A DNA stretch of 58,521 nucleotides from Yinghuangia seranimata. Its GTDB lineage: Bacteria; Actinomycetota; Actinomycetes; Streptomycetales; Streptomycetaceae. Both the position numbers and the translations under genes were made by a program. Location of the stretch: NCBI RefSeq assembly GCF_029953285.1, contig NZ_JASAOI010000001.1, forward strand, positions 1 to 58,521. The letters are read 5' to 3'. Under the pieces are notes generated by a model. That model did no database searches, was not told the origin of the DNA, and saw nothing but the letters and a program-made list of their open reading frames with translations. Positions 1 to 58,521 of the stretch are shown here, in pieces (positions within the stretch are counted from its first letter, which is position 1; the number at the start of each line of letters is the position of its first letter).

Positions 1-261
1 GTCAGGGCGGCCGGCCCGCGGGTCAAGCCGCCCCCTCAACCACCACAAAGGCCGCCTGAACCACGTTGGAGACACCGCGGCTTGAGGCGCGGGCCGTCCG
101 CGCGGAAAATCGAAGAGCGGGAGGGGCGGGAGGCCGCCAACAGCCGAACAGGCACGGGACGGTGCAGGCCGGCGCAGTTCACGACGCGCCGGCGCGGCCC
201 AGGAACGGTGCAGCCACCGTCCCCAGGCCGCCCCCGAACGGCAGGCCTGTTGGAAGCCGGG
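1..261. other. Left edge, no gene recognised
   Basis: No reading frame here has the codon bias of the neighbouring genes. The stretch lies downstream of the leftward SDR gene and may carry its terminator, but I see no clear hairpin. A gene may begin beyond the edge. Confidence 0.4.
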
Positions 262-1023
262 TCAGCCGGCGAACCAGCCGCCGTCGACCGGCATGATCGC
301 CCCACTCACGTACGACGCCGCGTCCGACGCCAGGAACACCGCGACCGAGGCCATCTGCTCCGGCTCGGCCATCGCGCCCGCGTTCATCAGGACGCCCGCG
401 AGGCGGCCGAAGCCGGCCTCGCTCATCTCGCCCTGGACGATGTTGGTGTTGACGCCGCCGGGGCAGATCGCGTTACAGCGCACGCCCTGCTCGCGGTACA
501 TGTACGCGATGCTGCGGGTCAGGCCGACCACACCGTGCTTGGACGCCGTGTAGGAGGGGCCGCCGCAGCCGCCGCGGATGCCCGCCTCGGAGGCCGTGTT
601 GATGATGCTGCCCTTGCTCTCCAGCAGGTGGGGGAGCGCCGCGCGGGCGACCAGGAACACGCCGGTCAGGTTGACGCCTATGGTGCGCTGCCACTCGGCG
701 AGGGAGATGTCCTCGAGCACGCCCATGGAGTCCAGCACGCCCGCGTTGTTGCACAGCACGTCGAGGCCGCCGTACGTGGACACCGTCGTGGCGACCAGTG
801 CCGCGACCGACTCCTCGTTCGCGACGTCGACCTGCACCGCGGTGGCGGTACCGCCCGCCGCCTGGATCTCGGCGACCGTCTTGCCGGCCGTCTCCTCGAA
901 CAGGTCCGCGACGACGACGCGGTCGCCGAGCGCCGCGAAGGCGATCGACATGGCCCGGCCGATGCCGGAGCCGCCGCCGGTGACCAGGACGGTGCGGCCA
1001 GTCCGCTCGGGGGTGACGCTCAT
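262..1023 (-). CDS. SDR family NAD(P)-dependent oxidoreductase
   Basis: A 253-residue classical short-chain dehydrogenase/reductase. It shows the N-terminal cofactor motif TGGGSGIG (about residues 15-22), the NNAG motif near residue 90, and a catalytic YTASK near residue 160, followed by the usual C-terminal PxDGG segment. Such enzymes oxidise or reduce an alcohol/ketone pair in the cytoplasm; the sequence does not reveal the substrate. The ATG at 1023 was chosen because AAGGAG lies just upstream; a longer frame extends further 5' but its added residues are not SDR-like. It is monocistronic, and a 15-bp palindrome about 107 bp upstream is a candidate operator. The family call is firm, the substrate unknown. 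Confidence 0.93.
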   Translation of the reverse strand: MSVTPERTGRTVLVTGGGSGIGRAMSIAFAALGDRVVVADLFEETAGKTVAEIQAAGGTATAVQVDVANEESVAALVATTVSTYGGLDVLCNNAGVLDSMGVLEDISLAEWQRTIGVNLTGVFLVARAALPHLLESKGSIINTASEAGIRGGCGGPSYTASKHGVVGLTRSIAYMYREQGVRCNAICPGGVNTNIVQGEMSEAGFGRLAGVLMNAGAMAEPEQMASVAVFLASDAASYVSGAIMPVDGGWFAG

Positions 1024-1129
1024 GATCGGCTCCTTGTACACGACGCTGTGACGAGCTGCTGCCGGACCACGACGGGCCGTTCCCGCGAACCCGCATGACG
1101 CACCATCAGTTCCGGCGGCCACCACCGTA

Positions 1130-1144
1130 TGGCACGTCGTGCCA
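1130..1144. promoter_or_regulatory. Perfect 15-bp palindrome upstream of the SDR gene
   Basis: TGGCACG-T-CGTGCCA, seven-base arms around one base, about 107 bp upstream of the SDR start. The form suits a dimeric repressor such as a TetR or GntR member. No adjacent regulator obviously owns it; the nearest is the XRE-cupin gene at 1307-1879. Confidence 0.4.
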
Positions 1145-1194
1145 AAAAGGGACCTCCCGCGACCGACCAATTTCGGCCGCCCAACCCGCCCGAC

Positions 1195-1237
1195 CCGCCC
1201 GACCTGCCGAGCCGCACAGCCGCCCGACCTGCCGAGC
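1195..1237. repeat. Short direct repeat in the SDR upstream region
   Basis: An 18-bp unit (CCGCCCGACCTGCCGAGC) occurs at 1195-1212 and again at 1220-1237 in a C-rich stretch. The gap 1024-1306 otherwise shows only the palindrome at 1130. No gene is seen there. Confidence 0.5.
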
Positions 1238-1306
1238 TGCTCAGGCCGCCCAAGCCGCGCAGGCCACCCCGAGTCGCTCAGGCCGCCCCCGACCGCCCGT
1301 CAGGCC

Positions 1307-1879
1307 TTACCGCGGCGGCGGCACCGACACCACGAGCGTGATCACCGTCGGCACGCTCCCGTTGTTCGCGTACGTGTGCGCCACGTGCGACTCGTAGCTC
1401 GCCGTCGACCCGGCCGGGATCACGTGGTCGTGTCCGTCGAGGACGAGGGTCAGCTCGCCCTCGTCGACCCGGACGAGCTCGGCGGTCCCGACGGGGTGCG
1501 GGTCGGAGTCGTGTCGCTCGCCGGGCATCAGGCGCCAGCTCCACAGTTCGAGCGGGCCGGGGGCCTCGGTGCCGGCGAGGAGGCGGCCCTGCGAGCCGGC
1601 CTCGGTGTGCCACAGGACGACGGCGTCCTCGTCGGCGGTGATCCGCACGGTCGGGGCGTCGGAGTAGTCGAGGAGCTGGGCGATGCTGACGCCGAGCGCG
1701 TCCGCGACGCGGATCACGGTGCCGAGGCTCGGGTTGGTGCGGGCCGCCTCGATCTGGATGAGGATGCCGCGGCTGACGCCGGCGCGGGCCGCGAGTTTGT
1801 CCAGGCTGAGGCCGCGCGCCTGGCGCACGCGCTTGGTGTTGCGGGCCAGCGAGTCCGCGATGATCTTGAGCTCGGGCAT
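1307..1879 (-). CDS. XRE-family regulator with C-terminal cupin domain
   Basis: 190 residues. An N-terminal lambda-repressor-type helix-turn-helix (about residues 10-70, with RGLSLDKLAARAGVSRG and a following IE motif) is followed by a small cupin beta-barrel (about 110-185). This architecture is a one-component regulator whose cupin senses a small molecule; many repress a neighbouring transporter or catabolic gene. It is divergent from an EamA exporter about 95 bp away, the likely target. A GTG at 1906 would add nine residues; the ATG at 1879 was preferred because it places the HTH at the usual distance from the N-terminus. Neither start has a strong ribosome binding site. Confidence 0.88.
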   Translation of the reverse strand: MPELKIIADSLARNTKRVRQARGLSLDKLAARAGVSRGILIQIEAARTNPSLGTVIRVADALGVSIAQLLDYSDAPTVRITADEDAVVLWHTEAGSQGRLLAGTEAPGPLELWSWRLMPGERHDSDPHPVGTAELVRVDEGELTLVLDGHDHVIPAGSTASYESHVAHTYANNGSVPTVITLVVSVPPPR

Positions 1880-1933
1880 CCGACCGTCCAATATTCTGGA
1901 TGACACAGTTCACTCTGATGCACTACGTTCTAC

Positions 1934-1949
1934 TGAACCATCCGGTTCA
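1934..1949. promoter_or_regulatory. Candidate operator between XRE-cupin and EamA genes
   Basis: TGAACC-ATCC-GGTTCA, six-base arms around four bases, in the divergent promoter region 25 bp before the EamA start. Another GTTCA lies at about 1909, so the region holds three copies of the half-site in alternating orientation. This suits autoregulation and transporter control by the adjacent XRE-cupin protein (inference). Confidence 0.45.
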
Positions 1950-1973
1950 CCGTACTGCACTCGAGGTCTGGCG

Positions 1974-2912
1974 ATGACGATAGTGCTCGCGCTGCTCACC
2001 AGCGCGCTGTGGGGCTTTGCGGACTTCGGCGCGGGCCTGCTGTCGCGACGCATGGCCTCCGCGCGCGTCGTCGTGCTCTCGCAGGCCGCCGCCGCGCTCG
2101 TGCTCGCTGTCGTGGTCGCCGCCACCGGGGCCTACGACGAGGCGGGCCCGCGTCTGTGGTTCGCGGTCGGCGCCGGAATCGTCGGCCCCGTCGCCCTCCT
2201 CTGCTTCTACGAGGCGCTCGCCCGCGGCCCCATGGGCGTGGTCTCGCCGCTCGCCAGCGCGGGCGTCATCATCCCGGTCACCGTCGGCCTCGCGGTCCAC
2301 GGCGACCGGCCCGGGCTGCTGCAGTACGCGGGGATCCTCGTCGCGGTCGTCGGCATTGCCCTCGCAGGCGGCCCCAGGCTCGGCGGCGCAGCCGTCCACC
2401 GGTCCACCCTGCTGCTCACCCTCGGGGCGGCGCTCGGCTTCGGTACCGTCTTCGCGCTCATCGCCGAGGCGTCCACCAATGTCACCGGATTGTTCCTCGC
2501 GCTGTTCGTCCAGCGCGTCGTCAACGTCGGCAGCGGCGGCGCACTGCTGCTCCTGACCGAACGCCGCGGCCGGGCCCGGGCCGCGGCCGGACCGCCCCAC
2601 GGCACGGCCGAAGAGCCCCCGTCGAACACGCCCACAGCGAACGGTGCTTCAACGCGTCCGGCGTGGGCCCGGATGCCCGCTAAGCTCGTGCTCGCACTCA
2701 CCGTGGTCGGCGTCGCGGACGTCGCCGCGAACGGCACGTACTCGACGGCCGCCCGGCTCGGACCGGTCACCGTCGCGGCCGTCCTCGCGTCGCTGTACCC
2801 GGTGGTCACGGCACTCGCGGCACACGGGATCCTCAAGGAACGGCTGCAGGCGGCCCAGGCGTTGGGCGCGGGACTCGCGCTCGCCGGGACGGTCCTGCTG
2901 GCGGCCGGCTGA
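1974..2912 (+). CDS. EamA/DMT-family transporter
   Basis: 312 residues with about ten hydrophobic helices arranged as two EamA repeats, typical of the drug/metabolite transporter superfamily in the cytoplasmic membrane. The first half runs from TIVLALLTSALWGFADFGAG and the second ends in LAGTVLLAAG. A hydrophilic, Pro/Thr-rich loop of about 30 residues near residue 205 separates the halves and is longer than usual. The ATG has GAGG seven bases upstream. Its divergent XRE-cupin neighbour suggests substrate-induced export. The transported compound cannot be told from sequence. Confidence 0.9.
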   Translation: MTIVLALLTSALWGFADFGAGLLSRRMASARVVVLSQAAAALVLAVVVAATGAYDEAGPRLWFAVGAGIVGPVALLCFYEALARGPMGVVSPLASAGVIIPVTVGLAVHGDRPGLLQYAGILVAVVGIALAGGPRLGGAAVHRSTLLLTLGAALGFGTVFALIAEASTNVTGLFLALFVQRVVNVGSGGALLLLTERRGRARAAAGPPHGTAEEPPSNTPTANGASTRPAWARMPAKLVLALTVVGVADVAANGTYSTAARLGPVTVAAVLASLYPVVTALAAHGILKERLQAAQALGAGLALAGTVLLAAG

Positions 2913-2928
2913 CGCCGGGCCCCAAGAC

Positions 2929-2969
2929 GCGTGCGGCGGTAGGAACGGGGCGCTCCTGCCGCCGCACGC
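2929..2969. terminator. Bidirectional hairpin terminator
   Basis: Sixteen-base arms (GCGTGCGGCGGTAGGA and its complement with one mismatch) around a nine-base loop between the convergent EamA and SMP-30 genes. No T-tract follows on either strand. Confidence 0.7.
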
Positions 2970-2988
2970 CCGTGTCCGGGCGCGGCCG

Positions 2989-3885
2989 TTACGGCGTCCC
3001 CGCCCCGGCCACCGCCACCTCGGTCGTCTCGATCCGGCCCGCGCGCAGCGCCCGCGACGTGTCCGGGTCGCCCAGCGTCTCCGCCGTCACCATGAACAGC
3101 GTCCGGCGCTCCGGCCCGCCCAGCACACACGCGATCGCGCGCCGCTCGTCGCCCAGTTCGATCGCGTCGGTCACCTCGCCGCCGGGCAGCACCCGCACGA
3201 ACCGGCGCGCGACCGGGCACGCCACCCACACCGCGCCCTCCGCGTCCAGGCAGATCCCGTCGGGGTGGTCGCGCGGGCCGAGCGCGGCGAACACCCGGCG
3301 CCCGGACAGCGATCCGTCCGCCGCGACGTCGAACGCGGTCAGCCGTTGCGCCGCGCTTTCCGCGACCACCAGCAGCGTCCCGTCGGGCGAGAGCGCCATC
3401 CCGTTCGCGCAGTGCAGGTCCTCGGCGACCGCACGCACGGTGCCGTCCGGCGCGACGCCCAGCAGCGGCAGCGGCTCGGGCCGCGTGTCGTGCGTCGCGT
3501 AGTCGTAGCCCATCTGGCCGACGTACGCGAAGCCGTCCGCGCGCACCACCATGTCGTTGACGTGCAGCCTGCCGAGCTCCGGCGCGTTCAGGTCCGCGTG
3601 GGTGCTCAGCGTCCCGTCGGAAGCCCGGCGCAGCACGCGTCGCCCGGCCATCGCCACCACCAGCAGGTCGCCGTCCGGCAGGAACCCCAGCCCGGACAGC
3701 TGGTCCTCGTGCTCGGGCACGACCTCCTCGACCGCGCCCAGCCCGTCCACCGCGAGCACGCGGTGCCTGACCAGGTCCGAGAACCACAGCCGCCCGGCGT
3801 GCCACCGCGGGCCCTCGGCGAAGCACAGGCCGTCCACCAGCGTCGTCAGCTTCCATATGCGCACCTGGCTACCGGACGCCGCCAC
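2989..3885 (-). CDS. SMP-30/gluconolactonase family protein
   Basis: 298 residues forming a six-bladed beta-propeller of the SMP-30/gluconolactonase/LRE family. Seen motifs are FAEGPRW near the N-terminus, the mid-protein NDM and ANGMALSPDG segments, and DHPDGICLDAEGAVWVA, which supply the metal ligands in this family. Members hydrolyse lactones with a bound divalent cation. The GTG start lies 15 bp behind the carboxyltransferase stop with no visible Shine-Dalgarno, so coupling is likely. A GTG eight codons later (VRIWKL) is an alternative start. Its pairing with an acyl-CoA carboxylase subunit gives no obvious joint pathway. Confidence 0.88.
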   Translation of the reverse strand: MAASGSQVRIWKLTTLVDGLCFAEGPRWHAGRLWFSDLVRHRVLAVDGLGAVEEVVPEHEDQLSGLGFLPDGDLLVVAMAGRRVLRRASDGTLSTHADLNAPELGRLHVNDMVVRADGFAYVGQMGYDYATHDTRPEPLPLLGVAPDGTVRAVAEDLHCANGMALSPDGTLLVVAESAAQRLTAFDVAADGSLSGRRVFAALGPRDHPDGICLDAEGAVWVACPVARRFVRVLPGGEVTDAIELGDERRAIACVLGGPERRTLFMVTAETLGDPDTSRALRAGRIETTEVAVAGAGTP

Positions 3886-3900
3886 AGATGTGAAGGCGCG

Positions 3901-5466
3901 TCAGGGCAGGTAGCCGGTGTGCGTGACCGGCTCGACGGGGCCCTCGGTGCGCGCCCGGGCGCGGGCGAGGCCTTCCAGCAGTACGTCGCGCAGCTCGGCC
4001 GGGTCGATCACGTCGTCGTACGACAGCGCGTTGGCCGAGCGCCACGGCCCCGACGCCTCGTTCGCGACCAGCCGGGCGCTGGTCTCGGCGTCCTGCTTCG
4101 CCGTCGCGGCGCCGGATGCCGCGGGGATGCCGCCGAGGGTGACGCCCGGGAACGCGTACGACACCGTCTGCGCGTCGAACGGGTTCATCGCCATCACCGA
4201 CGACCCGAACCCGAACGCCTTGCGCAGCGTGACGTGCAGCTTCGGCACCCGCAGCCGGTGCTGCGCCGCGAACAGGCGGGCGGACGCGCGCAGGATGCCC
4301 GCGCGCTCCGACGCCGACCCGGCGAGCACGCCGGGGTTGTCGGCCAGGAACACGACGGGCAGGTGGAACGCGCCGCACACCTCGACGAACCGGGCCGCCT
4401 TCGCCGCCGCGTCCGCGTCGATCGTCCCGGCCCTGACGGCGGGCTGGTTCGCGACCACCGCCACCGCGTGGCCGCCGAGCCGGGCCAGCGCGGTGAGCAC
4501 GGACGCGCCGAAACGGGGCTGGAGTTCGAGCACCGAGGCGGCGTCGAAGACGGTCTCGAGGACGGCGCGCATGTCGTACGGGCGGCGGGCGTCCGGCGGT
4601 ATCAGGTCGAGCAGCGCGTCGACCGGGCGCGGTCCGGTGTCGGCGTTGCCGTGCTCGGGGCCGGCGTACGGCGGGCGCTGCCACGCGTTCGACGGGAGGT
4701 AGGACAGGTAGCGGCGGGCCAGCCGCAGCGCGGCCGCGTCGTCGGGTGCCGCGTTGTGCGCGACGCCGCTGAGGACGGTGTGCACGTCGGCGCCGCCGAG
4801 CGTCAGCTTGTCGACCTGCTCGCCGATCGCCGCGGCGACCAGCGGGGGACCGGCGGTGAACAGCGCCCCCTCGCCCGCGACCATCACCACGAAGTCCGAC
4901 AGCGGCGCGGTGAGCGCGCCGTGCCCGGCGGACGGGCCGGTGACGACCGCGACGGTCGGGACGACGCCCGCGAGTTCGGTGAGCGCCTGGAGGTCGTTCG
5001 GCGACGCGGTGTGGCCCTGCAGGGCGTTGGTCGCGCGGTGGCCCGCTCCCTCGAGCAGCATGACCAGCGGCGCCCGCTCCTGCCCCGCGAGGCGGGCGAG
5101 CCGGGCCCGCTTGGCGGCGGCGGACGGACCGATCGAACCGCCCTGCACGGTGAAGTCCTCCGCACCGACGAACACCGGACGGCCGTCGACCCGGCCCGAC
5201 CCGGCGACGAACGCGTCCGCGGGGACGTCCGCGCCGCCGGCCAGCGTGCCGAGCTCGGTGAACGAGCCAGGGTCGAGCAACGCGTCGACCCGCGCCCGCG
5301 CGGTGAGCCGCCCGCCCGCGGTGTAGCGGGCCAGCTTGGCCGGGCCGCCCATCGCACGGGCGGCGGTACGGCGCCGGGCGAGGTCGTCGCGGAGGGGGCG
5401 CCACGCGGCGCGGTGGGGGGACTCGACGGGGTGGTCCGGGTCGGCGGGGCCTGCGGGGTCGGGCAT
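3901..5466 (-). CDS. Acyl-CoA carboxylase carboxyltransferase (beta) subunit
   Basis: 521 residues, matching the length of acyl-CoA carboxylase beta chains. Two crotonase-like carboxyltransferase halves can be followed: the N-half with the RARVDALLDPGSF and FVGAEDFTVQGGS segments, the C-half with VVFLADNPGVLAG and the later FGFGSSVMAMNPF region. The family transfers carboxyl from biotin to an acyl-CoA such as acetyl-, propionyl- or methylcrotonyl-CoA. No biotin carboxylase/BCCP alpha subunit is encoded nearby, so it must borrow one from elsewhere. The ATG was chosen for GGGAG eight bases upstream and the shorter, family-like N-terminus. Substrate is undetermined. Confidence 0.9.
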   Translation of the reverse strand: MPDPAGPADPDHPVESPHRAAWRPLRDDLARRRTAARAMGGPAKLARYTAGGRLTARARVDALLDPGSFTELGTLAGGADVPADAFVAGSGRVDGRPVFVGAEDFTVQGGSIGPSAAAKRARLARLAGQERAPLVMLLEGAGHRATNALQGHTASPNDLQALTELAGVVPTVAVVTGPSAGHGALTAPLSDFVVMVAGEGALFTAGPPLVAAAIGEQVDKLTLGGADVHTVLSGVAHNAAPDDAAALRLARRYLSYLPSNAWQRPPYAGPEHGNADTGPRPVDALLDLIPPDARRPYDMRAVLETVFDAASVLELQPRFGASVLTALARLGGHAVAVVANQPAVRAGTIDADAAAKAARFVEVCGAFHLPVVFLADNPGVLAGSASERAGILRASARLFAAQHRLRVPKLHVTLRKAFGFGSSVMAMNPFDAQTVSYAFPGVTLGGIPAASGAATAKQDAETSARLVANEASGPWRSANALSYDDVIDPAELRDVLLEGLARARARTEGPVEPVTHTGYLP

Positions 5467-5594
5467 GAGGGCTCCCGGGGTGGGGCTGATGTGCAGGCCT
5501 CGACTAATATCAGACTCGATCAAGCTTTTGGTGGTTGTGGTCGCTGCGCGGCCGTCAAACAACCGGCGAACCGCTGTCAAACGGTCGATCCGCA

Positions 5595-5831
5595 TCAACG
5601 GCAGCACAGGCCCGCTCGACCCCGGACGGTGCCGCAGACCAGGTCGAGGTGGTGCGGCGTCCACTCCAGGACGTACGCGAACGGGTAGTCGCCCGCCGTC
5701 AGCACCTGGTCGCGCGTGGCCACCCGCGGTGCCGGATCAGCGAGTTCGGCGGCGCGCCCGGCGCCCGAGCCGACGTCGTCCAGGTGGAACTTCAGCAGGG
5801 CCGGGTCCCGGTACGCGGCGGTCGGCCGCAC
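5595..5831 (-). CDS. Small hypothetical protein (78 aa)
   Basis: A 78-codon frame starting at GTG, with almost every third position G or C and unusual residues (HLDDVGSG, GDYPFAYVLEWTPHHLDLV) that do not look like an antisense shadow. It lies between the quinone reductase (50 bp upstream) and the acyl-CoA carboxylase subunit, in the same direction. I do not recognise a family. No clear ribosome binding site precedes the GTG, so it may be a short free protein or the remnant of a longer gene. The bias supports coding; the function is unknown. Confidence 0.5.
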   Translation of the reverse strand: MRPTAAYRDPALLKFHLDDVGSGAGRAAELADPAPRVATRDQVLTAGDYPFAYVLEWTPHHLDLVCGTVRGRAGLCCR

Positions 5832-5881
5832 GCGGCGCGGCGGATTTCCGCGCGGGCTTTCCCCACGTCGGTTGCGGCCGC

Positions 5882-6832
5882 TCAGACGAGGATGACCGTC
5901 TTTCCGCGCGCCGCCTTGCCGGCGCGGCCGCGTGCCACGGCGTCCGGGGCGTCGGCGAGTGGCACCTGGGCGCCGAGCTGCACCGTCACCCGACCGGCCG
6001 ACACCTCCGCGGCGAGGCGGGCGAGCAGGTGGCCGTTGGGCTCCACGACGAAGTTGACGCCCTCCACGCCGCGGCGGGCCAGCGACTCGACGTCCGCCGA
6101 CCGGATCGCGCTGATCGCCACGCCGCCGTCCGAGACCAGCGTGGCGTACTCGGCGAACGCCTCGGGCGGCGAGACCAGGTCCACCAGGGCGTCGACGCCG
6201 TCCGGGTACGCCTCACGCAACGCGTCCACCGGCGGCCCGGCCTTCGCGTCGACGGTGTCGGCTGCGCCCAGTTCACCCATCAGCAGCTCGCCGACGCCCC
6301 GGGTCACGGCGACCACCCGCACGTCCCTCGACGCCGCCAACTGCGTCACGAACGACCCGACCCCGCCGGCGGCGCCGACGAGGAGCAGTGTCTGCGCGGC
6401 CTCGACGCCGCCGACGTCCAGGATCGACAACGCGGCCATCCCGGCGGTCGGCAGCGCGGCGGCGAGCGGCAGCGGCAAAGCGTCGGGGGCGAGCGCGAGG
6501 ACGCCGTCCTCGGCCGCGACCACGTACTCCGCGTACGTCCCGTACGCGCCGACCGCCGCCGGGGCGGGCTGGCCGAAGACCGCGTCGCCCACGTTGAACT
6601 TCGACACGCCGGGCCCGAGCGCGGCGACCTTGCCGGCGAAGTCGACCCCGTAGATCAGCGGGTACACCGCCTCGGCGACCCCGTCCCGCGCCCGGTCCGC
6701 GAGCTTCCAGTCGACCGGGTTCAACCCCGCCGCGACCACCTTGACGAGAACTTCGCCCGGACCCGGCTCGGGCACCGGAAGCCGCATGAGCTCCGGGCTG
6801 CCGGTGGGCTTGGCGACGGCTACCGCGCGCAC
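5882..6832 (-). CDS. NADP-dependent zinc-independent alcohol dehydrogenase / quinone reductase
   Basis: 316 residues of the medium-chain dehydrogenase superfamily, quinone-reductase branch. A GroES-like domain (LNPVDWKLADR, YGVDFAGKVAALG, VFGQPA) covers about residues 20-130. A Rossmann domain with VGAAGGVGSF near residue 145 follows. There are no Cys/His zinc ligands. Such enzymes reduce quinones or enones with NADPH in the cytoplasm. The GTG start is set by AGGAGG six bases upstream; a longer frame continues 5' into the promoter but is not family-like. The small ORF at 5595-5831 follows in the same direction. Confidence 0.92.
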   Translation of the reverse strand: MRAVAVAKPTGSPELMRLPVPEPGPGEVLVKVVAAGLNPVDWKLADRARDGVAEAVYPLIYGVDFAGKVAALGPGVSKFNVGDAVFGQPAPAAVGAYGTYAEYVVAAEDGVLALAPDALPLPLAAALPTAGMAALSILDVGGVEAAQTLLLVGAAGGVGSFVTQLAASRDVRVVAVTRGVGELLMGELGAADTVDAKAGPPVDALREAYPDGVDALVDLVSPPEAFAEYATLVSDGGVAISAIRSADVESLARRGVEGVNFVVEPNGHLLARLAAEVSAGRVTVQLGAQVPLADAPDAVARGRAGKAARGKTVILV

Positions 6833-7572
6833 GGGGCCTCCTGGTCGGACACGACGACGGCCGCGAAACAGGACGAACCGCCTTTGGCCCATGGTCGCGG
6901 CAACCCGCCCCCACGGCAACGCGAACCCCCCCCCGCCGGGGTGACGAGCCGTCAGCCACCCGTGGAGGTCAGGACGGGGACGCGACGATGTGGCCCGACG
7001 CGGCCGACGAGCCCGCCGACAGCCGGCGCCCGACCCGAACCGATCAGCAGGCCAGTCCGAACGGCGCCAGCGCGCGCGGAGACGAGCGCAGCGCCCCGAC
7101 GCGGAGGAGGAGCGCCCGCCGACAACCCGGCCCTACGCGAGCAGCGGTCACCCGGTCGGGCTGTGCGGCATCGACGGGGCCAAGGGGAGTAGTGTCGACG
7201 CCCGCACCGCACGGGACGGACGCGACTGCTCGCGCTTCGCTGACTCGTCTCGCATCGGCGGCGCGGTGGAGGAGCGCCCGCCGACGGCCCGGGCCCCGAG
7301 GCGAACTGGTCGGCAGGCGGGCCAGGCTGCGCCGTGCCGACGCGCGGGGCGGCGAGCACCGACGCGCTCACCAGCCCCGAGCGTTCGGCCGGAGCCGCTT
7401 GCAAGAGTCGGCGGCGTCGTGGGTCGGCTGCCGCGCCCGCCCGTCTCGACGGTGTTGCCTGCGGTGACGCCAGCACGCGGCTTCGGCCTGGAGCTGAAGC
7501 CGGAACAGCGCCGCGCTGACGATCCGTCGTCGGGCGGGGCGGCGGCCGTTGCTCCCGTGACCCGGACTCGTC
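6833..7572. other. 740-bp gap without a convincing gene
   Basis: Open frames exist on both strands but are rich in Arg, Ser and Pro with no recognisable motif. A GGAGGAGCGCCCGCCGAC unit occurs near 7104 and 7268, so the stretch may be a degenerate repeated intergenic element. A seven-base-arm hairpin (CGGCTTC/GAAGCCG, 7478-7502) lies downstream of psuK and might act as its terminator. Confidence 0.4.
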
Positions 7573-8445
7573 CTACAGGGGCGCCGAGCCGGGGGAGGTC
7601 AGGACTCGGGCTGCGGCGGCGTGGCCTGTTGCGCAGGCCTTGGTCAGGTCGTCGGTCTCCATGTAGGTCGACAGGAACCCTGCGGCGAAGGCGTCGCCTG
7701 CGCCGGTCAGATCCCGCACTTCGCGGACCGGGGGGACCGGGATCGCGAACGGGTCGGCGCCTGGGGCGTCGACCCAGGTCGGGTCGGCGCCGTGCTTCAC
7801 GACCACGATCGTGTCGGGGAGGGCGACCCGGTCGGGGCCCGGTGCGCCGGACCACCACAGCCCCAGGCAGGCGGCCTCTTCGGCGTTGGCCAGCAGGACG
7901 TCCGGGCGCAGCTCGGCCATCAGGTCGAGGAAGCGGCGGGCGCCGTAGCGGGCGAGCATTCCTGTGGACGAGGCGTCGACGGAGATCCGCGCGCCGAAGG
8001 ACCGGGCGCGGCGGATCGCGTCGGCCGTCGTGATGCCGGTGGGCTCGCCGTGGAAGGCGTACGCCGGAACGTGCAGCAGCCGCAGGTCGTTCAGCCACGC
8101 GTCCGGCACCTCGTCGAGGAGGACGGACGCGCCGCGGTCCGGCAGCATCGTCCGTTCACCCTCGGCGTCGATGAGGATGACGATGGTGCCGGTGCTGCCG
8201 TGCCGGTTGACCCGCACGTCCACGCCGTCCGCCTCCAGGGTCGCGACCAGCGCGTCCCCTCGGGCGTCCGCGCCGACGCAGCCGATGAACCGGGTCGCGC
8301 CGAACCGGGCCGCGCTCGTCGCGACGTTCGCTCCGCTGCCGCCGCGGGTGTGGAAGATCCGCGACTCGGTGTCCGTGCCGTGCTCGATCGGCCCGGACAG
8401 CCACACGACGGTGTCCTCGACGAGGTCCCCGATGATCCCGATCAC
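7573..8445 (-). CDS. psuK: PfkB-family carbohydrate kinase, probable pseudouridine kinase
   Basis: 290 residues of the ribokinase/PfkB family. Signature 1 is seen as RGGSGANVATSAARFG near residue 30. Signature 2, DLTGAGDAFAAGFL near residue 245, carries the catalytic Asp and anion hole. It would phosphorylate pseudouridine at the 5' position, feeding PsuG, with which it forms an operon 20 bp downstream. The GTG at 8445 starts directly at the first beta strand (VIGIIGDLVED). A purine-rich stretch precedes it but no strong Shine-Dalgarno. The sequence fixes only the family; the substrate assignment rests on psuG. A different sugar or nucleoside is possible. Confidence 0.8.
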   Translation of the reverse strand: MIGIIGDLVEDTVVWLSGPIEHGTDTESRIFHTRGGSGANVATSAARFGATRFIGCVGADARGDALVATLEADGVDVRVNRHGSTGTIVILIDAEGERTMLPDRGASVLLDEVPDAWLNDLRLLHVPAYAFHGEPTGITTADAIRRARSFGARISVDASSTGMLARYGARRFLDLMAELRPDVLLANAEEAACLGLWWSGAPGPDRVALPDTIVVVKHGADPTWVDAPGADPFAIPVPPVREVRDLTGAGDAFAAGFLSTYMETDDLTKACATGHAAAARVLTSPGSAPL

Positions 8446-8465
8446 GTGTCCGCGCCCCCGCCCCG

Positions 8466-9377
8466 TCAGGCGGACAGGGCCGCGGCGACGCGGCCGCCGA
8501 GCGCGACGTTGCCGCGGTAGACCTCGACGTTGACGTCGAGGCTGCGGCCGCCGGTCGTGCGCTGGATGTAGTCGAGCAGGAACGGCGTCGTGGCGTTGCC
8601 GATGATGCCCTTGCGGTCGGCCTCCGCCCAGGCCGCGGCCAGGATCGCGTCGAGCTCCTCCGGCGGCAGCTGCTTGTCGGCGGCCACCGGGTTCGCGAGC
8701 AGCACCGCCTGCGGCAGGCCCAGCCCGTCGCGGGCGTTGAGGACCGCGGCGGCCTCCTCCGGGGTCGACACGGAGTAGCCCACCTCGTGGCCGGAGTCGG
8801 TCACGTAGAAGCCCGGGTAGCGCGTGGTCCCGTAGCCGAGCACGGGGATGTTCAGGGTCTCGAACCGCTCCAGCGTCGCGGCGATGTCCAGGATCGACTT
8901 CACGCCCGCGCTGACGACGAGTACCGGGGTGGTGGCCAGCGTCGTCATGTCGGCCGACTCGTCGAAGGTCTGCGACGCGCCGTGGTGCACGCCGCCGAGG
9001 CCGCCGGTGGAGAACACCTTCACGCCCGCCCGGTGCGCGAGGAACGCGGTCGCGGCGACGGTCGTGCCGCCGTGCAGGCCGAGCGCGCTGACCACGGGGA
9101 GGTCGCGCAGGCTGACCTTGGCGATGCCGTCCGTCTCGGAGAGCTCGGTGATCTGCTCGGGGGTCAGGCCGACGGTCGGCGTGCCGGCGTACACGCCGAT
9201 CGTCGCCGGGACGACGCCCTGGCCGCGCAGGATCTCCTCGGCCTCGCGGGCCACCTCGAGGTTGCGGGGGCGCGGCAGACCGTGGGTGAAGATCGTCGAC
9301 TCCAGCGCCACGACGGGCCGGCCCTCGCGGACCGCGGCTTCGACCTCTTCGGATACACGGACGACGGACGAGTTCAT
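8466..9377 (-). CDS. psuG: Pseudouridine-5'-phosphate glycosidase
   Basis: 303 residues, the usual PsuG length. It opens with the family hallmark VALESTIFTHGLPRPRN and continues with VPATIGVYAGTPTVGL, then VSALGLHGGTTVAATAFLAHRAGVKVFSTGGLGGVH, all recognisable IndA/PsuG signatures. The enzyme cleaves the C-glycosidic bond of pseudouridine 5'-phosphate to uracil and ribose 5-phosphate with a divalent metal and a Schiff-base lysine. It lies first in an operon with psuK and divergent from a LysR gene 143 bp away. A weak GAAAG precedes the ATG. Together the pair should salvage modified nucleosides from RNA turnover. Confidence 0.95.
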   Translation of the reverse strand: MNSSVVRVSEEVEAAVREGRPVVALESTIFTHGLPRPRNLEVAREAEEILRGQGVVPATIGVYAGTPTVGLTPEQITELSETDGIAKVSLRDLPVVSALGLHGGTTVAATAFLAHRAGVKVFSTGGLGGVHHGASQTFDESADMTTLATTPVLVVSAGVKSILDIAATLERFETLNIPVLGYGTTRYPGFYVTDSGHEVGYSVSTPEEAAAVLNARDGLGLPQAVLLANPVAADKQLPPEELDAILAAAWAEADRKGIIGNATTPFLLDYIQRTTGGRSLDVNVEVYRGNVALGGRVAAALSA

Positions 9378-9507
9378 GTGCAGCGCTTTCTGTGGCCGAC
9401 GCGGGCATGTGGACTGGCGAGACGGGGCCGGACGGATGCCGGACGGGTCCGCACGCCACCCTAGGAGCCCCGGAACCGGGAATCCACAATCAATCCCGAT
9501 GCAAGCG

Positions 9508-9522
9508 ATAGCCTAAGCCTAT
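9508..9522. promoter_or_regulatory. LysR-type box overlapping a leaderless -10 element
   Basis: ATAG-N7-CTAT, a dyad of the T-N11-A type bound by LysR proteins, ends on the first bases of the LysR ATG. TAGCCT (9509-9514) inside it fits a TANNNT -10 hexamer six bases before the ATG. No Shine-Dalgarno is present. The arrangement suggests a leaderless, self-repressed lysR message. Confidence 0.5.
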
Positions 9523-10432
9523 GGGAGTGACGTTGCGGCAGGTCGAGGTCTTCGTGTCGGTGGCCGACCACCTGCACTTCGGCCGGGCCGCCGAGGCGCT
9601 GCACATCTCCCAGCCGACCGTCAGCCAGGAGGTCGCCCGCCTCGAGCGCGCGCTCGGCGTGCCGTTGTTCGACCGGTCGGGCCGCTCGGTGCGGCTCACG
9701 CCCGCGGGCGAGGCGATGGTGGAGCAGGGGCGCGGGCTGCTGGCCCAGGCCGACCGGCTCGTCCGGGACGTGCGCATGTACGAGGCGTCCCGGCTCAAGA
9801 CGGTCCGCGTCGTCGCGACGCCGAGTGTCGTGAACCGGCTCCTGCCGGCCGTCATCAAGCGGGCGGAGCGTGAACTCCCGGACGTCACCATCGACGACGT
9901 CGCCGTCGACACCGGCGCCGTCGCGGCCCAGCTCGCGGCCGAGCACGGCGACCTCGGCCTCGGCCGCTTCCTCGCGCCGCTCGACGGCTACACCGCCCAG
10001 GTCGTCGCGCACGAACCGGTGTTCGCCGCGCTGAGCCGCGACCACCCCAGCGCCTCGGGCGACGCCGTCGACCTTGCCGCGCTGCACGACCTCCCGCTCC
10101 TGCTGTGGCCGCGCGAGCAGAACCCCCGCTATCACGACCGGCTGCGCGCGATCTGCGCCGAACGCGGCCTCGACCCGTTCCTCCTCGTCAGCCCGCCGCG
10201 CATCGTCGGCTCACGGCTCTACCTGCTCGCCGAGGGCCGTGCGTTCTCGCTCGTCCCGCACTCGGTGACGGCGTCGCTGCCGGAGGGCGTGCGCGCGTTG
10301 CCGCTGACCACCCCGGCGGAACTGCCGCTGGAGATGCAGTGGCGCGACGGTGACACCCGGCCCCACATGCGGGCGCTGCGCGACCTGATCGTGGCCGAGG
10401 CCCGCCGGCTCGACGGCGGAACCGAGGACTGA
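9521..10432 (+). CDS. LysR-family transcriptional regulator
   Basis: 303 residues. The N-terminal winged helix-turn-helix is canonical (LRQVEVFVSVADHLHFGRAAEALHISQPTVSQEVARLE, residues 5-43), followed by a linker helix and a periplasmic-binding-protein-like effector domain (about 90-295). It is divergent from psuG-psuK, the likely target, with pseudouridine or its phosphate a plausible inducer (inference). The ATG has no ribosome binding site, and a -10-like TAGCCT lies just upstream, so the transcript may be leaderless. Confidence 0.93.
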   Translation: MGVTLRQVEVFVSVADHLHFGRAAEALHISQPTVSQEVARLERALGVPLFDRSGRSVRLTPAGEAMVEQGRGLLAQADRLVRDVRMYEASRLKTVRVVATPSVVNRLLPAVIKRAERELPDVTIDDVAVDTGAVAAQLAAEHGDLGLGRFLAPLDGYTAQVVAHEPVFAALSRDHPSASGDAVDLAALHDLPLLLWPREQNPRYHDRLRAICAERGLDPFLLVSPPRIVGSRLYLLAEGRAFSLVPHSVTASLPEGVRALPLTTPAELPLEMQWRDGDTRPHMRALRDLIVAEARRLDGGTED

Positions 10433-10438
10433 CCCGCG

Positions 10439-11188
10439 TCAGCAGCCCGACACCAGCTTCGTGACGTCGTCCGACGTCAGCACCCAACCGTCCGAGACAT
10501 AGCCGGTCTTGCCGCCCGGCTCGGTGACCTTGTCCCACGTCGTCGTCGAACGGCCGCTGGACGACACCACGCTCGGGCCGGTCGTGTAGCAGATCAGCGT
10601 CAGCGGCGTGTTGTTCGGCACCGACGCGACCAGGTCGGAGCGCTGCGTCGGGGCGCTGCGGACCAGCAGGTTGTACTGGTGGGCGTACGCGACGGGCTTC
10701 GGCGGTGGGGCGGGCTCCGGTGCCGGGGGAGGCGGCGTGGGGCTCGCGGGCGGGTCGGCCGGGGGCTGCGGGGCCGGGGTGGTGGACTTGGGCGGGGCGG
10801 GCGCGTGGCTCGGAGGCGGCTGCGTCGGCGTCGGCGCCTCGGCCGGGGCAGGCCCGGACGGCGGCCGGTTCTGCGGCGGGACGGGCTGGTCCTGCGCCGC
10901 CGGGCCCGCGGCGGCGACGGCGGCCGGTTCGATCGGCGGCCACGCCGGGGTGGTCGGCGGCGTGGGCTTCGGCGGCTCGGCGTTGCGCCGGCTCGGGTCG
11001 TGGCCGAACGTGACGTCGGCCAGGATCCAGCCGACCAGCACCAGCACCACCAGGCCGAACACCGCCGCCGCCCGCGACCCCGCCGCGCGGACCGCGCTGC
11101 CGACGGCACGCCGACGCCGCGCCTTGAACCCGTCGAGCACGGCGGGCAGGCGCGCGTACCACGGGCGCTCGCCGTTCGCGCGCACCAT
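10439..11188 (-). CDS. Membrane-anchored SH3b-domain protein with Pro-rich stalk
   Basis: 249 residues. A basic cytoplasmic N-terminus (about 35 residues) is followed by one transmembrane helix (AAAVFGLVVLVLVGWILADV). Then comes an extracytoplasmic Pro/Ala/Thr stalk of about 110 residues that likely spans the cell wall, and a C-terminal bacterial SH3-like domain (LLVRSAPTQRSDLVASV to KTGYVSDGWVLTSDD). SH3b domains commonly bind peptidoglycan or peptides. Two cysteines, in LICYTT and near the C-terminus, could form a disulfide. The ATG has CAGGGGGA upstream. Its end lies seven bases from the convergent LysR gene. Confidence 0.85.
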   Translation of the reverse strand: MVRANGERPWYARLPAVLDGFKARRRRAVGSAVRAAGSRAAAVFGLVVLVLVGWILADVTFGHDPSRRNAEPPKPTPPTTPAWPPIEPAAVAAAGPAAQDQPVPPQNRPPSGPAPAEAPTPTQPPPSHAPAPPKSTTPAPQPPADPPASPTPPPPAPEPAPPPKPVAYAHQYNLLVRSAPTQRSDLVASVPNNTPLTLICYTTGPSVVSSSGRSTTTWDKVTEPGGKTGYVSDGWVLTSDDVTKLVSGC

Positions 11189-11423
11189 GGCGTCCCCCTG
11201 ACTCTCCGCGATCCGCCTCCTCGGCGGCGACGACCGGACGAAAGACGCGGATCGGGCGCTAAAGCGGATGGATCCCAACCAACTTCATTATCCGCCACTG
11301 GAGTTGATCGTCCAGGGCGCACAGGGGGCGCCTGGCGACATCCTCGCCGCCGACACCCTGATGGCGCAATCCGTGGGGTGCGCGTCGTGGACGCCATCGG
11401 CACGCGCGCGGCAGGCTGGACGC

Positions 11424-12395
11424 GTGCCCACCACCCGAACCGTCGTCTTCGTCGTCTTCCCCGGCTTCCAGGCGCTCGACCTGACCGGCCCCCACGAGGT
11501 CTTCGCGCAGGCCGGCGGCTACCGGTGCGTCGTCGCCGCGCACACCGCCGGACCGGTGCCGTCCAGCAGCGGACTCCCCGTGCACGCGGGGGCCGCGCTC
11601 GCCGACCTCGCCGCGGAGCGCATCGACACGCTCGTCGTCGTCGGCGGGTCCGGCGTCGACCAGGCGTGCCGCGACCTGCCGACGGTGGAGTGGGTGCGGG
11701 ACGCCGCGCCGCGGGCCCGGCGCGTCGCGTCCGTCTGCAGCGGCGTGCTGCTGCTCGCCGCCGCGGGGGTGGTCGCCGGGAAGACCGTCACCACGCACTG
11801 GAGCCGCGCCGCGCAGGTCGCGCGCGTCCATCCGGACGTCACGGTCGACGCCGACCCGATCTTCGTGCGTGACGGCTCGGTCTGGACGTCGGCCGGCGTC
11901 ACCGCGGGCATGGACCTCGCGCTCGCCCTCGTCGAGGACGACCTCGGCCGCGAGGCCGCCCACGCGGTCGCCCGCGAACTCGTGCTGTTCCTGCGTCGCC
12001 CCGGCAGCCAGTCGCAGTTCAGCGTGCCGATGCGCGCCGCCCGCAGCACCACCGACCCCATCCGCGCCGCGACCGACGCGGTCGCCACCGACCCGGCCGC
12101 CCGGCACACCGTCGACACGCTCGCCGCCCGCGCGGGGCTCAGCGCACGGCACTTCCAACGCCGGTTCACCGCCGAGTGCGGCGTCTCGCCGACCGCGTAC
12201 GTCGAGGAGGTCCGCGTCGAGGCGGCCCGCCGCGCACTCGCCGAGGGCGACGACCCCGTCGAGTCGGTCGCGCGGCACTGCGGCTTCGGCACCGCCGAGA
12301 CGCTGCGCCGCACGTTCCACCGGCGGCTCGGCGTCTCGCCGTCGGACTACCGCGAGCGGTTCCGCAGCAGCCGGCCCGCCGCCCCGCGCCCGTGA
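11424..12395 (+). CDS. GlxA-family regulator (DJ-1/PfpI domain plus AraC HTH)
   Basis: 323 residues. The N-terminal DJ-1/PfpI domain (about 1-180) has VFPGFQALDLTGPHEVF and the nucleophile-elbow-like SVCSGVLLLAAAG. The C-terminal AraC/XylS DNA-binding domain (about 220-315) carries two HTHs (LAARAGLSARHFQRRF and VARHCGFGTAETLRRTF). The GTG at 11424 places the DJ-1 strand at the N-terminus; a longer frame from 11268 adds residues not typical of the family. It is followed 39 bp later by a stand-alone DJ-1/PfpI enzyme, which it probably controls. Confidence 0.9.
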   Translation: MPTTRTVVFVVFPGFQALDLTGPHEVFAQAGGYRCVVAAHTAGPVPSSSGLPVHAGAALADLAAERIDTLVVVGGSGVDQACRDLPTVEWVRDAAPRARRVASVCSGVLLLAAAGVVAGKTVTTHWSRAAQVARVHPDVTVDADPIFVRDGSVWTSAGVTAGMDLALALVEDDLGREAAHAVARELVLFLRRPGSQSQFSVPMRAARSTTDPIRAATDAVATDPAARHTVDTLAARAGLSARHFQRRFTAECGVSPTAYVEEVRVEAARRALAEGDDPVESVARHCGFGTAETLRRTFHRRLGVSPSDYRERFRSSRPAAPRP

Positions 12396-12434
12396 CCCCC
12401 CGACGGACCCCGTCACGCACCGAAAGGACCACTC

Positions 12435-13046
12435 GTGACCACGTACGGCCTACTGATGTTCGACGACTTCGAGGAACTGGACCTGGTCGGCCCCTGGGAG
12501 GTCTTCGGCGCCTCCGCGATGCTGCGCGAGCGGGACGGCCACGGCGACCGCGTCGTCGCCGTCGCTGAGCGCCCCGGGCCGGTGCGGGCCGCGAAGGGCC
12601 TTGTCACCACGGCCGAGTTCGGGCTCGCCGACCACCCGCCGCTCGACGTCCTGCTGGTCCCCGGCGGCATGGGCACCCGCCGCGAGGTCGCCAACGAGGT
12701 GCTCATGGGGTGGATCGCCAAGACGGCCGAGACCGCCGAGTGGGTGACCAGCGTGTGCACCGGCTCGCTGCTCCTGCACGAGGCCGGGCCGGCGCGGGGG
12801 CGCCGTGTGGCCACGCACCACGGGTTCGAGGACACGCTGGAAGCCCGCGGCGACATCACCGTCGTCCGCGACGCCCGCTACGTCGTGGACGGCAACCTGG
12901 CTACCTCGCAGGGCGTTTCGGCCGGCATCGACATGGCGCTGTGGCTGGTCGGACGGCTGCACGGCCGCGACCACGCGCGCGCCGTACGCCGCTACATCCA
13001 GTACGAGCCCGCGCCGCCGTACCTGGCCGACGAGCCCGTCGCCTGA
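12435..13046 (+). CDS. DJ-1/PfpI family protein, isonitrile-hydratase-like
   Basis: 203 residues, a single DJ-1/PfpI domain. The motifs LMFDDFEELDLVGPWEVF, LLVPGGMGTRRE and the nucleophile elbow SVCTGSLLL (Cys about residue 115) resemble isonitrile hydratase (InhA) and related GATase1-like proteins. The family hydrates isonitriles to N-formamides or acts as a glyoxalase/deglycase; which applies here is not decided by sequence. GTG start with AAAGGA upstream. It probably forms an operon with the GlxA-type regulator before it, which carries a paralogous domain. Confidence 0.88.
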   Translation: MTTYGLLMFDDFEELDLVGPWEVFGASAMLRERDGHGDRVVAVAERPGPVRAAKGLVTTAEFGLADHPPLDVLLVPGGMGTRREVANEVLMGWIAKTAETAEWVTSVCTGSLLLHEAGPARGRRVATHHGFEDTLEARGDITVVRDARYVVDGNLATSQGVSAGIDMALWLVGRLHGRDHARAVRRYIQYEPAPPYLADEPVA

Positions 13047-13227
13047 CCCCGCCGCGGCCGTGTCGGCGGGACGAAAGTCCCTCCGACGCGTGCCCTGCGG
13101 CCCTGCCGTCCACGTCCTTCGCCGAGTCGCAGCCGCCCACCCGGGCGGCAACCATGGTCTGAACCGGACGGGTCCGTCCGTCCGGCATGCGACGACGCGG
13201 CGACGAGACGGCGAAGGAGCGGACGCG

Positions 13228-14583
13228 ATGACCGAGGGCCTGGCCACCCGTGTCGACGGCCTCATGGACGGCCTGTGCGACGACCTGCGCCGCCTGACCC
13301 GCATCCCGTCCGTCAACTTCCCCGGCTACCCGGACGAGCCGGTCAAGGCCGCCTACGACCTGGTCGTCGAACTGCTGCGCGACGCGGGCGTCCAGGACGT
13401 CAAGGCGCTCACCCTCCCGGACACCGCCCCCGTCGTCACCGGCCACATCCCGCCGCCCACTCCCGACGCGCCGACCGTCCTGCTGTACGCGCACTACGAC
13501 GTCCAGCCGTCCGGCGACGAGGCGCTGTGGACCACCGAACCGTTCGAGCCGACCGACCGCGACGGCGCCGTCCACGGGCGCGGCGCGGCCGACGACAAGT
13601 CGAACCTGATCGCCCACATCGGCGCCATCCGCGCCTTCGACGGCAGGCCGCCGGTCGGTGTCCGCGTCGTCTTCGAAGGCCAGGAGGAGTACGGCAGCGG
13701 TTTCGACGACTACCCGGCCGAGCACGCCGACGAGTTCGCGTGCGACGCCATGGTCGTCGGCGACATGGGCAACATCCGCCCCGGCGCGGGCACCCTGACC
13801 GTCGCGCTGCGCGGCGTCGTCGAACTCGTTGTCGAGGCCCGCACCCTGGACGTCGCCAAGCACAGCGGCAACTTCGGCGGCGCGGCGCCCGACGCGCTCA
13901 TCGCGCTCATGCACGCCCTCGCCACCCTCCACGACGACGCGGGCGACGTCGCCGTCCCCGGCCTGCTGCGCGAGGAGTGGGACGGATCCGGCTGGACCGA
14001 GGCCGAGTTCCGCACCCTCGCCGGCGTCCGCGACGACCTCCCGCTCATCGGCACCGGCGGCCTCGGCGCCCGCCTGTGGTCCGGGCCTGCGATCACCGTC
14101 ATCGGCCTGGACGCGCCCAGCGTCGACCGCGCCGCCTCCGCCGTCGTCCCCTCCGCCCGCGCGAAGCTCAACGTGCGCGTGCACCTGCGGCAGGACCCCG
14201 TCGAGGCCGAGCGCATCGTCATCGAATTCCTCGAAGCGGCCAAGCCGTTCGGCATCCCGCTCACCGTGCGCCGCGCCGGTGAACCGGGCGCGGGCTTCGC
14301 CGCCGCCACCGGCGGGCCCGCCTACCAGGCCGCGCACGAGGCACTGCGCGCGGCGTGGGGCGACGACCCCGTCCACGCCGCCGCCGGCGGGTCGATCCCG
14401 TTGGTCAACAGCCTCGCCGCCGCGCAGCCGCACGCCGAGATCCTGCTGATGGGCGCCCAGGACAGCCTGTGCAACCTGCACGGGCCCAACGAGCGCGTGC
14501 TGGTCAGCGAACTGCGCGGCGCGGTGCTCGCGGAAGCGGAGTTCTTCCGGGCGTACGCCGAACGCTTCGCGCGCGCCCGGTAG
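13228..14583 (+). CDS. M20/M25/M40 family metallo-dipeptidase
   Basis: 451 residues. The zinc ligands of the M20 family are visible: His in LLYAHYDVQPSG, the bridging Asp in GRGAADDKSNL, the general base/ligand pair in FEGQEEYGS, and a later Asp in VVGDM. The lid or dimerisation domain occupies about residues 190-330. It should hydrolyse dipeptides or N-acyl amino acids. The start follows GAAGGAGC; a longer frame extends upstream but is not family-like. It stands alone, behind a 180-bp gap and before a strong terminator. Confidence 0.92.
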   Translation: MTEGLATRVDGLMDGLCDDLRRLTRIPSVNFPGYPDEPVKAAYDLVVELLRDAGVQDVKALTLPDTAPVVTGHIPPPTPDAPTVLLYAHYDVQPSGDEALWTTEPFEPTDRDGAVHGRGAADDKSNLIAHIGAIRAFDGRPPVGVRVVFEGQEEYGSGFDDYPAEHADEFACDAMVVGDMGNIRPGAGTLTVALRGVVELVVEARTLDVAKHSGNFGGAAPDALIALMHALATLHDDAGDVAVPGLLREEWDGSGWTEAEFRTLAGVRDDLPLIGTGGLGARLWSGPAITVIGLDAPSVDRAASAVVPSARAKLNVRVHLRQDPVEAERIVIEFLEAAKPFGIPLTVRRAGEPGAGFAAATGGPAYQAAHEALRAAWGDDPVHAAAGGSIPLVNSLAAAQPHAEILLMGAQDSLCNLHGPNERVLVSELRGAVLAEAEFFRAYAERFARAR

Positions 14584-14594
14584 CCCCCGAACCC

Positions 14595-14641
14595 GGGTGC
14601 GCGGGACGGGCCGCGCCGTCTCCGGCCCGCCCCGCGCACCC
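14595..14641. terminator. Long hairpin terminator between convergent genes
   Basis: Eighteen-base arms with one mismatch (GGGTGCGCGGGACGGGCC and complement) around an 11-base loop, immediately after the M20 stop and before the convergent PPOX stop. No T-tract. Confidence 0.75.
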
Positions 14642-14660
14642 GTCCCTCACGGCTGTCCGC

Positions 14661-15050
14661 TCAGAACGACATGAATCCCGAGTGCTCGACCTCGACCAGG
14701 TACACCACCCGCTCCTCACCGCGCGGGTAGGGAACGCCGAGGTACTTCAGGGCCATCCGGTCGATGATCGCCCAGCCCTCGTCGCCGTCGACGCACTTCA
14801 CCACCCGGCCGCGCGCGTGCGCCATCCGGCGCGGATCCGCCGCGTCGAGCACGGACAGCGCGACCCGTGGGTCCTTGTCCAGGTTGCGGGCCTTGCGCGA
14901 CGTCGGCCCGGTCAGGAACGCGACGCGGTCGCCCTCCATGTCCACCCACAGCGGGACGGAGTGCGGGGAACCGTCCGGCATGAGCGTGGCCAGGTGGGCG
15001 AAGTTGACACCGGCGAACAGCGCGCGGACGTCGTCGTGCAGGGTGGTCAT
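14661..15050 (-). CDS. PPOX-class F420/FMN-dependent split-barrel protein
   Basis: 129 residues forming a split beta-barrel of the pyridoxamine-phosphate-oxidase-like superfamily, F420-dependent PPOX class. Typical segments are FAHLATLMPDGSPHSVPLWVD, RVAFLTGPTSRKARNLDKDPRVALSV and the C-terminal VVYLVEVEHSG. Such proteins bind F420 or FMN and reduce small substrates, or act as quinone or biliverdin reductases. The ATG follows GGGAGAGGA by several bases. It is monocistronic. Exact cofactor and substrate are not set by sequence. Confidence 0.9.
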   Translation of the reverse strand: MTTLHDDVRALFAGVNFAHLATLMPDGSPHSVPLWVDMEGDRVAFLTGPTSRKARNLDKDPRVALSVLDAADPRRMAHARGRVVKCVDGDEGWAIIDRMALKYLGVPYPRGEERVVYLVEVEHSGFMSF

Positions 15051-15256
15051 GGGGACAGTCCTCTCCCAGGGAACGAGCCGTACCCCCTTTGGACCGCGAC
15101 TCCTTCCGGAACTCATCGGTGGGCCACGGGAATCTTTCCGGCCAACCCACCGGTGACACTGTCGCCGTCGTACGGCAGGATGCCGGGCGCCGGTGGGGAC
15201 CGCTCGACGCGCCCCGCTACCAGCCGGTCCACCACAGCCACTCCGGGGAACCCCAC

Positions 15257-16009
15257 GTGTCCGCAGACGTCCCGTCCCAGCTCCCGCCCCCGAACGCCGC
15301 GTGGCCGACGCCGATGCCGGCGGCACTGCCGCCCGCGGTGGCCCGGCCGCTCCGGGGAAGGGCGAAGATCGCGTCCATCGCACTCGCTGTCATCGGCGTC
15401 CTCGCGTTGGCCTGCGCCGTGGTGCTGATGCGGCAGGCCGCGGACGTCAACGGCATGGACCCCGCGCGGTGGAACGGGGAGAACCCCTATCAGGACGACG
15501 AACTCGTCGCACGGTCGTGGAGCGGCCCCCTCGGGCTCGAACTGCTCGGTGCGGCGGCGTTCATCCCTTGGTTCTACCGGGCCCGGACCAACATCGAGGC
15601 GCTCTCGCCCGGACCGCGCACGCTCGGCAAGGGCTGGGCGGTCGGCGGTTGGATCGTTCCGCTCGGCATGGCCGTGCTTCCGGCGATCGTCGCGCACGAC
15701 ATCTGGAAGGGCAGCGTCAGCGAGCAGACCGCGCACGAGGGACGCCCACGGGCGCGGCACCTGCTCCTGTGGGGCTGGTGGCTGACCTTCGCCGCCGCGT
15801 CCTTCCTCTACGGCAGGTCGCTGACCGGCCACACGTCTCCGGACAAGGTCAGGGAAGGCAAGGCGACGGCCGCCGAACTGCTCGACGGCGCGCACCGCTC
15901 CTTCGTCATGGCCTCGTTCGGTCTCGTCCTGACGGCCGTCGCCGCCGCGTTCGCCATCGCCGTCATTCACCGCATCACCGCGATGCAGGCCCGCCTGATG
16001 GAGGACTGA
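15257..16009 (+). CDS. DUF4328 membrane protein
   Basis: About 250 residues. A Pro-rich cytoplasmic N-terminus is followed by four or five membrane helices: IASIALAVIGVLALACAVVLM, a second over LELLGAAAFIPWFYRARTN, a third over GGWIVPLGMAVLPAIVAH, and two C-terminal helices. The segments WFYRARTNIEALSPG and GKGWAVGGWIVPLG are the DUF4328 hallmark of actinobacterial membrane proteins. Function is unknown. The GTG at 15257 has GGGGAA seven bases upstream; a frame open from 15089 would add up to 56 residues. Confidence 0.8.
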   Translation: MSADVPSQLPPPNAAWPTPMPAALPPAVARPLRGRAKIASIALAVIGVLALACAVVLMRQAADVNGMDPARWNGENPYQDDELVARSWSGPLGLELLGAAAFIPWFYRARTNIEALSPGPRTLGKGWAVGGWIVPLGMAVLPAIVAHDIWKGSVSEQTAHEGRPRARHLLLWGWWLTFAAASFLYGRSLTGHTSPDKVREGKATAAELLDGAHRSFVMASFGLVLTAVAAAFAIAVIHRITAMQARLMED

Positions 16010-16015
16010 CAACCA

Positions 16016-16061
16016 CGCCCGGGCGGGGCAGGGCGCTCCCGTACCCTGTCCCGCCCGGGCG
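16016..16061. terminator. Long hairpin terminator between convergent genes
   Basis: Eighteen-base arms with one mismatch (CGCCCGGGCGGGGCAGGG and complement) around a ten-base loop, between the DUF4328 stop and the convergent PF10118 stop. No T-tract. Confidence 0.75.
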
Positions 16062-16084
16062 GTCCGCGGTGCGCTGGGTCCCGG

Positions 16085-17014
16085 TCAGGCGCTCAGCTTG
16101 TCGCGGCGTGCGGCGGCGCGGCGCTCGGCTTCGAGCGCGGCCGGGGAGGTGGCGAGGTAGTCGATCGCCTTCTGGGTCGAGGCCTCGCCCTCGGGGTGGT
16201 ACGACGGCTTGAAGTAGCGCGGAATCGCCCCGATGAGCATGAGGTAGCTCGGCACCCGGTCCTGGCGGGCCGCGCGGCGCATGTCGCGGAAGGTGTAGCG
16301 GCGGTCGGGGATCGACGGGTCGTGCCGCATCAGGTAGCTCGCGCCGATCTGCCACAGGCCGAGCAGCGCGGGCGCGGTGAAGACCATGCCCTCGACGCGC
16401 CGCGGGTAGCGGCCCCAGGTGCCGCCGAGGTGCTGGTACAGGTCGAACGCGACGGAGCGGTGCTCGACCTCCTCGGCGCCGTGCCAGCGCAGCAGGTCCA
16501 TCATCATCGGGTCGGCACCGAGGATGTCGAGCTCCTCGTTGTCCAGCACCCACTTGCCGAGCAGCGCGGTGAAGTGCTCGACCGCCGCGATGATCGACAG
16601 CCGCAGCTTGAGCCATTCGAGAGCGGGCATCGGGATGAGCGGCTTGTCGCCCAGGAAGTCGAAGAAGAACCAGTCCAGGCGCTTGGTGTAGCCGCGCGTG
16701 TCGATGCCCTGGTCGCGCAGGTGGTCCAGGACGGCCGCGTGCGAGTACGAGTGCACGGACTCCTGGCCCATGAAGCCGCGCACGTCCTCGCGCAGCTTGT
16801 CGTCCGTGATGAGCGGCAGGGCCTGCTTGTAGACGTGCACGAACCACTTCTCGCCGGCGGGCAGCAGCAGGTGCAGGACGTTGATCAGGTGGGTGCTGGG
16901 CGCGTCCCCCGGGATCCAGTGGACGGGGGTGTTCTCCCAGTCGAACGCCACCCGGCGCGGGCGGATCGGTGTGTCGCTGACGGAAATCGCGCTGACGGAT
17001 GTCTCCGCTGTCAC
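16085..17014 (-). CDS. PF10118 metal-dependent hydrolase (ferritin-like)
   Basis: 309 residues. An all-helical, ferritin-like fold with spaced metal-ligand motifs: FMGQESVHSYSHA near residue 105, AAVEHFTALLGKW near 160 and WHGAEEVEHRSVAFDLYQ near 200. These E/H pairs suit a di-metal centre, as in predicted PF10118 hydrolases. The ILHLLLP-type segment and the WHxxEExEHR motif are diagnostic. GTG start with GGAGG eight bases upstream. It follows the EphD-like gene by 34 bp and is last in the M24/EphD operon. Substrate is unknown; lipid-related roles are plausible from context. Confidence 0.87.
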   Translation of the reverse strand: MTAETSVSAISVSDTPIRPRRVAFDWENTPVHWIPGDAPSTHLINVLHLLLPAGEKWFVHVYKQALPLITDDKLREDVRGFMGQESVHSYSHAAVLDHLRDQGIDTRGYTKRLDWFFFDFLGDKPLIPMPALEWLKLRLSIIAAVEHFTALLGKWVLDNEELDILGADPMMMDLLRWHGAEEVEHRSVAFDLYQHLGGTWGRYPRRVEGMVFTAPALLGLWQIGASYLMRHDPSIPDRRYTFRDMRRAARQDRVPSYLMLIGAIPRYFKPSYHPEGEASTQKAIDYLATSPAALEAERRAAARRDKLSA

Positions 17015-17048
17015 GGCTGATACCTCCTCACTTCGGTTCGGGCGACGG

Positions 17049-18854
17049 TCACTTCGGCAGGTCGACGCGGGCGAGCGCACGCAGGACGCGCGGCGTGAAC
17101 CGCGAGGCGGCGTACGCGGCGTGCGCCTCCGGCGTCACCGGCTGCACGGCGGTGTTCTCGGCGACCGCGCGCAGGATCGCGTCGGCGACCTTCTCCGGGC
17201 CGTAGCCGCGCCGCTTGTACGCCTTGGTGGTCTTCTCGCGCAGCGAGCGCTCCTTCTCGGCGCTGGTGCCGACGAAGCGCGTCGCGCCGGTGATGCCGGT
17301 GGCCACGAAGCCCGGGCAGATCGCCGTCACGCCGATGCCGTGCGACGCGAACTCGGCGCGCAGGCACTCCGACAGCATCAGCACCGCGGCCTTCGACGTC
17401 GAGTACGCCGGCAGGCCCTTCGACGGCTGGAACGCCGCCGCGGACGCGGTGTTGACGATGTGACCGCCCTGCCCGCGCTCGACCATCATCGCGCCGAACA
17501 GCCGGCAGCCGTGGATGACACCCCACAGGTTGACGTCGAGCGTGCGCTTCCACTCCTCGGGCGAGGTGTCCAGGAACGAACCCGCGATGCCGATACCGGC
17601 GTTGTTGACGACCAGGTCCGGAACGCCGTGCGTGGCACGGACCTTCGCGGCGAGCTGCTCCATCGCCTCGGCGTCGGACACGTCGACCGTCTCGGCGTAC
17701 GCCTCGGCGGCGCCCAGGACCTGGGCCAGGTCCACGGTGCGCTCCGCCGACGCCGCGTCGCGGTCGACGAGGACCAGTCGCGCACCGGCCTCGGCCAGCG
17801 ACAGCGCGGTGGCCCGGCCGATGCCGCTGCCCGCGCCGGTGATCACTGCCAACTGCCCCGCGAAACGGCGGCGGTTGGCCTCGTCGCGGCGTGCCTTGCG
17901 GCCCTTGGAGGCGAGCGTCGCCGCCGCGGTGGCGGGCTTCGCCGTGCCGTGCTGTTCCACCTGGTCCACGAACTCTCCGATCCAACGGGCCATCAGGTCG
18001 GGCCGGGTGCGGGGCACCCAGTGGCCGCCGGAGACCTGGCGGCGGGTCAGATGCGGGGCGAACCGGTCGAGTTCGTCGTACAGCCGCTTGGCGAGGAACT
18101 TGTCGCGGTCCGGGACCACGAGCTGCACCGGCATCTCGGCGATCGCGTCGTGCCGCGGCGCGGCCATGCGGTGGCGGACGTTCGCGCGGTACAGCTTGGC
18201 GCCGAACGCGGCGTCCTCGGGCAGCGACGGCTCGGGCGGGCCGAGCGTCTTCTCGGACCGCGCCATCATCGCGGGCCAGTGCTTGCCGAGCACGCCGCGC
18301 CACGCCAGTTCGGGGACGACCGGCATGTGCAGCGCGTAGACGTACCACGAGCGGAACAGCTGCTCGACGTTGCGCGAGAGCCGCTTCGGCGTGGGCCTCG
18401 CGAGGCCCTCGCGGGTGACGAGGGCGAGGTGGTCCAGGCTCGGCCCGGAGACCGTGGTGAACGAGGCGACGCGTTCCGCGGTGCGGCGCGTCGTCACGAA
18501 CTCCCAGGACTGCACCGAGCCCCAGTCGTGCCCGACCAGGTGCACCCTGCCGTCGGGCGCGACGGCGTCGAGGACGTGCTCGAAGTCGTCGGTCAGGCGG
18601 TGCAGCGCGTAGGCGGAGGTCGCGTCGGGGCGGCTGGACTCGCCGGCGCCGCGCACGTCGTACGCGACGATCCGGTAGCGGTCGGCGAGCCGCGCCGCGA
18701 CGTCGGCCCAGACCTCCTTGGTGTCGGGGTAGCCGTGCAGCAGCAGCACGGTGGGCCCGGCCGGGTTGCCGGCCTCCACGCAGGCGAGGCGGACGCCGTC
18801 GGTGGAGGCGACCTCGAACCGGCGCGCGCCGGGCAGGTCGTACAACGAGGTCAC
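17049..18854 (-). CDS. EphD-like alpha/beta hydrolase-SDR fusion
   Basis: 601 residues, close to mycobacterial EphD (about 590). The N-terminal alpha/beta hydrolase (about 1-290) has HGYPDTKEVW, the nucleophile elbow VGHDWGS with Asp as in epoxide hydrolases, and the catalytic His in SGGHWVPRTRP. A charged linker (about 290-325) leads to a full SDR (about 325-590) with TGAGSGIG, NNAG and YSTSK. In mycobacteria EphD acts on mycolic-acid-type lipids; this organism need not make mycolates, so the substrate is open. The GTG overlaps the M24 stop by four bases (GTGA) behind GGAGG, indicating coupled translation. Confidence 0.93.
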   Translation of the reverse strand: MTSLYDLPGARRFEVASTDGVRLACVEAGNPAGPTVLLLHGYPDTKEVWADVAARLADRYRIVAYDVRGAGESSRPDATSAYALHRLTDDFEHVLDAVAPDGRVHLVGHDWGSVQSWEFVTTRRTAERVASFTTVSGPSLDHLALVTREGLARPTPKRLSRNVEQLFRSWYVYALHMPVVPELAWRGVLGKHWPAMMARSEKTLGPPEPSLPEDAAFGAKLYRANVRHRMAAPRHDAIAEMPVQLVVPDRDKFLAKRLYDELDRFAPHLTRRQVSGGHWVPRTRPDLMARWIGEFVDQVEQHGTAKPATAAATLASKGRKARRDEANRRRFAGQLAVITGAGSGIGRATALSLAEAGARLVLVDRDAASAERTVDLAQVLGAAEAYAETVDVSDAEAMEQLAAKVRATHGVPDLVVNNAGIGIAGSFLDTSPEEWKRTLDVNLWGVIHGCRLFGAMMVERGQGGHIVNTASAAAFQPSKGLPAYSTSKAAVLMLSECLRAEFASHGIGVTAICPGFVATGITGATRFVGTSAEKERSLREKTTKAYKRRGYGPEKVADAILRAVAENTAVQPVTPEAHAAYAASRFTPRVLRALARVDLPK

Positions 18855-19801
18855 ACCGCCTCCTTGGCGATCGCTTCGGCGGTGGCCACGACGGCCCGGG
18901 CGGCGGTCTCGCCGGGGGGGTCGGCGTCGGGCGCGCTGCCGGTGGCGAGGCTCCCGGAGATGCCGCGCCCGGCCCAGCGGCGCAGGTGGGGGAGCGTGTC
19001 GTCGAGCCAGTAGGCGTCGCCGTCCTCCTGGACCACCAGCAGCTCCTCGAACTTGGCGCCCACGCCCCGGAATCCGAGGTGCGGCTCGACCGCCCACAGG
19101 CCCGGCGTGGCGGGGTGGTCGGAGCTCTTGCGCGGGTTCCACAGCGGGGACCAGCCCTCGCGGTGGCCGCGTACGCCGTCCTGGAGGAGGCCCAGCAGAG
19201 CGCGGCTGCCGAAGCCGAAGGCGTGCGGGCGGACCGTGCCGTCGGAGATCTTGCCGACGCGGTGCGCGATGACCCCGAACGGGTAGGCGCGGTGCCGGTT
19301 CTCGTAGCCCTGGCGGGCCATCAACTCGTCGACGTCCAGGTAGATCTGACGCAGCGTCCGGCCGGCGCGCACGGCCTCGACGATGAGCGCGCGGTGCACG
19401 GCGAGGTCGTCGAGGAGGTGGTCGAGGACCCGGTTGGGGCCGAGCGACGACGTGTAGCCGATGTCGGCGGTGTAGCCCTGGTAGATCGGCGCGGCGTCGA
19501 GGATGAACGGCATGCCCTCGGTCAGCCGGCGGCCGGTCGGGAAGAACTGGTGCGGAACCTTGAAGCCGGTGAACGCGGTGCGGTCGCCGAACCACGCGAA
19601 CGGCAGGTGCAGCCAGTCGTGCACGCCGCGGTCCGCGAGCCAGCGGCGCATCATCGCGGCGGCCTGGCGCTCGGTGACGCCGGGGCGCAGCTGCGCGGCG
19701 ACGGCTTCGGCGCAGTCGTACGCGAGGCGCTGGACGGTGCGGAATCCGTCGATGTCCGGCCCGGAAACCCCGGCGCGGGCCGCCATGAGCGGGGTCGCCA
19801 T
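18851..19801 (-). CDS. M24-family (creatinase/aminopeptidase-like) protein
   Basis: 316 residues with the pita-bread fold of M24 peptidases. GMPFILDAAPIYQGYTADIGYT carries the first metal-site Asp residues, HRVGKIS follows later, and VEPHLGF lies near the C-terminus. Some canonical His/Glu ligands are replaced or not evident, so peptidase activity is uncertain; prolidase-like hydrolases or creatinase-like enzymes are alternatives. The ATG follows GGGAAGGTGG. It is first in the operon with the EphD-like fusion and PF10118 protein, behind a palindrome overlapping its likely -10. Confidence 0.85.
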   Translation of the reverse strand: MATPLMAARAGVSGPDIDGFRTVQRLAYDCAEAVAAQLRPGVTERQAAAMMRRWLADRGVHDWLHLPFAWFGDRTAFTGFKVPHQFFPTGRRLTEGMPFILDAAPIYQGYTADIGYTSSLGPNRVLDHLLDDLAVHRALIVEAVRAGRTLRQIYLDVDELMARQGYENRHRAYPFGVIAHRVGKISDGTVRPHAFGFGSRALLGLLQDGVRGHREGWSPLWNPRKSSDHPATPGLWAVEPHLGFRGVGAKFEELLVVQEDGDAYWLDDTLPHLRRWAGRGISGSLATGSAPDADPPGETAARAVVATAEAIAKEAV

Positions 19802-19828
19802 ACGACCACCTTCCCTGGGGGAGATCGG

Positions 19829-19845
19829 TGTTACCGGGGGTAACA
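19829..19845. promoter_or_regulatory. Perfect palindromic operator of the M24-EphD-PF10118 operon
   Basis: TGTTACC-GGG-GGTAACA, seven-base arms around three bases. On the minus strand the arm overlaps TATGTT (19842-19847), a good -10 hexamer about 40 bp from the M24 start. A dimeric repressor bound here would block RNA polymerase; the repressor is not encoded next door. Confidence 0.55.
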
Positions 19846-19907
19846 TACCCGGGAGCGGACGGCTGTGGAACCCCCCGGTGAACGACACCTTGCGCGCGAC
19901 ACGCCCG

Positions 19908-19923
19908 ACACAACCACTAGGGG
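19908..19923 (+). promoter_or_regulatory. Candidate NrdR box 1
   Basis: ACACAACCACTAGGGG matches 11 of 16 positions of the published NrdR box (ACACWATATMTWGTGT), with the left half nearly intact. It starts 32 bp before the second box, three helical turns, which is the known spacing of tandem NrdR boxes before nrd operons. Confidence 0.55.
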
Positions 19924-19939
19924 TCGCATGCGCGGGCAC

Positions 19940-19955
19940 CCACTACATATATGCT
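19940..19955 (+). promoter_or_regulatory. Candidate NrdR box 2 overlapping the nrdAB -10
   Basis: CCACTACATATATGCT matches 11 of 16 positions of the NrdR consensus and contains TATGCT (19950-19955), a TANNNT -10. Binding of ATP/dATP-loaded NrdR across both boxes should repress nrdAB transcription. Confidence 0.55.
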
Positions 19956-19973
19956 CCTGCTCGCAGCTGGTTC

Positions 19974-19999
19974 ACCCGCTCCGGGCACTTGGAGCGGGT
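19974..19999 (+). other. Leader hairpin before the B12 riboswitch
   Basis: Perfect nine-base arms ACCCGCTCC/GGAGCGGGT around an eight-base loop, just downstream of the inferred transcription start. It may stabilise the 5' end of the leader or be part of riboswitch folding. Confidence 0.45.
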
Positions 20000-20029
20000 G
20001 GCGAAAAGGCGCTGATGTCCCGTCAGGCA

Positions 20030-20282
20030 TGGTTCTGTCCGGGGCGTCGCGCGCCTTTGAAGAGGGAACCCGGGTGCCACGCGGACGGCTCGAGAGCCGA
20101 CCGACGTCGCACGCGAAAGCCGGGACTGCCCCCGCAGCGGTGAGCGGGAACGACCGCCGTCACCAGAGCACTCCGGGCCTTCGGGCCCGGGGGAAGCGAC
20201 GGCCACTAGGACCTCCGCGGCCCGGCACACGCCATCGGTGTGCCGGTGCCCGGCATGCCCGCGAGTCCGAAGACCTGCCGGC
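20030..20282 (+). promoter_or_regulatory. Cobalamin (adenosylcobalamin) riboswitch
   Basis: The conserved B12-element blocks occur in order: GAAGAGGGAACCCGGGTG (about 20060), GCCGGGACTGCCCCCGCA (about 20120) with the following GCGGTGAGCGGGAACGA, and GGGAAGCGACGGCCACTAGG (about 20191), the B12 box. The closing block is GCGAGTCCGAAGACCTGCC (about 20261). It sits 70 nt before nrdA. In Streptomyces a riboswitch of this kind lowers expression of the class Ia reductase when B12 is present, so the B12-dependent class II enzyme takes over. The 3' boundary is approximate, and I see no clear terminator after it. Confidence 0.92.
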
Positions 20283-20352
20283 TGCCCGTGCCCGCTCCCT
20301 GTCGGCGTGCACGGTGGTCACCGCACGATCGAGCTCGCGAGGAGAGAGCCCC

Positions 20353-22743
20353 GTGACCGTCATGGACAGCGCGATTCCGCGCGCCCAGAACCGACCGGTT
20401 TCTACCGGTTCGTCGGCAATTGTCGAGGCGGACGCCGCCGCGCTCCCCACCGCACCCGAGGCCCTCCTCGACGCGGTCCGCGCGCTCGCCGCCGACCTCC
20501 CCGACACCGACCCCGCGCGCGTCGTCGACCGCGCCGTCGCCGGCCTACACACCGGCGCCACCGCCGCCGAACTCGACGCGCTGGCCGTGCGTACCGCCGC
20601 CGAACTCATCGCCCAGGAGCCCGAGTACTCGCGGCTCGCCGCGCGCCTGCTCGCCCGCACTATCGGCGCCGAGGTCCGCAGCCAGGGCGTCGGCGCGTTC
20701 AGCGAAGGCATCGCGCTCGGCCACGCCGAAGGCCTGATCGGCGACACCACCGCCGCCTTCGTCGCCGCGCACGCCGCCGAACTCGACGCCGCCGTCGACA
20801 GCGCGCTCGCCGCGGGTGCCGACCGCCGCTTCGAGTACTTCGGCCTGCGCACCGTCTACGACCGCTACCTGCTGCGCCACCCGGTCAACCGGCAGGTCGT
20901 CGAGACCCCGCAGTACTTCCTGCTGCGCGTCGCCTGCGGCCTGTCCCGGACCGCCGAGGAGGCCGTCGGCTTCTACCGCCTGATGTCCTCGCTCGCGTAC
21001 CTGCCCAGCTCGCCGACGCTGTTCAACTCCGGTACCCGGCACACCCAGATGTCGTCCTGCTACCTGCTCGACTCCCCGCAGGACAACCTCGAGTCGATCT
21101 ACGACATGTACGGCCGCATCGCCCGGCTCTCCAAGTTCGCCGGCGGCATCGGCGTCGCGTGGTCCCGCATCCGCTCGCGCGGCGCGCTCATCCGCGGCAC
21201 CAACGGCCACTCCAACGGCATCGTCCCGTGGCTCAACACGCTGGACGCCTCCGTGCAGGCGGTCAACCAGGGCGGCCGCCGCAAGGGCGCCGCGTGCGTG
21301 TACCTCGAGCCGTGGCACCCCGACATCCTCGAGTTCCTCGAACTGCGGGACAACACCGGCGAAGAGGCGCGGCGCACGCACAACCTCAACCTTGCCAACT
21401 GGATCCCCGACCTGTTCATGCGGCGTGTCGACGCCGACGGCGTGTGGTCGCTGTTCGACCCCAACGAGGTCCCCGAACTGCCCGACCTGTGGGGCCCCGA
21501 GTTCGACGCCGTCTACGAACAGGCCGAATGCGACGGCCGGTTCGTGCGGCAGATCCCCGCGCGCGAGCTGTACGCGCGCATGATGCGCACCCTCGCGCAG
21601 ACCGGCAACGGCTGGATGACCTTCAAGGACGCCGCCAACCGCACCTGCAACCAGGCCGCCGAGCCCGGGAACGTCGTCCACCTGTCCAACCTGTGCACCG
21701 AGATCCTCGAGGTCACCAGCGACGGCGAGACCGCCGTGTGCAACCTCGGCTCCGTGCAGCTCGGCGCGCACGTCGCCGACGGCGGCATGGACTGGGACAA
21801 GCTCCGCGCGACCGTCCGCACCGCGGTCACCTTCCTCGACCGCGTCATCGACATCAACTACTACCCGACCGGGCAGGCCGCCGCGTCCAACCCGCGCTGG
21901 CGCCCCGTCGGCCTCGGCGTCATGGGCCTCCAGGACGTGTTCTTCTCGCTCGGCCTGCCGTTCGACGCGCCCGAAGCGCGCGAACTGTCCACGCGCATCG
22001 CCGAGGAGATCTACCTCACCGCGCTGGAGACCTCCTGCGACCTGGCCGCCGAGGCCGGACCGCACCCCGCGTACGAGGAGACCCACGCCGCGCGCGGCCG
22101 GCTCCAGCCCGACCTGTGGGACGGCGTCACGCCGACCCAGACCAAGCGGTGGGACGCGCTCCGGGACCGCGTCGCCGCGCACGGGCTGCGCAACTCGCTG
22201 CTGATCGCCGTCGCCCCGACCGCCACGATCGCGTCGATCGCCGGCGCGTACGAGTGCATCGAGCCGCAGGTCTCCAACCTGTTCAAGCGCGAGACGCTGT
22301 CCGGCGAGTTCCTGCAGATCAACACCTACCTGGTGCGCGAGCTCAAGGCGCGCGGCCTGTGGACCGCCGCCGTGCGCGACCGCATCAAGCGCGCCGAGGG
22401 CTCGGTGCAGGACATCGTCGAACTCCCCGAGGACGTACGCCGGTTGTACCGCACCGCGTGGGAGCTCCCGCAGCGCGCGCTGATCGACCTGGCCGCGGCG
22501 CGCTCGCCGTACATCGACCAGTCGCAGTCGCTCAACCTGTTCATGGCCGACCCGACCATCGGCAAGCTGTCGTCGATGTACCGCTACGCGTGGTCCACCG
22601 GCCTCAAGACCACGTACTACCTGCGCTCGCGGCCCGCGACGCGCATCCAGCAGGCGACCGTCGCCGCCGCCCCCGCGGTGGCCGACGAGGAAGCCATCGC
22701 CTGCTCCCTGGAGAACCCCGAAGCCTGCGAGGCCTGCCAGTGA
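20353..22743 (+). CDS. nrdA: Class Ia ribonucleoside-diphosphate reductase, alpha subunit
   Basis: 796 residues. The R1 fold is clear: SSPTLFNSGTRHTQMSSCYLLD holds the first active-site Cys, HLSNLCTEI the thiyl-radical Cys, AVCNLGSVQLG the loop after it, and the C-terminal ENPEACEACQ the swinging redox pair. It reduces ribonucleoside diphosphates to deoxy forms with NrdB. I see no N-terminal ATP-cone motif, so overall dATP feedback may be weak and control left to NrdR and B12 (inference). GTG start with GAGGAGAGAG upstream. Transcribed with nrdB behind the riboswitch; a class II enzyme would be expected elsewhere. Confidence 0.97.
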   Translation: MTVMDSAIPRAQNRPVSTGSSAIVEADAAALPTAPEALLDAVRALAADLPDTDPARVVDRAVAGLHTGATAAELDALAVRTAAELIAQEPEYSRLAARLLARTIGAEVRSQGVGAFSEGIALGHAEGLIGDTTAAFVAAHAAELDAAVDSALAAGADRRFEYFGLRTVYDRYLLRHPVNRQVVETPQYFLLRVACGLSRTAEEAVGFYRLMSSLAYLPSSPTLFNSGTRHTQMSSCYLLDSPQDNLESIYDMYGRIARLSKFAGGIGVAWSRIRSRGALIRGTNGHSNGIVPWLNTLDASVQAVNQGGRRKGAACVYLEPWHPDILEFLELRDNTGEEARRTHNLNLANWIPDLFMRRVDADGVWSLFDPNEVPELPDLWGPEFDAVYEQAECDGRFVRQIPARELYARMMRTLAQTGNGWMTFKDAANRTCNQAAEPGNVVHLSNLCTEILEVTSDGETAVCNLGSVQLGAHVADGGMDWDKLRATVRTAVTFLDRVIDINYYPTGQAAASNPRWRPVGLGVMGLQDVFFSLGLPFDAPEARELSTRIAEEIYLTALETSCDLAAEAGPHPAYEETHAARGRLQPDLWDGVTPTQTKRWDALRDRVAAHGLRNSLLIAVAPTATIASIAGAYECIEPQVSNLFKRETLSGEFLQINTYLVRELKARGLWTAAVRDRIKRAEGSVQDIVELPEDVRRLYRTAWELPQRALIDLAAARSPYIDQSQSLNLFMADPTIGKLSSMYRYAWSTGLKTTYYLRSRPATRIQQATVAAAPAVADEEAIACSLENPEACEACQ

Positions 22744-23738
22744 GACTGCTCGACCCGGGGATGAACCTCACGCTTCGTCCCATGCGCTACCCCGACTTCT
22801 ACGAGAAGTACCGGGCGGCGATCCGCAACACGTGGACCGTCGAAGAGGTCGACCTGCACTCCGACCTCCCGGACCTCGACAAGCTCGGGCCCGCCGAACG
22901 GCACCTGGTGCAGCGGCTCGTGGCGTTCTTCGCGACCGGCGACACCATCGTCGCCAACAACCTGGTGCTCAACCTGTACCGGCACATCAACGCGCCCGAG
23001 GCGCGGCTGTACCTGTCGCGCCAGCTGTTCGAAGAGGCCGTGCACGTCCAGTTCTACCTGACGCTGCTCGACACCTACCTGCCCGACCCGGACGAGCGCG
23101 CCAAGGCGTTCGCGGCCGTCGAGCACATCCCGTCGATCCGGCGCAAGGCGGAGTTCTGCTTCCGCTGGATCGACTCGGCGATGGGCCTCGAACGGCTCGA
23201 AACCCGGGACGATCGGCGGCAGTTCCTGCTCAACCTGATCTGCTTCGCCGCGTGCATCGAAGGCCTCTTCTTCTACGGGGCCTTCGCGTACGTGTACTTC
23301 CTGCGCTCGCGCGGCCTGCTCAACGGGCTGGCCTCCGGCACCAACTGGGTCTTCCGCGACGAGTCCGCGCACATGGACTTCGCGTTCCAGGTCGTCGAGA
23401 CCGTGCGGGCCGAGGAGCCCGACCTGTTCGACGACGAACTGGCCGAGGACGTACGGCGGATGCTCGCTGAGGCGGTCGAGGCCGAGACCGCCTTCGCCGA
23501 GGACCTGCTGGCCGGCGGCGTCGCGGGCATGACCGTCGCGGACATGCGGACCTACCTCCAGCACGTCGCCGACCGGCGGTTGGCGCAGCTGGGGATGGCG
23601 CCGATGTACGGGGTGGCCAACCCGTTCGCGTTCATGGAACTGCAGGACGTGCAGGAGCTGGCGAACTTCTTCGAGCGGCGCGTGTCGGCGTACCAGGTCG
23701 CCGTCACGGGGTCGGTGTCGTTCGACGAGGACTTCTAG
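22740..23738 (+). CDS. nrdB: Class Ia ribonucleoside-diphosphate reductase, beta subunit
   Basis: 332 residues. The ferritin-like R2 fold carries the di-iron ligands in the FATGDTIVANN, LFEEAVHVQFY, and later FRDESAHMDFAF segments, and generates the tyrosyl radical used by NrdA. The opening LLDPGMNLTLRPMRYPDFYEKYRAAIRNTWTVEEVDLHSDL is typical of actinobacterial NrdB and supports the GTG at 22740, which overlaps the nrdA stop by four bases. An ATG at 22761 is a less likely start. The Streptomyces third operon gene nrdS is not present; a convergence-free gap and an MFS gene follow. Confidence 0.97.
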   Translation: MRLLDPGMNLTLRPMRYPDFYEKYRAAIRNTWTVEEVDLHSDLPDLDKLGPAERHLVQRLVAFFATGDTIVANNLVLNLYRHINAPEARLYLSRQLFEEAVHVQFYLTLLDTYLPDPDERAKAFAAVEHIPSIRRKAEFCFRWIDSAMGLERLETRDDRRQFLLNLICFAACIEGLFFYGAFAYVYFLRSRGLLNGLASGTNWVFRDESAHMDFAFQVVETVRAEEPDLFDDELAEDVRRMLAEAVEAETAFAEDLLAGGVAGMTVADMRTYLQHVADRRLAQLGMAPMYGVANPFAFMELQDVQELANFFERRVSAYQVAVTGSVSFDEDF

Positions 23739-23762
23739 CGGGACTGCGGGACTGCGGGACCA

Positions 23763-23791
23763 GCGGGACGGCGGGGCGCCTGGCGTCCCGC
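23763..23791 (+). terminator. Hairpin terminator of nrdAB
   Basis: GCGGGACG/CGTCCCGC with a 13-base GC-rich loop, 25 bp after the nrdB stop. It is preceded by a short tandem GCGGGACT repeat. Confidence 0.55.
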
Positions 23792-23849
23792 CGGTTCCGT
23801 GGTCGCGTCCGCGTCCCGAAACAGTCTGGGACCTTTGCACGTTACTGCG

Positions 23850-23855
23850 TAGCGT
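23850..23855 (+). promoter_or_regulatory. TAGCGT -10 box, leaderless-type promoter
   Basis: TAGCGT lies seven bases before the ATG at 23863. No Shine-Dalgarno precedes that ATG. Confidence 0.5.
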
Positions 23856-23862
23856 GCCGCGC

Positions 23863-25080
23863 ATGGTGAAGCGATTCACGCTGCGCTGGTACCTCACGGG
23901 TGCGATCGCGGCGCGCACCGGCAACGAGATGTCGGGGCCCGCGCTGCTGCTCGCGGGGCTCGCCGCGACCGGGTCGGCGGCGTCCGGCTCGGCGCTGCTC
24001 GCCGGGCTGACGGTCGCCGCCGCGGTCGGTGGGCCGGTCGTCGGCGTCCTCCTCGACCGTGCCGACCGGCCGGGGCGGCTGCTCGCCGCGGCGCTCGTGC
24101 TGTACGCGGCGGTGCTCGCGGTCATCACCGTGCTGCTCGGGCGCGTCCCGCTCGGGGTCGTCGTCGCGGTCTCGGTCCTCGGCGGGCTGGTCGGGCCCGC
24201 GCTGTCGGGCGGCTGGACGGCGCAACTGCCGTCCGCCGTAGGGGCCGACGCGTTGCCGCGGGCCACCGCGTACGACGCCATGACCTACAACTTCGCGACG
24301 CTGGTCGGGCCGGCGCTGGCGGCACTCGCCGTCGGGCTGTCCGGCGCGACCGTGGGCGTCCTGGCCGCGCTCTGCCTGATCTGCACCGCCGCGCCCGTGG
24401 CCGCCGCACTGCCGCGCCGGGCCCGGCCCGCCGAACCGGGCGTCTCCATGCGGGCCGGACTGGCCTCCGGCTTCCGCGTGATCGGGAACAGCCCCACACT
24501 GTTGCGCGGCACCGTGGCCTCGGTGGTGACGTGTGTCGCGGACGGCGTGCTCGTCGCGTGCACGCCGCTCCTCGGCGAACGCCACCTCGGCGGCGCGGCC
24601 CGCGGTGCCGTCCTGCTCTCCGTGATCGCCGCATCCGCCTTCGCCGCCAACGCCGTTCTGGCCCGCAGGCCGCAGACGCTGCGGCCGGACACCGTGGTGT
24701 GGGGCAGCAACCTCGTCCTCTCCGCGTCGTTCGCCGTCGCCGCCCTCGGCCACCCGGCCGCGCTGCTGCTCGCCGCCGTCGGCGCCGGCATCGGGCAAGG
24801 CCCGCAGATGGCCGCCCTGTTCACCATCCGCAACCGCGAGGCCCCGGACCACCTGCGAGGACAGGTCTTCACCACCGGGGCCAGCCTCAAGATCACCGGC
24901 TTCGCCCTGGGCGCCGCGCTCGCCGGGCCCGCCGCGACCTGGTCCCTCCCGGGCGCGCTGGTGATCGCCGCGGGCATCGCCCTGTCGGCCGTCGTGCCGT
25001 ACGGCGTACCCGCGCGCGCCCGCCCGGCGGCGGACGGGGCCGTGGGTGCGGACCCCCGGCGTCCGGTCGAGCGACTTTAG
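23863..25080 (+). CDS. MFS transporter
   Basis: 405 residues with about twelve membrane helices and the inter-helix motif VGVLLDRADRPGRLLAAALVL in loop 2-3, the major facilitator motif A region. A longer cytoplasmic loop near residue 195 divides the two bundles. A proton-driven drug or metabolite exporter in the cytoplasmic membrane is likely. An ATG at 23863 was chosen because a TAGCGT box lies seven bases before it, suggesting leaderless transcription; a GTG at 23854 would add three residues. No regulator gene adjoins it. Confidence 0.88.
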   Translation: MVKRFTLRWYLTGAIAARTGNEMSGPALLLAGLAATGSAASGSALLAGLTVAAAVGGPVVGVLLDRADRPGRLLAAALVLYAAVLAVITVLLGRVPLGVVVAVSVLGGLVGPALSGGWTAQLPSAVGADALPRATAYDAMTYNFATLVGPALAALAVGLSGATVGVLAALCLICTAAPVAAALPRRARPAEPGVSMRAGLASGFRVIGNSPTLLRGTVASVVTCVADGVLVACTPLLGERHLGGAARGAVLLSVIAASAFAANAVLARRPQTLRPDTVVWGSNLVLSASFAVAALGHPAALLLAAVGAGIGQGPQMAALFTIRNREAPDHLRGQVFTTGASLKITGFALGAALAGPAATWSLPGALVIAAGIALSAVVPYGVPARARPAADGAVGADPRRPVERL

Positions 25081-25136
25081 GCGCCACACCGCCGGACACG
25101 GTCACCAGGGTGCCGTGACGGCGCCGGTCCATCGGT

Positions 25137-25142
25137 TAGGTT
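25137..25142 (+). promoter_or_regulatory. TAGGTT -10 box, leaderless-type promoter
   Basis: TAGGTT lies seven bases before the ATG at 25150, with no ribosome binding site between. Confidence 0.45.
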
Positions 25143-25149
25143 GCCCGGC

Positions 25150-27375
25150 ATGTCACCAACCGGCCGCCTCCGATCCGTCCCCCGCGCCGCCGTGAACGAC
25201 GCGACGCGGGACGCCGGGAGCGCCGGGTTCACCCGCCGACGCGTACTCCAGGGCGCGACGGCGCTCGCCGGTGCCGCGCTGCTGCCGGGCGGCCGCGCCG
25301 CCGCGGCATCGGAGGCCCCGGACTCGGCGGATCCGGAGCAGAGCCAGCTCCGGATGATCCCGGGAGGGAACGGGACCATCTACAGCCAGCAGGCCGACGG
25401 GCGGCTGCTGTGGTTCCGGCACGTGGGACGGCAGCAGGGAACCGTGCGGTGGGCGGCTCCCACAGGCCGTGAGATCGGCAGAGGTTGGCAGCAGTACACG
25501 CACGTAATGGCCTCGGCCGACGGGCAGTTGTTCGGCCTGTGCGGCGACGGCAGCCTGGTGTGGCACAAGTACGTCCTGACCGACGAGCAGTCAGGCGACG
25601 GGCACTGGCACCCCGGCAGCGGCAACGTCGTCCACCGCGGCTTCGGCGGCTACAGCTACGTCTTCGGCGGCTGGCAGGGCGTCTGCTATGCGGTCGACCC
25701 GGACGGCGACCTCCACTGGTTCAAGTACCTCGCCGGCGACGGCACCGACGCGGCCGGCTCCTGGGCGAACGACGGAAAGGGCACGCGGATCGCGACCGGC
25801 CGCCGCGACTACGACCTCCATTTCGCCGACCAGGACGGCGTGATCTACGGGGTGCGGCACGGCGCTTCCCTCGACTGGTTCAGGTACACGGCGGGCGACG
25901 GCACGAACGGACCCGGCGCCTGGGCCAACGACGGCCGCCCGATCCGGATCGGCGACGGCTGGGAGTGGGGCTCGTGCGTCGAACGCTTCGCCGACGCCGG
26001 CTCGCTCTACTGCGTCTGGATCGACCGCCGGGTTCCGGCGGGCCCCGACCACGAGCTGCGCTGGTACGGGCTGTCCAACTGGCGCACCGTCGACAAGGAC
26101 CGGCGGCCCCTCTGGGCCAACGGGAACGGCGCCCTCGTCGGGACCGGGTTCACGGTGACCCGTACCGCGAACCTCCAGGGCTACGCCGACCGGTGGTCGG
26201 TCGCCAACGGCCAGTCCCTGGCCGTCTCGGTCTCGTCGTCCTTCGACCGCTACCAGGCCACCGTGCTGCGGCTCGACGGCCCCCTGACCGCCGGCGCCGC
26301 GCCCGACACCGCGAACAGCCGGGTCGTGTCCGGGCCGACGGCCCACGCCGGACGGCTGCGGAAACTCCCCGCGGACTACCGGGCCCGTGGATGCGGATGG
26401 CCGCACGAGTTCTCCGTTACCGTCGCCGACGACTGGCGGTCGGGCTTCCACGTCGTGCAACTCACCGGGGACCGCGGCCTGCGCAGCTACGTCCCGTTCG
26501 TGGTGCGGCCGCCGAAACCCGTGGCCAAGGTCGCGGTGATGCTGCCGTTCCTCACCCACAGCGCGTACAACCACTGGGGCGGGCACTTCCAGTACAGCTG
26601 GGACGCGTACCCCCACCGCCGCACGCACACGATGCTGCGGCCGTTCGCCAACGCCTACATCGAACCGCCCGGGCACATGGACGTGCGGTTCTACGGCGAC
26701 CTCCTGCTCCTGCGGTGGCTGGCGGACAACGACGTCGCCTACGACTGCTACCAGGACCTCGACCTCCACAACGACGGTGCCTGGCTGGGCGGTTACAAGG
26801 CGCTGGTCCTGGCCTCCCACCCCGAGTACTGGACCGCGGCCATGCGCTCCCGGCTGGAGGCGTACCTCACCGCCGGCGGCCGGGTGATCTACACCGGCGG
26901 CAACGCCATGTACGAACGCGTCGAGCCCACCGAGGACGGCACCGCCCTGACGCACCGCAACGAGCGCGGAGACCGGTGGCTGTGGCGCGACCAGGGCAAA
27001 CTCGAGAAGAACATCTTCGGCGTCGCCTACAACGGAGCGTCCTTCATGGAGTTCGCCCCGTACGAGGTGCTCGCAGAGCACCCCTTCCTCGCCGGCACCG
27101 GCCTGAAGCCCGGCGCCCGCTTCGGCCACACCGGCTACAACTTCGCCGCGAGCGGCTGGGAGGTCGACACCACCGACGTCAACGGCCCCGCCCTCCCAGG
27201 CGTCCACCGGATCGCCCACGGCACGCAGAAAGGAGGCTCCCACATGGTCCTCTTCGACCGAGGCAACGGCGGATGGGTGTTCGCCGCAGGCTCCCTCTCC
27301 TTCAACGGCGCCCTCGCCCACGACCGAGCCATGTCCACCCTCCTACACAACGCCCTCCACGCAGCCGTCCAATAG
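25150..27375 (+). CDS. Tat-exported tachylectin-like/DMFase-like two-domain protein
   Basis: 741 residues. A twin-arginine signal (FTRRRVLQGATALAGAALLPG, about 25-45) points to folded export. Residues of about 65-330 form a tachylectin-2-like beta-propeller of repeated blades containing LLWFRH, LVWHKY, LHWFKY, LDWFRY and LRWYGL, each with a GDG- or ANDG-type turn. Such propellers bind sugars. The C-terminal 400 residues resemble the N,N-dimethylformamidase large-subunit domain, with a GATase-like core (ALVLASHPEYWTAAMRSRLEAYLTAGGRVIYTGGNAMYE). The protein may bind a glycan at the surface and hydrolyse an amide (inference). Substrate is unknown. A leaderless-type promoter precedes the ATG. Confidence 0.85.
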   Translation: MSPTGRLRSVPRAAVNDATRDAGSAGFTRRRVLQGATALAGAALLPGGRAAAASEAPDSADPEQSQLRMIPGGNGTIYSQQADGRLLWFRHVGRQQGTVRWAAPTGREIGRGWQQYTHVMASADGQLFGLCGDGSLVWHKYVLTDEQSGDGHWHPGSGNVVHRGFGGYSYVFGGWQGVCYAVDPDGDLHWFKYLAGDGTDAAGSWANDGKGTRIATGRRDYDLHFADQDGVIYGVRHGASLDWFRYTAGDGTNGPGAWANDGRPIRIGDGWEWGSCVERFADAGSLYCVWIDRRVPAGPDHELRWYGLSNWRTVDKDRRPLWANGNGALVGTGFTVTRTANLQGYADRWSVANGQSLAVSVSSSFDRYQATVLRLDGPLTAGAAPDTANSRVVSGPTAHAGRLRKLPADYRARGCGWPHEFSVTVADDWRSGFHVVQLTGDRGLRSYVPFVVRPPKPVAKVAVMLPFLTHSAYNHWGGHFQYSWDAYPHRRTHTMLRPFANAYIEPPGHMDVRFYGDLLLLRWLADNDVAYDCYQDLDLHNDGAWLGGYKALVLASHPEYWTAAMRSRLEAYLTAGGRVIYTGGNAMYERVEPTEDGTALTHRNERGDRWLWRDQGKLEKNIFGVAYNGASFMEFAPYEVLAEHPFLAGTGLKPGARFGHTGYNFAASGWEVDTTDVNGPALPGVHRIAHGTQKGGSHMVLFDRGNGGWVFAAGSLSFNGALAHDRAMSTLLHNALHAAVQ

Positions 27376-27378
27376 CCC

Positions 27379-27726
27379 CTACGCCGAAGCCGGGGACTCC
27401 TCGACGGTGCTGGTGCCGGTGCCGGGGCGGGATTCCCATTCCCAGGTTTCGGTCATGCGCAGGCGGCCGTCGGGGAGTTCGGTGAGGGTGGAGCGGCAGT
27501 GGCCCGAGGAGGTTTCGCCTGCGGCGTTGAGTTGGACGTAGCGGAAGTCGATCGTGTCACCGTCGCGCGTCCCGACGAGGTGACCGCGGACGATGTCCCC
27601 GCCCGCGTAGTCGGCCCACACGACCCCGTCGGCCTCGTGGTAGCTGAAGGCCGTTCCCGCGTCGACCTCCCCGAGCTCGGCGCGGCCGTGGGGGACGAAG
27701 ACCCTGCCGTCGAGTGAGGGTGCCAT
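27379..27726 (-). CDS. Small conserved protein of the so-called N-acetylglutamate-synthase-like family
   Basis: 115 residues, largely beta-strand: GRVFVPHGRAELGEVDAGTAFSYHEADGVVWADYAGGDIVRGHLVGT and FRYVQLNAAGETSSGHCRSTLTELPDGRLRMTETWEWES. This pattern matches small bacterial proteins often labelled N-acetylglutamate synthase without GNAT motifs, more likely lipocalin- or FABP-like binding folds. The enzyme name should not be taken literally. The ATG has GAAAGGA upstream. It ends three bases from the convergent tachylectin/DMFase gene. Confidence 0.85.
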   Translation of the reverse strand: MAPSLDGRVFVPHGRAELGEVDAGTAFSYHEADGVVWADYAGGDIVRGHLVGTRDGDTIDFRYVQLNAAGETSSGHCRSTLTELPDGRLRMTETWEWESRPGTGTSTVEESPASA

Positions 27727-27869
27727 GGGTGGTCCTTTCGCGCATTCGTCCAGGCGGTACGCCGTGAATCTAGTCGGGGGCCGGCGGGCCGGCGTCGTGG
27801 GGACGGGCGTGCGCGGCGGTCGTCCTGGTGGCGCGGGAAACCCGTTGGATCGGGGGTGGGGGGCGCGGT

Positions 27870-27875
27870 TAGGGT
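27870..27875 (+). promoter_or_regulatory. TAGGGT -10 box, leaderless-type promoter
   Basis: TAGGGT lies six bases before the ATG at 27882. No Shine-Dalgarno is seen. Confidence 0.5.
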
Positions 27876-27881
27876 CGGCGG

Positions 27882-28238
27882 ATGAGTACTCGTACCTTTC
27901 GTGTCATGGTCCGCGGGGTTTTCGACGGGCTGACCGAGGCGCAGCGGGCCGAGCTGTTGGCGGGGGCCGCGGAGCACGACGTGTTGCGGGCGGCGTTCAC
28001 GGCCGAGGGGCAGATGACGTACGACGTCGCCGTGCGGCCCGCGTTCGCGTTCCGGTTCCTGGACACGGGGGAGGCCGAGGAGGACATCCTCCTGGCGACC
28101 GAGCGGGGCGAGGCGGCCGCGCGGGCGTGGTTGGAGGAGCGCGGGTACGGGTTCAAGAACCTGCGGGTGAGTGCCGAGGACCTGTCGCTCGCGCCGTTGT
28201 CGAAGCGCCAGCGTCAGGCGGCCGCGCGAGGCGTGTGA
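27882..28238 (+). CDS. DUF6204-like protein
   Basis: 118 residues. The sequence TFRVMVRGVFDGLTEAQRAELLAGAAEHDVLRAAFTAEGQMTYD and the later FAFRFLD place it in a small actinobacterial conserved family that I recognise as DUF6204. It appears soluble, with alternating helices and strands. Function is unknown. The message is probably leaderless. It is followed by a perfect hairpin shared with a convergent trans-sulfuration gene. Confidence 0.8.
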   Translation: MSTRTFRVMVRGVFDGLTEAQRAELLAGAAEHDVLRAAFTAEGQMTYDVAVRPAFAFRFLDTGEAEEDILLATERGEAAARAWLEERGYGFKNLRVSAEDLSLAPLSKRQRQAAARGV

Positions 28239-28250
28239 CGGGTTGTGGGA

Positions 28251-28292
28251 CAGGGGCGCGCCCTCCGGCGGATCTCGGAGGGCGCGCCCCTG
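28251..28292. terminator. Perfect 17-bp hairpin terminator
   Basis: CAGGGGCGCGCCCTCCG and its exact complement around an eight-base loop, between convergent DUF6204 and trans-sulfuration genes. No T-tract follows. Confidence 0.8.
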
Positions 28293-28329
28293 GACTTCGG
28301 GTGCGGTCGGGTCGCGTTCCCGCGTGGGG

Positions 28330-29550
28330 TCAGCGGGCTGCCACCGGGATGCCGCTCGTGGTGGCGTGGATGCGCGTACCGCTCTGGCCGAGAGCCTGGT
28401 CGAGGTCGGCGATGAGGTCCTCGTGGTCCTCCAGGCCGATGGACAGTCGGACGAGGTCGGCGGTGGGCCGGGCCTCCGCCGCGACCGGGCGGTGGGTGAG
28501 GGCCGCCGGGTGCTGGATCAGGGAGTCGACGCCGCCCAGCGAGACCGCGTGGGTGAAGAGCTTCACCGAGGACGTGACCCGCAGCGCCTGGTCGTAGCCG
28601 CCGCGCAGGCGGATGGCGAGCATCGCGCCGGGGCCGCGCATCTGGCGGCCGACGAGGCCGGAAGGGTCGTCGAGCCCGGGGTAGTGGACGCGCGCGACGT
28701 CCGGGTGGGTGGCGAGCCAGGCCGCGATGCGGCGGGCGCCGTCCTGCTGGGCGCGGACGCGGATCGGGAGCGTCGCGAGTCCGCGGTGCACGAGGTACGC
28801 GCCGAGCGGGTGCAGCAGGGCGCCGGTGACGGCCCGGACCCGGCGCAGCGCGGCGGCGTGTTCGGTGCCGCACGCCACGATGCCGGCGACGACGTCGCCG
28901 TGTCCGCCGAGGTACTTGGTGGCGCTGTGCAGGACGAGCGCGGCGCCGGCGTCGACGGGGTTCTGCAGGATCGGCGTGGCGAACGTGTTGTCGACCAGCA
29001 CCGGTACGTCGCCCGCGGCGGTGACGGCGGCGCGGATGTCGACGAGGTCGAGGGTCGGGTTCGCCGGCGTCTCCAGGACCACGAGCGCGGTGTCGGGCCG
29101 CAGCGACGCGGTGATCTCGTCGGGCGCGCAGAACGTGGTCTCGACGCCGAGCAGCCCGGAGGCCAGCAGGTGGTCGGTGCCGCCGTACATCGGCCGGACC
29201 GCCACGACGTGCCGCTTGCCGGTGCCGCCGGTGAGCGCGAGGACGGTCGCGGTGAGCGCGGCCATGCCGGACGAGAACGCCACGGCCTCCTCGGCGTGCT
29301 CGAGCCGGGCGAGGGCGGATTCGAGGCGCGCCACGGTCGGGTTCCACAGGCGCTGGTAGACGGAGCCGCCTTCGGGGAGCGGGGCGCCGCCGGTGGCCAT
29401 CGACTCGTACGACATGCCGCCCGCCTCGATGTCGGGGAGCGGGTTCGTGGAGGACAGGTCGATGGGGAGCGCGTGCACGCCAAGCGCAGTCAAGTCCTCG
29501 CGACCGGCGTGGACGGCTATGGAGTCGAGCTGCAGAAAAGGCGAGGTCAT
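28330..29550 (-). CDS. Trans-sulfuration PLP enzyme (cystathionine gamma-lyase/synthase or methionine gamma-lyase type)
   Basis: 406 residues of the Cys/Met-metabolism PLP family. The Schiff-base lysine lies in HSATKYLGGHGD (about residue 210), SSGMAALTA near residue 95 and LETPANPTLDLVDI near 155 form the cofactor pocket, and the substrate-binding arginine is in the C-terminal VRLSIGLEDHEDL. It cleaves or forms C-S bonds in Cys, Met or cystathionine. The ATG at 29550 was preferred to a GTG two codons earlier. It is divergent from an Lrp/AsnC regulator whose inverted repeat lies between them. Confidence 0.92.
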   Translation of the reverse strand: MTSPFLQLDSIAVHAGREDLTALGVHALPIDLSSTNPLPDIEAGGMSYESMATGGAPLPEGGSVYQRLWNPTVARLESALARLEHAEEAVAFSSGMAALTATVLALTGGTGKRHVVAVRPMYGGTDHLLASGLLGVETTFCAPDEITASLRPDTALVVLETPANPTLDLVDIRAAVTAAGDVPVLVDNTFATPILQNPVDAGAALVLHSATKYLGGHGDVVAGIVACGTEHAAALRRVRAVTGALLHPLGAYLVHRGLATLPIRVRAQQDGARRIAAWLATHPDVARVHYPGLDDPSGLVGRQMRGPGAMLAIRLRGGYDQALRVTSSVKLFTHAVSLGGVDSLIQHPAALTHRPVAAEARPTADLVRLSIGLEDHEDLIADLDQALGQSGTRIHATTSGIPVAAR

Positions 29551-29570
29551 GGGCACAATGTGCGCCTGAT

Positions 29571-29607
29571 CCGCAGATTATGGCAACAATGGCCGAAGCT
29601 TCTGCGG
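29571..29607. promoter_or_regulatory. Candidate Lrp operator in the divergent region
   Basis: CCGCAGA at 29571-29577 and TCTGCGG at 29601-29607 form an inverted repeat 30 bp apart centre to centre (three helical turns), in the AT-richest part of the gap between the trans-sulfuration and Lrp genes. The spacing suits a multimeric Lrp-type protein. Confidence 0.45.
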
Positions 29608-29649
29608 GCAGACGCCGATACTGATGAAGAATCCCCAAGGAGGTGGCCC

Positions 29650-30165
29650 GTGGCAGGCCAGCCGCCGAAGAAAACGCAGCCCGCCCCCGTGGCGTCCGCC
29701 ACCCCCGGCGGGCTCGACGGCACCGACCTGGCGATCCTCGCGGCCCTGGTCGAGGACGGTCGGATGACGAACGCCGCGCTCGCCGCCCGCGTCGGCGTGG
29801 CCGAGTCGACGTGCACGTACCGCGTGCGCGCGCTGCGCCAGTCCGGTGTCATCGAGAGCATCAACGCGCGCCTGAACCTGGCCGCGCTCGGCCATCCCAT
29901 CAACGCGATCATCAAGGTCCGGCTCGGCAGCCACAGCCGCGACCTGGTGCGCGCGCTGTACGACAACCTCGTCAAGGTGCCGGGCGCGCTGTCGGTGCTG
30001 CACATGGCGGGCGACGACGACTTCCTGCTGCACGTGGCGGTCGCGAGCCCCGAGAAACTGCGCGACCTCATCCTCGAACACGTGACCGTCCACCCGGTGG
30101 TCCGGCAGACGGAGACCCAACTGGTGTTCGAGGTCCGCGACGGCTGCGGCGTCCTGAAGCAGTAG
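29650..30165 (+). CDS. Lrp/AsnC-family regulator
   Basis: 171 residues. A Pro-rich N-terminal extension of about 20 residues precedes the HTH (LDGTDLAILAALVEDGRMTNAALAARVGVAESTCTYRVRAL). The RAM ligand-binding/oligomerisation domain follows (about 90-165; VPGALSVLHMAGDDDFLLHVAV). The GTG has AAGGAGG upstream. Members sense amino acids; its divergent partner makes or degrades Cys/Met-type compounds, so it probably regulates that enzyme and itself. Confidence 0.92.
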   Translation: MAGQPPKKTQPAPVASATPGGLDGTDLAILAALVEDGRMTNAALAARVGVAESTCTYRVRALRQSGVIESINARLNLAALGHPINAIIKVRLGSHSRDLVRALYDNLVKVPGALSVLHMAGDDDFLLHVAVASPEKLRDLILEHVTVHPVVRQTETQLVFEVRDGCGVLKQ

Positions 30166-30261
30166 CCGCGCGGCCTCCGCGGGACGGTCCGTACGTCCTC
30201 CGCAGGATGGTCCGGGCTTCACTGACACAGGACGGCAGTGGACCTCCGGAGACTTGCCGTC

Positions 30262-31587
30262 ATGACACCCCTCGCCGGACCTCCCGCCGCGCCCGCCACC
30301 ACCGCGCGCCGGGTCGAACGCCCCCTGATGGCCGCCGCGTTCGTCACCGCCCTCGGCAACAACGTGCAGCTGATCGCCGGGGCGCTGCTCCTGGTGCGCG
30401 GCGAGCGGACGATGATGGCGGTCGGCTGGCTGTTCGTGGCCGTCGCCGCCCCGCAGGCGCTGCTGTCGCCGTTGTTCGGGCGCGTCGCGGACCGGTACGA
30501 CCGCCGCACGCTGTGGATCGCGTGCGACGCGGCGAGCGCCGCCGTCGCGCTCGCGCTGCCGTTCTGGCTGGCGTACGGCGGCCGCCAGGACGCGGGCATC
30601 TACGCCACCACGTTCGCGCTGTCCGTCGTCAGCGCGCTGCACTTCCCGGTCAGCAACAGCCTGGTGAAGGAGCGCGTCGCCGCTGACGCGCTGCGCCGGT
30701 TCAGCGGGACGTACGAGATGGCCATGCAGGCCGGCATGCTGCTCTCCGCGACCGTCGGCGGCCTCGCGCTGCAGTGGCTCGGCATCACCCCGCTGCTGGT
30801 CTTCAACGCCGCCACCTTCGTGGTGTCGGCGTTGTTCGTCGCGGTCCTGCCGCGCCGCCGGGAGCGGCCGCGGGTCGAGGAGCACGCCGAGGAGGGCGCG
30901 GGCGGGCGGCGCGCCTCGGGGCCGATGGTGTTGGGGATGATCCTGCTGTACGCGCAGGGCAGCGTGCTGGTCACCGTGTTCAACGCGTTGCTGCCGAAGT
31001 TCGTGATCGGCGAACTCGGTTACGGCAGTGCGGTGTTCGGTGTGGTCGACGCCGTCGGCAGCCTGGCGTTCGTGGCGGCGGCGGTGCTGTACCGCGTCCT
31101 CGCGCGGCGTACGTCGGACCTGCGGATCGCCGTCGTGGGCTTCCTCGCGTGCGACGTCGCGCTTGCAGTGCAGGGCCAGTTCGGTATCGCTGTCCTCGTG
31201 GTCGGTGTCGGCGTCGGCGCGTTGGTGTTCGGCCCGGCCCGCATCGCGACCCGCAGCATGCTGCTGGCGTCGGTCGACGAGGCGGGCGCGGGACGGGCGT
31301 TCGGCCTCGCGAACGGCTTCGGGCTGGCCGCGACGATCGCCGTCATGATGGGCGTCGCGCAGCTGACCGACCACACCAGCGCGCGGTACGGCTTCGCGGC
31401 CGTCGCGGCGATCGGTGCCCTGACGACGGCCGCGCCGGCGCTGTTGCTGATGCGGCTGCGGGCACGGGAGCGCGCGGCCGGGTCCGCAACCGGGGCCGGG
31501 GCCGGCACGCGGCTTGCGCCCGCGACCACCGACGGGCGCGCCGCCACCTGCCCCAACGAGCCGGCGGAGCCGGCCGCGGCGGGCTGA
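30262..31587 (+). CDS. MFS transporter
   Basis: 441 residues with about twelve membrane helices, an early RVADRYDRRTLWI motif-A loop and a charged central loop (RRRERPRVEEHAEEG) dividing the bundles. The C-terminal 45 residues are a low-complexity Ala/Pro/Thr tail, possibly disordered in the cytoplasm. Relatives in actinomycetes are macrolide-type or undefined exporters. The ATG was chosen because CCGGAGA precedes it; a GTG at 30238 is possible. It lies 96 bp after the Lrp gene and could be part of the same regulon (inference). Confidence 0.88.
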   Translation: MTPLAGPPAAPATTARRVERPLMAAAFVTALGNNVQLIAGALLLVRGERTMMAVGWLFVAVAAPQALLSPLFGRVADRYDRRTLWIACDAASAAVALALPFWLAYGGRQDAGIYATTFALSVVSALHFPVSNSLVKERVAADALRRFSGTYEMAMQAGMLLSATVGGLALQWLGITPLLVFNAATFVVSALFVAVLPRRRERPRVEEHAEEGAGGRRASGPMVLGMILLYAQGSVLVTVFNALLPKFVIGELGYGSAVFGVVDAVGSLAFVAAAVLYRVLARRTSDLRIAVVGFLACDVALAVQGQFGIAVLVVGVGVGALVFGPARIATRSMLLASVDEAGAGRAFGLANGFGLAATIAVMMGVAQLTDHTSARYGFAAVAAIGALTTAAPALLLMRLRARERAAGSATGAGAGTRLAPATTDGRAATCPNEPAEPAAAG

Positions 31588-31609
31588 GCCAAGGCGGCGC
31601 CGCGCACGG

Positions 31610-31652
31610 GCCGGGCCCGCCGCCCATAGGGAGACTCGGCGGCGAGCCCGGC
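31610..31652. terminator. Hairpin terminator between convergent genes
   Basis: GCCGGGCCCGCCGCC pairs with GGCGGCGAGCCCGGC (14 of 15) around a 13-base loop, between the MFS and flavodoxin-like genes. No T-tract. Confidence 0.6.
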
Positions 31653-31675
31653 GCTTCACGGCCGCTGACCGTACG

Positions 31676-32263
31676 TCAGGCGGCGGCCGGCTGCGGGAGG
31701 TGGCGGGTCCGCGCGGCCTGCCCCGCCACCCGTACGCCCAGGTGCCGTGCCGTGGCCAGGTCCGACGGGTGCGCCGCCTCCGGGCCCTCGTCCCCGTTGG
31801 ACTGCGCGGCAGCGCCCAGCCAGAACCCGAGCCGGTTCAGGTCGAACTCGGAGGCCAGGCTGCTGTTCCAGCCCGGCAGCAGGCCGAGGCTGACCCACAC
31901 CATGCCGTGCTGCGCGGCGAACAGGTTGAGCGACTGCAGGGCGTGCAGCTTGTCGCCGGACTTGGCACCGGAGTTGACGAAGCCGCCCGCGAGCTTGCCG
32001 TTCCACTCCTGGTTCTTCCAACGTCCGCTGGTCTGCTCCATGAACGCCTTGAACTTCGCGGCGATGTCGCCCAGGTACGTCGGCGAGCCGAAGACGATGG
32101 CGTCGGCCTCGTCGAGCGCGAGCCAGTCCTCCTCGGTGAGGGCGTCCACCGCGACGAGGTGCGTGCGGGTGCCGGGCACGGACGCCGCGCCCTCCTCGAC
32201 GGCGGCGGCGAAGCGCGCGGTGTGGCCGAAGCCGCTGAAGTACGCGATGGCGACGGTGTTCAC
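31676..32263 (-). CDS. Flavodoxin-like NAD(P)H-dependent oxidoreductase
   Basis: 195 residues of the flavodoxin-like/WrbA-type fold. The FMN phosphate loop is AYFSGFGHTARFA at the N-terminus, FGSPTYLGDIAAKFKAFMEQTSG follows near residue 60, and GFVNSGAKSGDKL near 95. It likely reduces quinones or other acceptors with bound FMN. The GTG overlaps the stop of the alpha/beta hydrolase by four bases behind GGGGGA, so both are one translationally coupled operon under the divergent TetR protein. Confidence 0.9.
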   Translation of the reverse strand: MNTVAIAYFSGFGHTARFAAAVEEGAASVPGTRTHLVAVDALTEEDWLALDEADAIVFGSPTYLGDIAAKFKAFMEQTSGRWKNQEWNGKLAGGFVNSGAKSGDKLHALQSLNLFAAQHGMVWVSLGLLPGWNSSLASEFDLNRLGFWLGAAAQSNGDEGPEAAHPSDLATARHLGVRVAGQAARTRHLPQPAAA

Positions 32264-33183
32264 AGTCGGTCCCCCTTCTGGGCAGGGCTGTCGATGTCGG
32301 TGAGGAAGGCGGCGACGAGCGGCGCGATCTCGGGCAGGCACTCCTCGAGCGCGAAGTGCCCGGTGTCGAAGACGTGGACGGCGGCGTCGGGGACGTCGCG
32401 CAGGAACGCGTGCGCGCCCGCCTCGGGGAAGAACGCGTCGTTGCGGCCCCACAGGACGAGCGTCGGCGGCCGGTGCTCGCGCAGCCACGCCTGCCACGCC
32501 GGGTAGGCGGCGATGTTGCTGTGGTAGTCCAACGCCAGCTGGATCTGGGCGTGTTCGCGCCCCGGCCGGTCGAGGAAGTGCTGGTCGAGCGTCCAGCCGT
32601 CGGGCGAGACGAGCTCGGGGTCGGCGGTGCCGCCCTCGTACTGGCCGCGGGTGACGGGGAGCGTGAGGATGCCGCGCACGCGGTCCTCGGCGCCGGGCAC
32701 GCCGGGCCGGTTCGCGGCGGTGTCGCGCGCCAGCTGGGACAGCCCCTCGTCGTACGCGTTGGCGTTCTGGACGACGAGGCCGCTGATCCACTCGGGCCGG
32801 CGCAGCGCGACGCGGAACCCGACGGGCCCGCCGAAGTCGAACATGTAGACGGCGAAGCGGGTCAGGCCGACGGCCTCGACGAAGCCCTCGACGACGTCGG
32901 CGAGTGCGTCGAACGAATAGGTGAAGCCGTCCGGCGCCTCGGTGTGCCCGAAGCCGGGGTAGTCGGGGGCGACGACCCGGAACGCGGTGCCGAGGACGTC
33001 GATGAGGCGGCGGAACTGCTGGGATCCGGACGGGAATCCGTGCAGCAGCAGGAGAGCGGGCGCGTCGGCGGGCCCGGCCTCGCGGTAGAAGACGCGGACG
33101 TCGCCGACGTCGGCGAAGCGGTGCCTGACCTGGGGGACCGGCGGTATCCGGACGGGTGAAAGGGTGCTCGGGGCGGTGCTCAT
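32260..33183 (-). CDS. Alpha/beta hydrolase, haloalkane-dehalogenase/epoxide-hydrolase-like
   Basis: 307 residues. The fold has HGFPSGSQQF with the oxyanion residues, DYPGFGHTE, a nucleophile elbow MFDFGGPVGF in which the nucleophile is Asp rather than Ser, the acid in LWGRNDAFFP and the His in DTGHFALEE. An Asp nucleophile indicates dehalogenase- or epoxide-hydrolase-type chemistry rather than esterase action. The ATG follows CCGGAGA. It is first in a two-gene operon with a flavodoxin-like protein and divergent from tetR, suggesting detoxification of a small electrophile (inference). Confidence 0.9.
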   Translation of the reverse strand: MSTAPSTLSPVRIPPVPQVRHRFADVGDVRVFYREAGPADAPALLLLHGFPSGSQQFRRLIDVLGTAFRVVAPDYPGFGHTEAPDGFTYSFDALADVVEGFVEAVGLTRFAVYMFDFGGPVGFRVALRRPEWISGLVVQNANAYDEGLSQLARDTAANRPGVPGAEDRVRGILTLPVTRGQYEGGTADPELVSPDGWTLDQHFLDRPGREHAQIQLALDYHSNIAAYPAWQAWLREHRPPTLVLWGRNDAFFPEAGAHAFLRDVPDAAVHVFDTGHFALEECLPEIAPLVAAFLTDIDSPAQKGDRL

Positions 33184-33266
33184 GAACGGGTCTCCGGGCA
33201 GGGTGCGGCGGCGCACCGGGCAGGGTGCGCGGACAGGAATGAGCTCGGATAGGCCATCCGGCCAAC

Positions 33267-33288
33267 TAACGCGAATGGCTTTGCGTTA
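33267..33288. promoter_or_regulatory. Candidate TetR operator
   Basis: TAACGC at 33267-33272 and GCGTTA at 33283-33288 form the ends of a 22-bp palindrome in which one further pair mismatches (GAA/TTT core). It lies in the 136-bp gap between the hydrolase and tetR starts. TACGCT (33287-33292) beside it fits the tetR -10. Confidence 0.6.
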
Positions 33289-33319
33289 CGCTGAGATCCT
33301 CGCAGGAGGTCGACCACTA

Positions 33320-33943
33320 ATGCAAGAGCACTCTCATTTGGCGGGCACCCGGCGGCCCGGCGGACGCACCGCGCGCACCCAGGCCGCGGTCTACGACGCG
33401 CTCATGGCCGAGCTGGCCGAGTCCGGCTACGGCGGCACCAGCGTCGAGAAGATCGCGGCCCGCGCGTCCGTCGCGCCGTCCACCGTCTACCGGCGCTGGG
33501 GCAACCTCGAGGGCATCGTCCTCAGCCTCGTCGGCGACATGACGCGCGACGTCGACGTCCCCGACACCGGCGACCTCGAGGCCGACCTGCTCGCCCTCGC
33601 CCGGGTGATCGTCGGCCTGCTCGGCCACCCCGTCCAGGGCACGCTCCTCGACTCGATCGTGGCGGCCGCCACCCGCGACCAGGCCGCGCGGGACACCCTC
33701 CGCGCCGAGATGCTCGGCCGCGTCAAACGAACCTCGGTCATCGTCGAACACGCCGTCCAACGCGGCGAGGTGCCCGAGGACACCGACACCTGGGAGGTGA
33801 TCCGCCTGATGGCCGCGCCGCTGTACTACCGCGCCTACATCACTCGCGAGCCCCTGGCCGACGCCGACGCCCAACAGGCGGCCACGGTGGCCGCGTTCGC
33901 CGCCAAGGCGGGCATCGTACGCAAGCGCCCCGACCCGTCCTGA
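33320..33943 (+). CDS. TetR-family repressor
   Basis: 207 residues. The N-terminal HTH (RTQAAVYDALMAELAESGYGGTSVEKIAARASVAPSTVYRRWGN, about 15-60) is canonical, and a helical ligand-binding domain fills the rest. The ATG follows AGGAGG; an upstream ATG at 33275 is less likely. It should repress the divergent hydrolase-flavodoxin operon and itself through the palindrome between them. The inducing ligand may be the hydrolase substrate. Confidence 0.92.
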   Translation: MQEHSHLAGTRRPGGRTARTQAAVYDALMAELAESGYGGTSVEKIAARASVAPSTVYRRWGNLEGIVLSLVGDMTRDVDVPDTGDLEADLLALARVIVGLLGHPVQGTLLDSIVAAATRDQAARDTLRAEMLGRVKRTSVIVEHAVQRGEVPEDTDTWEVIRLMAAPLYYRAYITREPLADADAQQAATVAAFAAKAGIVRKRPDPS

Positions 33944-33959
33944 CGGGCGGTCGGGGCGC
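33925..33959. terminator. Hairpin terminator straddling the tetR stop codon
   Basis: Perfect eleven-base arms GCGCCCCGACC/GGTCGGGGCGC around a 13-base loop that contains the tetR TGA, next to the convergent ABC permease end. No T-tract. Confidence 0.6.
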
Positions 33960-33978
33960 CTGCGCCGAACGATCCGGG

Positions 33979-36360
33979 CTACTCCACCCGCAGGGCCGTC
34001 GCCGTGCGGGATTTGGCGGCCCAGGTCGCCGGGGCCAGGGCGCCGGCGACGGCCAGGAGCAGGCCCGCGCCCGTCAGCAGGGTGTAGGGGAGCACGCCGT
34101 AGACGTCCAACATCGATTCGGGCAACCGTAGTTGCGCGGTGTCCGCCATGTGCGGCACGACCACGTCGTGGAGGGCGACGCCCAGCGGGATGCCCGCGAG
34201 GCCGCCGACCAGGCCCAGGGCGGCGACGGACGTCACGACCATGGCGAGCGTCTGGGCGGGCGTCATGCCCAGGGACTTCAACACGCCGATGTCACGGGCC
34301 CGTTCGCGCGTGTTGAGCAGTACCGTGTTGAACACGCCCAGCCCCGCCACGACCGCGAGGATCAGGGTGAGCAGCGCGGCCAGCGCCAGCATCACAACGA
34401 TGGTGCCGTTGGTGGAGTCGTGCACGAACACGGCTCCGGGCGACGATCCGAACACCGGGTCCGTGGCGATCCGGTTGGCGTACGCACGGGCGCTCGCACC
34501 CGGCCGCAGCTGGATCTGGAACGTGTCGGGGCGAGCCGACGAGCCCGCCGCGGCGAGCGTGGCCGCGTCCGCGAACACCCGGTTCTCCGACGTCACGAAC
34601 ACCTCGCCGACGATCCGCGCCACGGTGCGCCGGCCGTCGATCTCCAGCGTCATCGAGTCGCCGACCTCGAGCGCGCTCGCGCGCAGGAACGGCGTGGGCG
34701 CGACGACCTCCCCGGCCCCGGCGAACCAGCGGCCGGACACCAGCGGATACCCCAGCCACGACGAATCACCGCTGTACGCATCGATGTTCACCGGCTCCGT
34801 ACGCCCCGGAACCGCCGCGACCACGTGTGCGACGCCGGTGAACCGCGCCGTGTCCGCGTCCGCGCGCAGCACCGCCGCCAGCGCGTCCGGGTCCGCGTCC
34901 GGGTCCGCAGAAGGCTGCGCCTCGGGCACGCCCCGAGACGGCGCCGGACCGCGCATGACGCCGTCGTCCCCGACCGGCACCCCCACATGAGCCTCGACCT
35001 GCACGACGCCGTCCCGCTCCAGCCCGTGTTCGGCCCGCTCCAGCGACTGCGTGAGACCGTACGCGAATGTTACCGCCGCCGACCCCAACAGCAGCGCCAC
35101 CAGTGTCATCGCGGTACGCGCCGGGCGGGCGAACGGCGTCGCCAGCCCCATGCCCACCGCCCGCGGCAGCCGCGACCGCCCCAACCACCGGTGCGCCCGG
35201 AACCCGCGCCCGACCTTCGGCGCCCTCCCGCTGCTGATGGCCCGCGCCGCTGGAAGCCGCCCCGCGCGCACCGCCGGCACGATCGCCGCCACGCCGACCG
35301 CGAGCAGGACCGCGGCCGGGACCAACGTGTCCGCCCACCACGCCACCCCCGGGACTTCGGGCACCGCGAACGACGTCGCCGTGTCCGCGAGCAGCGGCAG
35401 CGCCAGCACATGCCCGACGACCGCGCCCAGCACCGCGCCGACCGCCGCGGGCAGCATCATCTGCGCCACGTACACACCGCCGACCTGACGCGGCGTGAAT
35501 CCGAGCGCATTGAACACCCCGATGCGCTGGTAGCCCGCGACCACCGCGCCGCTGACGACGTTCGCGACGATCAGCACCGACATCACGATGCCCAGCACAC
35601 TGAACGCGGTCACGAACGGCAGCACCAGGCTCGCCGTGTCCCCGGACCGCTGCCGGGCCTCCCGGTACGACGCCGCGCCCAGCACCGCGTCGGCCGGCAG
35701 CGCCGCCCGCACCGCGTCCACTCCCGCGCGCACGGCCGCGTCGGTGCCGGAGCTCGCGAACCGGTACAGCACCTGGAACGTCGGGGTGCCGCCCAGGGCC
35801 GTCACCTGCTCGGGCACGGTCCACGCCCCCGCGCTGCCCGTGACCGACGACGCGAGGCCGACCACGGTCAGGTCGACTCCGCCGACGCGCACCCGGTCGC
35901 CGACCTGGACGCTGCCCCGGTCGCCCTGCTCACGCGACAGCACGACCTCGCCCGGCGCGCGGGCCCAGCGCCCGGAGTGCACGACGACATGGTCGACGGG
36001 GCCGCCTGAATCGGAGCGTCCGACGACCGAGACCGACGGCGCCGCGCGCATCGGGGGGCCGCCCGGGGACTCGACCGGCGCCGACACCATGGGGTACGGC
36101 CCGCCCATCGCCGTCACGCCCGGGGCCGCCGCGGTCGCCCGTACCTGCTCGGCCGTCGCCTTGGCCGCGTCGACGGCGACCGTGGCGTGCGCGCCGCGCA
36201 GCCGCGCGACGGCCCGGTCGAACGGCGAATGCGACGCGACCATCAGCGCGGCCGACAGCACCGTGGTGGCGGTGGACAGCAGCACGACCATCGCGACCAC
36301 GACGGTCTGCGCGCGCTTGCGCCGGACGGCCGCGCCGACCGCCCGCAGTACGGCCCTCAT
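33979..36360 (-). CDS. FtsX/MacB-type ABC transporter permease
   Basis: 793 residues with duplicated FtsX-like permease units. An N-terminal helix (TVVVAMVVLLSTATTVLSAAL) precedes a large extracytoplasmic domain, then three helices starting at FVTAFSVLGIVMSVLIVANVVSG. A second set begins at AMTLVALLLGSAAVTFAYGL, with another extracytoplasmic domain and a final three-helix bundle. A DPDADPDAL tandem lies in the second outer domain. This architecture exports peptides, lipids or antimicrobials, or acts as a mechanotransducer. The ATG overlaps the ATPase gene stop by four bases (ATGA). Confidence 0.92.
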   Translation of the reverse strand: MRAVLRAVGAAVRRKRAQTVVVAMVVLLSTATTVLSAALMVASHSPFDRAVARLRGAHATVAVDAAKATAEQVRATAAAPGVTAMGGPYPMVSAPVESPGGPPMRAAPSVSVVGRSDSGGPVDHVVVHSGRWARAPGEVVLSREQGDRGSVQVGDRVRVGGVDLTVVGLASSVTGSAGAWTVPEQVTALGGTPTFQVLYRFASSGTDAAVRAGVDAVRAALPADAVLGAASYREARQRSGDTASLVLPFVTAFSVLGIVMSVLIVANVVSGAVVAGYQRIGVFNALGFTPRQVGGVYVAQMMLPAAVGAVLGAVVGHVLALPLLADTATSFAVPEVPGVAWWADTLVPAAVLLAVGVAAIVPAVRAGRLPAARAISSGRAPKVGRGFRAHRWLGRSRLPRAVGMGLATPFARPARTAMTLVALLLGSAAVTFAYGLTQSLERAEHGLERDGVVQVEAHVGVPVGDDGVMRGPAPSRGVPEAQPSADPDADPDALAAVLRADADTARFTGVAHVVAAVPGRTEPVNIDAYSGDSSWLGYPLVSGRWFAGAGEVVAPTPFLRASALEVGDSMTLEIDGRRTVARIVGEVFVTSENRVFADAATLAAAGSSARPDTFQIQLRPGASARAYANRIATDPVFGSSPGAVFVHDSTNGTIVVMLALAALLTLILAVVAGLGVFNTVLLNTRERARDIGVLKSLGMTPAQTLAMVVTSVAALGLVGGLAGIPLGVALHDVVVPHMADTAQLRLPESMLDVYGVLPYTLLTGAGLLLAVAGALAPATWAAKSRTATALRVE

Positions 36361-37157
36361 CGGGGGATCTCCGTGCGGGAGCCGTGCCTCGGCGCCGCGT
36401 CGGCCTCCGATGCGAAAACCTCGCGTTCGGTGGGCCGGTGATCGTCCGTCAGCCGACCGTCCACCATGTGCACCACCCGGTGCGCACAGTGCCGCGCCAG
36501 CGCCGGATCGTGCGTCACCAGCAGCAACGCCTGCCCGTCGCGGTTGAGTTCGGCCAGCAGCTCCATGATGTGCTGCCCGGTCGCCGAATCCACCGCGCCC
36601 GTCGGCTCGTCCGCCAGCAGCAGCGGAGGCCGGTTCATCAACGCGCGTGCGATCGCGACACGTTGCCGCTCGCCGCCCGACAGACGCGACGGGTACGCGT
36701 CGGCGCGGTCGGCGATGCCCAGGTAGCCGAGCAGCTCGTCGGCCCGTGCCCGTGCCGCCCGCGCGGACATCCCACCGAGCCGGGCCGGCATCAGCACGTT
36801 GTCCACGGCGGTCAGGTCGTCCAACAGGTGGAAGAACTGGAAGACCATGCCCACGCGTTCGCGGCGGAAGCGGGCCAGCCGGGTCTCCGACAGGCCGGCC
36901 AGCGGCGTGCCCGCGACCGTCACCGCGCCCGACGTGGGGCGGTCCAGGCCCGCGACCACGTTCAGCAGCGTCGACTTGCCGCTGCCGGACGGGCCCATCA
37001 CGGCCACCGCCTCCCCGGGACGGACGGTCAGGTCCACCGCGTCCAACGCGGCCGGGCCGGCCTCGCCGTAGCGCTTGCTCACGGCCTCGAGCCGGATCAC
37101 GTCGGAGCCGAGCTCCGTCGGGCCCGCAGCGGGTCCCGTAAAGGTGTCTGCAGTCAT
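36357..37157 (-). CDS. ABC transporter ATP-binding protein
   Basis: 266 residues, MacB/LolD-like. Walker A is GPSGSGKST (about residues 54-62), the Q-loop MVFQFFHLL, the signature LSGGERQRVAIARAL, Walker B LLLADEPTGAVD and the switch His THDPAL. It powers the FtsX permease encoded next. No Shine-Dalgarno precedes the ATG, but TAGCGT lies seven bases before it, so the message may be leaderless. The operon is divergent from a histidine kinase/response regulator pair, a pattern typical of antimicrobial-responsive exporters. Confidence 0.94.
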   Translation of the reverse strand: MTADTFTGPAAGPTELGSDVIRLEAVSKRYGEAGPAALDAVDLTVRPGEAVAVMGPSGSGKSTLLNVVAGLDRPTSGAVTVAGTPLAGLSETRLARFRRERVGMVFQFFHLLDDLTAVDNVLMPARLGGMSARAARARADELLGYLGIADRADAYPSRLSGGERQRVAIARALMNRPPLLLADEPTGAVDSATGQHIMELLAELNRDGQALLLVTHDPALARHCAHRVVHMVDGRLTDDHRPTEREVFASEADAAPRHGSRTEIPR

Positions 37158-37164
37158 GCCGCGG

Positions 37165-37170
37165 ACGCTA
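37165..37170 (-). promoter_or_regulatory. TAGCGT -10 box, leaderless-type promoter (minus strand)
   Basis: On the minus strand TAGCGT lies seven bases before the ATG of the ABC ATPase. No ribosome binding site is seen. Confidence 0.5.
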
Positions 37171-37317
37171 GGCGCGTGCCCCCCACGCGGTCGTCGCCGC
37201 AGCGCGCCAACCGCCGTCCCCCGCCGGGGTGACCGCGCGGCGGATAGCTCCTGCGAGGGACGCGTGCCGCCCCGCCGGATGATGCGCCCCTTACGCCGCC
37301 TCCATGACAATTGCTGG

Positions 37318-38679
37318 GTGACGACGAATCCGCACGCCTCCCCGGCCGATCCATGGGGCGGGCCCGACGAGGCCGACCCGGAGGGCCTGACGGCGCCCGA
37401 CCGGCCCGCGTCACTGCGGCGTACCGTCGCCGAACGCCTGCGCACGCCGGGCCCGTGGGGCGGAGACGGGCTGCTCGCGCTCTTCGTGTTCGGCGCGCAG
37501 ATCGGGATGGCGCTCCACGGCGACGGCCCGCGCGGCGGAGACGCCCCGATGCGCGCCATCACCGACCCGGTCCTGATCGCCAACCACGACGGGCCCGAGC
37601 TCTTCGACTTCGCCGTCATGGCGGCGCTCTCGCTCCCGCTCGCGTGGCGGCGCACCCAGCCGGTCGCCGTGTTCGGCTTCCTGCTCGGCGTCGTCGTGCT
37701 GCGCCCGCCCCGCGATCTCAGCGCTCTCGTCATCGCCGCACTGCTGATCGGCGGCTACACCGTCGCGGCGCACCATCGCCGACGGTCCACCGCCGTCGTG
37801 GTGTTCGTGGTCTCGTCGCTCCTGCTCGCGGTCAAGTTCCCGGGCGGCAGCGGACCGCCGGGCATGATGGTGTTCGTCATCATGGGCCTGCTGTGGGTCG
37901 GCGGCCGCAACATCAGCAACTGGCGAGCCCGCGCCGGAGCGCTGCACGGGCGCGCCCTGCGCGCCGAACGGGAGCGCGAGCTCGCCGTCGCCCAGGAACG
38001 CGCCCGCATCGCCCGCGAGTTGCACGACGTCGTCAGCCACAACGTCAGCGTGATGGTCATCCAGTCCGGCGCCGCCCGCAAGATCCTCGGCACCGACCCG
38101 GAGGCGGCCACCGAGGCGCTGCGCGCCGTCGAGGCCAGCGGACGAGAGACGATGGCCGAACTACGGCAACTGCTCGGGGTCTTGAACGGCCCGTCAGGCG
38201 ACGGACCGATCGAAGGCCTGCCCGGTGAACCCGTCGGCACCGACGACGAGTACGCGCCGCCACTCGCCCCGCAACCCGACCTCGCCCGCCTCCCCGCACT
38301 CGTCGAACGGGTGCGCGGCGCCGGTCAGGACATCCGCCTCCGCGTCACCGGCGACCCGCGCCCGCTGCCGCCGGGCCTCGAACTCACCGGCTACCGCATC
38401 GTCCAGGAGGCGTTGACCAACGCCCTGCGGTACGCGCCGGGCGCGGCGACTTCGGTGCGTGTCCGGTACGACGCCGACAGCCTCCACCTCGACGTCACCG
38501 ACGACGGCGCCCCGGACGCGCACCGCGGCGAACCCCAGGGCGCGGGCCGGGGACTGATCGGCCTTCAGGAACGCGTGGCCCGGCACGGCGGACACCTCCA
38601 GGCCGGCCCGCGCCCCACCGGCGGGTTCCGGGTCCGGGCCTCGATACCGTTCGCGACGACCACCGGAGGAGCGCTGTGA
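37318..38679 (+). CDS. Two-component sensor histidine kinase (HisKA_3 type)
   Basis: 453 residues. Four to five membrane helices cover about residues 40-195. A dimerisation/phosphoacceptor helix follows with ERARIARELHDVVSHNVSVMVIQ (phospho-His near 232), then a HATPase domain with VQEALTNALRYAP, DDGAPD and GRGLIGLQERVARHGG. A Pro/Asp-rich insert lies near residue 300. The GTG was chosen for its position before the first helices; there is no clear ribosome binding site. It is coupled to the response regulator by a GTGA overlap. It probably senses an envelope-active compound exported by the divergent ABC system. Confidence 0.92.
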   Translation: MTTNPHASPADPWGGPDEADPEGLTAPDRPASLRRTVAERLRTPGPWGGDGLLALFVFGAQIGMALHGDGPRGGDAPMRAITDPVLIANHDGPELFDFAVMAALSLPLAWRRTQPVAVFGFLLGVVVLRPPRDLSALVIAALLIGGYTVAAHHRRRSTAVVVFVVSSLLLAVKFPGGSGPPGMMVFVIMGLLWVGGRNISNWRARAGALHGRALRAERERELAVAQERARIARELHDVVSHNVSVMVIQSGAARKILGTDPEAATEALRAVEASGRETMAELRQLLGVLNGPSGDGPIEGLPGEPVGTDDEYAPPLAPQPDLARLPALVERVRGAGQDIRLRVTGDPRPLPPGLELTGYRIVQEALTNALRYAPGAATSVRVRYDADSLHLDVTDDGAPDAHRGEPQGAGRGLIGLQERVARHGGHLQAGPRPTGGFRVRASIPFATTTGGAL

Positions 38680-39428
38680 CGACGGGGGAGAACACCACGG
38701 GGACGACGCCCTCGGCAGACGCGGGCCCGCCCCTGCGGGTGGTCGTCGCCGACGACCAGGCGCTCGTCCGCTCCGGCTTCCGCATGATCCTCAAGGCCGA
38801 CGGCATCGACGTCGTCGGCGAGGCCGCGACCGGCGAAGAGGCCTGCGCGGCGGTCCGCCGGCACCGCCCCGACGTCGTGCTCATGGACATCCGCATGCCA
38901 GACCTCGACGGGCTCGAAGCCACCCGGCGCATCATGGCCGACCCGCCGACCGCACGCGACGGGCGGCCGTGCCGCATCGTCATCCTGACGACCTTCGACC
39001 TCGACCGGTACGTCTACGCGGCCCTCAACGCCGGCGCCAGCGGCTTCCTCCTCAAGGACGTCACCCCCGAGCAACTGGTCGCCGCCGTAAGGCTGGTCAG
39101 CCAGGGCGACGCCCTCCTCGCCCCGACCATCACCCGCCGCCTGGTGGCCCGCTTCGCCCGCCAGGACCACGCCAAACCGGCCCTGCACCGCGACCTGTCC
39201 TCACTCACCCCACGCGAACTCGAAGTCCTGCGCCTGCTGGCGACCGGCCTGAGCAACGCGGAACTCGCCGCGACCCTCACCGTCAGCGTCGAAACGGTCA
39301 AGACCCACGTCACCCGAATCCTCGCCAAACTCCAACTCCGCGACCGCGTCCAAGCCGTGGTCCTCGCCTACGAGTCGGCACTGGTCGCCCCGGGCCACGT
39401 GGTGGACGCGGCGGTGCCCGAGGGGTGA
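38676..39428 (+). CDS. LuxR/NarL-type response regulator
   Basis: 250 residues. The receiver domain (about 20-135) has the acidic pair DDQ, the phospho-Asp in VVLMDIRMPDLDG, the switch Thr in ILTTFD and the Lys in FLLKDVTP. A LuxR HTH (LTPRELEVLRLLATGLSNAELAATLTVSVETVKTHVTRIL) fills the C-terminus. GTG start behind GGAGGAG, overlapping the kinase stop. Partner of the preceding kinase; likely activates the divergent ABC exporter operon. Confidence 0.95.
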   Translation: MTTGENTTGTTPSADAGPPLRVVVADDQALVRSGFRMILKADGIDVVGEAATGEEACAAVRRHRPDVVLMDIRMPDLDGLEATRRIMADPPTARDGRPCRIVILTTFDLDRYVYAALNAGASGFLLKDVTPEQLVAAVRLVSQGDALLAPTITRRLVARFARQDHAKPALHRDLSSLTPRELEVLRLLATGLSNAELAATLTVSVETVKTHVTRILAKLQLRDRVQAVVLAYESALVAPGHVVDAAVPEG

Positions 39429-39499
39429 CCGTACCCGTCTCCAACAAGCCTCGCCTCTGGGACAGTTGGAGCGGGGATGCGACGAACGGGGGAGTCACG

Positions 39500-39871
39500 A
39501 TGGTGCTGCAACGCTGGCCCGAGGGCCCGGAGGCCGATCCGGTCCTGGCCCGCGAGCGGTACGACAGCGACATGCGGCTCGCGCGCGAGGCCCTGCGCGA
39601 AGTGCCTCGCGACATGGCGCGGGACACGCTCGACGTCCCGCTGTGGTTCGCCCACGCGGGCCTCGTGATCGCCGCGGCTGTGCTCACCATCCTCGGCGTG
39701 ATCTTCCGCCCGCTGGTGCCGGCCCTCGGCGCGCTGGGGCTCGGGACGGTCTTCGCGCTGGTGACCGTCGTCCAGCTGATCCGCCGACGCGGGTGGCGCC
39801 GGGCGCTCGGCGATGCGTACCGGGGCACGTTCGGGCTGGCGCTGTATTTCGTTCTGGGCTCGCTCATCTGA
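39500..39871 (+). CDS. Small two-helix membrane protein
   Basis: 123 residues. A charged soluble N-terminus (about 50 residues, QRWPEGPEADPVLARERYDSDMRLAREAL) precedes two hydrophobic helices (FAHAGLVIAAAVLTILGVIF and LGALGLGTVFALVTVVQLI) and a third weaker segment at the C-terminus (GLALYFVLGSLI). I do not recognise a family. The ATG follows GGGGGAG; a GTG two codons earlier is possible. It lies 70 bp after the response regulator in the same direction, so it may be part of that operon. Confidence 0.75.
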   Translation: MVLQRWPEGPEADPVLARERYDSDMRLAREALREVPRDMARDTLDVPLWFAHAGLVIAAAVLTILGVIFRPLVPALGALGLGTVFALVTVVQLIRRRGWRRALGDAYRGTFGLALYFVLGSLI

Positions 39872-39917
39872 CCCGGGCCGGGCGGAAAATCCTTGGAAGG
39901 CCCACGGCGACGCGGTT

Positions 39918-39923
39918 TAGCGT
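39918..39923 (+). promoter_or_regulatory. TAGCGT -10 box, leaderless-type promoter
   Basis: TAGCGT lies six bases before the GTG at 39930 with no ribosome binding site between. Confidence 0.5.
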
Positions 39924-39929
39924 GAGGGC

Positions 39930-40664
39930 GTGATCGTCTCGTCAGGCCAGGTGGCCGAGTTCGCGGAGCGCGGCTATGTGGTGGTTCGCGGTGCCGTCGC
40001 GTCCGACACCGTCGCGGCGGTGAACGCCTTCGTCGACCGGCTGCTCGTCGGCGAGCCGCTCGCGTCCGATGTCCGCGGACCTGCCAACCGCTTTCCGCGC
40101 ACCGAGGAACTGGCGGAGCTGGAGGACCTGGTCGCCACGTCCGTGCTGCCCGCGGCTGAGGCGCTCACCGGTCCCGGCACCCTCGAACTGCCGTGGCAGA
40201 CGCAGATCGCGCTGAACGTGCCGCCGAACCCGCACCACCCCGGGTGGCACCACCTCGACGGCGTCGGGCCGCATGTCGGTGAGCGGCCCGGTACGTTCAC
40301 GCTGCTGGCGGGGCTCCTGCTCACCGACCAGACCGCGCCCGACAACGGCAACCTGTGGGTCTGGCCCGGAAGCCACCTCGCGCACGCCCGGTACTTCCGC
40401 GAGCACGGCCCCGGGCGACTGGTCGCCGACGGCGGCTATCCGCAGATCGCGCCGAGCGAGCCCGAGCAGGTCCTGGGCGAGGCCGGCGACCTGCTGCTGG
40501 CGCACTACCTGCTGGGCCACAACATCGGCGGCAACACCGGTCCGAACGTCCGCCGCGCCGCCTACTGGCGGGTCAAGCGCCACGGGCACGACGACCGTTG
40601 GCCGCACGTCATGCAGGACCCGTGGGTCGAGTACGACCCGGTGCGGGAGGTGCCCGGGGCGTAG
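39930..40664 (+). CDS. Phytanoyl-CoA dioxygenase (PhyH) family protein
   Basis: 244 residues of the Fe(II)/2-oxoglutarate dioxygenase PhyH family. The metal triad is seen as H and D in WHHLDGVG (about 110-116) and a distal His in LLLAHYLLGHNIGGN (about 190-198); the 2-oxoglutarate-binding Arg is likely in the following NVRRAAYWR. It should hydroxylate a small metabolite or a natural-product intermediate. It starts at GTG with a TAGCGT box six bases upstream and appears monocistronic. The substrate cannot be read from sequence. Confidence 0.9.
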   Translation: MIVSSGQVAEFAERGYVVVRGAVASDTVAAVNAFVDRLLVGEPLASDVRGPANRFPRTEELAELEDLVATSVLPAAEALTGPGTLELPWQTQIALNVPPNPHHPGWHHLDGVGPHVGERPGTFTLLAGLLLTDQTAPDNGNLWVWPGSHLAHARYFREHGPGRLVADGGYPQIAPSEPEQVLGEAGDLLLAHYLLGHNIGGNTGPNVRRAAYWRVKRHGHDDRWPHVMQDPWVEYDPVREVPGA

Positions 40665-40774
40665 CGGGGCCGGCTTCCAGCCGCCTGGTCAACGGTGCGT
40701 CAGGATGCCCGGATCGGGAGTCAAGATCGCGGTAGGAACACCGTTCCGGCGCGAATCTCCGCTGGTCAGCGGCC

Positions 40775-40780
40775 TAGCGT
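40775..40780 (+). promoter_or_regulatory. TAGCGT -10 box before the SAV_915-decarboxylase operon
   Basis: TAGCGT about 76 bp before the SAV_915 start, leaving a leader of about 70 nt with a proper GGAGG ribosome binding site. No -35 match is convincing. Confidence 0.4.
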
Positions 40781-40856
40781 CGAAGTGCGGGTCCGGGTGT
40801 CTCCGGGCCGGTGCGCCGCTCCGGCGGCGGGCGGTTCGACAGCGTGGAGGCTCGCT

Positions 40857-41273
40857 GTGTTCACCACCATCAGCTCCGCACCCCTCGGCGACGACCCCGG
40901 CGATCCGGGGCGTGGCCGGACCGTGTTGTCGGTGCCGCGGAAGGCGGTCCTGGCCGCCGCGGCGCGGCCCAGGCCGGTGCGGTCGCGGCAGGTCACCGTA
41001 CGGCCCGACGCGGAGCCTCGCACGCTGGTCGTCCCGGTGCGGGCGTCGGCGGCCGGGGCGGAGGCGGTGCGGTTGTTCCGGGATCCGCTCGGGCGCCGGG
41101 TCGCGGTGACGTTCACCAGCGTCGCGCAGCTGCGGAACGTGTGCGGGCCCGGGCAGCGGTGGGTGCGCATGGCCGAGGCCTGCCTGCGCGAGACGCTGGA
41201 GGGGCTCGGGGTGGCCGCCGTCGTGCGGGATCCCGGGATGGTCGCGGCGCCGGTGGCGGGTGAGCGGCGATGA
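40857..41273 (+). CDS. SAV_915-family protein
   Basis: 138 residues. The C-terminal segment RLFRDPLGRRVAVTFTSVAQLRNVCGPGQRWVRMAEACLRETLEGLGVAAVVRDPGM fits the SAV_915/SseB-like family of actinomycetes, small proteins of unknown function. The N-terminal half is Pro/Arg-rich and may be disordered. GTG start with GGAGG seven bases upstream. Its stop overlaps the decarboxylase ATG by four bases, so the two are coupled and may act together. Confidence 0.78.
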   Translation: MFTTISSAPLGDDPGDPGRGRTVLSVPRKAVLAAAARPRPVRSRQVTVRPDAEPRTLVVPVRASAAGAEAVRLFRDPLGRRVAVTFTSVAQLRNVCGPGQRWVRMAEACLRETLEGLGVAAVVRDPGMVAAPVAGERR

Positions 41274-42655
41274 CCCTCGTCGAACCCACGCCGCGCCGGG
41301 CGGCCCACCCGCATCTGGGGCTCGACCCCGACGAGCCCCCCATGGGCCGCAGCGACTGCGGCTCCCCGTGGCCCACGAGCGCCCGGCAGGCCCCCGCCTG
41401 CGGGCAGGTCACCGTCGCGGGCGTCGACCTGGCCGAGGCGGCGGAGCGGTTCGGGACGCCGGTGTACGTCCTCGACGAAGGCGAGTTCCGCGACCGGGCC
41501 CGCGCCTACCGCGACGCGCTGCCGCACGCCGATGTCGCCTACGCGGCAAAGGCGTTCCTCTCACGCGCCGTGGTGAGGTGGCTGCGCGAGGAGGGCCTGC
41601 ACCTCGACGTCTGTTCGCGCGCCGAGCTCGAACTCGCCGTCATCGCGGGCTTTCCCGTCGAGCGCCTCATCCTGCACGGCAACGCCAAGAGCCCCGAGGA
41701 ACTGCGCGAGGCGGTGCGGCTGGGCGTCGGCCGTATCGTCATCGACAACACCGCCGAGATCGCGCGCCTGGTGGCGCTGGTGCCACGTCACGACCGGCAG
41801 TCGGTGATGGTGCGCGTCGTCCCCGGCGTCGCCGCGGGTGCGCACCGCGCGATCCGGACCGGCACCGAGGACCAGAAGTTCGGCCTGTCGATCGACCACG
41901 GCGACGCCGAGGACGCCCTGGAGCGCGTTCTCGCCCAGCCCCGCCTGCACCTGCTCGGCCTGCACTGCCACCTGGGCTCGCAGATCACCTCGGTACGGCC
42001 GTTCCTGGCCGCGATCCCACGCCTGGTCGCGCTGATGGCCCGGATCCGCGACCGGCACGGCGTCGTGCTGCCCGAGCTCGACCTCGGCGGCGGCCACGGC
42101 ATCGCCTACCACGGCGACGAACCAGCCCTGGAACCACGGGAGTTCGCCGACGACGTCGCCAGGCACCTGCACCGAGCCTGCGTCGAACACGGCCTGTCGG
42201 TGCCGAAGTTGGTCGTCGAACCGGGCCGCGCCCTGGTCGGCCCGGCCGGGGTCGCCGTGTACCGCGTGCTCGCCGTCAAGCGCACCGGGTCGCGGGTGTT
42301 CGTCGCCGTCGACGGCGGCATGAGCGACAACCCGCGCCCCGCGCTGTACGGCGCGCGTCCGGACATCCGCCTGATCGGCCGCCGCGGGGCCGCGGCCACC
42401 CGCCGCGTCACCGTCGTGGGCCGCTTCTGCGAGGCGGGCGACGTCCTGGTCCCGGACGCCGAACTGCCCACGGACGTCCGCCCCGGAGACCTCCTCGCCA
42501 CCCCGGCGGCCGGGGCGTACCAGATGTCCATGTCGTCGACCTACAACCTCGTGCCCCGTCCGCCGGTCGTCGCGGTGCGCGGCGGCCAGGCACGCGTGCT
42601 GCTGCGCCGCGAGACGGTCGCCGACCTCCTGGCGCGCGACCTCGACGCGAACTGA
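41270..42655 (+). CDS. lysA: Fold-type III PLP decarboxylase, diaminopimelate-decarboxylase-like
   Basis: 461 residues. The PLP lysine is in VAYAAKAFLS (about residue 88). The His stacking on the cofactor is in GLHCHLGSQI, the phosphate-binding glycines in LDLGGGHGIAY, the substrate arginine region in VEPGRALVGPAG, and the inter-subunit Cys in RFCEAGDVLV. It would convert meso-diaminopimelate to lysine, or decarboxylate a related amino acid. An N-terminal extension of about 50 residues rich in Pro is not typical of LysA. The gene is not in a lys/thr cluster and is coupled to a SAV_915 gene, so a specialised paralogue is possible. The symbol is a family call. Confidence 0.85.
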   Translation: MTLVEPTPRRAAHPHLGLDPDEPPMGRSDCGSPWPTSARQAPACGQVTVAGVDLAEAAERFGTPVYVLDEGEFRDRARAYRDALPHADVAYAAKAFLSRAVVRWLREEGLHLDVCSRAELELAVIAGFPVERLILHGNAKSPEELREAVRLGVGRIVIDNTAEIARLVALVPRHDRQSVMVRVVPGVAAGAHRAIRTGTEDQKFGLSIDHGDAEDALERVLAQPRLHLLGLHCHLGSQITSVRPFLAAIPRLVALMARIRDRHGVVLPELDLGGGHGIAYHGDEPALEPREFADDVARHLHRACVEHGLSVPKLVVEPGRALVGPAGVAVYRVLAVKRTGSRVFVAVDGGMSDNPRPALYGARPDIRLIGRRGAAATRRVTVVGRFCEAGDVLVPDAELPTDVRPGDLLATPAAGAYQMSMSSTYNLVPRPPVVAVRGGQARVLLRRETVADLLARDLDAN

Positions 42656-42787
42656 GGCCGGCGGTCGGCCGACCGGGTGAAGTCGCGGTCGCGGCTTGCG
42701 CCGCTCGGCCGGATCGGCGTGTCCGGGCCGTGGGCGCGGGGCATCCGTACGCCCGCACGCGTACGTCCCCGACGCCGAGAGGCCGCC

Positions 42788-43645
42788 ATGCCCCACCGCA
42801 CCCGCATCCCGGCCCTCGCCGCGGCGCTGCTGCTCGGACTCGCCACCACCACCGCGTCCGCCGCCGCACCGGCGACCGCCGCGCCCGGCCACGCCGCGCG
42901 GCGGTCGCCCCACACGATCTACAGCGGCGTCTTCAAGGAGGCAAGGCACGGCGAGGTCCTGACGACCGTCGCGACCTGCCCGCCCGGACAGTTCGCCACC
43001 GGAGGAGGCAGCTGGAACTACGACTACGACCAGCCCAACACCTTCACCGTCTCGTCGTACGGGGGTGACGACTTCTGGGTCACGCAGGCCAACCAGATCT
43101 TCCCCAGCTCCACGACCACGTCGGTGATCTCCGAGGTCGTCTGCTCGCCGGCGCCGCACACCGCCCTGATGGAGCCGGAGGGCGCGGGCGTCGAGATCCC
43201 GGCGAACGGCGTGGCCACGCACATCGCCCGGTGCCCGGCCGGGCAGGTGCCGTCAGGCGGCGGACCGCGAACCTCCAACGGCCTCATCCTGACCAGCAGT
43301 TCCATCCCGTTCAACGACGGCTGGGCGATCACCGCCAAGAACGTGGACGCCAGTCCGGGCCACCTGTGGGTCAACGTGACGTGCGCGACCGTCCCGCATC
43401 CCGTGACCATCGGCCAGACCCAGCAGATCCCGTCCGGCGGACACGTCTCGGCGAAAGCCGACTGCCCGCAGGACCGGGTGCTGACCGGAGGAGGTGTGCA
43501 GACCAGCGACGGCTCCGTGTACGTGCGGGACGTCTACCCCAGCGAGGACGCCCAACGCGTGGCCAGATTCTGGGAGGCCCGCGCCGTCAACACCAGCGCC
43601 ACGCCCCAAACCGTCACGGCCTGGGCCATCTGCACCACCCCCTGA
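42788..43645 (+). CDS. Secreted protein with three CPxG-GGG repeats
   Basis: 285 residues. A Sec signal peptide (RIPALAAALLLGLATTTASAAAPATAAP) is followed by a mature region with three homologous units, each opening with a Cys-Pro loop then GGG: CPPGQFATGGGSW, CPAGQVPSGGGPR and CPQDRVLTGGGVQ, each with a second Cys 50-60 residues on (EVVCSP, VNVTCAT, WAICTTP). One disulfide per repeat is likely. I do not recognise a described domain. The ATG has GAGAGG upstream. It may be an exported binding or structural protein. Confidence 0.8.
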   Translation: MPHRTRIPALAAALLLGLATTTASAAAPATAAPGHAARRSPHTIYSGVFKEARHGEVLTTVATCPPGQFATGGGSWNYDYDQPNTFTVSSYGGDDFWVTQANQIFPSSTTTSVISEVVCSPAPHTALMEPEGAGVEIPANGVATHIARCPAGQVPSGGGPRTSNGLILTSSSIPFNDGWAITAKNVDASPGHLWVNVTCATVPHPVTIGQTQQIPSGGHVSAKADCPQDRVLTGGGVQTSDGSVYVRDVYPSEDAQRVARFWEARAVNTSATPQTVTAWAICTTP

Positions 43646-43827
43646 CCCGCCGGGCCGCCGACAAACCGCCCGCCTGGACGACGGCGTGAGCGCGAGCCTG
43701 TCAGGACCCCGTCAGGGGCCCGCGCCACCGCGTCAACGCGGCGTCAACGCGCCCCTGAACGGCCGTTCCGGTCCGCCGGCGGGCGTAACGTCGCAGGCCT
43801 GAACCGCCCGTACGAAGAAGGTCACCC

Positions 43828-44013
43828 GTGTTCTCCGCGCTGCTCGCCACGCTGTTCGTCCTCGCCGTCGTCGCCCGCGTCTGGGGCACTTGGCGGCTGT
43901 CGGTCAGGAACCTGGCTGCCGAGACCCCACCGGTGCCGGAGAGCGCCGAGGTCGCGGAGTACCGCGAGTGGGTGGCCGCCGGACGCACGCTTCGCACCGG
44001 GCGCGGAGCCTGA
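43828..44013 (+). CDS. Small single-helix membrane protein (61 aa)
   Basis: One N-terminal membrane helix (FSALLATLFVLAVVARVWGTW) and a short charged C-terminus ending in an EYREW segment. GTG start with GAAGAAGG upstream and strong GC3 bias support translation. No family is recognised; small membrane proteins of this form are common regulators of larger membrane partners. It stands alone before a perfect terminator hairpin. Confidence 0.7.
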   Translation: MFSALLATLFVLAVVARVWGTWRLSVRNLAAETPPVPESAEVAEYREWVAAGRTLRTGRGA

Positions 44014-44019
44014 GCCGGC

Positions 44020-44050
44020 GCGTGGGGCCGGGGGAGGCCCGGCCCCACGC
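44020..44050. terminator. Perfect 13-bp hairpin terminator
   Basis: GCGTGGGGCCGGG and its exact complement around GGAGG, between the small membrane gene and the convergent membrane-anchored protein gene. No T-tract. Confidence 0.75.
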
Positions 44051-44080
44051 CTGTCGCCGGCGGGTCGGCGGCCGGGCCGG

Positions 44081-44986
44081 TCACCAGCGCAGTTCGGGGT
44101 TGGAGACGAGGGCCTTGAGCTGGTCCTGGGTGACGGGGATCGACTTCAGGTGCGGCGGGTCGGGGTCGAGCTTCTTGCCGTAGCCGATGACCGTCATGGA
44201 GACGCTGACCTTGCTGCCGTCGGTGTGGATCGCCGACGCGGTGATGGCGTTCGGGTCGGTGCTCGTGCCCTTGCCCACCTTGACGACGGTGCCGTCGGGG
44301 AGCGTTTCGGTGGTGCAGGACGCCCACCAGTGCTCGTCCTGGCCGTTCGGGTGCGGCAGCGTGCCGCACAGCGGGCCGAAGCCCTCGCCGAGGTCCTGGC
44401 CCGAGCCCATGAAGGTGACCCGGAGCGTGCCGACCCGTTCTCCGTCGTGCCAGGTGTGGGAGTAGCCGACGTCGTAGTAGGCCGGCGAGTCCAGCCCGCC
44501 CGCCGACGGGCCGTTGTTCAGGGTGATGTGCGTGCCCGAGGGGTCGAGCGTGTTCACGATGATCGTGGTGACCCGGGTGCCGTGCTGGTCGAGGACCTGC
44601 TGTTCCCGGCGCAGCTGGTCGTCCATCCGCGCCTGCATTTCGGCGGATGTCGTAGGCCGGGCCGAGGGAGGGGCCGACGCGGACGTCGGGCCGGCGGTCG
44701 GCGTACCCGACGGGCCGGCCGTCGGCGACGCGGGGGAGGACACCGCGGGCATGGACGTCGTCGGCACACCCGCCGCCTGCTTCGGGGCCGCTCCCAGCAC
44801 CCCCGACGCCAGCACCGCGACGCCCGCCACCACGGCCACCCCGGTCACCGCCCCGAGCCCGGAGGCCATCCGCCGGCGCCGCCGGGCCCGGCGTCCGGCG
44901 CCCAGGATGGCGGCCATGTCGGGCCCGAGGCCCGTGTCGTCCTCGGCGGCCAGCCCCAGGATCTCGCGAACGTCGTGCTCGGTCAT
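44081..44986 (-). CDS. Membrane-anchored extracytoplasmic protein linked to an ECF sigma factor
   Basis: 301 residues. About 45 cytoplasmic residues, rich in Arg near the membrane, are followed by one helix (GLGAVTGVAVVAGVAVLASGVL). Then come a Pro/Ser/Thr stalk (about 75-120) and a C-terminal domain of about 180 residues with several Trp/Cys (GEGFGPLCGTL, WWASCTTET). The position and four-base overlap with the ECF sigma gene make an anti-sigma role possible. However, the cytoplasmic part has no visible zinc-finger HxxxCxxC motif, so a downstream effector is equally likely. Confidence 0.75.
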   Translation of the reverse strand: MTEHDVREILGLAAEDDTGLGPDMAAILGAGRRARRRRRMASGLGAVTGVAVVAGVAVLASGVLGAAPKQAAGVPTTSMPAVSSPASPTAGPSGTPTAGPTSASAPPSARPTTSAEMQARMDDQLRREQQVLDQHGTRVTTIIVNTLDPSGTHITLNNGPSAGGLDSPAYYDVGYSHTWHDGERVGTLRVTFMGSGQDLGEGFGPLCGTLPHPNGQDEHWWASCTTETLPDGTVVKVGKGTSTDPNAITASAIHTDGSKVSVSMTVIGYGKKLDPDPPHLKSIPVTQDQLKALVSNPELRW

Positions 44987-45570
44987 GCCACACCTTCCGC
45001 CGCGGCCGCGCTCACCAGTCCGCGCAGCCTCATGTCGTCCCAGCCCTCCGCGTGCAACGCCCTGCGCAGTGCCTCGAGCCCGCGCGCGGTCTGGCTCTTG
45101 ACGGTCCCCTCGGAGCACTCGAGCAGGCGCGCGGTCGCGGCCACGTCGAGGTCGTCGTAGAACCGGAGCACCAGCACCGCCCGCTGCCGGGGCGGCACCC
45201 GGGCCAACGCGCTTGCGACGGCGAGGCGGTCGCCGACCCGGCCAGGGGTCTCGTCGTCGACCGTGAGGGTGTCGGGCAGCACGCCGACCGGGTGTTCGCG
45301 CTTGCGCCAGCCGCGCCGCGTCTCGTCGAGCAGCGCCGAGACCACGGCCTTGCGCGCGTACGCCTCGAGCGCCTCCTCGCGGCGCAGCCGCGGCCACGCC
45401 ACGTACAGCCGCACCAGTCCGGCCTGGACGGCGTCCTCGGCCTGCTGCCGGTTGCCGCAGATGAGCCACGCCGTACGGCGCAGCCGGGGCCACGCTATTC
45501 GCACGAAGGCGCTGAACTCCTCGTCGGACACCGTGCCCCGGCGTCTGTGTGGCTGGTCGTTGTGCTCCAC
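44983..45570 (-). CDS. SigE-family ECF RNA polymerase sigma factor
   Basis: 195 residues. Region 2 is EEFSAFVRIAWPRLRRTAWLICGNRQQAEDAVQAGLVRLYVAWPRL (about 15-65), region 4 is LARVPPRQRAVLVLRFYDDLDVAATARLLECSEGTVKSQTARGLEALRRAL (about 125-180). The GTG at 45570 was chosen because GAGGGGG precedes it; a GTG at 45531 would give a 182-residue product. It is followed by the coupled membrane-anchored protein, suggesting control of an envelope response. Confidence 0.92.
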   Translation of the reverse strand: MEHNDQPHRRRGTVSDEEFSAFVRIAWPRLRRTAWLICGNRQQAEDAVQAGLVRLYVAWPRLRREEALEAYARKAVVSALLDETRRGWRKREHPVGVLPDTLTVDDETPGRVGDRLAVASALARVPPRQRAVLVLRFYDDLDVAATARLLECSEGTVKSQTARGLEALRRALHAEGWDDMRLRGLVSAAAAEGVA

Positions 45571-45593
45571 GGAGCCCCCTCGTCGTCGTGCAT

Positions 45594-45621
45594 GAACGCG
45601 ATCGAGAGGGTATGCGGTTGC
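45594..45621 (-). promoter_or_regulatory. Possible ECF-type promoter of the sigma gene
   Basis: On the minus strand GCAACC (-35-like) is followed by a 17-base spacer and GCGTTC (-10-like, containing CGTT), the general form of ECF self-promoters, about 25 bp before the GTG. The match is short, so this is tentative. Confidence 0.3.
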
Positions 45622-45674
45622 ACGGCCGGGCGGGGTTTTCGAAATGCGCGTGACGCGCCCCGCCCGGCCGGGGG

Positions 45675-47237
45675 TTACCGTGGGTCGGTCAGCCGGCGGA
45701 CGGCCAGCTTGGTGGCGCTGGTGGGGCAGCCGCCGTCGGACAGCCGGAACGTCCAGCCGTGTCCGGGGCACACCACACTGCCGTCGCGGATCTCGGCGCC
45801 CGCGAGGTCCGCCATCGCGTGCGGGCAGTACCGCTGGATCTCATAGCGGCAGCCCTCGTGTTCGACGACCGTGCGTTCGTCGGACCGCTTGCCGCGCTCG
45901 TAGCGGGCGTACGCGCGGTAGCTGTCGGGGTTGGCGAAGCGCAGGAAGACCACGAGGAACTCGTTGTACCGGTCGGGGTCGCGCCGGGCGTCGAAGCGCA
46001 GGCTGAGGAGCAGTTCCTCCCAGCTCAGCCGGCCTTCGAGCACCTCGTTGAGCAGCCGGTCCTCGGCCCGGATGCGGTACATGACGTCGCCGCCCGCGTA
46101 CGGGTAGACGGGGTCCTGGTAGCGGGTGAAGTCGAGGACGACGGCCTCGGGGTGCTCGGGGTCCGCGCCGACGCTCTCGATGAGGACGCGGCCGCCGATG
46201 CCGTCGCGGAAGAACGCGGACGACGCGATGAGCGGGGTGAAGTAGTCCGACAGCTTGCCGAGCATCGACGGCGGCGCGTCGGGCAGCGCGGCCAGCTCGT
46301 GCCGGATGACGGGCAGCCGTTCGCGCTGGTACTCGGTGAGGTAGGCGCGCTTGTCCGTGAAGCAGGGGTGGCGCAGCCGCTCCTTGTTGTCGGTGCCGTG
46401 GTCCTCCTTGTCGTGGAGCTCGTCGCCGGGCAGCAGGACGATCGTGCGGTCGGCGTACCCGGCGCGTTCGGCGAACTCGTAGAAGTCGGCCTGGGTCGGG
46501 AAGATCGAGTCGGGTTCGAAGTTGAGCTCGAAAAACTCCGGGTCGAGGAAGCACGGCGGCCCCGCGCTCGGCACCAGCCACCGCGCCCCGGACGCGGTGA
46601 AGGTGCGCAGCACCGAGGCGAACTTGTTCTCCCGCTTGTGCCGGGAAATGCGCTGCTTCTCCTCGGGCGGGTAGCCGTAGACCTGCGGATGCCAGTTGGC
46701 GCCCGAGTACTGCAGGAACAGGTAGTCGATGGCGAACGAGTCGTGCAGCCACTTCAGGTCCTTGGCCGACGGCTTCATGTCGTTCAGGTTCGCGATGGTG
46801 TACCGCGGGGTCTCGACGACCATCGTGCAGTCGTCCCAGATGGGCACGGACTGGACCATGGGGGTGAGCCGCAGGTCGGGCGCGAGCGGCAGTGTTTCGT
46901 GCGAGGCCATTTCCACGACCTCGTTCGGAAGGTGCAGGGCCAGTTCGCGCGCGAGGTAGCCGTCGGTGTAGCGCGGGATCAGGATCGTGGCGTCGCGGCG
47001 CACGGTGCGCAGGAAGTCGATGTCGAAGTGGTCGCGGTGCTCGTGCGACAGCACGACGAAGTCCGCCTCGCGCAGCGGCTCCAGGTCGAGGTGGTCGTTG
47101 CGCGGGAACTGGTGCCACGTCGAAAGGAAGGCGCCCGCGCGGCTGAACCACGGGTCCATGACCAGCGAGGCGTTCGGTGTTCTGACGTGAATTCCCGCGT
47201 GACCGTAGAACCGCACCACCGAATCGGCATCCGACAT
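45675..47237 (-). CDS. MBL-fold/Rieske two-domain protein (CMAH-like parts, reversed order)
   Basis: 520 residues. The N-terminal metallo-beta-lactamase-fold domain (about 1-250) carries VVLSHEHRDHFD, the HxHxDH metal motif. The C-terminal 60 residues contain a Rieske centre, CPHAMADLAGAEIRDGSVVCPGHGW (CxH and CxxH). CMP-N-acetylneuraminate hydroxylase combines the same modules with Rieske first. By analogy the protein could hydroxylate or otherwise modify a sugar nucleotide, using electrons delivered through the Rieske cluster. ATG behind AAGGAGG. It is divergent from a WbpA-like dehydrogenase gene 188 bp away, at the edge of a polysaccharide locus. Substrate unproven. Confidence 0.85.
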   Translation of the reverse strand: MSDADSVVRFYGHAGIHVRTPNASLVMDPWFSRAGAFLSTWHQFPRNDHLDLEPLREADFVVLSHEHRDHFDIDFLRTVRRDATILIPRYTDGYLARELALHLPNEVVEMASHETLPLAPDLRLTPMVQSVPIWDDCTMVVETPRYTIANLNDMKPSAKDLKWLHDSFAIDYLFLQYSGANWHPQVYGYPPEEKQRISRHKRENKFASVLRTFTASGARWLVPSAGPPCFLDPEFFELNFEPDSIFPTQADFYEFAERAGYADRTIVLLPGDELHDKEDHGTDNKERLRHPCFTDKRAYLTEYQRERLPVIRHELAALPDAPPSMLGKLSDYFTPLIASSAFFRDGIGGRVLIESVGADPEHPEAVVLDFTRYQDPVYPYAGGDVMYRIRAEDRLLNEVLEGRLSWEELLLSLRFDARRDPDRYNEFLVVFLRFANPDSYRAYARYERGKRSDERTVVEHEGCRYEIQRYCPHAMADLAGAEIRDGSVVCPGHGWTFRLSDGGCPTSATKLAVRRLTDPR

Positions 47238-47379
47238 AAGCGCCTCCTTAGTGACCGCGTGAGATCGCCAGTCAGTTTGGTGCCGCGCGGCGGAATTCCG
47301 GGGACGCCCGGCACGGCCGCCGGGCGATACCACCCGGCTGGCGTAGTAATTCCGGCGGATGCCGGGTTCGGGATCCGCT

Positions 47380-47385
47380 TAGCCT
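47380..47385 (+). promoter_or_regulatory. TAGCCT -10 box of the polysaccharide dehydrogenase gene
   Basis: TAGCCT about 40 bp before the ATG at 47426, giving a short leader with AAAGGGGA as ribosome binding site. Three AATTCC elements (47294, 47348, 47399) spaced 54 and 51 bp punctuate the same divergent region. Confidence 0.4.
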
Positions 47386-47400
47386 GATTCGGCGGTCGAA

Positions 47401-47414
47401 TTCCCGGCCGGGAA
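47401..47414. promoter_or_regulatory. 14-bp palindrome abutting the ribosome binding site
   Basis: TTCCCGGCCGGGAA is a perfect palindrome directly before, and overlapping, the AAAGGGGA ribosome binding site of the dehydrogenase gene. It could bind a repressor or fold into a small hairpin that limits translation. Confidence 0.4.
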
Positions 47415-47425
47415 AGGGGACTCCC

Positions 47426-48685
47426 ATGCGGGTGGTCGTCGCAGGACAGGGATATGTCGGGCTGCCGCTGGCGGTACGTGCCGCCCAGGTCGGGCACGAC
47501 GTGGTGGGGTACGACGTCGACGCGCGGCGGGTCAAGCTGCTCACCGCGGGCGAGTCGTACGTCGAGGACGTTCCGTCGGCGGACCTCGTCGAGGTCATCG
47601 GCGCGGGCCGCTACCGGCCCACCGGCGACGAGGCGGACCTCCGCGGCTTCGACGTCGCGGTCGTCACGGTGCCGACGCCGCTGCGCGAGGGCACGCCGGA
47701 CCTCAGCTACATCGAGGAGTGCTCCCGCACCCTCGCGCGCCACCTGCGTCCGGGCGCGACGGTCGTCCTGGAGTCGACGACGTTCCCGGGCACCACGGAG
47801 GAGCTCGTCGGCCCGATCCTCGCGGCCGGCTCCGGGCTGGTCGTCGGCACCGACTTCCGCCTCGGCTACAGCCCCGAGCGCATCGACCCGGGCAACCCCA
47901 CGTGGAACCTGGTCAACACGCCCAAGGTCGTCTCGGGGGTCGACGCGCGGTCGCTCGCGGCCGTCGAGGCGTTCTACGGCACGATCGTCGAGCGCACGGT
48001 GCCGGTGTCCTCGCCGCGCGAGGCGGAGCTGGCGAAGCTGCTGGAGAACACGTTCCGGCACGTGAACATCGCGCTCGTCAACGAGGTGGCGATGTTCGCG
48101 CACGAGCTCGGCATCGACGTGTGGGAGGCGATCGACGCCTGCTCCACCAAGCCGTTCGGCTACATGCGCTTCACCCCGGGCCCGGGCGTCGGCGGGCACT
48201 GCCTGCCGGTGGACCCGTCGTACCTGTCGTGGCGGGTCGAGCGCGCCCTCGGGCAGAGCTTCCGGTTCGTGGAACTGGCCAACGACGTCAACAGCCACAT
48301 GCCGGACTACGTCGTGCGCCGCCTCACCGCCGCGTTCAACGCCCGGAGCCGGTCGGTGCGCGGTTCGTCGGTGCTGATCCTCGGGCTCGCGTACAAGAAG
48401 AACACCGCGGACGCGCGCGAATCGCCCGCGGCGCGGATCGCCACGCTGCTGCTCGACCTGGGCGCCGAGGTGAGCGCGGTGGACCCGCACGTCGACCTGG
48501 CGCAGCCGTTCGACGCGCGCCTGACGCGCGTCGAGTTGGACGCGGACGTCGTGCGTTCCGCCGACGCGGTGGTGCTGCTGGTCGACCACGACGACGTCGA
48601 CCTGGCGCTGGTCATCGAGCACGCGCAGTACCTGCTGGACTGCCGCGGTGTGCTCGACCGGGGCGCCCCGGTCGAGGCCCTGTAG
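47426..48685 (+). CDS. Nucleotide-sugar 6-dehydrogenase (WbpA/TviB-type)
   Basis: 419 residues. The Rossmann loop is VVAGQGYVGLPLA. ESTTFPGTTEELV and STKPFGYMRFTPGPGVGGHCLPVDPSYLSWR are strikingly WbpA/TviB-like, with the catalytic Cys in GGHCLPVDP. The enzyme family oxidises UDP-GlcNAc (or UDP-ManNAc) to the uronic acid with two NAD+. The product would give an acidic amino sugar for the extracellular polymer built by the rest of the locus. ATG with AAAGGGGA upstream. UDP-glucose dehydrogenase is less likely from these motifs. Confidence 0.9.
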   Translation: MRVVVAGQGYVGLPLAVRAAQVGHDVVGYDVDARRVKLLTAGESYVEDVPSADLVEVIGAGRYRPTGDEADLRGFDVAVVTVPTPLREGTPDLSYIEECSRTLARHLRPGATVVLESTTFPGTTEELVGPILAAGSGLVVGTDFRLGYSPERIDPGNPTWNLVNTPKVVSGVDARSLAAVEAFYGTIVERTVPVSSPREAELAKLLENTFRHVNIALVNEVAMFAHELGIDVWEAIDACSTKPFGYMRFTPGPGVGGHCLPVDPSYLSWRVERALGQSFRFVELANDVNSHMPDYVVRRLTAAFNARSRSVRGSSVLILGLAYKKNTADARESPAARIATLLLDLGAEVSAVDPHVDLAQPFDARLTRVELDADVVRSADAVVLLVDHDDVDLALVIEHAQYLLDCRGVLDRGAPVEAL

Positions 48686-48749
48686 GTCCGAGGCACGCAG
48701 GCGGTCGGTCAGCGCTCGCGCGCGGCCGACCGCCGTGCGGCGCTCGGGG

Positions 48750-49928
48750 TCAGCGCCCGTGGTTCGTGAGGAGCTCGGCGAGGCCGTCGGCGAACCGCCG
48801 GCTCATCTCCTCGATCGTGTAGCGGTCGGCGTCCTTGGCGCACTGCTCGGTGAGCTCGGCGAGCCGCCGCGGGTTCTCCAGGAGGTCGACGACGCCGTCG
48901 ACGAACGAGGCCGGGTCGTTGCGGGTGACCACCGCGTTGCGGCCGTGCTCCAGGTACTCGGACTCGGGGCCGTTCCAACGCTGTTCGGTGGTGACGATCG
49001 GGCTGCGCAGCGCGAAGGAGTCGACGGCGATCAGGCCGACGAGCCCGGGCACGAGCAGCACGTCGGAGACCGTGCCGAGCAGCGCCTTGTCGTCGCCGAA
49101 CGCCTGTCCGACCGGAACGACAGCCGAGCAGCGCTCGGCGGCCTCGGCCACCAGCCCCCGGTCGGGACCGGTGCCGGCGACCAGCAGCCGGAAGCCCGGC
49201 AGCCGCCGCTCGATCTGCTCGGCGGCCTCGATGAGGAACGGGATACGCTTGGCGGGGCTGAGCGCGCCGACGAACAGCCCTGTGCGTCCCGGCGTGAGGT
49301 CGTACCGGCGGCGCAGCTCCGCGCGTTCCTCGTCGGTCACGCCCGCGTACACGCGGCTGAGCCCCGTGGTGTCGACCGAGTTCTGGACGACGGTGACGCG
49401 CTCCGCCGGGAAGCCGTGGTCGACGACGGCCCGCTTGCCGCCCTCGGTGTAGGAGAAGAACCACTTCGCGCGCCGGGTCAGCGCGTACTTCAGGGACTGC
49501 TCGAGCGCGGACTGCGGGCGGTCGTAGGTGCGGCCGTGGTCCCACATGGCGACGATCGGGCCGCGCCCGAACCGCTGCCGCACCAACATCGGATACAGCT
49601 CCATGTTGCGCAGCGCCTGGTCGACGACGAACACGTCGGTCTCGCGGGTCAGATCGCCGAGCCGCTTGTGGACGAACGGCCGCCCCGCGATCCGGGCGCT
49701 CCGTTGGCGCAGGCGCACGGCGCCCTCGACCTCGACGACGTCGTCGCGGGCCCGCTGGTCGGCCGTGTACGGCTCGCCGTAGGCGACCACGAGGGTGATT
49801 CCGCGCGTGTCGAGGTCCGCTTCCAGATGCCGGAAGAACGGCACGCGAAATTCTGACAGGAACGGGACGACCAGGGTGACGTGCGGGCGCCGCGGGCCGC
49901 CGCGGCCGGTACGGACCAGTCTCTCCAT
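48750..49928 (-). CDS. GT4-like glycosyltransferase
   Basis: 392 residues, GT-B fold. The N-terminal domain opens with VTLVVPFLSEFRVPFFRHLEADL. The C-terminal domain carries FVGALSPAKRIPFLIEAAEQI and LLVAGTGPDRG, with the donor-binding E-x7-E region replaced by a looser pattern near LVGLIAVDSFALRSPIVTT. It should transfer a sugar from a nucleotide donor to a lipid-linked repeat unit. The ATG at 49928 has no strong ribosome binding site. It converges on the dehydrogenase gene and diverges from the methyltransferase gene. Donor and acceptor are unknown. Confidence 0.85.
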   Translation of the reverse strand: MERLVRTGRGGPRRPHVTLVVPFLSEFRVPFFRHLEADLDTRGITLVVAYGEPYTADQRARDDVVEVEGAVRLRQRSARIAGRPFVHKRLGDLTRETDVFVVDQALRNMELYPMLVRQRFGRGPIVAMWDHGRTYDRPQSALEQSLKYALTRRAKWFFSYTEGGKRAVVDHGFPAERVTVVQNSVDTTGLSRVYAGVTDEERAELRRRYDLTPGRTGLFVGALSPAKRIPFLIEAAEQIERRLPGFRLLVAGTGPDRGLVAEAAERCSAVVPVGQAFGDDKALLGTVSDVLLVPGLVGLIAVDSFALRSPIVTTEQRWNGPESEYLEHGRNAVVTRNDPASFVDGVVDLLENPRRLAELTEQCAKDADRYTIEEMSRRFADGLAELLTNHGR

Positions 49929-50009
49929 GATTGACAAAATGCCAGAATCCGGACACCGCGTGGTCGTACGCCACGAACGCGCGGCGGAGACAACACGCAA
50001 GGAGCAGTC

Positions 50010-50855
50010 ATGAGGCACACCGCTCTGACCCGACGCATCGCCGCCAGCCCCCTGGCATCCGCGGCGGCCCTGCCGACACGGCTGACCGCCCTCGCCCGGC
50101 ACAACACGCAGCTGATGCGCGCCCAGGCGACGTGGCTCGTGCGATCGCGCGAACACGTGCACTACACCTACGACCTCAAGCCGCTCAACCTCGAACACCT
50201 CGCGTGGACGGTGTCCGCCGCCACCGGCGCGCCGGTCGCGGACGTCCGCGGCTACCTCGCCGAGGTGCGCGACGACGCCGAACTGCGCGCCACCATCGAG
50301 GCCGGGCTGGCCGCCAGCCCGCGCCGCGCCACCACGGACCGCGTGGTGCGCTACGGGCGGCGCATCGGCTGGTACGCGTTCGTCCGCGCGCTGCGCCCCG
50401 AGTTCGTCGTGGAGACCGGCACCAACCGGGGCCTCGGCAGCGCGGTGATCGCGGCGGCCCTGCTGCGCAACGGCCACGGCACGCTGGCCACGTGCGACCT
50501 GGACGACCGCTCCGGCGAGCTGATCCGCTCGCCGTACGACAAGGTGGTCGAGCACGTCGTCGCCGACTCGCTCGCGTTCCTGGCCGGTCCGGTCGCGCGC
50601 CGTCACCCGGTCGACCTGTTCGTCAGCGACACCGCGGTCAGCGAGCGCCACGAGGAGGCCGAACTGGCCTCCATCACACCGCTGTTGGCCCCGGGCGCGG
50701 TCGTCCTGGCGACGATGGCGCACAAGTGGAGCGCACTCCCGAAGTGGGCGGAGGAACAGAGCCTCGCGTTCTCGTACTTCGCCGAACGCCCCGAGCAGCA
50801 CTGGTACCCGGGCCTCGGCATCGGCGCGGCCTACCCCGCCAAGGCCGGTTCGTGA
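50010..50855 (+). CDS. Class I SAM-dependent methyltransferase
   Basis: 281 residues. The Rossmann-like core begins near residue 125 with FVVETGTNRGLGSAVIAAAL (motif I), GTLATCDLDDRSGELI (the acidic ribose-binding loop) and HPVDLFVSDTAVS, typical of class I methyltransferases of the macrocin/TylF or CmcI kind. An N-terminal helical region of about 110 residues has no known fold. ATG with AAGGAG upstream. It overlaps the deacetylase gene by four bases, so it probably methylates a sugar in the same polymer. Confidence 0.82.
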   Translation: MRHTALTRRIAASPLASAAALPTRLTALARHNTQLMRAQATWLVRSREHVHYTYDLKPLNLEHLAWTVSAATGAPVADVRGYLAEVRDDAELRATIEAGLAASPRRATTDRVVRYGRRIGWYAFVRALRPEFVVETGTNRGLGSAVIAAALLRNGHGTLATCDLDDRSGELIRSPYDKVVEHVVADSLAFLAGPVARRHPVDLFVSDTAVSERHEEAELASITPLLAPGAVVLATMAHKWSALPKWAEEQSLAFSYFAERPEQHWYPGLGIGAAYPAKAGS

Positions 50856-51889
50856 CCGTCTCCGTGAGATCCGCCGGAAAGCCGGCCGCCCAGGTCCGGC
50901 TTTCCGGCTGGCACGCGCGCGTGGACGCCTGGCGGGCGCCGGACGTCGTGCTGCGCCGCTCCCCGGCGCAGGCGTGGTTCCGGCGCCGCGCGGCCGGCCG
51001 GCTCGCGGTGCTCGGCTACCACGGGGTGGAGGACGCGGACGCGTTCGCCGCGCAGTTGGACATGCTGTGCCGCGTCGCGCACCCGGTGTCGCTCGCCGAG
51101 GTCGAGAAGGCCGTGCACGGCGGACGGCCGCTGCCCCCGCACAGCGTGCTGGTCACCTTCGACGACGGCGACGCGACCGTCTTCGCCGACGGATTGCCGA
51201 GGCTCGCCGCGCGCGGGATCCCGGCCGTGTGCTTCGTCGTCCCGAGCCTCCTCGACACCGACGCGCAGTTCTGGTGGGAGGAGGCCGTGTCGCTGTGGGA
51301 CCACGGCGGGACGTCGCGGCACCTGCCGTTCGGCCGAGGCGCGAACGCGCAGTCGGCCGTGGCCGCCCTGAAGCTCCTGCCGGACGACGAACGGCGGCTC
51401 GCACTGGCCGAGTTGCGGTCCACCGCGACGCGCCCGGCGCCGCCGTACCGCCAGCTCACCTCGGACGAAGTGCGTGCGCTGGACGCCGGCGGTGTCGTGG
51501 TCGGCAACCACACGCTGAGCCATCCCTGCCTCGACCGCTGCACCGACGCACGCGTCGAGGAGGAGGTAACCGGGGCGCACGAGCGGCTCACCGAGGTGCT
51601 CGGGCACGCGCCGACGACCTTCGCCTATCCCAACGGCAACGTCGACGAGCGCGCGGACCGGGTGCTGGACAAGCTGGGCTACCGCACCGGATTCCTCTAC
51701 AACCACGCGCTCGCCGACCCGCGTTCGTGTCCGCCGCTGCGGATCGACCGGCTCCGGGTGTCGACGACGATCGGGCCCGACCGGCTGGCGACCGTCCTGT
51801 CCGGACTGCACCCGGCGGTGTTCAGAACCGCGCGCGGCGCCGCGAGGGGCGCCGCGCGCGTCCTTCAGCCCTTGGCCAGGACCTCGTGA
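50852..51889 (+). CDS. Polysaccharide deacetylase (CE4, NodB-like)
   Basis: 345 residues. The NodB barrel has LAVLGYHGV, the motif VLVTFDDGDATVF (Asp-Asp), VVGNHTLSHPCL (the HxxxH metal ligands), and FAYPNGNVDERA; these are the catalytic and metal residues of CE4 deacetylases. It removes N- or O-acetyl groups from a polysaccharide or a nucleotide-linked precursor. No signal peptide is apparent, so it may act in the cytoplasm on a lipid-linked repeat. GTG overlaps the methyltransferase stop (GTGA). Its end overlaps the convergent phosphatase by 25 bp. Confidence 0.9.
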   Translation: MTVSVRSAGKPAAQVRLSGWHARVDAWRAPDVVLRRSPAQAWFRRRAAGRLAVLGYHGVEDADAFAAQLDMLCRVAHPVSLAEVEKAVHGGRPLPPHSVLVTFDDGDATVFADGLPRLAARGIPAVCFVVPSLLDTDAQFWWEEAVSLWDHGGTSRHLPFGRGANAQSAVAALKLLPDDERRLALAELRSTATRPAPPYRQLTSDEVRALDAGGVVVGNHTLSHPCLDRCTDARVEEEVTGAHERLTEVLGHAPTTFAYPNGNVDERADRVLDKLGYRTGFLYNHALADPRSCPPLRIDRLRVSTTIGPDRLATVLSGLHPAVFRTARGAARGAARVLQPLARTS

Positions 51890-52416
51890 CCGGCCGTCAG
51901 CACGGCGGCCAGACGCGCCACCGCCCGGTCGATCAGGTGGGCGCAGGCGTGTAGTTCGGCCAGCGGGAGGCCGTCGGGGTCGGCGATGTCGTCCGACTCC
52001 GGCGGCAGCCCGGACGGGCGGCCCCGGGTCGCCCCGGCCCGCGCCACCACGTCGCGCGGGTCGTCGGCCAGTCCGTCGGTGAGGCGGACGAACTCCGTGA
52101 GGGTGAAACAGCGCCGCATCGCGGCCGGGCGCAGCCGGACGGCCGCCTCGCGGTGCTCCCGGGCCAGCCCGAGCACCAGATCCGCTTTGTCGAGGTGCGC
52201 CGCGTCGAGCCGACGGGCCGTGAACCCGTCCGGATCCGCGCCGAGTTCCCGCAGCAGTCCGACGGTGGCGGCGTCGAGCGGCCGACCCGGCCACGCGTGT
52301 GTTCCGGCACTGGCGACCCGGAGGTCGGCGCCGGGCCGAGCGGCCAGGAGCCGCTCGGCGATCGGCGACCGGTACAGGTTGCCCGTGCAGACGAACAGGA
52401 CGGAGAAGGAGCTCAT
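51865..52416 (-). CDS. Low-molecular-weight protein tyrosine phosphatase (Wzb-like)
   Basis: 183 residues. The P-loop CTGNLYRSPIAE (C-x5-R) is at residues 10-21, and the general acid Asp lies in the DDIADPDG segment. The insert before it is longer than in Wzb. It should dephosphorylate the tyrosine tail of the co-polymerase kinase encoded just upstream, with which it overlaps by four bases (ATGA). The cycle of phosphorylation and dephosphorylation sets polymer length and export in capsule systems. Confidence 0.92.
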   Translation of the reverse strand: MSSFSVLFVCTGNLYRSPIAERLLAARPGADLRVASAGTHAWPGRPLDAATVGLLRELGADPDGFTARRLDAAHLDKADLVLGLAREHREAAVRLRPAAMRRCFTLTEFVRLTDGLADDPRDVVARAGATRGRPSGLPPESDDIADPDGLPLAELHACAHLIDRAVARLAAVLTAGHEVLAKG

Positions 52417-53879
52417 CGGCCCTCCACCGGCGGGGCGTCGGCGCCCACCTTCAGCGCCTCGGTGCGCACCGCGAGCACGGCCTCGGTCAGCGGCTGGTCG
52501 TCCGCGGACTTCCCGTAGCCGTACCCGTATCCGTAGCCATAGCCGTATCCGTAGCCGTACTTGCCGACGCCCTGGAGCCGGGCCATGTTCAGCACCGCGC
52601 CCAGCAGCGGTGCGCCGACGGAGTTCAGGGAGCCGACGGTGGCGCGGATGCGCTCGGCGGGGGTCTTGCCGGCGCGCGCCACCACGATCACGCCGTCGGC
52701 GAGCGGGGCGAGGCCCAGGGTGTCCGCGACGGGGAGCACCGGCGCGCTGTCCACGATCACGATGTCGAAGGCGTCGGCGAGGTCGCGCAGGACCTGCCGC
52801 ATGCGCCCGCTCGCCAGGACCTCCGCCGGGTTCGGCGGCATCGGTCCGGAGGTGAGCACCGCGAGCTGGTTGTCGCCCCACCACTGCAGGACGTCGGCGG
52901 AGGCCGCGGCGCCGATGAGCACGGTGGTCAGGCCGGCCTCCTGCACCAGGCCGAACACCCCGGCGACGCTGGGGTTGCGCAGGTCGGCGTCGACGAGGCA
53001 CACCCGGCGTCCGGACTCCGCGAGCGAGAGCGCGAGGTTGGCGGCGGTGCTCGTCTTGCCCTCGCCCGGCACCGAGCTGGACACGAGGATCACCCGGGGC
53101 TTGTGGTCCACCTGGGTGAACTGGAGGTTGGTGCGCACCATGCGGAACGCCTCGGCACGCCCGCTGAGCGCGCCGACGCGGACGGCGATCGGCTGGTCCT
53201 GCGCGCCCTTGTCCATCGGCACGGCGCCCAGCACGGGGAGGCCCGTCACGTCGGTGAGTTCCTCGGTGCCGCGCAGGCTCGTGTCGAGAGTGCGGCGCAG
53301 CACCGCCAGGCCCACGCCCGCCACGAGTCCCGCGAACAGGCCGAGTCCGGCGTTGAGCAGCGGGCGCGGGGTGAAGGGGGAGTCCGGCGGGACCGCGCTG
53401 CGCGTGACCCCGATGTACACCGGCGCGGTGCCGCCCCCGGGCGGCGTCTCCAGCCGGCCGATCAGCTGACCGGCCTCGTCGGCGGCCTCGTTCGCGATCT
53501 CCGCGGCGCGCACGGCGTCGACGTCGGTCGCGGAGATGTCGATCAGCACGGTCTCGGGCTTGACCGAGGCGCTGATCCGCTTCGCCAGCCGCTCGGCCGA
53601 GGTGTCCAGGCCGAGCCGGTGGACGACGCCGGCCGCGACCCGCGGGCTGGCGATGATGTCCGCGTACGACTGCACGCGGGCCTGCGAGAACACGCTGCCC
53701 TGGGTGAGCTCGGAGAGGTTGCCGCTGGCACGCGTGGAGACGAAGACCTGGCTGGTGGCGCGGTACTGCGGGGTGGTGCCGGCGGTCCAGGCGATCCCGC
53801 AGGCCAGTCCGAGCGCCGCGAGCAGGGTGATCGGGAGCCACGAGCGGGCCAGGGTCCTGAGGTAGCCGCGGAGGTCCAA
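52413..53879 (-). CDS. Wzz-like co-polymerase/tyrosine autokinase module with its own start
   Basis: 488 residues if begun at TTG 53879. It opens LDLRGYLRTLARSWLP, as homologues do, with AAAGGA eight bases upstream. Two membrane helices (near residues 20 and 215) flank an extracytoplasmic Wzz domain. The C-terminal BY-kinase has Walker A GEGKTS near residue 265, Walker A' VCLVDADLRNPS and Walker B FDIVIVDSAP. Near residue 440 comes an eight-fold Tyr-Gly tail, the autophosphorylation cluster. It sets chain length of the polymer and is opposed by the coupled phosphatase. In the assembled frame it may also be made only as the C-terminal part of the 911-residue fusion. Confidence 0.85.
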   Translation of the reverse strand: MDLRGYLRTLARSWLPITLLAALGLACGIAWTAGTTPQYRATSQVFVSTRASGNLSELTQGSVFSQARVQSYADIIASPRVAAGVVHRLGLDTSAERLAKRISASVKPETVLIDISATDVDAVRAAEIANEAADEAGQLIGRLETPPGGGTAPVYIGVTRSAVPPDSPFTPRPLLNAGLGLFAGLVAGVGLAVLRRTLDTSLRGTEELTDVTGLPVLGAVPMDKGAQDQPIAVRVGALSGRAEAFRMVRTNLQFTQVDHKPRVILVSSSVPGEGKTSTAANLALSLAESGRRVCLVDADLRNPSVAGVFGLVQEAGLTTVLIGAAASADVLQWWGDNQLAVLTSGPMPPNPAEVLASGRMRQVLRDLADAFDIVIVDSAPVLPVADTLGLAPLADGVIVVARAGKTPAERIRATVGSLNSVGAPLLGAVLNMARLQGVGKYGYGYGYGYGYGYGYGKSADDQPLTEAVLAVRTEALKVGADAPPVEGR

Positions 53880-55148
53880 CGTGCGTCCTTTCGGAGCGGG
53901 CCGGGTCCGGGGTCCCGAGGACTCCGGATCGGTGTGCGGGAGGCGCAGGCCGCGGCGGGGCTTCGGAAGCTCCACGCCGGTCGGGCCGCGCCCGAGACTG
54001 GTGCCGACGACCAGCGCGACGGGCACCGTGACGAAGCTGTAGACGATCAGGTTGGAGGTGGCGATGTTGAGCGAGAACGCCACGACCATCAGCAGGGCGG
54101 CCTGGTGGATCGCCCAGTCCTCGGCGTTGTCGGCGCGGCGTCGCCGCCGGTAGGCCCCCAGGCCGAGGAGGACCACCGCGGCGGCCCACAGGCCCAGGCC
54201 GAGCAGCCCGAGGTCGTGCCACAGCCGCAGGTAGTCGTTGTGCGGGTGCCCGACGGCCCCGCCGGGTTCGGCGAGCAGGTGGCCGACGCTGCCGATGCCG
54301 TGGCCGAACCACGGCTTCAGCTGGATTGACTCCCACGTGGTGGACCACATCTCGCCGCGCCCGGAGGTGCCCACCTGGATGCCGCCCACGCCGCGGTTGT
54401 CGTTGTTGGTGAAGCGGTCGCGGATCGGGGCGTACCGGGTGACCAGCAGGTAGCCGGCCACGACGATCCCGGAGGCCAGCGCGACGAGCTTGACGAACTG
54501 CCCGCGGCTGCGCCCCCGGGCCACCAGGCCGAGCAGCAGCAGCGCGCACACCGCCGCCGACGTGCGCGACAGGCTCAGCACGTCGGCGACGACGAGCAGG
54601 ACGACGGCCGCGAGTCCCGTACGGGCGCCGCGGCCGGCCAGCGCGACCGCGGCGACGACGCCGATCCACAGGACCTCGCCGAACATGCGTGCGGGGAACA
54701 CGACGTAGTTGCCCGGGCCGAACACCGCGACGCCCGCCAGGTATCCGCTCGCCAGGACCACCGCCGTCGCGCGCAGCCAGCGCAGCAGGGACAGCGCGTG
54801 GACCGGCGTGGCCCCCGCGGACGCCACCAGCAGCACCGCCGGGAAGGTCAGGTAGACCAGCAGGTTCTGCACCGCGATCATGTCGTGGTGCAGCAGCGTG
54901 GAGGCGACCGCGAGCGCGGTGAACGCCCACAGCGGCCGGGGGACGCGGGCCCAGAACGCGGCCGCCGTGGAGGTCCCGGCGACCTGCGCCCGTCGGTCCG
55001 CGACCAGTTCGGGCAGGACGAGCAGGCAGTAGAGGAACAGCACCGCCGTCGCCGGCCCGGTCACGCCGTAGCGTGCGATGAAGACGCCGTCCACCATCCA
55101 GAACGCCGCGACGGCCCCTCGCGCGAGGGGTTGCGAGTGACGCTTCAC
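52413..55148 (-). CDS. Fused O-antigen-polymerase (Wzy)/co-polymerase-BY-kinase reading frame
   Basis: An unbroken frame of 911 codons. Residues of about 1-390 are a polytopic Wzy/O-antigen-ligase-like protein with about ten helices and a loop with HPHNDYLRLWHDLG. A basic Pro-rich linker of about 40 residues follows with no stop codon. Residues 424-911 are the Wzz-BY-kinase module described in the entry at 52413-53879. Both ends of the linker should be cytoplasmic, so a fusion is topologically possible. The GTG lies five bases after the LCP stop. Polymerase, length control and kinase are normally separate proteins. An error removing a stop codon, or internal initiation, are alternatives. Confidence 0.7.
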   Translation of the reverse strand: MKRHSQPLARGAVAAFWMVDGVFIARYGVTGPATAVLFLYCLLVLPELVADRRAQVAGTSTAAAFWARVPRPLWAFTALAVASTLLHHDMIAVQNLLVYLTFPAVLLVASAGATPVHALSLLRWLRATAVVLASGYLAGVAVFGPGNYVVFPARMFGEVLWIGVVAAVALAGRGARTGLAAVVLLVVADVLSLSRTSAAVCALLLLGLVARGRSRGQFVKLVALASGIVVAGYLLVTRYAPIRDRFTNNDNRGVGGIQVGTSGRGEMWSTTWESIQLKPWFGHGIGSVGHLLAEPGGAVGHPHNDYLRLWHDLGLLGLGLWAAAVVLLGLGAYRRRRRADNAEDWAIHQAALLMVVAFSLNIATSNLIVYSFVTVPVALVVGTSLGRGPTGVELPKPRRGLRLPHTDPESSGPRTRPAPKGRTLDLRGYLRTLARSWLPITLLAALGLACGIAWTAGTTPQYRATSQVFVSTRASGNLSELTQGSVFSQARVQSYADIIASPRVAAGVVHRLGLDTSAERLAKRISASVKPETVLIDISATDVDAVRAAEIANEAADEAGQLIGRLETPPGGGTAPVYIGVTRSAVPPDSPFTPRPLLNAGLGLFAGLVAGVGLAVLRRTLDTSLRGTEELTDVTGLPVLGAVPMDKGAQDQPIAVRVGALSGRAEAFRMVRTNLQFTQVDHKPRVILVSSSVPGEGKTSTAANLALSLAESGRRVCLVDADLRNPSVAGVFGLVQEAGLTTVLIGAAASADVLQWWGDNQLAVLTSGPMPPNPAEVLASGRMRQVLRDLADAFDIVIVDSAPVLPVADTLGLAPLADGVIVVARAGKTPAERIRATVGSLNSVGAPLLGAVLNMARLQGVGKYGYGYGYGYGYGYGYGKSADDQPLTEAVLAVRTEALKVGADAPPVEGR
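52512..52559 (-). repeat. Eight-fold hexanucleotide repeat encoding (Tyr-Gly)8
   Basis: Eight TAY-GGN units in the kinase tail. Tyrosine and glycine codons vary (TAC/TAT, GGC/GGA/GGG), so the array is not a recent exact duplication. Confidence 0.9.
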
Positions 55149-55153
55149 CGCGA

Positions 55154-56188
55154 TCAGTCGCGATCCGCGCGCAGCGCCGCGAAGAGCTCGTCGGCGGCGG
55201 GCTGTTGCAGCTCGTCCCTGTTGGGGTCGACCGGGTAAGGCCGACGTGGCACGGTGTGGAATTCCACGCGGCCCTCCGGAATCGCGCGCAGTTTCTCGGT
55301 CAGGCCGTAGAGCGCGCTCAGGCTGTCCAGGCCGGGGTCGGCGGTGAGCGCGCCGGTCGCGGCGTCGAGCACCTGGTACATGCGCACCGGGTTCAGCAGC
55401 GTGTCGCTCCCGCGGATCTTCGCCGACAGCAGCTTCATGAACCGCTGCTGGCGGGAGATGCGGTTGGTGTCGCTGCCGTCGCCGACGTACTCGCGGGCCC
55501 GGACGTACGCCAGCGCGTCCTCGCCGCGCAGCAGGTGCGGCCCCGCGGTCAGGTCCAGGCCGACGTTCGGGTCGCGTTCGGCCGTCGGGAGGGTGACCTC
55601 GACGCCGTCGACCGCGTCGACGAGCCGCTTGAACCCCTCGAAGCCGAGCACCAGGTGGTGGTCGACGCGGATCCCGGTGAGTTTCTCGAACGTGCGGATC
55701 GTGCACGCCGCGCCGCCGCGCTCGAACGCCCAGTTGAACTGTTCGTACCGGGCCGGGCCCTCGGTCAGGTCGGTGCGGCCGCAGTCGGGGATCCACACCA
55801 TCAGGTCGCGCGGCACGCTGACCACCTGCGCGCGCTGCCCGTCGCCCGCGATGTGCAGCAGCAGCACCGTGTCCGAGCGCGCGCTGCCCAGTTCGGGGCG
55901 GTAGTCCGAGCCCAGGACGAGGATGTTCTGCGCCGAGCCGGTCGCCTTGGGACGCTCGGCCTCGTGCCGCGACAGCTCCTTGTCGGTGGCGTGGTCGGTG
56001 TGGATGTTGTCGTTCAGGTGTCCGTACAGCCACAGCCCGCCCGTGATCGCCACGCCGACCAGCAGCACGAGCGCCGCGGCGAACACGCTCAGCACCACCG
56101 TGACACGGCGGCGCGAGGCGGGTGCGGGTGCGGGCGCGTTCCACGCCCACTCGAGCGGGGATTCCGCGTCCGGCTCCTCATCGTGCAT
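55154..56188 (-). CDS. LytR-CpsA-Psr (LCP) family glycopolymer ligase
   Basis: 344 residues. A cytoplasmic N-terminus (about 30) and one helix (VTVVLSVFAAALVLLVGVAITGGLWLYG) precede the LCP domain. The domain has NILVLGSDYRPELGSARSDTVLLLHI and VVSVPRDLMVWIP, both carrying catalytic Arg/Asp residues, and the closing TNRISRQQRFM motif. LCP enzymes transfer lipid-linked glycopolymers to peptidoglycan outside the membrane. This places the polymer on the cell wall. It is followed after five bases by the polymerase start. The ATG at 56188 has GAGGCGG a little far upstream. Confidence 0.93.
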   Translation of the reverse strand: MHDEEPDAESPLEWAWNAPAPAPASRRRVTVVLSVFAAALVLLVGVAITGGLWLYGHLNDNIHTDHATDKELSRHEAERPKATGSAQNILVLGSDYRPELGSARSDTVLLLHIAGDGQRAQVVSVPRDLMVWIPDCGRTDLTEGPARYEQFNWAFERGGAACTIRTFEKLTGIRVDHHLVLGFEGFKRLVDAVDGVEVTLPTAERDPNVGLDLTAGPHLLRGEDALAYVRAREYVGDGSDTNRISRQQRFMKLLSAKIRGSDTLLNPVRMYQVLDAATGALTADPGLDSLSALYGLTEKLRAIPEGRVEFHTVPRRPYPVDPNRDELQQPAADELFAALRADRD

Positions 56189-56328
56189 CAATAGGCACCG
56201 CCTCACGTTCGGAGTATTTCGCGCGCGCCCCTATCCGGTGACGGGCCTTCGCCGTGTAACAGTTAATGCGCATTTCCGGGAGTTTCCAGCGTGACACACA
56301 GCGTTTCCGCTGAAGGAGTGAGTAGGAC

Positions 56329-56955
56329 TTGCGCGTCACCACCACCCGTCGCTCGGTTCTCCGGTTTCCCGTCAAACGACTAGTGGACGTCGTGGGAAGC
56401 GGCCTGCTTTTGATTCTCACCGCGCCGGTAATGGCGTTGGTATATCTGCTCGTGCGGAGCACCTCCCGGGGCCCGGCGCTGCACCGCCAGATGCGTGCCG
56501 GACGCCACGGGAAGCCCTTCTGCATGCTCAAGTTCCGCACGATGCACGTCGGCGCGCACCGCCAGCGCGCGGCACTGTCCGACCGCAACGAGGCCGACGG
56601 CCACCTGTTCAAGGTGCGCAACGACCCGCGCATCACCAAGGCCGGGCGCCACCTGCGCCGCCTGTCGCTCGACGAACTGCCGCAGCTGGTCAACGTGCTC
56701 CGCGGCGACATGTCGCTGGTCGGCCCGCGCCCGCTGCCGTGCGAGGAGTCCGACTACAAGGGCGAGGCCCGGCGCCGCCTGCTGGTACCGCCCGGCATCA
56801 CCGGCCTGTGGCAGGTCAGCGGCCGCTCGAACCTGCCGTGGGACGACATGGTCCGGCTCGACCTGCACTACGTCGACAACCACTCGGTGACGATGGACCT
56901 GGCCATCCTCGCCCGCACGCTCCCCGCCGTGCTCTCCGCGCGTGGCGCGCACTGA
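56329..56955 (+). CDS. Initiating sugar transferase (WcaJ/EpsL-type)
   Basis: 208 residues of the polyprenyl-phosphate hexose-1-phosphate transferase family, short form. One re-entrant or membrane helix (VDVVGSGLLLILTAPVMALVYLLV) is followed by the conserved domain: FCMLKFRTMHVGA, the DE pair in LSLDELPQLVNVLRGDMSLVGPRPLP, and PGITGLWQVSGRS. It loads the first sugar phosphate on undecaprenyl phosphate. The TTG start matches the N-terminus; TAGGA and a more distant GAAGGAG precede it. It overlaps the flippase by 14 bases. Confidence 0.93.
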   Translation: MRVTTTRRSVLRFPVKRLVDVVGSGLLLILTAPVMALVYLLVRSTSRGPALHRQMRAGRHGKPFCMLKFRTMHVGAHRQRAALSDRNEADGHLFKVRNDPRITKAGRHLRRLSLDELPQLVNVLRGDMSLVGPRPLPCEESDYKGEARRRLLVPPGITGLWQVSGRSNLPWDDMVRLDLHYVDNHSVTMDLAILARTLPAVLSARGAH

Positions 56956-58444
56956 CGCCGTGCCGGCACCGTCCGCCGCCGCCCCCGCGGCGCCGCCCGC
57001 GAACGCGGGCGCACGGGCGACGCTGTCGGCACTGGCCTGGAACTACTCGGCGGCCGTCGCGGGCGCGCTGCTCCAACTGTGCTACACCGGATTCACCGCG
57101 CGCGTCGTCGCACCGCGCGAGTTCGGCGCGTACGCGGCGGCGGCCGCCGCGCTGACCGTGTTCGGCTACGTCGCCGGCGCGGGCCTGTCCACCTACCTGC
57201 TCCGCGCCGAGGTCCTCACCCGCGGGCTGGTGCGTACCGCCTACCGCGCGGCGTTCGCGAGCGGCGCACTGTGCTTCGTCGCGACGATGCTGTTCGCGCC
57301 GACCGCCGCCACGCTGTGGGGTATGCCGGAAATCGAGCCGGTGGTACAGCTGTTCGGGTGCTACTTCCTCACCCAGCCGGCCTCCCTCGTGGCGACGGCC
57401 GGGCTGCGCCGGATGGGCCGCGCCCGCGCGGCCGCGCTCGCTGAGACCGGGGCGCAGTTCGCGGGCATGGCCGCCGGGGCCGTGCTGCTGACCGCCGGAT
57501 GGTCGCCGTACGGACTGGTCGCCGCGTCGTGCCTCACGCCGACGGTCACCCTGCTGGTGGCCGCGCCGCTGATGGCCCGCTGCGTCCTGCCGACCGGCGA
57601 CCGGGTCACCATCCCGGCCGTCCTCGGCGTGTCGGGGGCCTTCGCGCTGTACGGCATCCTGCAGATGGTCACCATGGACGCCGCGCTGTGGGCCGTCGCC
57701 CGGCACCTTGGCCCCGACGCCGCCGGGCAGTTCTCCCGGGCACTGCTCGCGGTGTCGCTGCCCGCGTCGCTGCTCGCCCAGGCGCTGCGCCGGGCGGTGA
57801 TGCCGGCCATGGCGGAGGTCAACGGCGGGGGAGGCTCGTTGCGGGGCGTGCCGACCGACGTGCTCAACCTCGGCTCGGCGCTCGGCTGCGTGTCGTTCGG
57901 CGTCCTGGCCGGTGTCGGGCAGCCCGCGCTGCGGCTGCTGCTCGGCCCAGGCTGGGGAGCCGCCGGGATCCTGGTCACGGTGTTCGCGGTCTGCTGGCCC
58001 CTGATGCTGCTCTGCCAGCTCGGCTACGCGGTCGACGAGGTGGCCAAGGAGCTGCTCGTGCTCTTCCGCGTCCAACTGCTGGTGCTGGCCGCGACGTCCG
58101 TACTGCTGACGGCCGCGGTCGCCGGGACCGGCAGCCTGGTGCTGACCGCCGCGGCGAGCCCGCTCGCGGCCGGGGTCGGGCATGTGGCGCAGCTGGTGCG
58201 CTGGCGGCGGGTGGGGCTGTGCGCGCCCGCGACACTCGTGCGGCCGTACCTCGTGCACGCCGCTCTCGGCACGGCGCTGGGCGTCGCGGGATGGGTGGGC
58301 GTGCACAGCATCGACGCGGGCGCGGAACTGCGGCTGCTGACCGGGCTGCTGGCGATGGTCCCGGTCGGGCTCGCCGCGTACGCGGTGCGGCGCTGGATCC
58401 CCGTGTACGAGGCGGCGGTCGCGCGAGGGCTCGTCAGGCGGTGA
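56942..58444 (+). CDS. Wzx-type polysaccharide flippase (MOP superfamily)
   Basis: 500 residues with about twelve to fourteen membrane helices, beginning after an Ala/Pro-rich cytoplasmic tail of about 25 residues. LAWNYSAAVAGALLQLCYTGFTARVVAPREFGAYAAAAAAL is the family's first-helix signature. It would flip the lipid-linked repeat unit to the outer leaflet for the Wzy-like polymerase. The GTG at 56942 overlaps the transferase stop; a second GTG at 56960 is possible. The last codons run close to the low-complexity window end. Confidence 0.9.
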   Translation: MARTDAVPAPSAAAPAAPPANAGARATLSALAWNYSAAVAGALLQLCYTGFTARVVAPREFGAYAAAAAALTVFGYVAGAGLSTYLLRAEVLTRGLVRTAYRAAFASGALCFVATMLFAPTAATLWGMPEIEPVVQLFGCYFLTQPASLVATAGLRRMGRARAAALAETGAQFAGMAAGAVLLTAGWSPYGLVAASCLTPTVTLLVAAPLMARCVLPTGDRVTIPAVLGVSGAFALYGILQMVTMDAALWAVARHLGPDAAGQFSRALLAVSLPASLLAQALRRAVMPAMAEVNGGGGSLRGVPTDVLNLGSALGCVSFGVLAGVGQPALRLLLGPGWGAAGILVTVFAVCWPLMLLCQLGYAVDEVAKELLVLFRVQLLVLAATSVLLTAAVAGTGSLVLTAAASPLAAGVGHVAQLVRWRRVGLCAPATLVRPYLVHAALGTALGVAGWVGVHSIDAGAELRLLTGLLAMVPVGLAAYAVRRWIPVYEAAVARGLVRR

Positions 58445-58462
58445 GCGCATAGCCGCGCCGGC

Positions 58463-58497
58463 GGGGGGGGGGGGGGGGCGGGGGCCCCCCCCCCCCC
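58463..58497. repeat. Homopolymer G/C run at the window end
   Basis: Sixteen G, one C, five G and thirteen C in succession, followed by more C-rich sequence. It can fold on itself. Such runs are typical of sequencing or assembly trouble at a contig end, so it should be distrusted. Confidence 0.7.
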
Positions 58498-58521
58498 GCG
58501 GGCGCGCCCCCCCACGGACGC

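Follow-up and report, generated by a model that had tools for sequence, protein, structure and literature searches.

An in-frame fusion of a Wzy polymerase module to a Wzc-type co-polymerase and tyrosine kinase in Yinghuangia seranimata, with a putative internal start for a free kinase

How should a single reading frame that spans both a Wzy-type polymerase and a Wzc-type tyrosine kinase be understood, and does such a locus make one protein or two? We addressed this question for a locus in the soil actinomycete Yinghuangia seranimata, using the whole 58,521-nucleotide stretch of DNA analysed (hereafter, the window). The initial annotation had placed a polymerase, a chain-length regulator and a kinase in one frame, and this was borne out: positions 55148-52413 of the minus strand form a single open frame of 911 codons with no internal stop, and its Pfam and NCBIfam matches are all above their cut-offs. 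The modules follow each other in the order Wzy_C polymerase, basic Pro-rich linker, and complete Wzc-type co-polymerase with BY-kinase. The gene runs from a called start at GTG 55148 to TGA 52413; since the frame is also open upstream of this GTG, into the neighboring LCP gene, the start is a call, and the next in-frame ATG lies at 55097. The gene and its modules are as follows.

52413..55148, minus strand: fused Wzy-Wzz-BY-kinase gene (911 aa, ~95 kDa; GTG 55148, TGA)
53997..55148, minus strand: Wzy polymerase module, residues 1-384 (Pfam Wzy_C, AlphaFold2 model, WaaL structural match)
54246..54434, minus strand: large Wzy loop, residues 239-301 (model helices, conservation, topology table)
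53880..53996, minus strand: basic Pro-rich linker, residues 385-423 (composition)
53286..53882, minus strand: Wzz/PCP part, residue 423 through the second membrane helix (596-621) (Pfam Wzz, predicted helices)
52536..53153, minus strand: BY-kinase domain, residues 666-871 (TIGR01007, motifs, Foldseek)
52512..52559, minus strand: tyrosine tail (YG)8, residues 864-879 (sequence)

In the polymerase module, Wzy_C was matched at residues 180-321 (63.1 bits, Pfam cut-off 31.7), and 12 membrane helices were counted on its AlphaFold2 model (pTM 0.77). The large loop is predicted to lie outside, provided that the N-terminus is inside. Its residues R264, W280, H283 and G284 are kept in at least 90% of 18 sequences, as is R195. 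A sequence comparison of the Wzy part with PDB chains gave no match. Among solved structures its fold is closest to that of the O-antigen ligase WaaL (7tpg; Foldseek E 2.3e-6, TM 0.55), a ligase, whereas the cluster context points to a polymerase. The module shares with Wzy_C polymerases and WaaL the above-cut-off Wzy_C match, the fold, the large loop, and the conserved arginine and histidine. In the predicted topology, the 12 helices place the linker inside, as Wzc requires, and such an arrangement would permit the fusion.

The second half of the protein has the features of a Wzc / PCP-2a BY-kinase, such as E. coli Wzc (7nhr, 3la6), namely a Wzz domain with two membrane helices, a Walker A/A'/B kinase and a tyrosine tail on one chain; here, however, a whole 12-helix polymerase is attached at the N-terminus. 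The Wzz match covers residues 423-509 (44.1 bits, Pfam cut-off 25.5), membrane helices are predicted at 437-457 and 596-621, and a Pro-rich motif begins at residue 588. According to the topology table, the extracellular part of the co-polymerase has 138 residues, presumably fewer than in E. coli Wzc. The BY-kinase domain scores 153.4 bits against TIGR01007 (NCBIfam cut-off 108.05, residues 666-871), and the kinase half matches the Wzc structure 7nhr with an E-value of 1.6e-24 (Foldseek). By patterns that we take to be those of BY-kinases, the domain contains Walker A (PGEGKT, 694-699), A' (CLVDADLR at 717), B (VIVDSAP at 797) and an EX2RX2R motif; PGEGKT is invariant in the alignment of the fusions. 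The (YG)8 tail is encoded by a hexanucleotide tandem repeat. The kinase half begins at about the same residue as the actinobacterial proteins named 'polysaccharide biosynthesis tyrosine autokinase', and in the eight plasmid records listed, from Streptomyces and Rhodococcus, alignment to the query starts at residues 418-424.

The fused gene is embedded in a cluster containing the complete set for a Wzx/Wzy-dependent pathway (initiating transferase, flippase, polymerase, co-polymerase/kinase and phosphatase).

47426..48685, plus strand: UDP-sugar dehydrogenase
48750..49928, minus strand: cluster glycosyltransferase
50010..50855, plus strand: cluster methyltransferase (syntenic in G125, G072, G036 and G002C2, see below)
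51865..52416, minus strand: low-molecular-weight tyrosine phosphatase, Wzb-like (Pfam LMWPc, 80.9 bits)
55154..56206, minus strand: LytR-CpsA-Psr (LCP) protein (Pfam, 133.6 bits)
56329..56955, plus strand: initiating sugar-phosphate transferase, Bac_transf (Pfam)
56942..58444, plus strand: Wzx-type flippase, Polysacc_synt_3 (Pfam)

The LCP stop is 5 nt ahead of the polymerase GTG, and at the other end the kinase and phosphatase genes overlap by 4 nt (TGA over ATG); a partner low-molecular-weight phosphatase likewise adjoins the kinase in E. coli Wzc-type systems. Judged from gene content, a neighborhood of flippase, sugar transferase, kinase, phosphatase and LCP genes speaks for polymerase over ligase activity.

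The linker connecting the two halves is, as initially described, basic, Pro-rich and free of stops: its 39 residues include 9 K/R, 3 D/E and 8 P (pI 11.9). A 117-nt linker of such composition is open by chance with P about 0.70 (5,000 shuffles), which leaves some room for a sequencing or assembly error that masks a stop or frameshift. We found, however, that the continuous frame recurs in other genomes, the point that an alignment with relatives had been proposed to check. Full-length fusions without a stop are also present in Yinghuangia soli (G002, 57% identity) and in a species of another Streptomycetaceae genus (G125, 60% identity), both with intact Wzy and kinase residues and with linkers of 39 and 61 codons, respectively. 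The G125 assembly is a single 7.9 Mb contig. Because two further genomes bear the fusion, an artefact was rejected and is in our judgement very improbable. An open linker alone is unsurprising; the full-length in-frame matches in two genomes are not due to chance, nor is the internal site described below as strong as it is by chance. The fusion of polymerase, co-polymerase and kinase is well supported as real.

At the same time, the fusion is rare. In one family draw of 297 genomes (own genome excluded), the Wzy part was found in three and was fused in two. A scan of genome contigs listed 21 loci, comprising strong Wzy relatives in Y. soli (fused) and Streptomyces tailanensis (free) and 19 distant ones; a separate scan of genome contigs confirmed no relative. 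In the nearest unfused relatives, S. tailanensis (L063) and G021 (L054), Wzy is a separate gene, whereas here it is fused. A phylum survey that scored the best five candidates per genome gave a strong kinase match in 41 of 296 genomes, own included, and the 52 matches listed from outside the window all had open frames of at most 647 aa. Among 253 matching plasmid records, no single-place match covered 80% of the fusion. Literature searches restricted to open-access papers listed no account of Wzy fused to either Wzc or Wzz.

The second part of the question concerns a potential start inside the linker.

53886..53891, minus strand: internal ribosome-binding site AAAGGA (rarer Lys/Gly codons AAA, GGA)
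53877..53879, minus strand: internal TTG, putative free-kinase start (488 aa, ~50 kDa; aligned with free kinase starts)

AAAGGA (53891-53886) sits 6 nt before TTG 53879-53877. The initial annotation held that this TTG lies where homologous kinases begin, and indeed it aligns with the free kinase starts of the unfused clusters G072, G036 and G002C2, in which the ribosome-binding site is similar and the spacing to it is the same. The predicted masses, 95.2 kDa for the fused product and 50.4 kDa for a kinase from the internal TTG, agree with the rough estimates of 95 and 50 kDa. The energy of the internal site is -9.5 kcal/mol, and 7 of 465 internal NTG codons (1.5%; from 13 genes, the window's own site counted in) are at least as strong. 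The site uses AAA and GGA, which account for 4 of 39 Lys and 22 of 242 Gly codons in six cluster genes, both being the rarer choices. In addition, little of the linker amino-acid sequence is conserved, the exception being the codons that overlie the former ribosome-binding site. RNA folding around the internal start is unremarkable, being no weaker than in shuffled sequences (z 0.56).

All three fusions have an NTG at the internal start, and two have a strong site. The G125 site is strong (-8.4 kcal/mol; 2.6% of internal NTG as strong), and that of Y. soli is weak (-4.9; 21.5% as strong), but this genome has a separate free kinase. With one weak site among the three fusions, support for a free-kinase product is indirect. 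The two starts of the window differ in strength, from weak at the called polymerase start (-3.3) to strong at the kinase start (-9.5). In G125 the polymerase start matches the internal start in strength (-10.2 versus -8.4), so a low fused-to-free ratio is not general.

Comparison with unfused loci points to how the site may have arisen. Over its last 120 nt, the G125 linker shows 77.5% identity with the DNA that precedes the free kinase of G072 (E 1e-22), and GC3 falls to 0.62 in this linker, from 0.89 and 0.91 on either side. The G072 and G002C2 upstream regions align over 229 nt (65.5% identity), the outer part of the G072 side extending into the beginning of a gene predicted in the divergent direction. 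This common upstream alignment suggests that, for G125 at least, the unfused arrangement with a leader came first. A stop at this place in all related genomes had been named as an observation that would refute the fusion, and it does not do so: a stop is absent from the linkers of the two other fused genomes and present in the three closest unfused relatives, 28, 30 and 37 codons ahead of the kinase start. The aligned GTG in G036 is the first start codon past the in-frame stop. In G072 an in-frame ATG lies 35 codons ahead of the aligned TTG, so the leader there is only presumably non-coding. We propose that the fusion arose when a wzy gene was brought directly up to an existing wzc leader in the same reading frame, and that the old leader (ribosome-binding site and NTG), now coding, is probably still used to make a second, free Wzc.

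On balance we lean slightly towards a gene that makes covalently joined Wzy-Wzc and, from the kinase start buried in it, also free Wzc. A basic cytoplasmic linker would join Wzy to the Wzc-type co-polymerase/tyrosine kinase, and fused and free chains would build one ring, in which tethered polymerases are few relative to co-polymerase subunits. Opening and closing of this ring around the polymerase would fall to the kinase tail together with the phosphatase of the neighboring gene. We infer internal start use, mixed rings and polymerisation control, and the fusion may couple polymerisation to kinase state, as initially suggested; a leftover site would look alike even if unused. In PMC10030265, WzzE and WzyE of enterobacterial common antigen also act as one complex of polymerase and co-polymerase, and WzyE sits within the ring. 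The same arrangement is proposed for Wzc-Wzy in PMC12881504. WzzE and WzyE are separate proteins, in a ratio of about 8:1, and WzzE lacks a kinase, whereas here polymerase and co-polymerase are covalently joined. Free Wzc beside the fusion would fit published ring models with about eight co-polymerases per polymerase. More tentatively, and with somewhat less than even confidence, one gene may supply tethered Wzc plus an excess of free Wzc from the buried ancestral start, setting the number of polymerases per ring.

Alternatively, the fused protein might be the sole product and the internal start an unused relic. Each subunit of the ring would then carry a polymerase, or the ring would have room for just some of the polymerase domains. 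Y. soli retains the fusion despite its weak internal site, and TTG starts are generally weaker than ATG starts, both of which agree with this alternative. We nevertheless consider it rather unlikely, given the strong sites kept by two fusions with 60% protein identity, the rarer codons at the window site and the published Wzz-Wzy complex with about one polymerase per eight co-polymerases (PMC10030265). It is also conceivable that the linker undergoes post-translational cleavage, which would release ordinary separate Wzy and Wzc. The linker is basic, poorly conserved and modelled with low confidence (residues 381-420, pLDDT 30-34), so it could be cut, but no conserved cleavage motif was seen in the three linkers and we regard this as improbable.

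That such a fusion occurs naturally and is conserved provides genetic evidence, independent of other work, for Wzy and Wzc acting together. It sets the polymerase C-terminus beside the first helix of the co-polymerase and is a ready-made construct for structural work. If two products are made, the locus would show how one gene can set the polymerase-to-regulator ratio, and a tethered-plus-free supply would amount to a natural, covalently locked Wzy-Wzc machine with its subunit ratio encoded by two ribosome-binding sites.

In a 13-row kinase tree, the fusions are interleaved with free kinases (two changes), the relevant forks are not strongly supported, and the test does not reject one clade of all fusions (p-AU 0.119); fusion may have happened repeatedly, or the fused gene may have been transferred. 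The window genome and G125 each have one kinase above the TIGR01007 cut-off, the fused one, and Y. soli has a second, free kinase above it.

The fused polymerase-kinase gene and its domain matches are as follows.

55148-52413, minus strand: fused gene, GTG 55148 (called start) to TGA 52413, a single open frame of 911 codons
Residues 180-321 of the fused protein: Wzy_C domain (Pfam)
Residues 423-509 of the fused protein: Wzz domain (Pfam)
Residues 666-871 of the fused protein: BY-kinase domain (NCBIfam, over cut-off)

The frame and the matches agree with the initial annotation of Wzy-like and Wzz/BY-kinase modules continuous over 911 codons. The AAAGGA that it placed ahead of TTG 53879, a candidate internal start for a free kinase (Wzc), is present at a spacing of 6 nt, and the predicted products of about 95 and 50 kDa correspond to computed masses of 95.2 kDa (fusion) and 50.4 kDa (free kinase form). 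The kinase part carries PGEGKT, CLVDADLR, VIVDSAP, an EX2RX2R motif and a (YG)8 tail. A polysaccharide cluster surrounds the gene, including an initiating sugar transferase, a flippase, a glycosyltransferase, a methyltransferase and a UDP-sugar dehydrogenase. Upstream, an LCP-family gene ends 5 nt ahead of the called start; downstream, a low-molecular-weight tyrosine phosphatase gene starts in a 4-nt overlap with the stop of the fused gene.

The fusion is real yet rare. Full-length in-frame homologues are present in Yinghuangia soli (G002; 57% identity in the alignment, 917 aa) and in G125, from a different genus of the same family (60% identity); search-stage identities, over the matched stretch only, were 58% and 62%. 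Genome draws, which overlap and in the case of the family scored only the best five candidates per genome, were searched with the Wzy part: at 1e-30, 4 of 297 family genomes matched (the window's own included), three with a fused gene and one, G021, with a free 427-codon frame. A second family draw, centred on G125, gave 3 matches in 344 genomes, all known already, and G125's genus gave one in 70, G125 itself. In a phylum draw of 296 genomes, a strong kinase match occurred in 41 (the window's own among them); among the 52 matches listed, the window's aside, no open frame exceeded 647 aa. By itself, a stop-free linker of 117 nt would not be remarkable (P ~0.70 in shuffles for the window, 0.69 for G002 and 0.12 for G125).

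Free kinases occur in three clusters, those of the relatives G072 and G036 and of a second Y. soli copy (G002C2), which have in common a phosphatase, a methyltransferase and a gene that we take to be deacetylase-like. In G036 and G002C2, the kinase directly follows an LCP gene, at gaps of 79 and 236 nt, and no polymerase intervenes; the G072 kinase adjoins, in divergent orientation, another Wzy_C gene (56.8 bits). Besides this gene, the G072 locus (L051:8201-9595 and 11250-12551) holds one that is Wzy_C-like but weaker, at 24.5 bits, under the cut-off of 31.7. As the initial annotation had it, TTG 53879 sits where homologous kinases begin: an NTG of all three free kinases aligns to it, at equal distance to a purine-rich site. 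In G036 this is the first start codon past an in-frame stop; G072 and G002C2 have an earlier in-frame start codon, so their kinase start is taken from the alignment. The upstream in-frame stops lie 37 (G072), 30 (G036) and 28 (G002C2) codons away. Over its final 120 nt, the G125 linker shares 77.5% identity with the DNA preceding the G072 kinase (E 1e-22, one-base gap), and its GC3 is 0.62 against 0.89 and 0.91 in the flanks; we conclude that in G125, at the least, the linker derives from a leader that was probably non-coding. In the window and G002 linkers (GC3 0.85 and 0.77), the likeness is left in the last few codons only. In the kinase tree, fused and free forms interleave at modestly supported forks, and grouping all fusions in one clade is not rejected (p-AU 0.119); one fusion, several fusions or transfer would all be compatible with this result.

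We expressed site strength as pairing energy with the 16S tail. The internal site of the window reaches -9.5 kcal/mol, with 7 of 465 internal NTG codons at least as strong (itself counted); the values are -8.4 (2.6%) in G125 and -4.9 (21.5%) in G002, and -6.3 to -10.7 at the starts of ten free kinases. Its codons AAA and GGA are the rarer Lys and Gly codons in six cluster genes (4 of 39 and 22 of 242), and the RNA around it is not unusually open. The main alternative, that only the fused protein is made and the internal start is a relic, we consider less likely. In G002, with its weak internal site, a free kinase also passes the TIGR01007 cut-off; in the window and G125 genomes, with their strong sites, the fused kinase alone does so. 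This pattern, from three genomes only, would fit a need for free Wzc. We somewhat favour a fusion plus a free kinase from one gene. Published work describes about eight WzzE encircling one WzyE in the enterobacterial common antigen system (PMC10030265) and proposes for Wzc a ring round Wzy that tail phosphorylation opens and Wzb rebuilds (PMC8285477, PMC12881504). Were the 1:1 fusion the sole product, a ring proposed to hold one polymerase would receive eight; a free Wzc made in addition from the buried internal start would remove this mismatch. Because the called polymerase start of the window is weak (-3.3) and just past the LCP stop, free kinase could be in excess of fusion there. The G125 polymerase start is strong (-10.2), so a general fused:free ratio model does not fit.

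The Wzy module was modelled with AlphaFold2 from an 18-sequence alignment (mean pLDDT 73.8, pTM 0.77; mean pLDDT 57-64 in the other four models) with 12 membrane helices, as we count them. Its best solved match is the O-antigen ligase WaaL (E 2.3e-6), followed by RodA and FtsW complexes. If the N-terminus is inside, the linker would be inside as well, and a 63-residue loop with R264 and H283 would be outside. In the whole-protein model, confidence is high for the Wzc part only (pLDDT mostly >85), and this part has a match to E. coli Wzc at E 1.6e-24; at pTM 0.49 the model does not predict the mutual placement of Wzy and Wzc. A cytoplasmic Wzy end and a cytoplasmic Wzc start could be joined without an extra helix. 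Each component is already known, and our searches of the literature showed no description of the Wzy-Wzc arrangement; the fusion bears directly on the open question of PCP-2/Wzy contact.

A further Wzy_C match, the only one elsewhere in the window genome, is on contig C28, which also encodes a second kinase-like protein (L123, G000:C28:106124-106645). This protein is found in four of five genomes checked, in open frames of 605-694 aa scoring 84-93 bits, below the TIGR01007 cut-off. The DNA of the (YG)8 tail is a 6-bp tandem repeat of 7.8 copies (window 52513-52560). There are eight YG units in the window, five in G125, G072 and G036, and three in both G002 copies; given this variation, repeat slippage could alter how many phosphorylation sites the tail carries.

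The Y. soli fused gene (L050, G002:C1:348000-367000) sits outside the polysaccharide cluster, flanked by a HEPN_Swt1/DUF499 protein and by a predicted ORF that has no Pfam match. Across 16 kb surrounding the syntenic cluster of that species (L053), just two ORFs of at least 200 aa have a mean hydropathy >0.25, the free kinase and the flippase; the orphan fusion may thus act for this cluster in trans. In S. tailanensis (L063:7250-7301), the free Wzy frame ends in YKGFSRA and stops exactly where the methyltransferase match starts; this polymerase end may likewise embed the start site of the next gene.
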